Virus record (IMG/VR): IMGVR_UViG_3300030110_004707
Location: 1 to 42,493 of that record
Direction: 5' to 3' (one strand)
DNA: 42,493 nucleotides
From: a virus
The position numbers were made by a program, and so were the translations under genes. Shown here one piece after another: positions 1-42,493 of this stretch; positions within the stretch are counted from its first letter, which is position 1; each line of letters starts with the position of its first letter. The notes under the pieces were generated by a model that was not told the DNA's origin, made no database searches, and saw nothing but the letters and a program-made list of their open reading frames with translations.

Positions 1-110
1 CCACCTTTATCTTGTAATATCTTACGAGCAGTTTTTTCATCATGTGCCGGTATCCCATAACGATACTCACACTTAACTGAGAAATAGTACATATCTTTCT
101 CTTCACTCAT
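1..110 (-). CDS. Partial small hypothetical protein, paralogue of the gene at 5443-5658
   Basis: The gene runs off the left edge; only its first 36 codons are in the window. The start ATG (108-110) has an AGGAG site 7-8 bases upstream. The visible protein starts MSEEKDMYYFSVKCEYRYGI and continues with a segment ending ARKILQDKG. It is nearly the same as the N-terminus of the complete 71-residue protein encoded at 5443-5658, and the DNA is also close to identical, so this is a recent duplicate. No function is known to me. The full protein is likely about 65-70 residues. Confidence 0.75.
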   Translation of the reverse strand, partial: MSEEKDMYYFSVKCEYRYGIPAHDEKTARKILQDKG

Positions 111-119
111 CTTCACTCC

Positions 120-257
120 TTAACTCTCTTCTGGTTGATTAAAAACTTCTAAATGTAAGGAAAAACCACCATCTTGTCCTTTCCAGTTAAACTCCCAATC
201 CTCTCCAAAATGTTTAGTCAGTAACGCACTAAACTCTTCATCAAATTTTTCATCCAT
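120..257 (-). CDS. Small acidic hypothetical protein (45 aa)
   Basis: A 45-codon frame starts at ATG 255-257 with an AAGGAG-type site 7 bases upstream and ends with TAA at 120-122, just before the ribosome binding site of the next small gene. The protein starts MDEKFDEEFSALLTKHFGED, is acidic and rich in aromatic residues (WEFNW), and has no membrane segment. The spacing to its neighbours fits the leftward operon. I do not recognise it. Confidence 0.65.
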   Translation of the reverse strand: MDEKFDEEFSALLTKHFGEDWEFNWKGQDGGFSLHLEVFNQPEES

Positions 258-278
258 TTGACTCTCCTTTTACCGGGT

Positions 279-1637
279 TTATTTAAGTTTTACTACCTTA
301 CCAAAAGACTCCATGGTGCGTTCTACTTCCCCACTTTTAGTGACGATAAAGATCGTGGGTATGCCACACCATTTGTCAATAGTTCCTACATAGCCATCAG
401 TTAAAACAATCAAAACATCAGGGTCTAATTTATGCTTGTTCATGTACTCAGGTACAACGCTTATATCTGTACCGCCGCCGCCATCAGGTTTAGTAGACTT
501 AATCATGTCACGAACATCTTCGCCTTCATACACCTCATGAGGGTGTCGCATAGCAGTATCCCAATACATAACATCTATTCTTTCAATTCCCAGCCCTTGA
601 CAGATATTATCTGTCTCAGTAAGACACTCAGTAATTTCATCTTGACCCATTGAACCTGAGAGATCAGTGGCAAAAGCAATATACGGCACAGTCTCGCAAG
701 TATAACTAGGCATATAGATATCTTGTGATAAGAACCTTTTGTTAGGCTTTGACCATGTAGAGTCATCCCGCTGTGGCATCATAGCTGTCATGTAATCTCT
801 CAACAAATCATACGGATTTATTTGAGGTATAAATAATTCAGCAAATTCTCGATCCCCGCCCGAACCCGAATCTCCAATGGATTGTATTAATTTCTCACCA
901 TGTCTATTACGTTCATCAACTTTCCGCTGAGTATCAAGTTCCTCGGTAGGATCAAGACCCTCTACAACACCCCACATATGTGAGTCGAAAGGTTTACCTG
1001 TATTCATACCTCCACCAACTTGACTTTGACCCTGACCCTGACCCTGACCTTGACCATCTTCGCCATCTTCGCAATCTTGTTTTTCTTTGTAGAGAATATC
1101 AAAAACTTGCTTGGTATCCATACCCTCAAATCTTCTATCAAAACAACCACCAATTTTAGGGAACGCACAAACTTCTTGATTAGGATCGTAATTAACTATT
1201 TGTAGGTTTATCACATAGTCCATAGCTTTATTAGTCAAATCTGGGTCTATATCATGCAGTTCTTTCCATATGAAGAAATGTTTAAACGCAATATGCCAAC
1301 ATTCATGTAGTAGAATGAACGCAAGTTCTTTATCATCAAGTAAATCTACAAACTTCTCATTGATGTAGATATGCAATCCATCAGTACAAGCCGTAAGAGC
1401 ATTATCAGATTCTGTCATTTTCTTAATGGCATCTGCGATTGCAACATTTTTATGTGCTTCTGATAAAGCATTTTCCAAAGTTTTGTTTAGGTTTTCAATT
1501 AGCTTACCTATATCTTGAATCTCTCCCCCATCAAAGACCTCACTGTTGGTTAGAAATCCACCCATTCTCATAAACTTCTTATGAGTACATAATTGAACGC
1601 ATACCCGCTCAACTCGCTGCTGTGCTGTAAGTTCCAT
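279..1637 (-). CDS. VWA-domain protein with zincin-like N-terminal domain (DUF2201 type)
   Basis: A 452-residue protein. Residues 111-120 read HECWHIAFKH, the HExxHxxxxH signature of the putative metallopeptidase domain found at the N-terminus of VWA-like (DUF2201) proteins. Residues 325-329 are DLSGS, the MIDAS metal-binding motif of a von Willebrand factor A domain, followed by GGGGTD (about 386-391) and LTDG (about 413-416). A Gly/Gln linker separates the two domains. Proteins of this type partner MoxR AAA+ ATPases, and the next gene upstream is such an ATPase, so both probably form one remodelling complex in the cytoplasm. The target is unknown. The start ATG has AAGGAG 6 bases upstream. 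Family call is firm; the phage role is inference. Confidence 0.9.
   Translation of the reverse strand: MELTAQQRVERVCVQLCTHKKFMRMGGFLTNSEVFDGGEIQDIGKLIENLNKTLENALSEAHKNVAIADAIKKMTESDNALTACTDGLHIYINEKFVDLLDDKELAFILLHECWHIAFKHFFIWKELHDIDPDLTNKAMDYVINLQIVNYDPNQEVCAFPKIGGCFDRRFEGMDTKQVFDILYKEKQDCEDGEDGQGQGQGQGQSQVGGGMNTGKPFDSHMWGVVEGLDPTEELDTQRKVDERNRHGEKLIQSIGDSGSGGDREFAELFIPQINPYDLLRDYMTAMMPQRDDSTWSKPNKRFLSQDIYMPSYTCETVPYIAFATDLSGSMGQDEITECLTETDNICQGLGIERIDVMYWDTAMRHPHEVYEGEDVRDMIKSTKPDGGGGTDISVVPEYMNKHKLDPDVLIVLTDGYVGTIDKWCGIPTIFIVTKSGEVERTMESFGKVVKLK
1020..1056 (-). repeat. Hexanucleotide tandem repeat encoding a Gly-Gln linker
   Basis: Six tandem hexamers (TGACTT, three TGACCC, TGACCT, TGACCA on the plus strand) lie inside the VWA gene and encode alternating Gly and Gln in the linker between the zincin and VWA domains. 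Linker length could vary by slippage without loss of frame. Confidence 0.8.
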
Positions 1638-1662
1638 ACTTACTCCTTAAGATATTAATATT

Positions 1663-1677
1663 TGTAACACTGTTACT
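1663..1677. promoter_or_regulatory. Dyad TGTAACA-N-TGTTACT, copy 1 (operator-like)
   Basis: The 15-base sequence TGTAACACTGTTACT sits between the stop of the AAA+ gene and the start of the VWA gene. The same dyad occurs at 2812-2826 and 4033-4047. It could be a protein-binding site or a small RNA hairpin; it lacks the T tract of a terminator. Confidence 0.5.
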
Positions 1678-2764
1678 AAACTGCTTTTTTGAACAGATAG
1701 TTGTTTGTAGTCGCCCAATCTATAAACTCTTTACAAGCCATAGATTTGCTGTTGTCACTAGCCGACAAAGACTTAGCAAACAAACCTTGCTTTTCTTTTG
1801 ATAACCTAGTTAAATACTTCAACCATTTAGGCATGGTCTGGGCAGTGACTTGATTGACCGCTTTGTATGTCGTAATAATCTCAGCCATAGGATCATCATG
1901 TAGTTCAATACCCGTGGGATCAGCAAGTATAGCTTCCCATGTTGGTAACTTATCATTTAATTGAATGAACGCATTTAGCTCCATGGCGGCAGTTTCGCCA
2001 ATCGCACCAATCAAACTAGCTAGTGTTGCTCTAGCACCTACTTGCTCTCTACCATACAAGACATGAGATGCCATCATAGCAGATCGAGGAGACAAATAAG
2101 TATTGATGATTCCCTCAGGAGGATTGAATATTCGTGAGTTTTTAGACTGACCGGCATCTGTGTATTCTTTCATGACATCAGGTGTTTCATGAACATATGC
2201 AATCATCAATGGATGGGCATTATTTTTAGCGGCATAAGATATCCACTTTGTAGCGGTAGGACATCTAAACTTAATAGTGATTACTCTGTTACGAACATGA
2301 GATTTTAACTTATCACCTAGATTCAGTTCGATACTATTACCAGTAGCAAACAAAATAGAATCTTCCATCAAGTGTAGATCACCGATCCTATCTTCTAGTA
2401 TCAAGGGCAGTAACATATTCTGAACAGACTGTTGTGCTTTTGTAAATTCATCCAAGCCAACAATGAGCGGTTTCTTCTTGTGAAACCCAAAGTGAACATT
2501 GGGGAGATACCGAGTAGCACCAATCTCTTTATCCATGTACGGCATCAACAAATCACCGAGATCGAGATTCGCACAATCTATCATAGCTTCTTCATGTGTG
2601 GGGTTCAATGTTTTCAAACCCTCCATAATTGAGGTTTTACCTACCCCAGGATTTCCCATCAGCAAATACGTCACACGCTTACCGCTTTTAGGTTTACGAC
2701 CATTTACATTAATTGCGTTTACTGCGTCATCATAGTCCATCACATCCATTTTTGTTGTAGACAT
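1676..2764 (-). CDS. MoxR-type AAA+ ATPase
   Basis: A 362-residue AAA+ protein. Walker A is GNPGVGKTS (residues 37-45), Walker B is LIVGLDEF (100-107), and the sensor-1 region is FATGN (139-143). This is the pattern of the MoxR/CbbQ/NirQ branch, whose members hydrolyse ATP to remodel partner proteins and are encoded next to VWA-domain proteins. Here the VWA gene follows 38 bases downstream on the same strand, so the two probably act together. An AGGAGAG site lies 7 bases before the ATG. A 15-bp dyad lies 48 bases upstream of the start. The client, possibly a host enzyme or a phage assembly factor, cannot be read from the sequence. Confidence 0.93.
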   Translation of the reverse strand: MSTTKMDVMDYDDAVNAINVNGRKPKSGKRVTYLLMGNPGVGKTSIMEGLKTLNPTHEEAMIDCANLDLGDLLMPYMDKEIGATRYLPNVHFGFHKKKPLIVGLDEFTKAQQSVQNMLLPLILEDRIGDLHLMEDSILFATGNSIELNLGDKLKSHVRNRVITIKFRCPTATKWISYAAKNNAHPLMIAYVHETPDVMKEYTDAGQSKNSRIFNPPEGIINTYLSPRSAMMASHVLYGREQVGARATLASLIGAIGETAAMELNAFIQLNDKLPTWEAILADPTGIELHDDPMAEIITTYKAVNQVTAQTMPKWLKYLTRLSKEKQGLFAKSLSASDNSKSMACKEFIDWATTNNYLFKKAV

Positions 2765-2811
2765 CTTACTCTCCTGTAAAGATAATAATATTTAAAATAA
2801 AATAAAAAAAA

Positions 2812-2826
2812 TGTAACACTGTTACA
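2812..2826. promoter_or_regulatory. Dyad TGTAACA-C-TGTTACA, copy 2 (operator-like)
   Basis: A perfect 7+1+7 inverted repeat located 48 bases upstream of the AAA+ ATPase start, inside the A-rich leader. It is the best placed of the three copies to act as an operator for the AAA+/VWA unit. Confidence 0.55.
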
Positions 2827-2830
2827 TAAT

Positions 2831-2879
2831 GAAAAAACGAAAGAGAGGATCATACTATAGGGGAACAACCCTCTCTTTC
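2831..2879 (-). terminator. Terminator-like hairpin, leftward
   Basis: GAAAGAGAGG (2839-2848) and CCTCTCTTTC (2870-2879) form a perfect 10-bp stem with a 21-base loop. Read leftward, the stem is followed by CG and then six T residues. It lies downstream of the gene at 3038-3655, so it may end or attenuate that transcript before the AAA+ gene. The long loop makes it less than ideal. Confidence 0.5.
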
Positions 2880-2965
2880 TCATGGAAAAGCGTACCGTTT
2901 TTCTCTCCTTTCTCTGGGTACATATATTAGACGGGATTTTAACCTAAAAGTTCCCGAGACAAATT

Positions 2966-3033
2966 CCGTACCTCACCGTACCTTACCGTACTCCACCACA
3001 CCTAACCCTGCCCTAGCCAACCAATCCGTACCG
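2966..3033. repeat. CCGTACC repeats in 10-bp phase
   Basis: CCGTACC or CCGTACT starts at 2966, 2976 and 2986, and CCGTACC again at 3026, all in the same 10-bp register. The decamers between are degenerate and C-rich. One-helical-turn spacing is typical of sites that bind a protein cooperatively on one DNA face. Confidence 0.6.
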
Positions 3034-3037
3034 TGGC

Positions 3038-3655
3038 TCATTGAGTAATGTCTAGTTTGACAACATTGAATCTGCCAAACGTGGGTCTAAAGTCACCAAT
3101 ACCTACCAAGCGACCAGATGTATTTAAAACCTCTTGAAACAATACTGGGTCTATATACTCAGGTGTTAATACTTGCATATGAAACTCTGCCCTCCAACCT
3201 GTGCGAATAGCCGGTCTAGTTCTGTTGATGCTACTACGCATAATAGTTACACGTCTTTTATCCAAGTAATCCCAATCCTTAACACCTAGTGAAGCTAAAT
3301 CAGTTAAAGACACAACTCCGGCTTTGAACAAATCCATTGCGGATTTTCTTGGGGATCGAGGGTCTTTCTTAAACTTAGAAGCATGGATAATAGACTGTCT
3401 AAGATACTCACTAGGAATACACAAATGACCCTTGTCATTTCTCCAGACATACGCCTCAATATTGTCAGTCTTTTTAGCCGCCGAACCCTTTGATGCTTTT
3501 TCTTTTGCTTCCACATCTTCACAAGACCATCTGTGAAACAACAAATCACAAGCACCTTCAAGTGTGATGTGAACCGCATACGGAATATCTGCATCAACTG
3601 TAAACTTCCCATCATTTGATGGGTTAGAGATAACTGCAAGTTTAGCTTTCTTCAT
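3038..3655 (-). CDS. Conserved phage hypothetical protein (205 aa)
   Basis: A 205-residue soluble protein. It has no signal or membrane segment. A conserved-looking core includes KGSAAKKTDN (about 57-66), DPRSPRKSAMDLFKAGVVSL, RPAIRTGW and, near the end, GRLVGIGDFRPTFGRF. I recall similar proteins in other phages, with no established function; the C-terminal GDxRPxFGRF pattern is the clearest hallmark. The start ATG overlaps the stop of 3652-4074 (ATGA), so the genes are translationally coupled. Its position just upstream of the AAA+/VWA pair makes it a candidate partner, but a hairpin and a 270-base gap lie between. The overlapping frame at 3304-3639 is not a gene. Confidence 0.85.
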   Translation of the reverse strand: MKKAKLAVISNPSNDGKFTVDADIPYAVHITLEGACDLLFHRWSCEDVEAKEKASKGSAAKKTDNIEAYVWRNDKGHLCIPSEYLRQSIIHASKFKKDPRSPRKSAMDLFKAGVVSLTDLASLGVKDWDYLDKRRVTIMRSSINRTRPAIRTGWRAEFHMQVLTPEYIDPVLFQEVLNTSGRLVGIGDFRPTFGRFNVVKLDITQ

Positions 3656-4074
3656 TTCTTCACCGCCTTTTCTTTTTGATTAAATCCTATTATTTTTTGC
3701 AATATAAACTCCTGATCCATACCAAGACCTTTGTAACCAAGTTGATGAGACTTGATAGCAGTCACCAGTTCTTGCTCATTGGTGTAAAAAACAATCTTGT
3801 CATCAGGCACTCCAAAAGTATCTTCAACTGTATTGACTGTAGATACCTTATCCTTCGCTAACTCCTCAATATAAGTTGGCTCTCCAAAAGATACATAGCC
3901 AACTCTGGACTCCCACTTCTTATCAGAAGCGTAACGATACTTAACTAATGCACCTATTGTTTCTACTTGTGGGAATCCATTTATCTTATGGACAGTTGAA
4001 ACAGTCATTGGTTCCGCATTAATATCAACTTTTGTAACAGTGTTACATTTTGAATCTCGCATAAAATTAATCAC
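3652..4074 (-). CDS. Hypothetical protein (140 aa)
   Basis: The start is GTG at 4072-4074, overlapping the TGA of the upstream gene (GTGA) with a GGGAGAG site upstream, so coupling is likely. The protein starts MINFMRDSKC and is a mixed alpha/beta soluble sequence with a Lys-rich end (NQKEKAVKK). It contains no motif I recognise. A copy of the 15-bp dyad found upstream of the AAA+ gene lies in codons 10-14. Confidence 0.75.
   Translation of the reverse strand: MINFMRDSKCNTVTKVDINAEPMTVSTVHKINGFPQVETIGALVKYRYASDKKWESRVGYVSFGEPTYIEELAKDKVSTVNTVEDTFGVPDDKIVFYTNEQELVTAIKSHQLGYKGLGMDQEFILQKIIGFNQKEKAVKK
4033..4047. promoter_or_regulatory. Dyad TGTAACA-G-TGTTACA, copy 3 (operator-like)
   Basis: A perfect 7+1+7 inverted repeat inside the start of the gene at 3652-4074. 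It is the third copy of the dyad at 1663-1677 and 2812-2826 and differs only at the central base. Confidence 0.5.
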
Positions 4075-4514
4075 TTTTGCTCTCCCTTATTTTTTCTTTT
4101 GGTTTGCCCGAAAATACTCTCATATCTGTCCTTGTATTCTACGAACTCCGATTCAAGTTTCTTATGCTCTACTGCCAGTGCAACTAACTTATTTTCAAGT
4201 CTCTCTATGTGTGCGTACTTAGACTGTATAAGACCCCCATGCTCTTTTTGTATATCTCTTTTATACGCATCATTCAAACCACGTAGCCGATCTACTTCCA
4301 CTTCAAGTTTCTCTATGTCTTTTTTATACTCAGCACTTAAACTACGCAACACGCCATTCTCCTGATCTATCATTAAATACTCTTTCAGAAGAGTGATCGG
4401 AGACATTTCACTAACTCTCTTTAGCTTGTCTCTTTTTTCTAGCTTGTCAACTGCATCTTTCATGATAGTGTCTACCATGTTCATTGGTTTATCATTCATT
4501 GGTTTATCATTCAT
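4071..4514 (-). CDS. Coiled-coil hypothetical protein (147 aa)
   Basis: A highly charged protein whose residues from about 50 to 135 form a likely long coiled coil (heptad-like Leu spacing in a Lys/Glu-rich sequence). The N-terminus repeats MNDKP twice, encoded by a 15-bp tandem repeat near 4484-4513, so alternative ATG starts 15 bases apart exist. GGAGGT lies upstream of the first. It overlaps both neighbours by 4 bases. Coiled-coil early proteins can be scaffolds or inhibitors; no specific role is visible. Confidence 0.8.
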   Translation of the reverse strand: MNDKPMNDKPMNMVDTIMKDAVDKLEKRDKLKRVSEMSPITLLKEYLMIDQENGVLRSLSAEYKKDIEKLEVEVDRLRGLNDAYKRDIQKEHGGLIQSKYAHIERLENKLVALAVEHKKLESEFVEYKDRYESIFGQTKRKNKGEQK

Positions 4515-4717
4515 TTGACTAGACCTCCCTTGTTATTGATACCACTTAATAAATTGCGATCTGTGACCACAACATAGTTACTCTTGTGTAAAGGTACTAA
4601 TGTGTGTTTTACTTTTTCACTAGCCGCCTGACCGCAAACCTTACAAACCGAATACCCAAGGGAAATTCTTCCCTCAGGTACAAAGTTGCTACAATCGCTT
4701 GTAGTACATTTAGACAT
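4511..4717 (-). CDS. Small zinc-ribbon-like protein (68 aa)
   Basis: The protein starts MSKCTTSDCSNFVPEGRI and has C4, C9, C25 and C28 (CKVCG), a plausible four-cysteine zinc site. The middle part, HTLVPLHKSNYVVVTDRN, resembles a small protein seen in many podovirus early regions, but no function is established to my knowledge. The ATG has AAGGAG 7 bases upstream; the stop overlaps the start of 4071-4514, and the start overlaps 4710-4976. Confidence 0.8.
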   Translation of the reverse strand: MSKCTTSDCSNFVPEGRISLGYSVCKVCGQAASEKVKHTLVPLHKSNYVVVTDRNLLSGINNKGGLVK

Positions 4718-4976
4718 TTGACATTCTCCTTCGGATAGACTTATTCAAGTTGTTACTAAAAGTACCTTGGACAAAAAACTTGAACAGACAATAAAGAGAA
4801 CCGATAGTAATTGCACCCAAACTCATAAGCCAAAGATATTCCCTGTATGGGAATGGTTGATGCTCCGGCATATAGTATTGGATATCGAATGACGCAAACT
4901 GCAACGTCAAGAGTATAGTGTTGATGTTAGTCAACATAATTAGAAACAACACAACTAACTTATTCATTAGGCTCAT
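4710..4976 (-). CDS. Small membrane protein with two predicted TM segments (88 aa)
   Basis: Hydrophobic segments lie at about residues 6-28 (KLVVLFLIMLTNINTILLTL) and 48-69 (LWLMSLGAITIGSLYCLFKF), followed by a basic tail (NKSIRRRMSNV). The topology would put both ends on one side of the inner membrane. Size and topology resemble small holins or superinfection-exclusion proteins, but a true holin is present in the late region. Function unknown. Confidence 0.75.
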   Translation of the reverse strand: MSLMNKLVVLFLIMLTNINTILLTLQFASFDIQYYMPEHQPFPYREYLWLMSLGAITIGSLYCLFKFFVQGTFSNNLNKSIRRRMSNV

Positions 4977-5109
4977 AATCTTTCCTTTGATTGAGGTAAT
5001 ACTGTTTTAAAATATGGTGCATGACGCTCCACCCATTAGCCTGTACCTGTTTGGCTAACTCCAATACTTCTTTGTCATCAGGTACAGACACAACTTTTTC
5101 TTCGCTCAT
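4960..5109 (-). CDS. Small hypothetical protein (49 aa)
   Basis: A 49-codon frame starts at ATG 5107-5109 with GGGGAGAG upstream and ends at TAA 4960-4962, inside the start of the next gene (17-base overlap). The protein begins MSEEKVVSVPDDKEVLELAK and looks helical. Its leader and first codons (GAGAGTGAAGATGAG) match those at 110 and 5313, so the initiation region has been copied between genes. Confidence 0.65.
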   Translation of the reverse strand: MSEEKVVSVPDDKEVLELAKQVQANGWSVMHHILKQYYLNQRKDYEPNE

Positions 5110-5121
5110 CTTCACTCTCCC

Positions 5122-5313
5122 CTATGCTTCTGTTTGAAAAACAATTCGTCCGTCAGAATCAAAAACAGAATATTTGACAGTTGAATGAAAAGCATCAGAA
5201 CAGACCTCGTCAACGGTACCATTGGAATATAAAGCTGATAAATCAGAAACTTTGTCAGCTTCTATGTTTGCGTGATCTGTAGTTGTTCTAACTACCCTAT
5301 ATTTTTCACTCAT
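5122..5313 (-). CDS. Small hypothetical protein (63 aa)
   Basis: I place the start at ATG 5311-5313 (MSEKYRVVRTTTDHAN), 7 bases after AAGGAG; an in-frame GTG two codons earlier is less well spaced. The rest looks like a small beta-rich fold (STVKYSVFDSDGRIVFQTEA). I do not recognise it. It follows the membrane peptide gene at 5316-5456 with two bases between. Confidence 0.7.
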   Translation of the reverse strand: MSEKYRVVRTTTDHANIEADKVSDLSALYSNGTVDEVCSDAFHSTVKYSVFDSDGRIVFQTEA

Positions 5314-5315
5314 CT

Positions 5316-5456
5316 TCACTCTCCTTTCGTGTAACAGTCCGTTCTACAAGCTACGTTATGTAACGTAGAATTAAGTATATCATACATAAACACTACAGTA
5401 ACTGATAAAGCTAATAGTAATAGTATGATGGGTAATGCACGTTCAAGGTGTTTCAT
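5316..5456 (-). CDS. Small single-span membrane protein (46 aa)
   Basis: The frame starts at ATG 5454-5456 after AAAGGAGG and ends at TGA 5316-5318, directly before the next start. Residues 8-26 are strongly hydrophobic (LPIILLLLALSVTVVFM), then a short tail with two cysteines follows. It may be a membrane-anchored or lipoprotein-like peptide, as short phage regulators of membrane processes often are. An 18-bp palindrome lies within codons 30-36. Confidence 0.65.
   Translation of the reverse strand: MKHLERALPIILLLLALSVTVVFMYDILNSTLHNVACRTDCYTKGE
5351..5368. repeat. Palindrome CTACGTTA-TG-TAACGTAG
   Basis: A perfect 8+2+8 inverted repeat inside the membrane-peptide gene. The same arms occur in the longer palindromes at 8180-8207 and 8726-8749. 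Without a T tract this copy is not a terminator. Confidence 0.6.
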
Positions 5457-5658
5457 TGTTGTCCTCCTTTTTTCTGCGAACCTCTACAAGTTCTGCTCTT
5501 TTGTAATCATCTTCCGATAAAAGTAGTTCTCCACTTATTTCTAAACCACCTTTATCTTGTAATATCTTACGAGCAGTTTTTTCATCACGTGCTGATATCC
5601 CATAACGATACTCACACTTAACTGAAAAAAGATAGTCTTTTTCTTCACTCATTTTCAT
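5443..5658 (-). CDS. Small hypothetical protein (71 aa), paralogue of the gene at the left edge
   Basis: The protein begins MKMSEEKDYLFSVKCEYRYG and is soluble and charged. GGAGG lies 6 bases before the ATG at 5656-5658; a second in-frame ATG lies two codons later. The first part is nearly identical, in DNA and protein, to the partial gene at 1-110. Its 3' end overlaps the start of the membrane peptide gene by 14 bases. Function unknown. Confidence 0.8.
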   Translation of the reverse strand: MKMSEEKDYLFSVKCEYRYGISARDEKTARKILQDKGGLEISGELLLSEDDYKRAELVEVRRKKEDNNETP

Positions 5659-5661
5659 TTG

Positions 5662-6108
5662 TTACCTCCAGTCGTTACTTACCAATGTTTTAGTTGGTAG
5701 CTTTGCTCGTTCAAGGTGTTTTCTACGAGCGGTTACTTCCCTGTCTATCCCACGCTTTGCTAGAAGATGTATCACAGCGTGAGCCATCACACACCAGTAG
5801 TCATCAAGTAAGTTATCGTCATCATCTATGTCCGTAACAGCAAAACCTTTTACAAAATCCTTGTTCACTCTCTCATCCATTCGGTTTGGGACGTAAAAAT
5901 AACTTTGTCTCCTTTCTAACCAGCCCACGATGTAATGGCGTTTAAATCCATACGACTTGTTATAAAATAGCCCGTTGTAAATCTCTTTCTCTAACTCCTC
6001 TAAGTGTATTACAGGACACACCGCTAAGAAATATGCTTGAGCTTTATCAATATCATAAACTCTGTCATATTTTGGTTCTGCAACATTCAAGAATGTTAAT
6101 GTATTCAT
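5662..6108 (-). CDS. Hypothetical protein (148 aa)
   Basis: A soluble protein starting MNTLTFLNVAEPKYDRVYDI, with RHYIVGWLERRQSYFYVPNR in the middle and a His-containing helix (CVMAHAVIHLLAKRG, about residues 106-120). No family is recognised. The AAGGAG site 6 bases before the ATG and a 4-base overlap with the upstream gene support the call. Confidence 0.8.
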   Translation of the reverse strand: MNTLTFLNVAEPKYDRVYDIDKAQAYFLAVCPVIHLEELEKEIYNGLFYNKSYGFKRHYIVGWLERRQSYFYVPNRMDERVNKDFVKGFAVTDIDDDDNLLDDYWCVMAHAVIHLLAKRGIDREVTARRKHLERAKLPTKTLVSNDWR

Positions 6109-6476
6109 GCTTTCTCCTTTTCACTTTTCTTTTCCCAATACCACCAATCTCTACTACAAGTAAAGTCCTCTTTAATCATCTGACAAAACGTAAGCATATG
6201 CCATACATAAATATCTATAGTCCTAGCATTTGTCTCACAATAATCAATAGTGCCTGAAGCACTATCTTCAGCCCTTTTACCTATATAGAATGATTCACAA
6301 CCTGTTGCAGTAAACCTAATACTGGGACTTTGTTCTTTAGAAACAGTTACTTCATGTATATAATCTTCACCCATCTTACATACATATTTAAACTCTTTGA
6401 GTACAGCGTCCCATTCTTCATCTGTAAAATCAGTAGGTTGATTCCAATAGTTTGTATACTCCTTTTCTTCCATCAT
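6105..6476 (-). CDS. Hypothetical protein (123 aa)
   Basis: The protein begins MMEEKEYTNYWNQPTDFTDE and is acidic at both ends, with several aromatic residues and a Lys/Glu-rich tail. AGGAG lies 7 bases before the first of two adjacent ATG codons. The ends overlap neighbours by 4 bases (ATGA). Function unknown. Confidence 0.78.
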   Translation of the reverse strand: MMEEKEYTNYWNQPTDFTDEEWDAVLKEFKYVCKMGEDYIHEVTVSKEQSPSIRFTATGCESFYIGKRAEDSASGTIDYCETNARTIDIYVWHMLTFCQMIKEDFTCSRDWWYWEKKSEKEKA

Positions 6477-6775
6477 GCTTGTACTCCTCCATAGGTTTTG
6501 TTTAGGTTGGCAAGGAGATGACGCACTCGTAGTGTTTCATCTGCCGAGTGTAGTAGAGATGATATTTCTGCCGTCCTTTGTTCAGACATCTTTAGTTTAG
6601 CAAGTGCTTCCTCTTCAACTTTCTTAGCAAGTGCTTTCTTAACAAGTGCTTTCCTACGTTCTTTCTCTTCAGCACGTTGTTCTTTTTGGGATTTGGATTT
6701 GTTTCTCTCTATGTTAGCTTCCTTTGTTACACGGTTGCTACGATCTTTTGCTTTCTTCTGTTTCTTGTTAGTCAT
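6473..6775 (-). CDS. Basic helical hypothetical protein (100 aa)
   Basis: I place the start at ATG 6773-6775 (MTNKKQKKAKDRSNRV), 7 bases after GAGGAG; the frame stays open to 6943 but that extension lies in the iteron region and lacks a good site. Residues 1-60 are extremely rich in Lys, Arg and Glu, likely a long basic helix that could bind nucleic acid. The C-terminal part (about 65-90) has Leu-rich helices. Its position next to the iteron region makes a DNA-binding role attractive, but this is inference. Confidence 0.75.
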   Translation of the reverse strand: MTNKKQKKAKDRSNRVTKEANIERNKSKSQKEQRAEEKERRKALVKKALAKKVEEEALAKLKMSEQRTAEISSLLHSADETLRVRHLLANLNKTYGGVQA

Positions 6776-6796
6776 GCTTGTACTCCTCAGTAAAGT

Positions 6797-6814
6797 TGCG
6801 TTACAGGTAACGCA
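6797..6814. repeat. Palindrome TGCGTTAC-AG-GTAACGCA
   Basis: A perfect 8+2+8 inverted repeat just upstream of the start of 6473-6775. It shares the GTTAC/GTAAC core with the other dyads of the left arm. No T tract follows. Confidence 0.55.
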
Positions 6815-6837
6815 GGATTGTAGTGAAAGTGGGCAAG

Positions 6838-7072
6838 TGTCCACTTTTTTTCGGAAATGTCCACGGTTTAGACAACTTGTCAAATGAAGTGGGTAAGTTA
6901 AGATGTACTGCCAGTAAGGGCTAAGGGCAAAAGTGTCCACCAAAACATGGGAAAATAAAAAAGCAAAGGGGTCAGGGAAACTTCGGGTAAGTGGACAGAA
7001 AAAAAAGTGTCCACTTGTCTACCCCTCTATATATATATATTTAATTTTTATTTTATTATATTATAGTGGACA
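6838..7072. repeat. Six TGTCCAC/GTGGACA iterons
   Basis: TGTCCAC occurs at 6838-6844, 6858-6864, 6934-6940 and 7008-7014; the reverse GTGGACA occurs at 6991-6997 and 7066-7072. Several copies extend to AAGTGTCCAC. A 7-mer would occur six times in 235 bases by chance only very rarely. Confidence 0.75.
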
Positions 7073-7140
7073 TTTTCTGGACTAGACATTACGGGTGCTT
7101 GATCTTAGGTAGCCCACTTTGTTTGACAAGTTGTCTAAAC
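6866..7140. repeat. 28-bp inverted repeat flanking the iterons and AT tract
   Basis: The arms are 6866-6893 and 7113-7140. Nineteen bases match perfectly (core GACAACTTGTC), and the full 28 bases match with two mismatches. The arms enclose 219 bases, including four of the six iterons and the AT-only stretch. Confidence 0.75.
7060..7065 (-). promoter_or_regulatory. Possible leftward -10 box TATAAT next to an iteron
   Basis: Read leftward, TATAAT directly follows TGTCCAC (7066-7072). No good -35 hexamer is seen 17 bases upstream (TGTCTA-like only). If real, the iteron would lie in the promoter spacer as an operator. Confidence 0.25.
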
Positions 7141-7189
7141 GCAGGACAAAAGTACACTTTAGTGATACAGGACGTACCACAGCGTACGC

Positions 7190-7336
7190 TCAGGAACAGG
7201 ATAGTTTTTCTTCCATCTTGTATTGCTTTTGTTTGAATAAGACTCGTGCTTTGTTCTGCTCAGGGGTGCGACGTTCCTTAGCTTTACGAGTCTTATCTTC
7301 TTTGTTACTGCGAGATTTCAATATACTTGCTTTCAT
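7190..7336 (-). CDS. Small basic hypothetical protein (48 aa)
   Basis: The frame starts at ATG 7334-7336 (MKASILKSRSNKEDKTRKAK), with AAAGGAG upstream, and ends at TGA 7190-7192. It is very basic. It shares the KQYKME segment, with an 18-base near-identical DNA segment, with the next upstream gene, suggesting partial duplication. Its start overlaps the previous stop by one base (TAATG). Confidence 0.62.
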   Translation of the reverse strand: MKASILKSRSNKEDKTRKAKERRTPEQNKARVLFKQKQYKMEEKLSCS

Positions 7337-7512
7337 TACTTACTCCTTTTGGTTAGTTCTGTACAACTGTTCATTACAGCTTCCCAACTCATACTCCGTG
7401 TTAGTAACACAGGTTCCATCTTGTACTGCTTGTTGTTGCTGTTGCTGTTGCTTTGTTCTTTTTGTTGCCGTAAGAGTACGGCTGTGTTAGATCGTTTGTT
7501 GTTTGAAGACAT
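7336..7512 (-). CDS. Small hypothetical protein (58 aa)
   Basis: The frame starts at ATG 7510-7512 after TAAGGAG and ends with TAA overlapping the next ATG. The protein begins MSSNNKRSNTAVLLRQQKEQ, followed by a Ser/Asn repeat from GTTGCT-type tandem DNA and the KQYKME segment also found in the downstream neighbour. Low complexity; function unknown. Confidence 0.6.
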   Translation of the reverse strand: MSSNNKRSNTAVLLRQQKEQSNSNSNNKQYKMEPVLLTRSMSWEAVMNSCTELTKRSK

Positions 7513-7742
7513 TATCTTCTCCTTAGGTTTTTGTAGAACTTGTAGTCACGTATCAGACTGCTAGTGTTTTGCCACATACTCTGAATAAAGAATGGAACTA
7601 ATAGTGCAGGAAAATAAAACAGAATAATTACAAGGTAGTGCCACACTTCAAAGGGCGTGGGAAACAGATACCCTATGTATGCACACACAGGTGCTACAAC
7701 AGATATCCAGAGAATACTAAAAACGATTTCAAATAGTTGCAT
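7512..7742 (-). CDS. Small membrane protein with two predicted TM segments (76 aa)
   Basis: Hydrophobic segments lie at about residues 5-27 and 34-57, with a basic tail (RDYKFYKNLRRR). AAGGAG lies 7 bases before the ATG. The stop overlaps the next start by one base. It resembles the 88-residue membrane protein at 4710-4976 in topology only. A role at the inner membrane is likely; the details are unknown. Confidence 0.75.
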   Translation of the reverse strand: MQLFEIVFSILWISVVAPVCAYIGYLFPTPFEVWHYLVIILFYFPALLVPFFIQSMWQNTSSLIRDYKFYKNLRRR

Positions 7743-7752
7743 TACTTTCTCC

Positions 7753-8151
7753 TTAAAAAAAGATTACAAAACATAAACAAAAAGCGAACGCTACATAAAC
7801 AAACCCTCGATCAATGCGATCTATATCGTCCCACATGAACTGCTTTAGCTTACGAAACTTACTGACCCAGAATCGTAATGCAAGAACTAATTTGTATTCT
7901 CTAATTGCAGATTCAACATGGTCATAGTCCTTACGCTGTAGTACAGCATCATGGCGTTCGATCCTGTCTTCAAGAGATTGTTTCCGCTCAGCATATTCAC
8001 TCTCAAACTCGTATGGCGAAGTGAAATACCACTCTTCTTCAAAGCGTTCAAACGCTGATATTTCATAGTCTAAATCTTCAAACGGTTTATTCGCATACAC
8101 ATTGGCAGTTGTTCCAGTCAACGTGCGTTTATTAAATGATTTCTCAAACAT
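7753..8151 (-). CDS. Hypothetical protein with C-terminal membrane anchor (132 aa)
   Basis: The charged cytoplasmic part, residues 1-112, is followed by one hydrophobic segment at the extreme C-terminus (FVYVAFAFCLCFVIFF), as in tail-anchored proteins. The start has AAGGAG 7 bases upstream. A 23-bp stretch of this gene (7871-7893, encoding KLVLALRF) recurs with one mismatch at 9076-9098. No family recognised. Confidence 0.75.
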   Translation of the reverse strand: MFEKSFNKRTLTGTTANVYANKPFEDLDYEISAFERFEEEWYFTSPYEFESEYAERKQSLEDRIERHDAVLQRKDYDHVESAIREYKLVLALRFWVSKFRKLKQFMWDDIDRIDRGFVYVAFAFCLCFVIFF

Positions 8152-8172
8152 TACATACTCCTTATAAAAGAT

Positions 8173-8207
8173 AAAAAAAAAAGCTACGTTATAGATAACG
8201 TAGCTTT
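8173..8207 (-). terminator. Rho-independent terminator after 8223-8696
   Basis: A perfect 13-bp stem (AAAGCTACGTTAT with its complement, two-base loop AG at 8193-8194) is followed leftward by seven further T residues. It lies 15 bases after the stop of 8223-8696, so part or all of transcription stops here before the next gene. Confidence 0.8.
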
Positions 8208-8222
8208 AACAAAGTACAAAGA

Positions 8223-8696
8223 TTAAGCATACTCCTTTTGGATTTTGCTCACGATCCTATTAGCACCTGTGATACCATTCTTTGCACACTCATTCATAAA
8301 ACGCTCAAGGGCTTTATCAAACACCCATTCAGTCTTATTACCCTTGGTTGATTTACTACCACTGGCTTTACCGAATATACCGCCCTTTACTTTGTGAACC
8401 AGATTACGAAACATACTTTCAGCACCTGACGATTCCCACTTGTTGATTGGTAGTAACAAGCGACCGCCCTTATCTTTCTTGCCAGTATTCTCAGGCTTGG
8501 AGGAAAAAGCGTCGTCTTTGTCGTGGTACGCTTGTGAGATTGGTTTAGCTACGTTCTCAAGTACCCATTTGCATTTGGCGTCAGAGGTCTTCTTCTTAGC
8601 GACTTCCTTAGCAATTGTCAAAGCAAGTTCATCTTTTGTTTCTATAATGTCTTGCACGTCATTACAAAGGGCTGTTACTTGTTGTGATACGTTCAT
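8223..8696 (-). CDS. Hypothetical protein (157 aa), first gene of the leftward operon
   Basis: The protein starts MNVSQQVTALCNDVQDIIET; it has a helical N-terminal part, a Gly/Lys/Ser-rich middle (about 90-125) and a helical end. It has no membrane segment and no motif I recognise. It is the first leftward gene, has its own terminator, and is flanked on both sides by palindromes with the same CTACGTTAT arms, so it is probably a separate transcription unit made early and in quantity. The AAGGAG site is 7 bases before the ATG. Confidence 0.82.
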   Translation of the reverse strand: MNVSQQVTALCNDVQDIIETKDELALTIAKEVAKKKTSDAKCKWVLENVAKPISQAYHDKDDAFSSKPENTGKKDKGGRLLLPINKWESSGAESMFRNLVHKVKGGIFGKASGSKSTKGNKTEWVFDKALERFMNECAKNGITGANRIVSKIQKEYA

Positions 8697-8725
8697 GGTT
8701 GTACTCCTTAAGTTAATAAATAAAA

Positions 8726-8749
8726 AGCTACGTTATCGATAACGTAGCT
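8726..8749 (-). terminator. 24-bp perfect palindrome with short T tract (possible attenuator)
   Basis: The stem AGCTACGTTATC with its exact complement, centred on ATCGAT, is followed leftward by TTTTATTTATT. It lies 30 bases before the start of 8223-8696, in that gene's leader, so it would act as an attenuator or a protein-binding site. A third partial arm (CTACGTTAGCGAT) follows at 8748-8760. Confidence 0.5.
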
Positions 8750-8834
8750 ACGTTAGCGATCAGAAAATAGCCCCCTGACCACCCTTATAGTTTACCATAG
8801 GTGTGATTAGCGACCCCCTTTTGATTTCTGTTGA

Positions 8835-8856
8835 CCCACCCCACCCCCACCACCCC
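8835..8856 (-). other. G-quadruplex motif (minus strand)
   Basis: The plus strand has C runs of 3, 4, 5 and 4 separated by single A residues or ACCA, so the minus strand carries four runs of at least three G with loops of 1-4 bases. This fits the canonical quadruplex pattern. A leftward transcript from the promoter at 8904-8932 would carry it in its 5' leader. Confidence 0.7.
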
Positions 8857-8903
8857 TGTGTGTACACGACGTGCGTATATGTGTACAACAGTAATCCACA
8901 CAA

Positions 8904-8932
8904 ATTTCAGAAAAAATGTAAAGCCAAGTCAA
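8904..8932 (-). promoter_or_regulatory. Possible sigma70-type leftward promoter
   Basis: Read leftward: TTGACT (8932-8927), 17 bases, TGAAAT (8909-8904). That gives 5 of 6 and 4 of 6 matches with the best spacing. It sits just after the leftward terminator at 8953-8983, a common insulated-promoter arrangement, and would drive the left arm with a leader of about 200 bases. Confidence 0.35.
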
Positions 8933-8952
8933 ACATTAGACAGCACCCGGCC

Positions 8953-8983
8953 AAAAAAAAAGCCTCGTTGACTAGACGAGGCT
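8953..8983 (-). terminator. Strong rho-independent terminator, leftward
   Basis: AGCCTCGT (8961-8968) pairs with ACGAGGCT (8976-8983) across a 7-base loop, and the leftward strand continues with eight further T residues. No leftward gene lies to its right in this window, so it either insulates the left arm from antisense transcription or ends a short RNA. Confidence 0.8.
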
Positions 8984-9075
8984 TAATGTACAACTATAAG
9001 AAAGGAGACTACGAGAATAAACATATAAAATTCTCAGTGCTTGCGTAGCACATAAAGATAGAATACACTTACATA

Positions 9076-9098
9076 AATCGTAATGCAAGAATTAATTT
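9076..9098. repeat. Copy of a 23-bp segment of 7871-7893
   Basis: Both copies start AATCGTAATGCAAGAA and end TAATTT in the same orientation, with one mismatch. This copy is noncoding, directly upstream of the small terminase gene. Confidence 0.7.
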
Positions 9099-9117
9099 AC
9101 GCACGAGGGGAACTCGC

Positions 9118-9726
9118 TTGTTTGAACATTTAATAGATGACACTACTGAACCTAAAGTTATTGATGATCCAAAGGGTAACTTTGTTACAGCACGTAAGGC
9201 TACTCCAGAACAAATAGTTGAAGGGCAAAGCAATACAGCCGAGTGGCTAGACTCTGTAGGTGCAGTAACTGATGTAGCTGTGACAGAACAGGCACAAGAA
9301 ACTCAGGCACGAGAGGCATTCCATTCTCTTTCCACAAATGTAGAGACAGCAAAAGTTTCACTAACGAAACTCACGACACCTCCTGCCGTACAAAAATTAG
9401 TAGGCATGCTAACTGCATACGACTGGTCATTTGTTGAACAGGCAAAAGAACTAAGAGGAATGACAGTTGCAAAAATCCTTGAAGAGACAGACCACCCGGA
9501 TGCTCGAATCCGGTTAAAGGCTTTAGAGTTACTAGGCCGTGTCACAGAGGTTGGACTATTTACAGACAGAGTAGAAATTAAAAAAGCTGAGATCAGCGAT
9601 ACAGAGTTAGACAAAAAGATAAAAGAAAAATTAAACACACTAGAAGCAGTGATGCCTAAACCTGTAGTTAAAGATGTGACCGACGCTAAACCAAATGCTA
9701 AGCCTAAGCGAAAACGACGTAAATAA
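9118..9726 (+). CDS. terS: Terminase small subunit
   Basis: A 202-residue protein starting at TTG 9118-9120, with GAGGGG 7 bases upstream. The central part (VQKLVGMLTAYDWSFVEQAK, then a segment beginning LRGMTVAKIL and one with ARIRLKALELLGRVTEVGLF) looks like the helical oligomerisation core of phage small terminase subunits, and the tail is very basic (KPNAKPKRKRRK). It would recognise phage DNA and load the large subunit. It lies directly before, and overlaps by 32 bases, the TerL gene, which supports the call. No earlier in-frame ATG is better placed. Confidence 0.8.
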   Translation: MFEHLIDDTTEPKVIDDPKGNFVTARKATPEQIVEGQSNTAEWLDSVGAVTDVAVTEQAQETQAREAFHSLSTNVETAKVSLTKLTTPPAVQKLVGMLTAYDWSFVEQAKELRGMTVAKILEETDHPDARIRLKALELLGRVTEVGLFTDRVEIKKAEISDTELDKKIKEKLNTLEAVMPKPVVKDVTDAKPNAKPKRKRRK

Positions 9727-11203
9727 ATTATTAGCTACATTATCTTCTTCTCAAAAGCTAGAGTTTTTAGAAGAACTCGAAGAACAGGAGAGAAGGTATA
9801 AGCTACAAAAAGCAAAAAAATCTATGTTGAGTTTTGCTGACTACGTGTACCCCGGATTTAAAGAAGGGGGGCATCATAGAAAACTGGCAAAGATATTTAA
9901 AGATGTAGCAGACGGTAAAAAGAAAAGAGTCATTATTAATATTGCTCCACGTATGGGTAAGTCAGAGTTCTCTTCTTATTTGTTTCCCGCATGGTTTCTT
10001 GGAAAGTATCCTACTAAGAAAGTAATTATGGCGACCCACACTGCAGGACTATCAGAAGACTTTGGTAGACGGGTAAGAAACTTAATTGTGTCTGATGAAT
10101 ATAAACAAGTGTTCCCTGACACACAGGTAGCAGAAGATCAAAAAGCTGCAGGCAAATGGTCAACGTCTAGTGGAGGACAGTATTACGCAGTAGGTGTGGG
10201 CGGCGCGTTAGCTGGTCGTGGTGCGGATTTATTTGTTATTGATGATCCGCACTCAGAGCAAGACATACAAACAAACAGTCGATCTACATTTGAGAATGCG
10301 TGGGCATGGTTTCAAACAGGCCCACTACAACGATTGATGCCGGGTGGAGCCATTCTAGTTATTATGACTAGGTGGAGTCTAATAGATTTAACAGGTAAGC
10401 TAATGAACTTTCAACTTCGTAACCCGGAAGCTGATCCGTGGGAAGTGGTTGAGTTACCTGCGATACTACCATCAGGTAAAAGTCTATGGCCTGAACAATG
10501 GCCAGTGAACCAGCTAGAACAAAAGAAAGCTGCCATTGATCCAAGATTTTGGAATGCTCAATATATGCAGCAGCCAACAGCAGACTCTGCTGCGTTTATT
10601 AAAAGAACGAGTTGGCAGATTTGGGAAAAGGGAGATCCTCCACCGTGCGAGTTTGTAATTCAAAGTTGGGATACAGCACACGAAGCAAAAACAACAGCCG
10701 ACTATTCTGCTTGTACTACATGGGGAGTTTGGTATGATGAGGAAGAACACAACCGTCCTAGTATTATATTACTAGACGCATTTAAAGATAGAATGGAGTT
10801 TCCTGAATTAAAAGAGATTGCATTAAAGCATTACAAAGATTGGCGACCGGATTCGTTTCTCGTAGAGAAAAAAGCAGCAGGCGCACCACTAGTACAAGAG
10901 TTTAGAAGAATGGGGATACCAGTAGATGAGTTTACTCCGAGTCGTGGTAACGACAAGATATCTAGGGTAAATGCAGTTTCTGATTTGTTTGCTTCTGGTA
11001 TTGTATGGGCGCCGGATACTAGATGGGCAAGAGATGTAATTGAAGAGGTTGTTAGTTTTCCAGTTGGAGAACATGACGACTACGTAGATACAATGTCACA
11101 AGCGTTGCTTAGATTTAGAAACGGGGGGTTTATAACTTTACCTTCAGATGAGCCAGACTCTCCTCAGTTTTTTAAATCAAGTAGAAGAGCCGCATACTAT
11201 TAA
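9695..11203 (+). CDS. terL: Terminase large subunit
   Basis: A 502-residue ATPase/nuclease that packages DNA into the prohead through the portal. The Walker A-type motif is APRMGKSE (84-91) and Walker B is LFVIDDPHSE (179-188). The RNase H-like nuclease carries D326 in SWDTAHE, E391 in LVEKKAAG and D461/D462/D465 in HDDYVDTMSQ. Length and order of motifs are typical. The start overlaps terS by 32 bases; the N-terminal 40 residues are helical and charged. Confidence 0.97.
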   Translation: MLSLSENDVNKLLATLSSSQKLEFLEELEEQERRYKLQKAKKSMLSFADYVYPGFKEGGHHRKLAKIFKDVADGKKKRVIINIAPRMGKSEFSSYLFPAWFLGKYPTKKVIMATHTAGLSEDFGRRVRNLIVSDEYKQVFPDTQVAEDQKAAGKWSTSSGGQYYAVGVGGALAGRGADLFVIDDPHSEQDIQTNSRSTFENAWAWFQTGPLQRLMPGGAILVIMTRWSLIDLTGKLMNFQLRNPEADPWEVVELPAILPSGKSLWPEQWPVNQLEQKKAAIDPRFWNAQYMQQPTADSAAFIKRTSWQIWEKGDPPPCEFVIQSWDTAHEAKTTADYSACTTWGVWYDEEEHNRPSIILLDAFKDRMEFPELKEIALKHYKDWRPDSFLVEKKAAGAPLVQEFRRMGIPVDEFTPSRGNDKISRVNAVSDLFASGIVWAPDTRWARDVIEEVVSFPVGEHDDYVDTMSQALLRFRNGGFITLPSDEPDSPQFFKSSRRAAYY

Positions 11204-11212
11204 GGATATATT

Positions 11213-13687
11213 ATGGCAGTGGAAAAATCTTTATATCAAGCTCCGGTTGGAGTAGAGGAAGAAATCAAAGATAAATTAGGGGAACCAGATTTAGAAATAG
11301 AGATTGAAGACCCAGAGAAAGTTACTGTACGTACAGGTGATATGGAGTTGGTTATTGATCCAGACGCTGAAGCAGAAGAAGACTTTTATAAAAATATTGC
11401 AGAAGATTTAACTGGAGATGAGTTAGAGTTTCTTGGCACTGATTTACTAGAAGGAATAAAAGGTGATCTAGGTTCAAGAAAAGATTGGGAACAAACTTAT
11501 AAAGAAGGTATTACTTTATTAGGTTTAAAGTACGAAGAAAGAACAGAACCGTGGAGTGGGGCATCCGGCGTATTTCATCCAATGATTACAGAAGCGGTAG
11601 TACGTTTTCAAAGTGAAACTATTATGGAGACTTTCCCCGCACAAGGGCCAGTCAAAACAAAAATTATTGGTAAAGACTCTACAGAAAAAGATGCTGCGGC
11701 TAAACGAGTTAGAGAAGATTTAAACTATGAGTTAACAGAACGTATGCCTGAGTTTAGAACAGAGCATGAACGGATGCTTTGGAATCTGCCTGCTACAGGA
11801 TCAGCTTTTAAAAAAGTTTACTTTGATCCTTCACTACAAAGACAGACATCTTTATTTATTCCTGCTGAAGATATTATTATTTCTTACGGAGCGTCAAGTA
11901 TTGAAACAGCAGAACGTGTTACACACCGCATGTATAAAACCAGTAACGAGATTAGAAAGTTGCAGGTTGCAGGGTTTTATAGAGACGTAGAGTTAGGCGA
12001 TCCTCCTAAAATAAAAGATGAACTACAAGAAAAGAAAGATCAGGAAACAGGATTTTCTGGAGTTAATGATGATAGGTATGTCTTATATGAGAGTCATGTT
12101 AATTTAGATATTGTTGGATTTGAAGATAAGGATGATGGCAAACCTACAGGTATAGCTATTCCATATGTAGTTACTTTAGTAGAAGGCACAGGAGAAGTAT
12201 TGTCTATTCGTAGAAACTTTTATGAGGATGATGAAACAAAAGCAAAACGAAATCACTTTGTTCACTACATGTACATACCGGGATACGGAGTGTATGGCTT
12301 TGGGTTATTTCATTTAATCGGAGGCTTTGCTAAATCTGCTACTAGTATTATGCGTCAGCTTGTTGATGCGGGAACTTTAGCTAATCTTCCCGGCGGTTTA
12401 AAAGCTAGAGGGTTACGTATAAAAGGAGATGACACCCCGATTGCTCCGGGTGAGTTTCGTGATGTAGATGTAGGTTCCGGGGCTATTCGAGATAACATTC
12501 TTCCGCTTCCGTATAAAGAACCTAGTGGAGTGTTGTATCAGTTACTGGGAACTATTGTTGAAGAAGGTAGAAGATTTGCGTCTACAGCAGATATGAAAAT
12601 ATCGGACATGAGCGCACAAGCTCCTGTAGGAACAACCCTTGCTTTATTAGAAAGAATGTTAAAGGTAATGTCTGCAGTGCAAGCCCGTGTGCATTATTCT
12701 TTTAAACAAGAACTTCAACTATTAGCAAATATTATTAGGGACTATTCAGATGATGAATATGAGTACGATCCTAAAGGCGCACCTCGTCAAGCTAAAAGAG
12801 AAGACTATGATGAAGTAGAGATTATTCCTGTAAGTGATCCTAATGCTGCAACTATGTCACAGCGTGTTGTACAGTACCAAGCAGTTATACAACTAGCACA
12901 AGGCGCTCCACAGATTTATGATTTACCTGCATTACATAGACAAATGTTAGAAGTGCTAGGTATTAAAAATGCAGCTAAGTTAGTTCCTGTTGAAGATGAT
13001 TATAAGCCTCGTGATCCTGTGTCTGAGAATATGGACATTATTAATGATAAACCTGTAAAAGCGTTTATATATCAAGACCATGAAGCACACTTAACTGTTC
13101 ACATGACAGCTATGCAAGATCCAAAGATACGACAACTTATGGGGCAGAACCCTAAAGCAAATCAAATGATGTCAGCACTACAGGCACACATAGCAGAACA
13201 CGTAGCGTTTGCATATAGAAATAAAATTGAAGAACAGTTGGGCGCTCCCCTTCCTAAGCCTGATGAGGATTTACCAGAAGAACTTGAGTTACAAGTTTCG
13301 CGTTTAGCAGCAGAAGCAGGTAAACGATTACTAACAGCTAATCAACAAGAAGCTGCACAACAACAGGCTAAACAGCAGGCTCAAGATCCTATTGTTCAAA
13401 TGCAACAACAAGAGCTTGCTTTGAAAAAAGCAGAGTTTGAGTTAAAGAAACAAAAGATGATGACTGATGCAGCCACGACTGCAGAGCAATTAAAACTTAA
13501 AGAGAAAGAGTTTCTTGCTGACACTGCAGCTAAAGCAGATGAATTAAAGTTAAAAGAAAAAGAAATCTTAGCAGATGCTGCGGCTAAAGCAGATGAGCTT
13601 AAATTAAAAGGAGAAATTGAAGGAGTAAAAGTCGGAGTAGATATAGGTAAAGCAAAAGATAACTTACGTCAAAGGACTCCTAAATGA
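11213..13687 (+). CDS. Portal protein
   Basis: An 824-residue protein directly after TerL, the usual place for the portal, the 12-subunit ring at one head vertex. The sequence fits: an acidic N-terminus, the segment TEPWSGASGVFHPMITEAVV and the wing/stem region, then a long helical C-terminus. Residues about 700-820 form a Lys/Glu/Ala-rich coiled coil with two near-identical copies of AKADELKLK. The length is near that of P22-type portals (about 725) with an added C-terminal coil, which in podoviruses can form a barrel inside the head. Confidence 0.92.
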   Translation: MAVEKSLYQAPVGVEEEIKDKLGEPDLEIEIEDPEKVTVRTGDMELVIDPDAEAEEDFYKNIAEDLTGDELEFLGTDLLEGIKGDLGSRKDWEQTYKEGITLLGLKYEERTEPWSGASGVFHPMITEAVVRFQSETIMETFPAQGPVKTKIIGKDSTEKDAAAKRVREDLNYELTERMPEFRTEHERMLWNLPATGSAFKKVYFDPSLQRQTSLFIPAEDIIISYGASSIETAERVTHRMYKTSNEIRKLQVAGFYRDVELGDPPKIKDELQEKKDQETGFSGVNDDRYVLYESHVNLDIVGFEDKDDGKPTGIAIPYVVTLVEGTGEVLSIRRNFYEDDETKAKRNHFVHYMYIPGYGVYGFGLFHLIGGFAKSATSIMRQLVDAGTLANLPGGLKARGLRIKGDDTPIAPGEFRDVDVGSGAIRDNILPLPYKEPSGVLYQLLGTIVEEGRRFASTADMKISDMSAQAPVGTTLALLERMLKVMSAVQARVHYSFKQELQLLANIIRDYSDDEYEYDPKGAPRQAKREDYDEVEIIPVSDPNAATMSQRVVQYQAVIQLAQGAPQIYDLPALHRQMLEVLGIKNAAKLVPVEDDYKPRDPVSENMDIINDKPVKAFIYQDHEAHLTVHMTAMQDPKIRQLMGQNPKANQMMSALQAHIAEHVAFAYRNKIEEQLGAPLPKPDEDLPEELELQVSRLAAEAGKRLLTANQQEAAQQQAKQQAQDPIVQMQQQELALKKAEFELKKQKMMTDAATTAEQLKLKEKEFLADTAAKADELKLKEKEILADAAAKADELKLKGEIEGVKVGVDIGKAKDNLRQRTPK

Positions 13688-13878
13688 TAGATGCTTTCAC
13701 TAGAGTTATGAAAGAGAAAATCAGAGAAGATATAAATCACTATGCTGATGCAGTCACATCAGGTAGTTGCAAAAGTTTTGATGAATATCAAAAACTCTGT
13801 GGGCTGATTCAAGGCTTACGCACTGCAGAGGATCACTTACTTAGCCTTGCTAAACAAGTAGAGGAATCAGATGGCTGA
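13684..13878 (+). CDS. Small hypothetical protein (64 aa)
   Basis: The protein starts MIDAFTRVMKEKIREDINHY and is helical throughout, overlapping the portal stop by 4 bases and the next gene by 8. Small helical proteins of this kind next to portal genes recur in phages; I know of no proven role. Confidence 0.8.
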   Translation: MIDAFTRVMKEKIREDINHYADAVTSGSCKSFDEYQKLCGLIQGLRTAEDHLLSLAKQVEESDG

Positions 13879-14230
13879 TAATGATGACACTCAAGCAACA
13901 CAATTACCAAAACCACAAGGCTGGCGTATTCTTTGTGCTTTACCAGAAATAGAAGATACTTTTGGTGAATCCGGTATTTATAAACCAGATGCTGTAATGA
14001 AACAAGAAGAGTTTGGTACAACTGTTTTGTTTGTTGTAGAGGTTGGCGATTTAGCGTATAAGGATAAAGAAAAGTTTCCAAGTGGGCCGTGGTGTAAAAA
14101 AGGTGACTTCATCCTAGTTAGGTTGTACTCCGGTACAAAATTTAAAGTTCATGGTAATGAATTTAGAATACTTAACGACGATCAGGTTGAAGCGGTTGTA
14201 GAAGATCCACGGGGTTATTCTCGTGCTTAA
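13871..14230 (+). CDS. GroES-like co-chaperonin
   Basis: A 119-residue protein with the outline of the Cpn10 fold: KPQGWRILCALPEIEDTFGE at the start, a glycine plus mobile-loop-like segment (about 33-44), a beta strand TTVLFVVEVGD, GDFILVRLYSG, and an EFRILNDDQVEAVVE end. This follows the pattern of GroES and T4 gp31-like proteins, which cap host GroEL during folding of the capsid protein. Its place between the portal and scaffold/capsid genes fits that role. Similarity is by pattern, not by alignment. Confidence 0.75.
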   Translation: MADNDDTQATQLPKPQGWRILCALPEIEDTFGESGIYKPDAVMKQEEFGTTVLFVVEVGDLAYKDKEKFPSGPWCKKGDFILVRLYSGTKFKVHGNEFRILNDDQVEAVVEDPRGYSRA

Positions 14231-14242
14231 AAGGAGTAGGAC

Positions 14243-15178
14243 ATGAATGAAGCTGTTAAAGATAATGAAGAAATAGAAAATGTAGAAAACGTAGAAGAAA
14301 CAGAAGAAGTAGAGCTTGTTGAGGAAAGTGACATTGATTTAGAAGTTGTTGATGACGCCCCTGAAGAAGATCAAAACCGTAAACCTATTTCTGTAGAAGA
14401 TCCATCAGATACTGAGATTGCCGAGTACAGCGATAAAGTTCAAAGACGGATGAAAGAACTAACACGAGCTAGGCATGATGAGCGTCGAGCTAAAGAAGCG
14501 GCTCAACGAGAAAAAGACGAAGCTGCAAAATTAACTGCACAATTATTTGAAGAGAATAAAAAACTTCGTAATCAATATAACTCTGGGGCTAAGCAATACG
14601 GCGAAGTATTAACGTCTAATGCAGGCATGGAGTTAGAGATGGCTAGACAAAAACTTCGTTCAGCACAAGAAAATTATGATACGGACGAGATTATAAAAGC
14701 ACAAGAAGCTCTGGCTGCTGCTAAGTTTAAAGAAGAACAAGCAAAATATTTTAAGCCACAGGCTTTACAAGAACCTAGTAATGAGGTATATAATAAACAA
14801 ACGCCTGAAAATGCGGTTAAGTTAAGCGATGATGATATTAGATGGCAAACCCGGAATCCGTGGTTTAACTCAAATCAACATATGACTGACTACGCAATGC
14901 AGGTGCATCATTCGTTAGTCAACGCAGGTGTTGCAGTTGGTACGAAGAATTACTACGAGAATGTTGATTCTCGCATGCGAAATGAATTTCCAGATTATTT
15001 TGGAGATGCACGGAAAGAACCGAAAGCAAAACCAGCTACTGTGGTAGCCGCACCCTCTCGTACAACGGGTAAAAAGAAAATTACTTTGACAAAATCTCAA
15101 GCACAACTAGCAAGACGATTGGGGTTATCAAACGAACAGTACGCTAAAGAAGTCCTTAAACTAAATTCGGAGTCTTAA
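14243..15178 (+). CDS. Probable capsid scaffold-type protein
   Basis: A 311-residue protein with a strongly acidic first 60 residues, a Lys/Glu/Ala-rich helical middle (about 60-165) and a basic C-terminus (KKKITLTKSQAQLARRLGLS). High helical content and position before the capsid genes fit a scaffolding protein that leaves the head before packaging. AAGGAG lies upstream of the ATG. No specific family recognised. Confidence 0.65.
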   Translation: MNEAVKDNEEIENVENVEETEEVELVEESDIDLEVVDDAPEEDQNRKPISVEDPSDTEIAEYSDKVQRRMKELTRARHDERRAKEAAQREKDEAAKLTAQLFEENKKLRNQYNSGAKQYGEVLTSNAGMELEMARQKLRSAQENYDTDEIIKAQEALAAAKFKEEQAKYFKPQALQEPSNEVYNKQTPENAVKLSDDDIRWQTRNPWFNSNQHMTDYAMQVHHSLVNAGVAVGTKNYYENVDSRMRNEFPDYFGDARKEPKAKPATVVAAPSRTTGKKKITLTKSQAQLARRLGLSNEQYAKEVLKLNSES

Positions 15179-15179
15179 T

Positions 15180-15635
15180 ATGTCATCAAGAAATAATCGT
15201 GAAGCAAGAAGTTCAAATACTCGTGAAACTAAAACTCGTGCTGTGTACACGCCTTCTAGTTCATTACCCGTACCTAACAAACGTCCCGGCATAAAGCATC
15301 GTTGGATTGCTACTCACGTGCTTGGCGAGTCTGTACAGAATAATGTATCTAAGAAAAATAGAGAAGGATGGGAACCTGTAAAAGCAGAGGACTATCCTGA
15401 ATTAAGATTAACTGGTGATGTTAACGGTAATGTAGAACTTGGTGGTCTAATGCTTTGCAGCATGGACGAAGGAATGGTAGAAGCTAGAACAGAGTATTTT
15501 AAAGATAAAAACCAAGCTCAAATAGATTCTGTTGATAACAACTTTATGCGTAATAGTGATCCAAGAATGCCTTTGTTTAGTGATAAAAAATCATCTACTA
15601 CAAAAGGGGTAGGATTTGGATCAGGAACTAAATAA
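15180..15635 (+). CDS. Hypothetical virion-region protein (151 aa)
   Basis: The protein starts MSSRNNREARSSNTRETKTR and is polar, with a motif VQNNVSKKNREGWEPVKAED in the middle and a Gly/Ser/Lys-rich end. It lies one base after the scaffold-like gene and before the head genes, so a head-assembly or minor head role is likely. Similar small proteins occur in marine phages, function unknown. Confidence 0.72.
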   Translation: MSSRNNREARSSNTRETKTRAVYTPSSSLPVPNKRPGIKHRWIATHVLGESVQNNVSKKNREGWEPVKAEDYPELRLTGDVNGNVELGGLMLCSMDEGMVEARTEYFKDKNQAQIDSVDNNFMRNSDPRMPLFSDKKSSTTKGVGFGSGTK

Positions 15636-15652
15636 CTTTTAGGAGAAATTAA

Positions 15653-16315
15653 ATGGCAGCTACTGCTTCCCCTTTCGGGTTAAAGTCTACCAATATGCTT
15701 GGTGGTACACCCAATCATGGTGGCGCCATCAGAGAATACCCAGTCAAAGCTAATAATACGGCTGGAATGTTTTTTGGTGATGTTATCGCTTTAACAACTG
15801 CTGGATTGCCTGTGGCTCGTACAGCTACACCTGTAGCGGTTGAATTTACAGGAACATCCACCAACGCTACTGCCGGTATTATGGGTGTATGTGTTGGTGT
15901 TAGATATGTTGATGCTAATGGCGTTCAACAATTTGCACAACACTTACCAGCCAATGCTACTACCGCTGGCTTTACAGACATATTTGTTAGAGTCAACGAT
16001 GATCCAAGACAGCTATATCAGATTCAAGGTAGCGCTGCACTAGGAACATTTAATAGTGGCACAGACGGTTCAGGTTTTGCTGGCGCTGTTGGTAAAAACG
16101 CAGCATTAGGTAACTTTGAAGCTCAAAGCACTTCTACTGGTCTTTCAGCCGTAAACCTTGTAGTAGGTTCAAACGGTGGTTCAATCGCTGTAACAGAAAC
16201 TTTAGCAATGAGAATTGTTGAGGTTGTTGCTGGTACAGAGAATGACAACTTCCCAGAGTTCATTGTTAAGTTTAACTTCAGTGTTCTTTCATCCGAGAAC
16301 AATCTAGGCATCTAA
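15653..16315 (+). CDS. Probable capsid-associated (decoration-like) structural protein (220 aa)
   Basis: A Gly/Ala/Thr-rich beta-type protein with no Cys, starting MAATASPFGLKSTNMLGGTP. Composition and position directly before the major capsid gene resemble capsid decoration or minor head proteins. The strong AGGAGA site suggests high expression. The exact role is inferred from context. Confidence 0.65.
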   Translation: MAATASPFGLKSTNMLGGTPNHGGAIREYPVKANNTAGMFFGDVIALTTAGLPVARTATPVAVEFTGTSTNATAGIMGVCVGVRYVDANGVQQFAQHLPANATTAGFTDIFVRVNDDPRQLYQIQGSAALGTFNSGTDGSGFAGAVGKNAALGNFEAQSTSTGLSAVNLVVGSNGGSIAVTETLAMRIVEVVAGTENDNFPEFIVKFNFSVLSSENNLGI

Positions 16316-16327
16316 GGAGATTTTTAA

Positions 16328-17239
16328 ATGGCAATATCACGTTCGCAACTACTAAAGGAACTCCTTCCGGGCTTAAATGCTTTGTTTGGTCTTGAATATA
16401 CCAAATACGGTGAAGAGCATAAGGAGATTTATGAAACCGAAACTTCTGAGCGTTCATTTGAAGAAGAGACAAAACTTTCTGGCTTTGGTCAAGCACCTGT
16501 AAAGTCTGAAGGCGCAGCTATTTCTTATGACAATGCACAAGAAGCGTTCACAGCTCGTTATACACACGAAACAATTGCTTTAGGGTTTTCAATAACCGAA
16601 GAAGCAGTTGAAGATAATTTGTACGATTCGCTTTCTGCGCGTTATACAAAAGCTCTTGCTCGTGGTATGGCGTATACCAAGCAAGTTAAAGCAGCATCCG
16701 TTCTTAATAATGGATTTGATTCTGCATTTACTGGTGGTGACGGAGTAGAATTATTCTCTACCGCGCATCCATTAGTAAGTGGGGGAACTAATTCTAATGA
16801 ACCTGCAACTGCGGCTGACTTAAATGAAACTTCTCTCGAAGCTGCTGTTATTCAAATAGCTGCTTGGACAGATGAGCGTGGGTTATTAATTGCGGCTAAA
16901 CCTCGCAAGCTAATTATTCCACCTAATTTAATGTTTGTTGCAACTCGTTTGTTAGATACTGACTTGCGTGTGGCTACTGCTGATAATGATATTAATGCGA
17001 TTAAAACTAATGGAGCTATTCCAGAAGGATACGCTGTTAATCATTATTTAACAGATACCGATGCTTGGTTCTTAACAACTGACATACCGAATGGCTTGAA
17101 GCACTTTGTTCGTTCCCCAATGAATACATCTATGGATGGAGACTTTGATACAGGTAACGTTCGCTATAAAGCCCGTGAAAGATATTCTTTTGGATTTTCT
17201 GATCCATTAGGAATGTTTGGATCACCGGGAGCAGCATAA
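16328..17239 (+). CDS. Major capsid protein, Mu gpT type
   Basis: A 303-residue protein matching the pattern of the Mu gpT-like major head family: RSFEEETKLSGFGQAPVKSE near residue 40-60, FSTAHPLVSGGTNSN (about 140-155) and a C-terminal SDPLGMFGSPGAA. It would form the icosahedral shell. The gene has a strong Shine-Dalgarno site (AAGGAGATTTTTAAATG) and ends with three consecutive in-frame stops (TAA TGA TAG) followed by a terminator, as expected for the most expressed gene of the phage. Confidence 0.92.
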   Translation: MAISRSQLLKELLPGLNALFGLEYTKYGEEHKEIYETETSERSFEEETKLSGFGQAPVKSEGAAISYDNAQEAFTARYTHETIALGFSITEEAVEDNLYDSLSARYTKALARGMAYTKQVKAASVLNNGFDSAFTGGDGVELFSTAHPLVSGGTNSNEPATAADLNETSLEAAVIQIAAWTDERGLLIAAKPRKLIIPPNLMFVATRLLDTDLRVATADNDINAIKTNGAIPEGYAVNHYLTDTDAWFLTTDIPNGLKHFVRSPMNTSMDGDFDTGNVRYKARERYSFGFSDPLGMFGSPGAA

Positions 17240-17243
17240 TGAT

Positions 17244-17271
17244 AGGGGGCATTAGCCCCCTGTTGTTTTCT
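17244..17271 (+). terminator. Rho-independent terminator after the major capsid gene
   Basis: GGGGGC (17245-17250) pairs with GCCCCC (17255-17260) across loop ATTA, followed by TGTTGTTTTC. It should end most transcripts after the capsid gene. Confidence 0.85.
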
Positions 17272-17341
17272 AGGGTTAAAATTATATCAACTGACCTAGC
17301 AGACTTATTAGAGATGATATAATATATGTGCTAATACACAA
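17272..17341 (+). promoter_or_regulatory. Probable promoter for the post-capsid genes
   Basis: A perfect -10 box TATAAT lies at 17318-17323, 22 bases before the AAGGAG of the next gene and just beyond the terminator. No clean TTGACA is at the right spacing; CTGACC at 17291-17296 is 21 bases upstream of the -10. A phage-coded activator or weak -35 could explain this. Confidence 0.5.
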
Positions 17342-17351
17342 GGAGAATTAA

Positions 17352-17828
17352 ATGGGTATTACTACCTTTTCAGGCCCAATTAAAGCAGGGCCAACCAAAG
17401 ACACCACAGGTACAACTGTAGGCACAGATGTGCAAAACACAGGGTTTGTACTAATGGCTCAATCAGCGAGAGTCGATGTTGTAGGAGCTACTGCAACAAC
17501 AGCTGTTGCAACTTTACCTCCGGGAGCGCAAGTTACTAATGTATCTTTAAATGTTTTTGAAGCTGTTAGTGCTTGTGCGGCAGCTACTATGACTATTGGA
17601 ACTGCTACAGGAGACGCTACCTTTTTAGCCAGTACTGATATTACTTCTATTACTAATGTCAGAAGCTCTGCAATGGGTACAGCATCTATTAATGTTGGAA
17701 CAGGTGGCACTAGAGTGTTTGCTACATTCTTCCCTGCCTCTGCGGGGAATCTTGGGACTCTAGGTGACGCTATAGCAACTGTTGAGTACATGCAACCTGT
17801 ATCGGCTGGTGGATTTTATACTATTTAA
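17352..17828 (+). CDS. Small beta-rich structural protein (158 aa)
   Basis: A Thr/Ala/Val/Gly-rich sequence with alternating hydrophobic residues and no charged core, starting MGITTFSGPIKAGPTKDTTG. It probably forms a beta sandwich and may be a head decoration or fibre protein. It is the first gene after the new promoter. Family not recognised. Confidence 0.7.
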   Translation: MGITTFSGPIKAGPTKDTTGTTVGTDVQNTGFVLMAQSARVDVVGATATTAVATLPPGAQVTNVSLNVFEAVSACAAATMTIGTATGDATFLASTDITSITNVRSSAMGTASINVGTGGTRVFATFFPASAGNLGTLGDAIATVEYMQPVSAGGFYTI

Positions 17829-17841
17829 CGAGGAGTAAGTT

Positions 17842-18435
17842 ATGCAATCAGATGTATTTGCTATTACACCTTCCTCTGATAATAATTTTTATTTTGCATC
17901 AGCAACTGCTACGGGTACTATAAGTTTATTAAAAAGTATTCCTAGTAGGAATGGAGCTGGGTACAAAGTATCTGTCCAAAATAGTGCAGGTGATGATTCT
18001 AGCACTAACTATAATATTTCAGGATTTGTAGTTGGTGATTTAGGAGCATCTACAGTAACTGAAACCCTTGCAGGTGGAGAAAGTGCGGTTACTGTTTTTA
18101 CTACTAATTATTTTGCAGAAGTAACTAATTTTGCTGTTGCTGCTGGAACATCTGTAGGAACTATTCAAGTTGGATACGGAGGTGACATTGCTTTACCACG
18201 GACTAGAATTAAGGCATTTAATTATGCTGCACCTACAGCCGCAGGTTCTATTACGGTTACAAGAGATGATAACAGTACATTACCAATCCTAGAGATAACT
18301 TCTCCTGTTGGTATTGTTGAATCTAGTCATTTAACTATTCCAGAAAACGGAATATTAACTACAGGAAGTAATAACAATAACTACGCTATAGTTTCATTAA
18401 CTAACATAACGAGTTTGACGTTGTACTGTGGCTAA
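17842..18435 (+). CDS. Beta-rich structural protein (197 aa)
   Basis: Starts MQSDVFAITPSSDNNFYFAS with AGGAG upstream. A Ser/Thr/Gly-rich beta protein with the segment TTNYFAEVTNFAVAAGTSVG, typical of small phage surface proteins. It ends inside the start of the next gene (8-base overlap). Likely a virion surface component. Confidence 0.7.
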   Translation: MQSDVFAITPSSDNNFYFASATATGTISLLKSIPSRNGAGYKVSVQNSAGDDSSTNYNISGFVVGDLGASTVTETLAGGESAVTVFTTNYFAEVTNFAVAAGTSVGTIQVGYGGDIALPRTRIKAFNYAAPTAAGSITVTRDDNSTLPILEITSPVGIVESSHLTIPENGILTTGSNNNNYAIVSLTNITSLTLYCG

Positions 18436-18715
18436 GTCTAAAGGAATGGGTATTAAAACCTCTGTGAAGTCTGGCAATTTTCGCAAGACTAAGCAGGGGG
18501 CTGGTATGACTAAAAAGGGAGTAGCTGCTTATCGTAGGGCTAATCCCGGTTCTAAGCTAAAGACTGCTGTAACAGAAGATAAACCTACAGGTAAAAGAGC
18601 TAAAAGAAGAAAATCATTTTGTGCGAGATCGGCAGGGCAAATGAAGAAGTTTCCAAAAGCAGCTAAAAATCCAAACAGTCGTTTGAGACAGGCTAGGAGA
18701 AGGTGGAAGTGTTAA
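18428..18715 (+). CDS. Small basic Cys-containing protein (DUF6321-like, 95 aa)
   Basis: The start is GTG. The protein has the block GMTKKGVAAYRRANPGSKLK (about 26-45), then RRKSFCARSAGQMKKFPKAA and NSRLRQARRRWKC. This combination, ending in a Trp-Lys-Cys or similar, is the signature I associate with DUF6321-type proteins of phages and some large viruses. It is extremely basic and would bind DNA, so it may be an internal or head-associated protein. The domain name is from memory. Confidence 0.72.
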   Translation: MAKSKGMGIKTSVKSGNFRKTKQGAGMTKKGVAAYRRANPGSKLKTAVTEDKPTGKRAKRRKSFCARSAGQMKKFPKAAKNPNSRLRQARRRWKC

Positions 18716-18759
18716 AAAGTTCTAATCCTAGAATACTTAAAAAAAAAAAGGAATTAATA

Positions 18760-19398
18760 ATGGCTAAGAAAAAAGATGATGAGGAATTAACACCTTCAGA
18801 AAAAAAACTTGCTAGAACAAAAGCAAAAACGGAAATAAAAGAAAAAAGAGGCGATAGTGCTTACACGCAACAATTTTATAAAAAACTTCAAAGATTAGAA
18901 ACTGCTCCTGATGCTACCGCTGCTGGTTCTGCGATAAGGCAATTAGCCGCAGGTGCAGGCGCACTTCCTGTTTTAAGTCTGGATGTGCTTCTTGGTAAGG
19001 TAAGAAAAAAAATTCAAGGCAACCCAGACATATCAAAAGCTGAAGAAAAAAGACTTGTCAAAATGTATGAAGACAGAATGAGAACAGTGGGTGGAAAAAG
19101 TGGTAGACCCTCTCCTTTAACTAGAAAAGGCAGAGAGGAAGAAGCCGCTGTGCAAGAAGCAATACTTTCTGGACGAGGAGTTATGTCTGATACAGCAGGT
19201 GATCGGATTATGGATATGGATCCTGACGAGTATGATCGTAGAATATCTACTTATCAAATAGATAAAAGTTTAAAAGAAAGAGCTTATAAAAAAGGTGGCA
19301 AAGTAAAAACAAAACCAAAAGCTAAATTAAAAACAATTAAAAAATTTAGAGGTGATGGTATCGCAAGTAGAGGTAAAACAAGGGGTCGAATAGTATAA
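18760..19398 (+). CDS. Basic hypothetical protein with KGGKVK and GIASRGKTRG motifs (212 aa)
   Basis: I place the start at ATG 18760 (MAKKKDDEELTPSEKKLART), after AAAAAGGAATTAATA; the frame stays open to 18703 but that start lies within the previous gene. A charged helical protein with a hydrophobic middle (about residues 50-85). The C-terminus carries YKKGGKVK and then GDGIASRGKTRG, a motif shared with the gene at 20084-20383. A virion role is likely. Confidence 0.72.
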   Translation: MAKKKDDEELTPSEKKLARTKAKTEIKEKRGDSAYTQQFYKKLQRLETAPDATAAGSAIRQLAAGAGALPVLSLDVLLGKVRKKIQGNPDISKAEEKRLVKMYEDRMRTVGGKSGRPSPLTRKGREEEAAVQEAILSGRGVMSDTAGDRIMDMDPDEYDRRISTYQIDKSLKERAYKKGGKVKTKPKAKLKTIKKFRGDGIASRGKTRGRIV

Positions 19399-19413
19399 CA
19401 AAGGGAGTGTAAG

Positions 19414-20079
19414 GTGGCGCACTTAATAAGTAATATACCGTATTTTAAATGTTGGGTTAGGAAAGAGTTTACAAATGGGCATCAAAATTACCACGGGGAG
19501 TTTGTTCACGGATTGGCAGTGGCTGTTACAACCATGCCAGATCGCTGCCTCAGTTTCCAAATCATCTTCACAGGATGTGAAGCAGACGACGGAAGCCAAG
19601 AGAATGTACACGGGGGAGCAATGTGGGCAAGGATGCCCATCACTGGGTTGGTTGGAGACATTGCTTTGGAAGAGTGGCCAGAAAGAATGGAAACGCACCT
19701 CGCCCAACCGTGGGATTGCCCATCACACAACCATTCAATCGTATCTCTCAACAGATGCAAACCAAGCCCGTGGCTATGTAAAATCGCAGGAGAGTTTCAT
19801 CAATCGAGATATCTCTTCACTGTGGACTACACCGAAAGCGAAGTCGCAGATGACCCAGCCCAACACAAACAGAGTCATGTTATGGTGCTGACCGATGGAC
19901 AATGGAAAGGCAATGTAGTAGCCTTACCTAACAATAGAGTTAGGGTAACAAGTCCTGCGTATTGGATTACAGGAGAAGGCGCACCAGATTTTAAACCAAG
20001 TCAATGGACACATTGTGCAGAACAAGATGATAGTTATACAGATCCAGAAGTAACTTTTAATAATTTATACAAGGAGTAA
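19414..20079 (+). CDS. Conserved marine-phage hypothetical protein (221 aa)
   Basis: The start is GTG at 19414 after AAGGGAG. Sequence: MAHLISNIPYFKCWVRKEFT, then GAMWARMPITGLVGDIALEE, DPAQHKQSHVMVLTDGQWKG and LPNNRVRVTSPAYW. I recall close homologues in marine podoviruses and siphoviruses with no assigned role. The DNA from about 19490 to 19870 is visibly richer in G and C than both flanks and uses GC-ending codons, so the gene may have come by transfer. The antisense frames are not genes. Confidence 0.8.
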   Translation: MAHLISNIPYFKCWVRKEFTNGHQNYHGEFVHGLAVAVTTMPDRCLSFQIIFTGCEADDGSQENVHGGAMWARMPITGLVGDIALEEWPERMETHLAQPWDCPSHNHSIVSLNRCKPSPWLCKIAGEFHQSRYLFTVDYTESEVADDPAQHKQSHVMVLTDGQWKGNVVALPNNRVRVTSPAYWITGEGAPDFKPSQWTHCAEQDDSYTDPEVTFNNLYKE

Positions 20080-20083
20080 TGTT

Positions 20084-20383
20084 ATGAAAGGTATGGGAAT
20101 GAAAAAGAAAATGGGAATGACAGGAGGCGGTATGATGAAAAAAGGATATAAAGCTGGCGGTATGCCTATGAATAAAGCTACTGGTAAACCTACTTTTGTT
20201 GGTGATGGTAAAGGCAAAATGATGGGCGGCGGTAAAGTTAAAGCTAAGATGGCTATAGGTGGTGGGGTTAATAAACCTAAAGCTAAAATGGCTATGGCTG
20301 GCGGTAAGAAAAAAACCACTAAGAAAAAGAGTATAGATGGTATAGCTAGACAAGGAAAAACTAAAGGGAAAAAGGTAGCATGA
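20084..20383 (+). CDS. Lys/Gly/Met-rich basic protein (99 aa)
   Basis: Composition is almost only Lys, Gly, Met, Ala and Thr, beginning MKGMGMKKKMGMTGGG, with YKAGGMPMN near residue 23 and an ending IDGIARQGKTKGKKV. The last motif is shared with 18760-19398. It has no fold pattern; likely disordered and DNA-binding, possibly carried in the head. RBS is AAGGAG. Confidence 0.75.
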   Translation: MKGMGMKKKMGMTGGGMMKKGYKAGGMPMNKATGKPTFVGDGKGKMMGGGKVKAKMAIGGGVNKPKAKMAMAGGKKKTTKKKSIDGIARQGKTKGKKVA

Positions 20384-20634
20384 TGCCAAGTCGTGGTATG
20401 GGTGCTGTTGAAGAATCTAAGTTAAAGAAACTTAAAAACGGCGGCTCTGTTAAAAAGAAAGCTAAATCAAAGGTCAATGAGGCGGGTAATTACACGAAGC
20501 CCACCCTTCGTAAACGCTTATTCAACCAGATAAAAGCTGGTGGAAAGGGAGGTCGCCCCGGTCAGTGGTCAGCCCGTAAAGCGCAGTTACTCGCCTCGTC
20601 CTACAAAAAATCTGGTGGAGGGTATAAAAGTTAA
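20380..20634 (+). CDS. Small basic conserved protein (84 aa)
   Basis: Contains LKNGGSVKKK and the block VNEAGNYTKPTLRKRLFNQI followed by KAGGKGGRPGQWSARKAQLL. That block is a pattern I know from small phage proteins of unknown function. Very basic. It overlaps the previous gene by 4 bases (ATGA) and ends overlapping the next start, so the three genes are coupled. A virion-internal role is inference. Confidence 0.75.
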   Translation: MMPSRGMGAVEESKLKKLKNGGSVKKKAKSKVNEAGNYTKPTLRKRLFNQIKAGGKGGRPGQWSARKAQLLASSYKKSGGGYKS

Positions 20635-21833
20635 TGAGTATTGAAGCAATTAATCAATTATATATTGACAACTATGGTAGACCTGCATCTCAAGGAGAAT
20701 TAGATTATCACGCTAATAGATTTGGTGCAGAGTTAGACGCTCAAGAAGCTGCTGCGTTAACTAATGAAATGGTTTCTGTACCCGGATATACTGCTCCTGC
20801 AGCACCTGTTGCAGCACCTGTTACATACACTACAGAAGAAAAACCTTTAGGTATGGGGGCGACAGAAACTGTTTACCGTGATGCGGATACAGGAAACGTC
20901 ATAACAGAAGAGCAAGCTATGTCTGGTACAAGAGTGTCAGATGGAAGTGTGCCTGATGCTTTTGATTTTGGCTCTAACTTAACAGAGATTTATCAAAGTG
21001 TATTAGGGCGTGACCCAACTGCTAATGATATTGCTTACTATAAAAAAGAGTTTGGAGATTCTATAGACGCAAACGAAAGACAAGATTTATTTACAAGAAT
21101 GATGCAAGATCCTGATGCTGCAAAGTCAGGGGCATTTCAAGCGTATCAAGATGTTTTTGGTGCAGCGCCAACTGAGTATGGGGATTTTATGAAAGCCCGA
21201 AAAGCTGTTGGGGCAACTTTAGATGAAGGCGAAGCTCAAAAATATTTTGAATCAGTTATTCCAGAATTAGGAAGTGATAATACTATAAAACAATTTCAAA
21301 ATGTATTAGGCCGAGATCCTAGTTTAGATGCGTATAAGTATTACAGAGATGTAGATCCTGATGCTATTCAAGATGCAGCTACGTTTAGACAAACAGCTAT
21401 TACAGGTGGAGAGTTTGGAAACCGTGCTGCTGAAATGTTTGAGCAAGAGATGGGGTACGCTCCGTCTCAAGCAGAACTAAATAACATTTTAAATTCAAAT
21501 ATTAACTTGAATAGAGATTCGTTTACAACTGGATTAGCAGGTATCAACATAGCAAATCGTCCTGCTACTTCAGCTATTCAACCATTAAGTGGTTTTACAC
21601 CACAACCTAGAATGCAACCCCCCGGAATGCCTTTAAGTAATCCGCAAGCAGCTACAATAAACCTAGCTAATCAGGGAGCGCGTGTTATTGCAGGACAACA
21701 GTTTTATCAAACTCCTACTAGTCTTGCCCCTGCTCCTATACAAACTACATCTCCTTCTGCTTCTGCTCCTTCTAGCGTTGCGGCAATGGCTTCTTCTTTT
21801 GTAAATGGAGGGTTGGCGAAACTAAGATATTAA
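20634..21833 (+). CDS. Structural protein with DUF4214-like repeats (399 aa)
   Basis: The first 300 residues hold about five related 40-residue units, for example INQLYIDNYGRPASQGELDY, LTEIYQSVLGRDPTANDIAYY and IKQFQNVLGRDPSLDAYKYY. Each has the LYxxxLGRxPxxxDxxYY outline of DUF4214 repeats, which occur in secreted and phage structural proteins. The C-terminus is Pro/Ala/Ser-rich and ends in FVNGGLAKLRY. A virion role is likely, perhaps internal or adhesive. Confidence 0.75.
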   Translation: MSIEAINQLYIDNYGRPASQGELDYHANRFGAELDAQEAAALTNEMVSVPGYTAPAAPVAAPVTYTTEEKPLGMGATETVYRDADTGNVITEEQAMSGTRVSDGSVPDAFDFGSNLTEIYQSVLGRDPTANDIAYYKKEFGDSIDANERQDLFTRMMQDPDAAKSGAFQAYQDVFGAAPTEYGDFMKARKAVGATLDEGEAQKYFESVIPELGSDNTIKQFQNVLGRDPSLDAYKYYRDVDPDAIQDAATFRQTAITGGEFGNRAAEMFEQEMGYAPSQAELNNILNSNINLNRDSFTTGLAGINIANRPATSAIQPLSGFTPQPRMQPPGMPLSNPQAATINLANQGARVIAGQQFYQTPTSLAPAPIQTTSPSASAPSSVAAMASSFVNGGLAKLRY

Positions 21834-21845
21834 ATAGGACATTAT

Positions 21846-22103
21846 ATGGCTTTAGCTAAATCGCAAAAATCTTTAAAGAACTGGACAAAACAAAAATGGA
21901 GAACCAAAAGTGGGAAACCTAGCACACAAGGTAAAAAAGCTACAGGCGAAAGGTACTTACCAGCTAAAGCAATTGCCTCATTATCTGATGCAGAGTATAG
22001 AGCGACTAGCAGAGCTAAGCGAAAAGGTAAGAAGCAAGGTAAGCAGTATGTGGCTCAACCGAAAAAAATAGCAAAGAAAACAAAAGCATATAGGAAATCT
22101 TAA
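21846..22103 (+). CDS. Small basic protein, DUF5872-like (85 aa)
   Basis: The sequence KSLKNWTKQKWRTKSGKPST followed by QGKKATGERYLPAKAIASLS and QPKKIAKKTKAYRKS matches the pattern of DUF5872 proteins, which I recall from phages and large eukaryotic viruses. It is almost entirely basic. Role unknown; DNA-binding virion protein is the best guess. Confidence 0.78.
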   Translation: MALAKSQKSLKNWTKQKWRTKSGKPSTQGKKATGERYLPAKAIASLSDAEYRATSRAKRKGKKQGKQYVAQPKKIAKKTKAYRKS

Positions 22104-22819
22104 TGACAACTTCAGGCACTTCTAGTTTTGATCTTAATTTAACAGAAATTGTTGAAGAGGCTTTTGAACGTGCAGGTTCTGAGCTACGTACCGGATACGA
22201 TTTAAAAACTGCAAGACGTTCTTTAAATTTATTATTTGCAGATTGGGCTAATAGAGGAATTAATTTATGGACTGTTGAACAAGGATCTATATCTTTGACA
22301 GCGGGTACAGGACAATACAATCTGCCTGTAGATACTGTTGATTTACTAGAACATGTCATTAGAACAAATGATGGTAGTGTTTCTAATCAATCGGATTTAA
22401 CAATTTCTAGGATAAGTGTTTCTACTTATGCAAGCATTCCTTCAAAATTAAATCAAGGCAGGCCAATTCAAGTTTATATTGACAGACAATCTGGTACTAC
22501 TAGTCCTACAGGAACACAGTCTCCAAATATAAATGTATGGCCTGTACCAGATCAAAGTAATTACTATACTTTTGTATATTGGAGAATGAGAAGAATACAA
22601 GACGCATCTACTGGGGCTGTAAGTTTTGATGTACCTTTTAGATTTTTACCATGTTTAACAGCAGGACTTGCGTATTACTTAGCGTTGAAAGTTCCTAATG
22701 GAATGGAGCGTTTGTCGATGTTAAAGGCCATGTATGATGAAACATGGGATCTTGCTGCAGGAGAAGATCGTGAAAAAGCATCAGATAGACTTGTTCCACG
22801 ACAAATGTTTATTACTTAA
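22103..22819 (+). CDS. Head-tail adaptor, P22 gp4-like
   Basis: A 238-residue protein starting MTTSGTSSFDLNLTEIVEEA, with the helical core AFERAGSELRTGYDLKTARR and LNLLFADWANRGINLWTVEQ, then a beta part ending FVYWRMRRIQDASTG. These are features of the P22 gp4-type adaptor family that attaches to the portal ring and closes the head. It lies with other neck genes. Overlaps the previous stop by one base. Confidence 0.8.
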   Translation: MTTSGTSSFDLNLTEIVEEAFERAGSELRTGYDLKTARRSLNLLFADWANRGINLWTVEQGSISLTAGTGQYNLPVDTVDLLEHVIRTNDGSVSNQSDLTISRISVSTYASIPSKLNQGRPIQVYIDRQSGTTSPTGTQSPNINVWPVPDQSNYYTFVYWRMRRIQDASTGAVSFDVPFRFLPCLTAGLAYYLALKVPNGMERLSMLKAMYDETWDLAAGEDREKASDRLVPRQMFIT

Positions 22820-22821
22820 CT

Positions 22822-23181
22822 ATGAGTAACAGATTTAGCTCTGGCAAACATACTATTGCAGAATGCGATAGATGCGGGTTTAGATATAAGTTAAAAGAAT
22901 TAAAACCTTTAACAATTAAAAACAATGTAGTAAATATTTTTGTCTGTCCTACGTGTTGGGAAAAAGATCAACCTCAGTTATCATTAGGGTTGTATCCAGT
23001 GGAAGATCCGCAAGCAGTTCGTAATCCGCGGCCTGATTTAACTAGATTTCCTTCATCAAAGTCTAGGAACTTTCAATATGGATTTAACCCAGTAGGGTTT
23101 GCTGATCCGTTGGAGTTAGGTTTAACTAATGATCTAGTTGCTAGTACAGGTGTAGGCAATGTAACAATAGAAATTTCTTAG
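22822..23181 (+). CDS. Zinc-ribbon virion-region protein (119 aa)
   Basis: Two CxxC pairs (C15/C18 in CDRC and C42/C45 in CPTC) make a plausible zinc ribbon, followed by WEKDQPQLSLG and a Pro/Asp-rich tail. The CDRCGFRYKLKELKP pattern occurs in phage proteins found near neck genes; I know of no proven function. It starts 2 bases after the adaptor stop. Confidence 0.8.
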   Translation: MSNRFSSGKHTIAECDRCGFRYKLKELKPLTIKNNVVNIFVCPTCWEKDQPQLSLGLYPVEDPQAVRNPRPDLTRFPSSKSRNFQYGFNPVGFADPLELGLTNDLVASTGVGNVTIEIS

Positions 23182-23190
23182 GAGAAATAT

Positions 23191-23346
23191 ATGAAAAATG
23201 ATACTAATACTTATAAACAACCAGAGCAAGTTCCTGTGCCTAAAGTTGACGGGTATCCTAATAATGTACCGAATACGCAAACAGTTGTAACGCGAGGGTC
23301 TGGTGCTGCTACAAAAGGTAATAAGTCTTCAACTAGGCTTGCATAA
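23191..23346 (+). CDS. Small hypothetical protein (51 aa)
   Basis: The frame starts at ATG 23191 with TTAGGAG 6-7 bases upstream, and its TAA overlaps the next ATG. The protein starts MKNDTNTYKQPEQVPVPKVD and has TVVTRGSGAATKG near the end, a short motif that I have seen in other marine phage neck clusters. Function unknown. Confidence 0.7.
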   Translation: MKNDTNTYKQPEQVPVPKVDGYPNNVPNTQTVVTRGSGAATKGNKSSTRLA

Positions 23347-24026
23347 TGAATTACGCTACTCTTTATGAAACTATAAAAGGGTATTGTGAAAACGATTTCC
23401 CTGACACTTCTTTTACAGATAGTGCTGGTAATTCTATTTCTTTGACTAGCACTGAACAAGTTAATACATTTATAGAACAAACTGAGCAACGTGTGTTTAA
23501 CTCCGTTCAACTTTTAAATCTTAGAAAGAATGTATTAGGGTCTTTAACAGCTAGTAATCAATATTTAAAAACTCCTTCAGATTGGTTAGCTAATTTTTCT
23601 TTAGCTGTAATTGATCCTACTACAGGAGCTTATAGTTATCTTTTAAATAAAGATGTTAGTTTTATTCGAGAAGCATTTCCAACTCCAACAGATACAGCAA
23701 CTCCCACACATTACGCTTTGTTTGATGATGATACATATATAGTAGGCCCAACACCAGATCAAAACTATTCAACTGAGTTGCATTACTTTTATTATCCAGA
23801 GTCTATTGTGACTGCAGGAACATCATGGCTTGGAGATAATTTTGATTCGTTGTTATTATACGGGTCTTTATTAGAAGCTGCTGCTTTTACAAAAGCAGAA
23901 CCTGATGTTTTAACAAACTATACAGCACGTTATAATGAAAGTTTATCGTTACTTAAACAATTAAGTGAAGGTAAAAATCGTCAAGATATGTACAGAACAG
24001 AACAAGCGAGGTATGAAGTCAAATGA
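23346..24026 (+). CDS. Probable second neck/adaptor protein (SU10-adaptor type)
   Basis: A 226-residue protein starting MNYATLYETIKGYCENDFPD. The part EQVNTFIEQTEQRVFNSVQL with LRKNVLGSLTASNQYLKTPS and the segment HYFYYPESIVTAGTSWLGDN resemble adaptor proteins of the SU10/phiEco32 type that bind below the portal. The presence of the gp4-like gene 500 bases upstream fits a neck cluster. The assignment is by pattern memory. Confidence 0.65.
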   Translation: MNYATLYETIKGYCENDFPDTSFTDSAGNSISLTSTEQVNTFIEQTEQRVFNSVQLLNLRKNVLGSLTASNQYLKTPSDWLANFSLAVIDPTTGAYSYLLNKDVSFIREAFPTPTDTATPTHYALFDDDTYIVGPTPDQNYSTELHYFYYPESIVTAGTSWLGDNFDSLLLYGSLLEAAAFTKAEPDVLTNYTARYNESLSLLKQLSEGKNRQDMYRTEQARYEVK

Positions 24027-24313
24027 TAGGGAATAGTACATCAGCATTATTAGGTGGAAATGTAAAAGTTTACACAACTTCTAATAGAGGCTTCACTCCG
24101 GAAGAAATATCTGAAAGGGCTGTAGATAAAATTATATCTGTTGGCAGTCAAACACATCCTGTTATTAGAGAACAAGCAGAAGCATTTAAAGAGAATATTA
24201 GAAAAGTTATAGTTCACTACATGAAGGAAGCTATAAGCAGTAATAACACGACATTGGCACATAAGTTTAGGCAAGCAGGACATCCTGAACTAATAAAAAT
24301 TTTAGACGAATAG
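24023..24313 (+). CDS. Conserved small hypothetical protein (96 aa)
   Basis: The protein has RGFTPEEISERAVDKIISVG and a helical rest with HPVIREQAEAFKENIRKVIV. It resembles a small protein common in neck regions of marine phages, function not established. Overlaps the previous gene by 4 bases. Confidence 0.78.
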   Translation: MIGNSTSALLGGNVKVYTTSNRGFTPEEISERAVDKIISVGSQTHPVIREQAEAFKENIRKVIVHYMKEAISSNNTTLAHKFRQAGHPELIKILDE

Positions 24314-24323
24314 GGAGTTAGGT

Positions 24324-24791
24324 ATGGCAATTACACAAGCAATGTGTACTTCATTTAAACAAGAAGTAATGTTAAGTATGCACAATTTTCATCCAACAGG
24401 TTCAAGTGCGGCTAGTACGTTTAAACTTGCTTTGTATTCATCTGGGGCAACATTAAATGCTTCTACAACTGGGTTTGTTACAGCGGGCGAATGTGTGGGA
24501 ACTAATTATACTACCGCAGGTTCTGCGTTAACAGTGGTTGGAGTAACATCAGGCTCTACATCAGGTTTTGTAGATTTTTCTGATTTAACATTTTTAAATG
24601 TTACTTTAGCGGCAGATGGGGCGTTGATTTACAATAGCACTCCGTTTACATCTAATAATGCTGGAACTACTTTAACTAATGCAGCAGTAGCAGTGTTAGA
24701 TTTTGGGGGATCAAAATCGGCAACATCGGGTGATTTTACAATAGTATTTCCTGCGGCAACTAGTGCGGCAGCGATTATTAGAATAGCGTAA
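24324..24791 (+). CDS. Beta-rich virion protein (155 aa)
   Basis: Starts MAITQAMCTSFKQEVMLSMH, then a Ser/Thr/Ala/Gly-rich beta region with GFVDFSDLTFLNVTLAADGA. Related proteins are usual in tail regions of marine phages and probably lie on the tail or fibre. The start is preceded by GGGAG. Function by context. Confidence 0.72.
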   Translation: MAITQAMCTSFKQEVMLSMHNFHPTGSSAASTFKLALYSSGATLNASTTGFVTAGECVGTNYTTAGSALTVVGVTSGSTSGFVDFSDLTFLNVTLAADGALIYNSTPFTSNNAGTTLTNAAVAVLDFGGSKSATSGDFTIVFPAATSAAAIIRIA

Positions 24792-24792
24792 A

Positions 24793-25164
24793 ATGCCCAC
24801 AAGTGCTATCTACGAAGGGTGGAGTACTGGGCCGTGGGCAAGAAATGGTTGGGGCGCACCTCAATTAGATATAGGCGTAGATGGTGTTGGAGCAACTGCG
24901 GGTCTTGGTTCTGTTTTAGTAGTAGTAGGTAAAGCTGTATCAGTTACTGGAGTAGGAGCAGTAGGGGGTATAGGAACTCCTACTTTTGCAACTACGGTTA
25001 ATATAAATGTAACGGGGGTTAGCGGCGCAGCAAATTTAGGTAGTATAGAAATACCTTTACAAGTTTCAGGATTTTCTGCTACTGGGCAGATAGGAACAGT
25101 ATTAGTGTGGGGGCAAATAGATACAGATCAAACCCCTAATTGGAATATAATAGAAGCAGCATAG
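24793..25164 (+). CDS. Repeat-containing beta protein (123 aa)
   Basis: After MPTSAIYEGWSTGPWARNGW, the rest consists of four Val/Gly-rich repeats of about 25 residues (for example GVGATAGLGSV, GVGAVGGIGT, GVSGAANLGSI, GFSATGQIGTV). A related unit ends the protein at 30979-31278. The repeats suggest a small beta-solenoid or Ig-type surface domain, perhaps a fibre or tail decoration. Starts one base after the previous stop. Confidence 0.7.
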   Translation: MPTSAIYEGWSTGPWARNGWGAPQLDIGVDGVGATAGLGSVLVVVGKAVSVTGVGAVGGIGTPTFATTVNINVTGVSGAANLGSIEIPLQVSGFSATGQIGTVLVWGQIDTDQTPNWNIIEAA

Positions 25165-25173
25165 GAGAACATT

Positions 25174-26454
25174 ATGGCTTCGTCAGCGTCACCAGATTTA
25201 AAAATTCAACTCATGGCAACAGGGGAAAACTCTGGCGCATGGGGAACTATAACTAATAATAATCTTTCTGCTATTGAAGAGGCTATTGCAAGAACAACGG
25301 ATGTGGCTTTTTCAGCGACAGCAACTGTAGCAATAACTCTTGCTGACAGTAATGCTTTACAACAAGGAAGAAATTATCGTTTAAATTTAACAGGAACAGG
25401 GACAGCAGGGCAAATTTTATTATTACCTACAGTCGAGAAAAGTTATCTTATAGATAATAATTTATCCGTTGATGTTTCAGTTAGAAATGGAACAGCAAAT
25501 GGAACAAACACTTTTAATATAGCAACAGTTGGTGCAGGAAGATCAACTATAGTCTATACAGACGGATCAGCGGTTACTTCTGCGTTAGACAGTGCAAGCT
25601 CAATGGTTGTGTTAACTACATTAGACGTAGGAGGTGCAGCTTCTGTAGGTGGAACATTTACACTTGCCACTGCTAATAGCACGGGTAATTTAGGTGTTGT
25701 TGGAAATGCCTCAGTTGGTGGTACTTTTCATATAGAAGGTAATACTTCAGCAAAGGGAACATTAAATGTTAAAGGTGCTGTATCTGTATCTTCTACTCTT
25801 GCAGTTGAAGGAGAAATAAATAATGAAGTAGGAAATTTAGTAATTGATCCTACTACACAAATTGTAGAAATAAAAGGTGGTGGTTCTACAGATGGGACAG
25901 TGCAGCTTAACTGTAGAAGTAACTCACATGGTCAAAAAATAATGTCACAACCTCATAGTGAGGGGGTTACTAATGAAATGCTTTTACCAAAAGGGGCTAA
26001 TTCTACCTTAGTATCTGAAGCTGGAACAGCAACTATAACTAATAAAACTTTAGATGTAATACCTTCAATAAGTGTTGCAGGAACTCTTAACATAGGTGGG
26101 GTTGTAACTAGTCTTTCTACCGTATTGGATGCTGATGGTAATTTAAGAGATATTCCTAGATCAAGAACATTTGCAGATACAACAGTTTCTGCTGCTCAAA
26201 CTGATACAGGCAACTTTATATTTTTAACGTCTGCTGACCAGACAGTTGTAATTCCAACAGCCTCTGGAACATTTGATACTGGTGACATATTTAGTGTGGT
26301 GTGTGCAGGAGCATCAGCAACTATTTCTTCAAACATTACTTCTATGTTCAAAGTCGGAGAAGCATCAGCCACAGCGACAATAACTTTAGGTGCTAACAAA
26401 ATAGCATCAGTTTTGTTTGTTTCGGCTCAACACGCATATGTGACAGGGACTTAA
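25174..26454 (+). CDS. Tail fibre/tailspike-type protein (426 aa)
   Basis: A 426-residue beta-rich protein starting MASSASPDLKIQLMATGENS, with GAWGTITNNNLSAIEEAIAR (typical N-terminal virion-binding part of tail fibres) and then repeated short beta units such as SVGGTFTLATANSTGNLGVV, as in trimeric beta-helix shafts. It lies in the adhesion cluster before the glycine-rich gene. Likely part of the receptor-binding apparatus. Confidence 0.82.
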   Translation: MASSASPDLKIQLMATGENSGAWGTITNNNLSAIEEAIARTTDVAFSATATVAITLADSNALQQGRNYRLNLTGTGTAGQILLLPTVEKSYLIDNNLSVDVSVRNGTANGTNTFNIATVGAGRSTIVYTDGSAVTSALDSASSMVVLTTLDVGGAASVGGTFTLATANSTGNLGVVGNASVGGTFHIEGNTSAKGTLNVKGAVSVSSTLAVEGEINNEVGNLVIDPTTQIVEIKGGGSTDGTVQLNCRSNSHGQKIMSQPHSEGVTNEMLLPKGANSTLVSEAGTATITNKTLDVIPSISVAGTLNIGGVVTSLSTVLDADGNLRDIPRSRTFADTTVSAAQTDTGNFIFLTSADQTVVIPTASGTFDTGDIFSVVCAGASATISSNITSMFKVGEASATATITLGANKIASVLFVSAQHAYVTGT

Positions 26455-26457
26455 ATT

Positions 26458-27342
26458 ATGACAGGAATACATCAACTTTTAATGGCACAAGGAGCCGCAG
26501 CAGCAGCAGACAACTCAGGTCAATTATTTACTTTTACAAGTTCAAGTACTTTTACAGTTCCAGCGGGTGTTTCTTCAATTCGTTATCTAGTGGCAGCAGG
26601 AGGTGGAGGTGGCGGCTACTCAGGCGGTGGCGGTGGTGGCGGCGGTTTGTTAGTTGATTCAGATCATGGAACAGTTTCGGTAAATGCTGGTCAGACTTAC
26701 ACAATTACAGTAGGGGCTGGGGGCAATGGTAGTAGTGCAGCTAATAATCATGCAGGTGCAGGTGCTTCGAGTGAAATAGTTGGTGTAGTTGCTGCTGCTG
26801 GCGGCGGCGGCGGTGGCACACAAGGTGGTGTAAGTTACGGCAACGGCCAAAATGGTGGTTCTGGAGGAGGATCAGAAGGATATACCGATGGTTCACAAAC
26901 TGCTGGAACAGGTAATACTCCTAGCAAATCTCCTGTGCAAGGTAATAATGGGGGTCTTGGTCGATCTGATAATACAGGTTGGACAGTTCAAGGAGGGGGA
27001 GGAGGATACTCACAAGCTGGTGGCGATGCAGATTACCCGGGTGGAGCTTTTGGTGGATATGGAGGAAAAGGATTTACCGCTGATGTTGTTTACTCTGTTG
27101 ATGGTGCAACTGCAATCCAATGTTGTGGTGGGGGTGGCGGAGGCGGAAGTGACAACGGAACTCGCCCCGGAGGAGCCGCTGGAACTCAGGGTGGAAAAGG
27201 TTGGCAAGCTTCTTCTGGAAGTGGCGCTGGGGATAGTGCAACAGCTAATCGAGGTGGCGGTGGTGGCGGAGGAAGAAATGGAGCTACTTTAACTGCTGGC
27301 GGGAATGGTGCAAAAGGAATTGTAATAATTATAACGGGGTAA
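26458..27342 (+). CDS. Glycine-rich adhesin-like protein (294 aa)
   Basis: The sequence has LFTFTSSSTFTVPAGVSSIR, the start of the glycine-rich domain family, then long poly-Gly stretches separated by variable loops up to residue 290. This resembles the polyglycine receptor-binding adhesins such as gp38 of T-even-like phages, in which loops between glycine strands set host range. It follows the fibre gene directly, the same order as fibre-adhesin pairs. The link is inference. The other-frame reading at 26852-27292 is not a gene. Confidence 0.75.
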   Translation: MTGIHQLLMAQGAAAAADNSGQLFTFTSSSTFTVPAGVSSIRYLVAAGGGGGGYSGGGGGGGGLLVDSDHGTVSVNAGQTYTITVGAGGNGSSAANNHAGAGASSEIVGVVAAAGGGGGGTQGGVSYGNGQNGGSGGGSEGYTDGSQTAGTGNTPSKSPVQGNNGGLGRSDNTGWTVQGGGGGYSQAGGDADYPGGAFGGYGGKGFTADVVYSVDGATAIQCCGGGGGGGSDNGTRPGGAAGTQGGKGWQASSGSGAGDSATANRGGGGGGGRNGATLTAGGNGAKGIVIIITG

Positions 27343-27345
27343 AAA

Positions 27346-27759
27346 ATGGCTTATTTTGCAGAGTTAAATTCAAGCAATGTTGTTATAAGAGTAATAGCTG
27401 TTGGAAATGCAGATAATTTAAATTCAAGTGGTCAGGAAGATGAATCATTTGGTATTGCTTTTTGCAAAAAACTATACGGGTCAGATACTACTTGGAAACA
27501 AACAAGTTACAACACACGAGGAAATGTTCACAGTTTAGGTGGCACTCCACTTCGTAAAAATTATGCTGGAGCGGGTATGACTTATGACTCCGCAAGAGAT
27601 GCGTTTATATCTCCAAGACCTTTCGCAAGTTGGACATTAAATGAAAACACTTGTTTGTGGGAGTGTCCTATAACATATCCTAATGATGGCAAACTTTATA
27701 CTTGGAACGAAACAGCATATCAAGCTGATAATTCTGTTGGGTGGGATGAGGCTACTTAA
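27346..27759 (+). CDS. Conserved tail-region protein of marine phages (137 aa)
   Basis: Starts MAYFAELNSSNVVIRVIAVG and has LGGTPLRKNYAGAGMTYDSA, then FASWTLNENTCLWECPITYP. The block YAGxGxTYDxxRDAF...SWTLNxxTxLWE is shared by many cyanophage and other marine phage proteins found near tail fibres. No proven role; a fibre-attached or fibre-assembly component is possible. Confidence 0.8.
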   Translation: MAYFAELNSSNVVIRVIAVGNADNLNSSGQEDESFGIAFCKKLYGSDTTWKQTSYNTRGNVHSLGGTPLRKNYAGAGMTYDSARDAFISPRPFASWTLNENTCLWECPITYPNDGKLYTWNETAYQADNSVGWDEAT

Positions 27760-27761
27760 TT

Positions 27762-28262
27762 GTGGATCCGCTTACTATATTAGCAGCAGCAAATACTGCT
27801 TTTACGGTAGTAAAGAAGGTTGCTAAAGCAGCAGATGAAGCTGATGCAGTATATCAATCTTTATCTAAGTGGGCAGGACACATTAGTGATTTGCAAGAAT
27901 GGATGTCTCAGGAGGAAGCCAAACCTTCTATCTTTAAAAAAATTGTATATAGTAAGTCAGAGACAGCAGCAGCTTTTGACACCTTAGTAGCTAAAAGAAA
28001 AATAGAAGAGCAGGAACGTGAGATAAAAAGTATGTTTTATGTTGGAGCTTTAAATCATTTAGGAATTAACGGTTACAAAGAGTTTATTAGACAAAGAAGA
28101 TTAATTAAAGAAAAACGTAAACGTGAGGTGTACGATCAATTACGCAGACGTAAAGCATTCTTTTATAATACAATGATGGGAGGAGCTATAACTATCGTAG
28201 TAACTTTATTAATAAGTATGATTTGGTTTTTAATTGACATGATTAAGGAAGCGAGTGGTTAA
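27762..28262 (+). CDS. Single-span membrane protein upstream of the holin (166 aa)
   Basis: The start is GTG at 27762, 2 bases after the previous stop. The charged N-terminal part (1-137) is helical and basic near the end (KEKRKREVYDQLRRRK), followed by one hydrophobic segment at about 139-161. Its position at the head of the lysis cassette suggests a lysis-related membrane protein, maybe spanin-like or antiholin-like, but the orientation of the membrane segment does not match a classical i-spanin. Confidence 0.68.
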   Translation: MDPLTILAAANTAFTVVKKVAKAADEADAVYQSLSKWAGHISDLQEWMSQEEAKPSIFKKIVYSKSETAAAFDTLVAKRKIEEQEREIKSMFYVGALNHLGINGYKEFIRQRRLIKEKRKREVYDQLRRRKAFFYNTMMGGAITIVVTLLISMIWFLIDMIKEASG

Positions 28263-28717
28263 TGTTAAATTTAATTGGAAGTTTACTACCTATAGGTGAA
28301 AAATTAGTTGATAAATTAATTCCTGATCCAGAAGCCAAGCAAAAAGCTCTCAAAGAATTAAAACAAATGGAGCAATCAGGTGAACTAGCAAGGCTTTCTG
28401 CCGACCATGCAAATACTGCAAGTGCGCGAGAGCGTGAAATGAAAATCGCTAATTCAGAATTTGCCCCAATGGTAAATAAAATCATCGTACCGTGCCTAGC
28501 CATTTTAATCGTTTTTCTAACATTTGGCATGATGTCAGCAATCTTGTTTATGGACATTGAGTCTGGTAAAAATTACGAAATATCCCTATATATTTTAGGG
28601 TTATTATCAGGAGCCTTAATGAGTTGCATAAACTACTACTTCGGCTCCAGTACTGGCTCCAAGGAGAAAAGTAAAGAACTTCAAGATATGTTTAGTAAGA
28701 AAGAACCAAAACTATGA
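28262..28717 (+). CDS. Holin, GTA-type 3TM family
   Basis: A 151-residue protein with a helical N-terminus (acidic/basic, 1-65), hydrophobic segments at about 74-97 and 107-127, and the tail YYFGSSTGSKEKSKEL, a hallmark of the 'holin of 3TMs' family known from gene transfer agents and phages. It would permeabilise the inner membrane so that the endolysin can reach the cell wall. It overlaps the endolysin gene by 4 bases. Confidence 0.85.
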   Translation: MLNLIGSLLPIGEKLVDKLIPDPEAKQKALKELKQMEQSGELARLSADHANTASAREREMKIANSEFAPMVNKIIVPCLAILIVFLTFGMMSAILFMDIESGKNYEISLYILGLLSGALMSCINYYFGSSTGSKEKSKELQDMFSKKEPKL

Positions 28718-29106
28718 GCGTAGATTGGGAAAACTCTAAATACTTTAAAGCTACTGAATTTACTTGTAGTCATACAGGTACAGAGAAAATGGATCAAAAC
28801 TTTATAGACAAATTAAATAACTTGCGAGAGGCATATGGCAAGCCCATGACAATTAGTTCTGGATACAGAGACGCAACTCATCCAGTAGAAGCAGCTAAAA
28901 AAGATCCTACTGCTGGAGCGCACGTTTCAGGTAAAGCCTCAGATATATTAATTGACAGGACGGATGCGTTTAAACTTCTTTCATTAGCATTTGTTGTTGG
29001 ATTTACAGGTATAGGAGTAAATCAGAAAGGCGGGGCGAGGTTTTTGCACCTAGACACTATTGAAAGTTCTCCTGCAAGACCTCGCCCAACCATCTGGTCT
29101 TATTAA
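28714..29106 (+). CDS. Endolysin, peptidase M15 family
   Basis: A 130-residue peptidase. It has ISSGYRDATHP (47-57), then GAHVSGKASD with H70 and D77, and LHLDT with H112: the SxGYRxxxH/HxxxxxxD/HxD zinc-binding set of M15 D,D- or L,D-carboxypeptidases that cut peptidoglycan cross-link peptides. No signal peptide, so it needs the holin next to it for export. Overlaps the next frame only if an upstream start were used there. Confidence 0.9.
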   Translation: MSVDWENSKYFKATEFTCSHTGTEKMDQNFIDKLNNLREAYGKPMTISSGYRDATHPVEAAKKDPTAGAHVSGKASDILIDRTDAFKLLSLAFVVGFTGIGVNQKGGARFLHLDTIESSPARPRPTIWSY

Positions 29107-29107
29107 T

Positions 29108-30979
29108 ATGGCACTACAAAAATTACAATTTAAACCCGGCATTAATCAAGATGTTACAAACTATTCTAATGAAGGCGGTTGGTATGAGTGCGATAAAGTT
29201 AGATTTTTAAAAGGATATCCAGAAAAAATAAAAGGTTGGCAAACTATCATATCTACGATAGATGGAACATGTAGAGCTTTGTTTGGATGGATAACTTCTT
29301 TTTCAGACAATTTTTTAGCTATAGGCACAAACAGTAAAGTATATATAGAAGTTGCTAGTAATCTAAACGACATTACACCAATACGTTCAACAACAAGTGC
29401 GGGTGATGTAACTTTCTCTGCTACTAACGGTTCTTCTACTATTACTGTTACGGACGCATCACATGGGGCAGCAACTGGGGATTTTGTAACTTTTTCAGAT
29501 GCGGCTAGTTTAGGGGGTAATATTACCGCTGCTGTATTAAATCAAAACTATGAAATTACTAAGATTGACGCTACTACTTACTCTATATCAGCTAGAGATA
29601 CTAGTGGAGATACAGTTCTTGCGACCAGTAGTGACAGTGGTAATGGCGGTGGAGCTACTGTAGGCGCTTATGAAATAACCGCAGGCAGTGGGTTTATTTC
29701 TTTTGGATATGGCTGGGATACATCTACTTGGGGTAGATCAACTTGGGGTTCTGGTTCTTTACAACCTATAATAAATCCTTTAACTGTTTGGTTTTTTGAT
29801 AACTTTGATAATGATTTAATTATGAATGTTAACACTAATGGTAAAGGAGCTATTTATTATTGGGAAAGAGGTACAGCAACAGATCCTACAACTAATTTAA
29901 GGGCGCGGGCAGTTTTACTATCAAGTCGTTCAAATGCTTCTGATGTTCCTGATGAAGTGGGTCAGATCATGGTGTCTCAAGTAGATAGGCATCTTATTGC
30001 TTTTGGAGCGACACCTTTTGGTGGGGGAGACTTTGACCCTTTATTAATTCGTTTTGCTAATCAAGATGAGCCTGAGAATTTTACTCCATCTACTCTTAAC
30101 AGTGCAGGGTTTATAAGAGTTAGTAGTGGTTCACAAATAATAACTGCGTTTAGAACAAGACAAGAGATATTAATTTTTACAGATATGTCACTTCATTCGA
30201 TGCAGTTTCTTGGCACAACAGATGTTTTTGGTCTTCAAGAGTTAGAAACTAATATTTCTGTAGCCAGTTCTAGGTGCGTAGCGGGGGCTAGTAATATAGT
30301 GTTTTGGATGGGGACAGATAAATTTTATATGTATAACGGAAAAGTCGATACGCTGCCTTGTAGTTTAAGAGATCATGTATTTAATAACATAAATTTTAAC
30401 ACTCTTGCGTATGTATACGCAGGCACTGTAGAAGCGCATAACGAAGTGTGGTGGTTTTATCCTTCTGCTAATAGCACTAAAAATGATTCTTACGTAGTTT
30501 ATAACTATCAAGATAATTTATGGTTTTATGGATCTTTGGACAGAAGTGCTTGGTTAGACGCTAACTTACGAAGTAATCCACAAGCTGTTGGAGAAAATAC
30601 TTTGTTTAACCACGAAATAGGTAATGATGCAGATGGTTCAGCTATGACATCGTTTATAACTTCATCTGACTTTGATATTGGAGATGGAGATAAGTTTACT
30701 TTAGTTAATAGAATTATTCCCGATGTAAATTTTACAGGTTCTAATGCTAGTGAACCTACAGTTAAGATGACAGTGAAACCTAGAAATTTTCCGGGCAGCA
30801 CGTATAGTGTAGAGAATGATAAAAATGTAATAGAAACTTCTGTAAATGTTTACACTGAACAAGTATTTTTAAGAGCAAGAGCAAGACAGATGGGGTTTAA
30901 AATTACATCTGACACTCTTGGCACAACATGGAAGTTAGGTTCACCAAGATTAGACGGTCGTCCTGATGGGAGAAGATAA
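29108..30979 (+). CDS. Tail stabilisation protein, P22 gp10-like (623 aa)
   Basis: I place the start at ATG 29108 (MALQKLQFKPGINQDVTNYS), just after the endolysin stop; the longer frame from 29060 would overlap that gene. The N-terminus followed by GGWYECDKVRFLKGYPEKIK and GWQT matches the start of P22 gp10-type DNA-stabilisation proteins, which form the hub below the adaptor. The rest is beta-propeller-like with QVDRHLIAFGATPFGGGDFD. The family match is from pattern memory. Confidence 0.78.
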   Translation: MALQKLQFKPGINQDVTNYSNEGGWYECDKVRFLKGYPEKIKGWQTIISTIDGTCRALFGWITSFSDNFLAIGTNSKVYIEVASNLNDITPIRSTTSAGDVTFSATNGSSTITVTDASHGAATGDFVTFSDAASLGGNITAAVLNQNYEITKIDATTYSISARDTSGDTVLATSSDSGNGGGATVGAYEITAGSGFISFGYGWDTSTWGRSTWGSGSLQPIINPLTVWFFDNFDNDLIMNVNTNGKGAIYYWERGTATDPTTNLRARAVLLSSRSNASDVPDEVGQIMVSQVDRHLIAFGATPFGGGDFDPLLIRFANQDEPENFTPSTLNSAGFIRVSSGSQIITAFRTRQEILIFTDMSLHSMQFLGTTDVFGLQELETNISVASSRCVAGASNIVFWMGTDKFYMYNGKVDTLPCSLRDHVFNNINFNTLAYVYAGTVEAHNEVWWFYPSANSTKNDSYVVYNYQDNLWFYGSLDRSAWLDANLRSNPQAVGENTLFNHEIGNDADGSAMTSFITSSDFDIGDGDKFTLVNRIIPDVNFTGSNASEPTVKMTVKPRNFPGSTYSVENDKNVIETSVNVYTEQVFLRARARQMGFKITSDTLGTTWKLGSPRLDGRPDGRR

Positions 30980-31278
30980 TGGCAATGAGGTCATTTCGTG
31001 CGCCTCCACTTCCTTTAGCGCCATTAAGTTATGATAGAGGTTACTTAAATCAATTAGTTAGAGTATTAAATTTATACTTTACTCACTTAGATTCACAAAA
31101 CCCATTACATTTAGAGGGTTTGGTTTTAACAGATTTAACAGAAGCACCTGTAGGATTACCGCCTTTTAGTTTGTATAGAGATGGAAGAAGCGTTAAAATA
31201 TTACTACCACAAGACACAGGCGTAGCTGGGCTTAGTGCAACAGCATCTTTAGGTAGTGTAACAGTTACTATTGGATAA
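30979..31278 (+). CDS. Small tail-region protein (99 aa)
   Basis: The protein has a helical N-terminal half (YDRGYLNQLVRVLNLYFTHL), a middle with LPPFSLYRDGRSVKILLPQD and an end GLSATASLGSVTVTIG that resembles the repeat unit of 24793-25164. Start overlaps the previous stop by one base. Probably a tail or neck accessory protein. Confidence 0.72.
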   Translation: MAMRSFRAPPLPLAPLSYDRGYLNQLVRVLNLYFTHLDSQNPLHLEGLVLTDLTEAPVGLPPFSLYRDGRSVKILLPQDTGVAGLSATASLGSVTVTIG

Positions 31279-31281
31279 GAT

Positions 31282-32382
31282 ATGAATAACATGCAACCGT
31301 TAGCTAAAGCAATACAATCTCAAGGACGTGGCAATGACTCTATGCTCGTTCATATGACTCCTTCTGAAGTAGGAGGATTGCAAACTTTAGCTCAAAAATA
31401 TAATAGAAGTCTAAGTATTAATCCTTCAACAGGGCTTCCTGAAGCTGGGTTTCTTGAAGACATTCTTCCTACGTTAGCTGGTGCTGCTTTAGTTATAGGA
31501 TCACAAGGAGCAATAAACCCTGTGATGGCAGGAGCTATTGTTGGAGGAGGAACTACAGTGGCTACTGGAGACATAAGTAAAGGTTTAACCGCAGGGCTTG
31601 GAGCATATGGTGGCGCAGGACTTGGGCAAGGATTAACTGCAGCAGGTGCTGCTGCTACACCCGGCGGAATAACACCGGGCACGGAGGCCGTAAAAGCAAA
31701 AACATTAGCAGATGGTACGATACAAGCTGCTGAAGCTGCAGTGCCTCCTAGTATTAATCCTGATGTTATAAGCCCTACCATTCAAACAACAGGGCAAAAT
31801 TTTAGCCTAGCTGGAGAAGGTCTTACTAATTTAGGAACTCAAGGAGGGCGTGAGGCTTTTGTTCAAGGGTTATCACAAAACAAAGCAGGAGAACTTGTTG
31901 GTACAGGAGGAGATTTATTTAAGTATGGACTAACTTCTGTTACTCCTATGCTTGAACAAGAGCCTTATGAATATAAGAAAAAAACAGGACAAATAAAAAA
32001 TTACGATTATGATCCCGGCACTCAGAACGTAGCCTACAGAACAGGCGTAAGAGATGAAGACACCGATGAGCTTCGTTATTTTAGACCACGGTTTTTTGCA
32101 ATGGGTGGATTAGCTAATCTAAATAATAGAAGTGAGTATTTACGAGGAATGGGAGATGGTATGAGTGATACTATCCCTGCAAATATAAATAATGTACAAG
32201 AGGCTGCTCTGTCAGACGGAGAGTTTGTTATACCTGCAGATGTTGTTTCACATTTAGGGAATGGCTCTAGTAATGCAGGAGCAAAACGACTGTACGCTAT
32301 GATGGATAATATTCGTAAAGAAAGAACAGGTAAAGAAAAACAAGCACCTGCTGTTAATGTAAATAAAATTATGCCAACTTAA
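31282..32382 (+). CDS. Internal virion (ejection-type) protein with Gly/Ala-rich membrane-like region (366 aa)
   Basis: Starts MNNMQPLAKAIQSQGRGNDS, followed by MLVHMTPSEVGGLQTLAQKY and INPSTGLPEAGFLEDILPTL, a pattern I know from predicted ejection proteins of marine phages. Residues about 65-130 are hydrophobic and Gly/Ala-rich, then a C-terminal block GDGMSDTIPANI, SDGEFVIPADVVSHLGNGSS and AGAKRLYAMMDNIRKERTGK, also conserved. A motif MGGLANLNN lies before it. A role in DNA ejection is likely. Confidence 0.72.
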   Translation: MNNMQPLAKAIQSQGRGNDSMLVHMTPSEVGGLQTLAQKYNRSLSINPSTGLPEAGFLEDILPTLAGAALVIGSQGAINPVMAGAIVGGGTTVATGDISKGLTAGLGAYGGAGLGQGLTAAGAAATPGGITPGTEAVKAKTLADGTIQAAEAAVPPSINPDVISPTIQTTGQNFSLAGEGLTNLGTQGGREAFVQGLSQNKAGELVGTGGDLFKYGLTSVTPMLEQEPYEYKKKTGQIKNYDYDPGTQNVAYRTGVRDEDTDELRYFRPRFFAMGGLANLNNRSEYLRGMGDGMSDTIPANINNVQEAALSDGEFVIPADVVSHLGNGSSNAGAKRLYAMMDNIRKERTGKEKQAPAVNVNKIMPT

Positions 32383-32795
32383 TGGATTCTGTTGAGGTTG
32401 TTCCACTTTCTTTAATTCATACTGTGTGGCCTGATGTAGAAAAGTTTTTAAAAGATGGATTATCGTTTTGTGAAGGTGATTATACTGTTGAGCAAGTTAA
32501 GGTATATATTACAAAAGGAGAATGGATGTTGATAGTTGCTGTTAGTGAAGATAAATTAATAAAAGGAGCAGCAGCAGTAAATATTTATAATCTACCTAAT
32601 GATAGGGTAGCGTTTGTAATTACTATGGGCGGTAAAGGAATAGTTAATAAAGAAGTTTTTAATAAATTAAAAACTTTAGTAAAAAGTTTTGGAGCAACAA
32701 AAGTTCAAGGAGCCGTAAGAGAATCTATGGCAAGGTTTTGGACACAAATAGCTAATGCTAAAGAGCGTTATAAAATTGTTGAGGTAAAAATATGA
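32382..32795 (+). CDS. GNAT-like internal virion protein, T7 gp13-type (137 aa)
   Basis: A small alpha/beta protein with strands WMLIVAVSEDKLIKGAAAVN, RVAFVITMGGKG and a helix VFNKLKTLVKSFGATKVQGA. Size and context (before large internal proteins) resemble T7 internal virion protein A (gp13), which has an acetyltransferase-like fold. The acetyl-CoA site is not clear, so it may be structural only. The start overlaps the previous stop. Confidence 0.6.
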   Translation: MDSVEVVPLSLIHTVWPDVEKFLKDGLSFCEGDYTVEQVKVYITKGEWMLIVAVSEDKLIKGAAAVNIYNLPNDRVAFVITMGGKGIVNKEVFNKLKTLVKSFGATKVQGAVRESMARFWTQIANAKERYKIVEVKI

Positions 32796-34057
32796 GAAAC
32801 GCATGGGATGAAATGTTACCCGAAAGGGCATTTGTAAAAAGAGCAGGGCCGGGCAATCGGCCTATGACTTTAGAAGGTGGGTCTGGTGGAGGGCAGCCTA
32901 GTCAAATAAGTCAAGTTACTATTCCAGAGTACGCTGAACCGTACATGACCGATATATTAGGAAAAGCAGCAGCACTTTCTGATGTAGAAAAATCTCCTTA
33001 TCAAGTATATGGAGGAGAACGAATTGCTGGGCCAACTGTTGCACAACAAGAAGCTAGACTAGCCGCACAAAATATACAAATGCCCGGAGGCTTTGATGCA
33101 GGAGCAAGTCTTGCTCAAACTGCTGGACTACAAGCCTTAACAGGTTCTCAATATGATCCAACTTCAACTGCAGTTAGTGCGCCACAACTTACACAATATG
33201 GTATGCAAGGCGCACAGACCACTTATAATCCTGCTCTTGTAGCACCGGAATTTAGTAGTGAAGAAGTAATTAAATATGGTTCTCCGTTTATGCAAGAAGT
33301 TGTAGAACGTCAAAAGTTAGCTGCAATAGATGATGCTAAACGAACTCAACTTTCTACAAACCTAGCTTCTGCTAGACAAGGAACTTATGGAGGAGCAAGG
33401 CAGGCTCTACTTCAAGGAGAACGAGAAACTGCATTGGCTGGTCAGCTTGGAGACATTCAAGCACAAGGACTACAATCTGCTTATGAATCAGCACAAGCTC
33501 AGTTTGAAAGAGATCGTGCTGCTAAATTAGGAGTACAGGCTCTTGGTGCTGACATAGGATTAAAAACATCACTTGCAAATTTAGATGCTGAGCAACAAGC
33601 TAGAGTACAAAATCTTGCAGCATCTTTACAAACGCAAGGGTTAGGAGCAAATCAAGCTCTTCAAGCAGCTTTAGCTAATCAAGCTAATCAACAGTTTGGG
33701 TCTGAGTTAGGATTAAAAGGAACACAAGCAGCTACACAATCAGCCGGAGTGTTAGGAGATTTAGCTGGCCGTCAAGCTCAAGCACAATTAGCAAACATAC
33801 AGTTTCAAAATCAAATGGCCGCGCAACGTCAAGCAGAGCAACAAGCTATGTTAGATATGGCGTATGGAGATTTTCAAGCACAACAAGCTGATCCTTATAC
33901 ACGTTTAGGATTTATGTCTGATCTTCTTAGAGGATCATCTAATCTTGCACAAACTGGAGGACGAGCTATCTATCAACAACCTGTTGCACCCGCTAGTCAA
34001 GTAGCCAGTTTAGGTTTGTCTGGACTAGCACTTAGTAAATTACTATCAGGAAGTTAA
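32792..34057 (+). CDS. Gln/Ala-rich internal virion protein (421 aa)
   Basis: The N-terminus (MRNAWDEMLPERAFVKRAGP) precedes a helical body extremely rich in Gln and Ala (for example AGQLGDIQAQGLQSAYESAQ), a composition typical of ejection proteins and of tail-associated coiled coils. Next to GNAT-like and giant internal protein genes it is probably part of the ejection complex. No motif of an enzyme is visible. Confidence 0.7.
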   Translation: MRNAWDEMLPERAFVKRAGPGNRPMTLEGGSGGGQPSQISQVTIPEYAEPYMTDILGKAAALSDVEKSPYQVYGGERIAGPTVAQQEARLAAQNIQMPGGFDAGASLAQTAGLQALTGSQYDPTSTAVSAPQLTQYGMQGAQTTYNPALVAPEFSSEEVIKYGSPFMQEVVERQKLAAIDDAKRTQLSTNLASARQGTYGGARQALLQGERETALAGQLGDIQAQGLQSAYESAQAQFERDRAAKLGVQALGADIGLKTSLANLDAEQQARVQNLAASLQTQGLGANQALQAALANQANQQFGSELGLKGTQAATQSAGVLGDLAGRQAQAQLANIQFQNQMAAQRQAEQQAMLDMAYGDFQAQQADPYTRLGFMSDLLRGSSNLAQTGGRAIYQQPVAPASQVASLGLSGLALSKLLSGS

Positions 34058-34059
34058 TT

Positions 34060-35829
34060 ATGGCACTCACAATATCTGATCCTAACATCGCAAAGCTCGA
34101 TTCGTTAATTAAACAAGCTGTACCAAAAGGGTCAAAAGGAATAAAGTTTTTAGAAAATATGTTACGAGAGATAACTTTTAAACGTCCACAGGATGTAGGA
34201 AGTAAAAAGTATTTATTGTTAGCTGGAGAGTTACAAGCTAGAAAAAACACGGCAGAGAAAATGAAAGGTGCTGGCCCTAAGCCTCCTAGTGTAATTCAGT
34301 CTTTAACTGCGCCTGCTCCTCAAGATGGGTTAGGTTTAGATATGTCACAGCCTGCTGTCAGAAACTTAGCAGCACAAAATCAAATGGCTACTATTGGGGG
34401 CAAACCTCCTGCGGGTAAAGGTGGAGGTATAGTTGCATTTCAAAGTACAGGCTTTGTAAATTTACAAGAAATTCTTAAAGGTATTGATGATGAAGATGAA
34501 AGAGCCAGAGTAGAAACTTTGCTAAGAAGTGGACGAAATCCTTTTCCAGAAAAAATAAAAGGAGATAAATTAATTCCCGGACAACGATATTATAAACAAG
34601 TAGATAATCCTGATTATGCTTTAACACAAAGATTTTTAGATGAAAATCCTACAGGAATGGCGCCGGGCATAGGCTTTAATCGTGCTAAAGATACTGAGAT
34701 AAAACAAAATTACTTAGCCAATCTTGAAAAGGCTATGGCAGGGGTAGATCCTTCACAAACTCCTGTAGCTCCTCCACAAATAAACCCAGTTACAGAAACA
34801 AAAACAACAACTTCCGACAGAGATGCTGCAAGATTTAGTTTAGCTAACGCTTTTAAAAGAGGGCAAGAACAAGCTAATTTACAAAAAGTTGAAACCTCTG
34901 ATATAGGAGGTTTGCAACCATCTGTCGAAAGAAGAGGCGATGGAATTACTGTAGAAAATCTCTCTGCTTCTACTGATTTACCACCGAGTATGCCTATAAG
35001 CGATCCTTTAGATGCTGCAACATTACTTAAACAAAATAGAACTATGTTTGCGTCTGATTTTCCTGTTCAAGGAAAGGGGCTTATGGCTCAATTATCTCCT
35101 CAAGATCAAGCCATTCTTAAAGAACCAGATGTAAATGTTCTATACAAAAAACAAATAGCAAAAGATAAAGCACTGTACGGAGATGAAACTAAAAACCGTG
35201 TAGACCTTATTAATGAATCCATGAAAGGTTTAAAAGGCTTGAAGAAAAAATTAGGATATGAAGCTCTATTAGTGTTTGCAGGTGAGATGGGTTCTACACC
35301 GGGCAGTATTCTTGATGCCATATCCAAAGGAACTAAAGCAGCTACTCCAACTATTATAAAAGGATTAGAAAAAATTAAAGACAATACTGAGAAACTTAAA
35401 TTTAAAGAAGCTGAACTTAAAGATTTACTTGTTAAAAGAGATAATACTATAACTAAAAGCGCACGAGATTCAATAGATAAGAAGGTAGAGAAAGCACAAG
35501 CAAACCGAACTAATACAATAAATACTAATAGGAAAGATTTAACTAAGCTATCTGCTACCATAACAAACGCTCAACTAACTACTCAGCAACGAAAAATAAC
35601 AAATGAATTAAAAGCTAACGAGTTAAACATAACAAGAGCAAAATATAAAAATGATATAGAGTTCAAAGCCGCTAAAGCACAAGCTGAAATGATAAACGAT
35701 GTTTTTAACAGTATAATTCAAGCTAAAGCTAAAGAACTAGGGGCGGCCTTAGACGAAGATGATTTTGAAACATATATGAAGCAAGCAAAAAGACTAGTAT
35801 TTAATCGCACGGTTACGCCTCCTCAATAA
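34060..35829 (+). CDS. Internal virion protein candidate (589 aa)
   Basis: A 589-residue mostly helical and charged protein starting MALTISDPNIAKLDSLIKQA. A Pro/Gly-rich part with GKGGGIVAFQSTG (about 124-136) is followed by disordered stretches and a C-terminal coiled coil (about 430-570). Position between the Gln/Ala-rich gene and the giant gene suggests an ejection or internal core role. No enzymatic motif seen. Confidence 0.7.
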   Translation: MALTISDPNIAKLDSLIKQAVPKGSKGIKFLENMLREITFKRPQDVGSKKYLLLAGELQARKNTAEKMKGAGPKPPSVIQSLTAPAPQDGLGLDMSQPAVRNLAAQNQMATIGGKPPAGKGGGIVAFQSTGFVNLQEILKGIDDEDERARVETLLRSGRNPFPEKIKGDKLIPGQRYYKQVDNPDYALTQRFLDENPTGMAPGIGFNRAKDTEIKQNYLANLEKAMAGVDPSQTPVAPPQINPVTETKTTTSDRDAARFSLANAFKRGQEQANLQKVETSDIGGLQPSVERRGDGITVENLSASTDLPPSMPISDPLDAATLLKQNRTMFASDFPVQGKGLMAQLSPQDQAILKEPDVNVLYKKQIAKDKALYGDETKNRVDLINESMKGLKGLKKKLGYEALLVFAGEMGSTPGSILDAISKGTKAATPTIIKGLEKIKDNTEKLKFKEAELKDLLVKRDNTITKSARDSIDKKVEKAQANRTNTINTNRKDLTKLSATITNAQLTTQQRKITNELKANELNITRAKYKNDIEFKAAKAQAEMINDVFNSIIQAKAKELGAALDEDDFETYMKQAKRLVFNRTVTPPQ

Positions 35830-35843
35830 AGGGATAAATATTT

Positions 35844-38800
35844 ATGCCCAGTTATCGAGTTAACATACCAGACAAAGGATCATATAGAGTTGATTCTCTT
35901 ACTCCATTAACAGAAGATGAAGTTATTGCTAGAGTATTAAATTCTTTTGAACCTGAACCAGAGCCTGAACCAGAACCAGAATTACCTGATCCTACTTTTG
36001 GAGGCGCTCTTAAAGAAACAGTTAAGGGTGTTGGTAGAGGATTTGTTGGATCTCTTGAAACAGCAGGAAAAGGTTTAGCTGCATTATTGCCAGAGTCTGC
36101 AGAGACTCCTGTAGTAAGTGGACTTGAGGCTGTTAGTGAAGCCTTGTCTCCTGAGCTTGCACCAGAATACAGAGATGCTGAAGGACTATATGGATTTCTT
36201 CCAAAGGTTGGAGAAGGTATTGGTAGCTTTACATCTTTCTTAGTGCCGGGTGGAGCCGCAGTCGGAGCAGCAAGATTAGCAGGAGCAGGCACAAGAGCCA
36301 CAGGACAACTAGCTACAGGCGCTGCTACGACTTTTGGTGGAGCATTAGGTGCTGGTGAAGCCCGTGAAAGAGCGCAAGAAGCAGGTGCAACAGAAGGAGA
36401 AGTAGCTGCTGCTACAGGACTTGGTATTGTTCCCGGTTTAATAGATGCTGTTGTTCCTTCTTTTAGAGTGTTAAAACGTATAACAGGTAAAACTGATAGC
36501 GAGATAGCTGGTGAACTACGCACAAAACTTTCTCAACGATTATTAGATCCTGCGGGAGTAGGTGTTTTTGAAGCAGCTACAGAAGTAACACAAGGCATAA
36601 TTCAAAATGCTATTGCACAAAAGGTTTACGATCCTGACCAACCTCTTATTGTTGGAGATCAAATAATTGACGAAGCAGGAGTTGGCTTTACAGTTGGTGC
36701 TTTAGCTGAAGCTATAACTACTTCTGCATTAGGCGGTAGGAAAACAAGGTTCGATCAAAAAACTGTGGCTGATGAAGAAGCACGACAAGCACAACTTGCT
36801 CAAGAAGAAGCTGCAGATGAAGCTGTTAAAAAAGAAATAGAAACAGATCTTCTTGGAGGATTGCCAAGAGATCCCTTTATTCGAGATGAAGAACAAGAGT
36901 TTGATCCTGTAACTGGAAAACGTTTAAAAAGTGATTTAGAAAAAGCAATAGAAATAGATACTGCAGAACAAGAAGCAGAGTTTACAAGGGTGTATCAAAG
37001 TTTGTCAGAAGATATTACTAATACACAAATACAAATAAATGAAGAAGCTACCAAAACTGATACAGACGTATCTCGGATCAGTGCATTAACTAATCAACTT
37101 GAAAGATTAGAAGCTAACAAAAATAAAGTTGTTGAAGAAGCAAAAAAGATTGCGCCTGATTTAAAGTTAACTCCACGTAAGACAATAAAAACTAGGGATC
37201 GTTCTGTAGTTGAGCAAGAAGAAATTCGTATTAAAAATGCTATGATAAATGCCAGTAATAAAGGCGAGTTTACTAAACTTCCAGATTTAAACAAACAGTT
37301 AGAGAAAGTGCAGCAAGAAACAGATCAAGGGGATTTGTTTGGAATAGAGAATAAAAAAAGAGTTGCGGAAGTAAACAAAATATATAGCCAAGATATAGGG
37401 ACTGCTCTAAAAGCAATTACAGCATCTGCTCGACAAAGACCGCAAGAAGGTATTGATAAACGAGAAGCTAGAGAAAAAGCAAGACAAGATGCTTTGCTTA
37501 AAGATGAGAACATAGAAAAACTTACACAATATATTGATAAGTTAGAAACAACAGGAGTATTTCCTAGAGCAGATTTTGAAACTAGAAAAAAATTAGAAGC
37601 TCAATTGTATGAGGGTATTTTAACTCCTGTATCAGGAAAAGCTCTTGGTATAAAAGTTGATAAAGAAAGTCGTGCTTATGAGTATATTCCTCAAATTAAC
37701 GAACGGTTAAAAGAATTAAATAAAAAACGCATAGGAGATGTGTTAAATGTTGTTTCTCCAAAAGTTACATTGTTTAATGAAAAAGGCCAACTAACGCGAA
37801 AAGGATTACAACTAGCTCAAGATGAAATGAAGTTTAATGTTTTAAACAAAGTTAAAACAGCAGCTATAAGTGATCTAAATAAAGAACCTACAGGTAGATA
37901 TTCTGAATTTGCAGACGTAGCTTATCAAAGAAATTTTGAAAACGCGTTAGCAGCAGACGCTCAAGAAGTTATTGATAAATACGAAGTTGATGAGACTGGT
38001 GTTGCTGCTCAGAGATTTAAAGCTATAGCTGGGGAAGCTGTTGAAAGTGCAGCAACAAGACAAAGAGATCTTGAATTAATACAAAAAAGAAATGAACTTG
38101 AAGATCGTTTAGAAAAAGAAGATTTAAACGTAGATCAAAAAAATAATATTACGGCTCAAGTAAGACAAATAACTAAACAATTAAAAGGTAGAGATGTTCC
38201 TTTTAAAGATACAGAAAAAGTTGATGCTACAACGCCTGCATTTACAAACTTTAAAGACGCAGCTTTTAAGTTAGATCGTGGAAATTATTTAGGTGTTACT
38301 GACACACTTACTTTAAAAGAAAGAGATCGTAACGCAAAAGCTAAGAAAGATATAGAAAGATTAACAGATGATTCAAAGTATTTTGCAGATCAAATAAAAA
38401 AATCTGCAGCAAATCGTGAGCAACAAAGATTTTTAGAACAGAAAAAAATTGACGTAGATGCAGAAATAAAAAAATTAAAAGCTGGAATAAGTGAAAGAGA
38501 TCCATCAAAAGCAAAGAGTTTAAAAGCTACGATTATTAAAGATGCTAATGAAGCAACATTAACTTATTTAGAAAATGCTGTTAAAGAAGTAAACGCTTAT
38601 AGAAATGCTACAAAACAGCAGCCTCTTACTGAGTTAGAAGAAAATCAACTACGCATAAAATTAAAAGTTTCTTTTGATAATTTACTTAATAGAATTACTG
38701 ATGTGCCTACAGGAGTAATGCCTACAGATAAAAAAGTCTACAGTCTTTTTAAAGAAATAGAAAATCTACGTCAAGATAATTTAAAAACAATAGAAGCTAG

Positions 38801-41800
38801 TAAAGGTATTAAGCCTGAGCCAGAGCTAGAAGTAAAGCTTCCACCTAAAGATGTTGCCCCAGTTAGAGAACGAAAAAAAGAAGATACTTTACGAGATAAT
38901 CTTAATAACTTAAAAACAGAATTAAAAGATGTTAAAGAAGATATAAAAAACATTACAACAAGAGCTAACTCTGTTAGTGCAAAAGTAAACATTAAAGTAA
39001 AAAAACTAACAGACGAAAAATCTGCGATAGAAGAAAAATTAAAAACTGCAAAAACACAAAGTGATAAAACCAGATTAACTAAGAGATTAAACAACTTAAA
39101 TAAACAAATAGAAACAACTCAAAAAGAAGTTTTAGTTCCTATAGATATAGAAACAGTTAAAACTAACATTAATAATTTAAAAGAGCGTTTAAAAATTCTT
39201 GAAGAAGCAAAAAAAGATTCTGCTATAGATTCTAAAAGATTACCAGACATAAGAAAAAATATAAAAGAGTTTAAAACTAACATTAAGTCTGAACAAACAA
39301 AACTTGAAAATTTAGAAAATAAACTTGAAGAAATTAAAGATCTTCCATCTGCAGATATTAGTCGAACAAAACCATTAAAAGAAAAACAAGAAAAATTAAT
39401 TGATGAAATAAAAACATTAGAAAAGAAACTTGAACCTTTTAATAATCGGTTAGAAAAAGGATTAGAAAACCTTAGAAAAATAAATGAAGCTCAAAATAAT
39501 TTAACAGCTTTAAATAGAGAAAATGTTGTAGAGCTTTCAGAGTCTTTTAACTCTTTAAAAAATGACCGTGCTGCTCCAAGAAATCCTGATGAAAAGATTG
39601 CTAAAAAAAATGACGCTATATTAAATAGAAGAGAAAAAATATTAATTAATCAATTAAAAAAATTACAAGCAAAAGGAGTTTTAAAAACATCAAAAGAAGT
39701 TTCAGGCGTAAGATTGCTTGAAGAGTTTGAAAACAAAAATACTATATTTGATTTTACTAATAAAGCAGCTATTGAAAAAGATGCAGCGCTTGCTAAAAAA
39801 CAACTTAATGATTTAAAAACAGACATAAAAACTATAAAAACTGCTATTACACAAAAGCCAAAGGCTGAGTACAAAAAAGTACTAACTATTTTATTAAAAG
39901 AAATTCCAACAAAAATAAAAGCTGCTGAACAAACTCAAAAAACTCTTGAGTTTAGAAACAAACAAACTGAAACTCTACGAGACTTTGTACAAAAACAACT
40001 TAATAAAACACAAAGTGAACTTGCAAAACTGCCAAAGGTTGATATAGATGCAAAAGCTAAACAGCAAACAGGTTTAGATTTACCGGGAGTTAGAGTAGAA
40101 ACTAGAGTTATAGACCCAGCGCAACCAATCGCAACCCCTTTAGAAGAAAAGATACAAAAACAAAAAATAACATCCATTCCTAGATATGAAAATATAATTG
40201 CTAAAAAAGAAGAAGAGTTAAGAGAAGGAGTTAAAAAAGGGAAAATAGCAGACACAACCGTTAAGATGTCTGAAAAAGATAAAGTAAGTTTAAAAGCCTC
40301 GATTAGTTCTTTTAAAGGTAAGTTACTAAAGGCACGAGCTATGGTAACTAATTACGAAATTGCTGTAAAAGACGTTGCAAAAAGTAGAAACAACGCACAA
40401 AGTTTTGGTAGTTTTGATGAAAGCATTTTAGAAAATCGTAAAGCTATTCTTACAGAGCTTGAGGATTCTTTAAAAGTTGCGGAATTATCAAAAAAAGCAA
40501 AAGAAAATATTAAAAAAGATATAGAAACAGAAAAACAAATTATTGATAATTTTGAAAAAATTCTAAAAGAAACTGGGGATACTAAAAAAATTCGTAGACG
40601 TACAATAACAGAGCTTTCAACAAGCCCAACGGACTTGTACAGTCAAGCTAAAGTTCATGCTACTAATGTAAGAACACTTACTGAAGACATACCTGTTGAA
40701 GATAAACAAACTTTATATAAAGAAGCTACACAAGAAGTTGTTGAGTTAGAAGACATTGTTGCAGATTCTAAAGCTGAAGTAATTAAATTAGAGAAAGCTG
40801 CTGATACAACTCCTCGTCAGTTATCAGATGCTCAAGCAAAATTAAAAAATGCACAAGATAATTACTTGGCTGCAAAAACACATCAAAATAATATAGGCTT
40901 TAACTTCGATAAATATGTAGAAGGACAGAAAAAAGCTAAAGAAAAAGAAGATGAATTATTAAAAGGCTATGATCCAAATTACAACAATGAGTATTACGAA
41001 GCTGATGATAACATTCCTTCTAAAATAAAAGATGCTGCTGCAGGAGATATTTTATATAGAATTGGGGCAGTCAACTTAGGAACAGTAAAATTTACTGAAG
41101 CCGCACCTCTTTTAAAAGACATGCAAGCTAAAACTAAAAAGATGGGCATTAAACTTATTACTTATGAAGATGTAACTCAACTACCAAACGAGATACTTGA
41201 CAACTTAGCATTTCAAAACATGAGCGCCCATGCTAATAGAGTAAAAGGTGGAGTGATGCCTGACGGCACAGTGTTTGTAATTACTAGTCATCACGAAAGT
41301 ATAGAAGACTTAGAGATTACACTAGCCCATGAGTTAATAGGACACTACACGTTTGAAGGAATGCTTGGTAAAGATGGCATGGATAAGTTACTTAAACGTG
41401 TTGAAAAATCTTACCCTGCTACAAAAGATAATCCTGCTGTATTTGAATTAGCTAAAGAACTTGGGGTAGAGAAAGAAGCACAACAAGCATTCTTAGAAAG
41501 CCTTAGTTCTACACAACGTGGCCTAGAAGAAGGTACATTATCTAGTAAAGAAGTTGTACGACTAGCACAACTGAAAGCTCTTCGTGAAGTCATTGCTTAT
41601 ACTGCACAAAAACTAGATAAACCTGTTACAAAAACATTTGCTAGTAAAGTTAAAAAGTTTTTACAAGATATGGTCTACATGTTTAGAAATACTTTAGTAA
41701 AAAACTTTGGTTTTATTTCACTACCAAAAATATCTACAGATGAATTATTTTTCTTAATGCGTCAAGCTGAGAAAAACTTTAAACAAGGTAAAGCATACAC

Positions 41801-42493
41801 CTACCGCAATGAAGACGGCACGATTTCCTTATCTACCGCAGCGACTGTGCCAGAATTTACTACGCCAAACATTAATGTTATGGAAGTAATAGATAAGATA
41901 ATTGAAAAGCCTACATCACAATATGAAAAATTAACTGCAAACTGGGAGGGTCTTAATTTTAGAACGCAGTTTATTGATAGAGCTGATATCTTAGAAAGAA
42001 TTAAAATAACCGGACAAACATTAAAAGATAAATTTGGCAATCCATTATTAGATGCAATAGAAGCTACTAATTTAACTTATTTTATAAGAAAGTATGACCA
42101 ACGCCAAAGTCTAGTTGCTGAAGCTGCTACCACTGGGGTAGCACAAGTTATAAAAGACCCTAAAACTGGGGAAGTTAGCATTGGTAGAGACATAAAAAAA
42201 GAAACATCTTCTATAAAAAAAGTTGCAGAAGCTCTTGGTAGAGCAAAGTTTAAAGATGCTAATGCAACGAAAGCATTTACTGGGTACATGTTAATAGAAA
42301 GAGCTGAGTCTATTCCTGATGGAGTAAGAAAGCTAGGCTTAGATAAAATTTCTAAAGCACAAAGAGATGCTGTACAACAGGCTGGCCGTAACAACAAAGC
42401 ATTTCAAGAAGCTAGAAAATATTATAACGAATACAACAATGACTTAATTAATTTGCTTGCAGATACAGGGTATATTGATGCAAATAAAGCAAA
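35844..42493 (+). CDS. Giant internal virion / polyvalent-type protein with zincin site (partial, over 2216 aa)
   Basis: Starts at ATG 35844 (MPSYRVNIPDKGSYRVDSLT) with AAAGGGAT upstream and is open to the window edge. Parts seen: an N-terminal Glu-Pro repeat (about 36-46); Gly/Ala-rich hydrophobic segments (about 53-210), which may insert into membranes; a very long Lys/Glu coiled-coil region (about 300-1680); a zincin-like site HELIGHYTFEGMLG (H1829, E1830, H1834); and near the edge a segment (about 2130-2216) like LPD38 of large polyvalent proteins. Such proteins are packed in the head and ejected with the DNA. It is the last of the internal protein cluster, in the position of T7 gp15/gp16. 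The C-terminus is outside the window, and no in-frame stop occurs. Confidence 0.85.
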   Translation, partial: MPSYRVNIPDKGSYRVDSLTPLTEDEVIARVLNSFEPEPEPEPEPELPDPTFGGALKETVKGVGRGFVGSLETAGKGLAALLPESAETPVVSGLEAVSEALSPELAPEYRDAEGLYGFLPKVGEGIGSFTSFLVPGGAAVGAARLAGAGTRATGQLATGAATTFGGALGAGEARERAQEAGATEGEVAAATGLGIVPGLIDAVVPSFRVLKRITGKTDSEIAGELRTKLSQRLLDPAGVGVFEAATEVTQGIIQNAIAQKVYDPDQPLIVGDQIIDEAGVGFTVGALAEAITTSALGGRKTRFDQKTVADEEARQAQLAQEEAADEAVKKEIETDLLGGLPRDPFIRDEEQEFDPVTGKRLKSDLEKAIEIDTAEQEAEFTRVYQSLSEDITNTQIQINEEATKTDTDVSRISALTNQLERLEANKNKVVEEAKKIAPDLKLTPRKTIKTRDRSVVEQEEIRIKNAMINASNKGEFTKLPDLNKQLEKVQQETDQGDLFGIENKKRVAEVNKIYSQDIGTALKAITASARQRPQEGIDKREAREKARQDALLKDENIEKLTQYIDKLETTGVFPRADFETRKKLEAQLYEGILTPVSGKALGIKVDKESRAYEYIPQINERLKELNKKRIGDVLNVVSPKVTLFNEKGQLTRKGLQLAQDEMKFNVLNKVKTAAISDLNKEPTGRYSEFADVAYQRNFENALAADAQEVIDKYEVDETGVAAQRFKAIAGEAVESAATRQRDLELIQKRNELEDRLEKEDLNVDQKNNITAQVRQITKQLKGRDVPFKDTEKVDATTPAFTNFKDAAFKLDRGNYLGVTDTLTLKERDRNAKAKKDIERLTDDSKYFADQIKKSAANREQQRFLEQKKIDVDAEIKKLKAGISERDPSKAKSLKATIIKDANEATLTYLENAVKEVNAYRNATKQQPLTELEENQLRIKLKVSFDNLLNRITDVPTGVMPTDKKVYSLFKEIENLRQDNLKTIEASKGIKPEPELEVKLPPKDVAPVRERKKEDTLRDNLNNLKTELKDVKEDIKNITTRANSVSAKVNIKVKKLTDEKSAIEEKLKTAKTQSDKTRLTKRLNNLNKQIETTQKEVLVPIDIETVKTNINNLKERLKILEEAKKDSAIDSKRLPDIRKNIKEFKTNIKSEQTKLENLENKLEEIKDLPSADISRTKPLKEKQEKLIDEIKTLEKKLEPFNNRLEKGLENLRKINEAQNNLTALNRENVVELSESFNSLKNDRAAPRNPDEKIAKKNDAILNRREKILINQLKKLQAKGVLKTSKEVSGVRLLEEFENKNTIFDFTNKAAIEKDAALAKKQLNDLKTDIKTIKTAITQKPKAEYKKVLTILLKEIPTKIKAAEQTQKTLEFRNKQTETLRDFVQKQLNKTQSELAKLPKVDIDAKAKQQTGLDLPGVRVETRVIDPAQPIATPLEEKIQKQKITSIPRYENIIAKKEEELREGVKKGKIADTTVKMSEKDKVSLKASISSFKGKLLKARAMVTNYEIAVKDVAKSRNNAQSFGSFDESILENRKAILTELEDSLKVAELSKKAKENIKKDIETEKQIIDNFEKILKETGDTKKIRRRTITELSTSPTDLYSQAKVHATNVRTLTEDIPVEDKQTLYKEATQEVVELEDIVADSKAEVIKLEKAADTTPRQLSDAQAKLKNAQDNYLAAKTHQNNIGFNFDKYVEGQKKAKEKEDELLKGYDPNYNNEYYEADDNIPSKIKDAAAGDILYRIGAVNLGTVKFTEAAPLLKDMQAKTKKMGIKLITYEDVTQLPNEILDNLAFQNMSAHANRVKGGVMPDGTVFVITSHHESIEDLEITLAHELIGHYTFEGMLGKDGMDKLLKRVEKSYPATKDNPAVFELAKELGVEKEAQQAFLESLSSTQRGLEEGTLSSKEVVRLAQLKALREVIAYTAQKLDKPVTKTFASKVKKFLQDMVYMFRNTLVKNFGFISLPKISTDELFFLMRQAEKNFKQGKAYTYRNEDGTISLSTAATVPEFTTPNINVMEVIDKIIEKPTSQYEKLTANWEGLNFRTQFIDRADILERIKITGQTLKDKFGNPLLDAIEATNLTYFIRKYDQRQSLVAEAATTGVAQVIKDPKTGEVSIGRDIKKETSSIKKVAEALGRAKFKDANATKAFTGYMLIERAESIPDGVRKLGLDKISKAQRDAVQQAGRNNKAFQEARKYYNEYNNDLINLLADTGYIDANKA

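Follow-up and report, generated by a model that had tools for sequence, protein, structure and literature searches.

A giant ejection-cluster protein with a zincin-like peptidase and an LPD38 module in an IMG/VR phage

Described giant phage proteins

Iyer et al. 2017 (PMC5512222) described phage-type polyvalent proteins together with LPD38 and HEXXXH peptidases; they set HEXXXH enzymes among the polyvalent proteins, proposed self-processing as the function of these peptidases and cited the processed DdrB found in the P1 head. Like those proteins, the giant protein analysed here has a C-terminal LPD38 domain and a HEXXXH zincin-like metallopeptidase (MPTase), is encoded by a phage beside virion genes and is predicted to be injected; it differs in having no second recognised catalytic domain, some 1,400 charged helical residues replacing the enzymatic cargo. 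It is a good new example of a class known since 2017, not a new kind.

The DarB-like proteins JC1 gp69 and Bcep22 gp75 of Burkholderia phages share a homologous C-terminal module with the giant and are likewise encoded by the last gene of the virion module. JC1 gp69 (4515 aa) also carries an SLT lysozyme, an Eco57I-type methylase, an SNF2 helicase and LPD3, none of which was found in the giant. Mass spectrometry of CsCl-purified virions recovered 51 unique peptides of gp69, which was second in score (PMC9144972). The giant of Achromobacter phage CF418P1 (2684 aa, annotated 'putative portal') has the same MPTase followed by the LPD38 module and, unlike ours, carries InPase and LPD3 in addition.

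N4 gp50, the virion RNA polymerase (vRNAP), resembles the giant in its membrane-like N-terminus, cargo, zincin (C1) and large helical C-terminus, and is preceded by a tunnel protein of ~640 aa, as the giant is by a 589-aa partner; the N4 order is a 150-aa protein, a 644-aa protein, then the 3500-aa polymerase, and N4 gp51 has been reported to be the periplasmic tunnel. In gp50 the motif is HEXXH rather than HEXXXH, its RNA polymerase is absent from the giant (no vRNAP match to a single-chain RNA polymerase domain in the window or the full-length protein), and profile comparison detected no relation between its C2 domain and the giant's C-terminal module. T7 gp16 is, like the giant, the largest and last protein of its ejection cluster, helical, and expected at the inner membrane; unlike the giant it has a lysozyme, and no sequence homology between the two was detected. 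The peptidase and C-terminal parts gave no match to the T7 gp16 family when compared with the PDB by sequence and by fold, and gp16 is not known to have a zincin or LPD38. By analogy, the giant may work like gp16 or N4 gp50.

Gene and conserved domains

The whole stretch of DNA analysed (the window) is an entire IMG/VR contig of 42,493 bases. On its plus strand, a frame at 35844..42491 runs for 2216 codons without a stop and is open at the window end; at this base composition the log10 probability of such a stop-free frame is about -71, so that chance cannot give such a length. The frame is a real gene and, because the window is the whole contig, is cut by a contig end. Searching viral contigs with the last 536 in-window residues recovered two, L002 and L003. 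L002 shows 9 mismatches to the window over 11,610 overlapping bases (the window's last 11,610) and by this comparison is the same phage, L003 being a sibling. The whole gene lies at L002:4961-13603 and encodes 2880 aa plus a stop, of which the window holds 2216 codons; the L003 copy has 2924 aa. The sequence-only reading, which had described a frame of at least 2216 codons cut by the window edge and proposed extending it rightward, was thus right about the frame, and the extension through L002 supplied the missing end. Whole-protein Pfam and PHROGs scans gave nothing, so slices of the protein were scanned.

The conserved N-terminal domain (residues 1-330; 35844..36833, plus strand) is Gly/Ala-rich and membrane-like, as first supposed. 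G and A make up 42% of residues 101-200, and the sole TM-like hydrophobic stretch of the domain covers residues 187-205 (36402..36458, plus strand; Kyte-Doolittle 1.68). A profile of 57 relatives, built with the window sequence left out, matched residues 1-329 at E=1e-21, and the domain also matched phrog_10691 (E=2e-5).

Residues 1735-2008 (41046..41867, plus strand) form a zincin-like metallopeptidase domain. The zinc-binding motif is HELIGH (residues 1829-1834; 41328..41345, plus strand), that is, the rarer HEXXXH spacing rather than HEXXH; H1829 and E1830 are kept in 47/47 relatives and H1834 in 45/47. The predicted third zinc ligand, E1915 (41586..41588, plus strand), is invariant in 47/47 although it was not a selection criterion, and is likewise invariant in alignment A5. 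The giant thus combines a HEXXXH motif with a downstream Glu, in the manner of polyvalent-protein MPTases. In an AF2 model, HELIGH lies within a single long helix, and a helix and three strands separate it from the helix that bears E1915, which is the order described for the zincin core by Iyer et al. 2017 (PMC5512222). The AF2 models of the peptidase and the C-terminal module are of moderate confidence (mean pLDDT 70 and 73), with pLDDT 85-93 across most of the peptidase domain.

Profile comparison by hhalign matched the peptidase to Achromobacter phage CF418P1 (99%, E=1e-18), to Vibrio phage 1.232.O (96%) and to the C1 zincin of the N4 virion RNA polymerase (87%, E=4e-6, both motifs aligned), while another stretch of the N4 polymerase, taken as a negative control, scored 0.7%. 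The giant's peptidase is remotely homologous to the N4 C1 zincin, a relationship that links polyvalent peptidases to a structurally solved domain. The zincin predicted from the letters was accordingly borne out by conservation, model and N4 homology, with HEXXXH in place of HEXXH. A HEXX(X)H motif occurs 150-380 residues ahead of the C-terminal module in 57/71 non-redundant loci, compared with 0.55 expected from shuffles. A few close relatives have no such proximal motif, so the peptidase is not universally required. The giants of two cultivated relatives that grow on laboratory E. coli, PTXU04 (PTXU04_00025) and Pondi, show HEI[IV]VHYG together with the LPD38 module. Foldseek searches of the PDB with the AF2 models of the peptidase and the C-terminal module gave no significant match; among the predicted proteins of a viral library the peptidase model hit large polyvalent ones, at E=9e-5 and 4e-4 with low TM-scores. 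The peptidase alignment profile found nothing significant among PDB sequences, 6 of its 8 weak matches being zincins.

The remaining ~870 residues are helical and end with LPD38. Pfam LPD38 matched residues 2584-2761 at E=1e-27, with 94-98 bits against a curated cut-off of 27. This domain lies outside the window, which holds only the start of the C-terminal part (residues 2009-2216, with the module beginning at 2142; 41868..42491, plus strand), and the in-window segment has no Pfam match. The sequence-only reading had placed an LPD38-like segment there; it named the right family, from a domain that it could not see, and the wrong location. About 55 phage isolate records, and at least 590 of 600 candidate IMG/VR stretches, contain relatives of the C-terminal module (2142-2880). 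Proteins bearing it are usually giants of 1,300-4,500 aa that come last in a podoviral ejection cluster, and LPD38 was found by Pfam in all 17 giants scanned. The 17 relatives in bacterial genomes are almost all from metagenome bins, and none gives a reliable host.

The charged variable region

Between the N-terminal domain and the peptidase lie 1,404 residues (331-1734; 36834..41045, plus strand) that are high in K, E, D and R, mostly helical and fast-evolving. The description of this region as a Lys/Glu coil of more than 1300 residues holds for its length and composition; as a coiled coil it is true in part, because significant heptad periodicity was present in just 14/40 windows and the region contains 43 prolines and 38 glycines. 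Comparison of the two siblings gave a dN/dS of 0.79 here, 0.40 in the N-terminus, 0.30 in the peptidase and 0.11 in the C-terminal part, constraint being strongest in the C-terminal module. BLAST found no relatives of residues 331-1734 apart from the sibling, and Pfam and PHROGs scans of slices gave no reliable sub-domain match. To judge from these searches, the middle of the chain in this clade is charged helical sequence only, with no recognised cargo domain; in cultured relatives the mid-chain cargo includes methylase, helicase, DdrB-ParB, InPase, GNAT or lysozyme domains.

That cargo bears on whether the giant is an injected effector of the DarB kind, which would shield the DNA from restriction and whose peptidase would attack a host defence protein. 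Methylases, SNF2/ResIII helicases or DdrB-ParB do occur in relatives of the C-terminal module, a number of which bear the annotation DarB-like. Pfam found no methylase, helicase, ParB, ART or lysozyme domain in the window or the full-length protein, and hence not the methylase plus helicase of DarB; nor did it find such enzymatic domains in 16 close relatives, which gave only LPD38, one LPD23 and one weak vRNAP_dom_2. The would-be cargo region is, moreover, helical, weakly constrained and unconserved. We therefore consider this reading unlikely and, given the lack of such domain matches, an anti-defence role of the giant unproven. The earlier proposal of a new type of ejectosome or anti-defence effector is not supported: the class, LPD38 and the HEXXXH peptidase have been known since 2017, and the layout of peptidase and helical C-terminus is that of the N4 vRNAP.

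The variable region also holds a recurring short motif. In the giant this is QGDLF (residues 495-499; 37326..37340, plus strand), a putative sliding-clamp-binding-like motif carried by the peptide QETDQGDLFGIE. Among 54 non-redundant proteins Q..LF was observed 54 times against 11.9 expected, ranking 3 of 4,466 X..YZ patterns, a count in which homologous sites are not independent and beside which other patterns are enriched via helix periodicity or N-terminal homology. Enrichment of Q..LD, on examination, was ascribed to both of these. D, E or S occupies the third position in 38/58 occurrences of Q..[LM]F, and Q-x-[DES]-L-F is close to the bacterial sliding-clamp-binding consensus. Q..LF was not enriched in the C-terminal part (4 against 8.5 expected); enrichment was weaker in 24 further loci (15 against 5.0, rank 45 of 4,483). 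It is conceivable, if doubtful, that in this clade the fast-evolving region is a delivery arm docking the ejected giant on the host replication sliding clamp via Q-x-[DES]-L-F; if so, docking would bring the replisome into contact with the injected peptidase or with the genome as it enters. A literature search found nothing on clamp-binding motifs in injected phage proteins. The motif may be a novelty, and we offer it as a lead rather than a result.

Ejection cluster, proposed course and structural alternatives

The window also encodes a terminase, a portal, a major head protein and a phrog_3287-family virion structural protein. Immediately upstream of the giant gene, all on the plus strand, lie genes for a conserved cluster protein of 366 aa (p366; 31282..32382), a GNAT-like protein of 137 aa (32382..32795), a putative DNA ejection protein of 421 aa (p421; 32792..34057; phrog_4287, E=1e-8) and the 589-aa partner (p589; 34060..35829). 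The last occupies the place of a periplasmic-tunnel protein like T7 gp15 or N4 gp51, an assignment made by position, the only profile match being to phrog_1015, weak and coil-based (E=0.009). The order p366, GNAT-like, p421, ~590 aa, giant is kept across dozens of relatives. Of 50 loci that extend far enough, 46 have a p421 homologue ahead of the giant, nearly always with space for one gene between; further upstream come GNAT in 14/14 and p366 in 28/28. Homologues of the GNAT-like protein occur in the same order in 16 loci, and there are homologues of p366 in 30. Pelagibacter phage Lederberg, a pelagiphage, and phage ct8d5349 show this arrangement too; in them the GNAT-like protein's place is taken by a relative annotated acetyltransferase, and other neighbours are annotated internal virion protein. 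As in the T7 order gp14-gp15-gp16, a DNA ejection protein and a protein of ~600 aa precede the largest protein, which closes the cluster; of the gp15/gp16 position first assigned to the giant, conserved gene order supports that of the gp16-like protein.

Taken with LPD38 well above its cut-off and with the MPTase, this placement points to an ejection protein of the phage-type polyvalent class that is the largest member of its podoviral cluster and is probably cut by its own zinc peptidase; we give this reading a probability of about 0.72. Very probably, virions carry the giant in their heads and inject it together with their DNA; its metal-dependent peptidase probably cuts the giant itself. 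The evidence for packing is homology to a virion protein: JC1 gp69 ends in the giant's C-terminal module (LPD38 E=2e-33; hhalign 98.4%, E=5e-15, over nearly the whole module). The original call of a phage polyvalent protein is upheld by LPD38, the conserved cluster order and the presence of this module in JC1 virions, a result that also speaks, by homology, against the main objection named at the outset, absence from virions.

From the established gene, architecture, catalytic residues, homology and synteny we infer the protein's ejection, topology and self-cleavage, which would run as follows. Packed inside the head, the giant would at infection be threaded unfolded through the tail together with its 421-aa and 589-aa partners. 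Its N-terminal domain would contact the inner membrane, as proposed for the N4 vRNAP, and the charged helical region would then act as a spacer or scaffold, extended and under little constraint. The zinc peptidase with its HEXXXH motif would free or mature segments of the chain, most likely by cutting the giant itself, and the conserved C-terminal LPD38 module would be the component that stays invariant because packaging or entry depends on it. The family, complete and populated by hundreds of contigs, appears to hold the LPD38 module and the peptidase constant while the middle varies freely, so that a single protein allows tests both of self-cleavage by polyvalent proteins once they have entered and of the role of LPD38.

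A purely structural, gp16-like conduit is quite improbable. Here the helical region would line or brace a trans-envelope tunnel, and the peptidase fold would be a cell-wall or structural remnant instead of an enzyme that processes its own chain. The position after p421 and p589 and the mostly helical chain fit, T7 gp16 being likewise helical and last in its cluster, but the invariance of H1829, E1830 and E1915 in 47/47 relatives argues for a working metal site, and neither sequence nor fold searches matched it to solved ejection proteins. A role in the tail of a long-tailed phage, as the tape measure or another protein that is coiled in look only, is suggested by the giant's length, coil composition, place after tail genes and sub-significant tape-measure matches, and was rejected as very improbable given LPD38 and the zincin, a phrog_3287 virion profile in a window whose scanned genes match neither tail-tube nor tape-measure profiles, and the presence of the module in the virion of JC1, a short-tailed C1 podovirus. 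Downstream of the polyvalent giant's gene lie converging genes for a 952-aa DUF927 protein, an SNF2 helicase and a PD-(D/E)XK nuclease.

Gene block in a bacterial genome bin

A contig of 83.8 kb (L099, JAGYJT010000012.1), binned with a bacterial genome as part of a Chitinophagales MAG, appears to share the gene block of the window phage. Its giant is 2465 aa long, with a C-module (the LPD38-containing C-terminal part) 50% identical. In L002, the near-identical contig on which the window giant is completed, a 952-aa DUF927 protein gene (L002:13714-16572, minus strand) converges on the giant gene; L099 has a comparably long ORF (956 aa) at this position, oriented likewise. The Chitinophagales bin could be a host hint or reflect a binning error.

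Motifs and names of the giants

Within the giant's variable region, otherwise without conservation, the sliding-clamp-binding-like motif Q-x-[DES]-L-F occurs 3-4.5 fold above expectation in the window and relatives L018-L156. The window copy, QGDLF, is encoded at 37326-37340; across the set the motif recurs around residues 500-650 and 900-1170. LPD38 giants in phage isolates and genomes (L012, L004, L009) carry misleading annotations, including 'putative portal', 'N-6 adenine-specific DNA methylase' and 'type I restriction enzyme methylase'.

Other genes of the window

The small endolysin (28714-29106, phrog_894) also matched the N-terminal end of phrog_10089, a DarB-like giant profile (E=2e-4). 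Domains of lysis enzymes thus appear to move into the giants. Two small virion genes (22103-22819, phrog_12985; 23346-24026, phrog_2941/10775) lie close together and may represent the 'dual tubular tail A' arrangement, as reportedly found in Sulfitobacter phage GT1. At the left end, the minus-strand gene at 279-2764 encodes a protein that combines a zincin-like motif, HECWH, with a likely VWA-type C-terminus; an AAA ATPase (phrog_1297) lies beside it. PHROGs labels the HECWH protein 'HNH endonuclease', which does not fit these sequence features.
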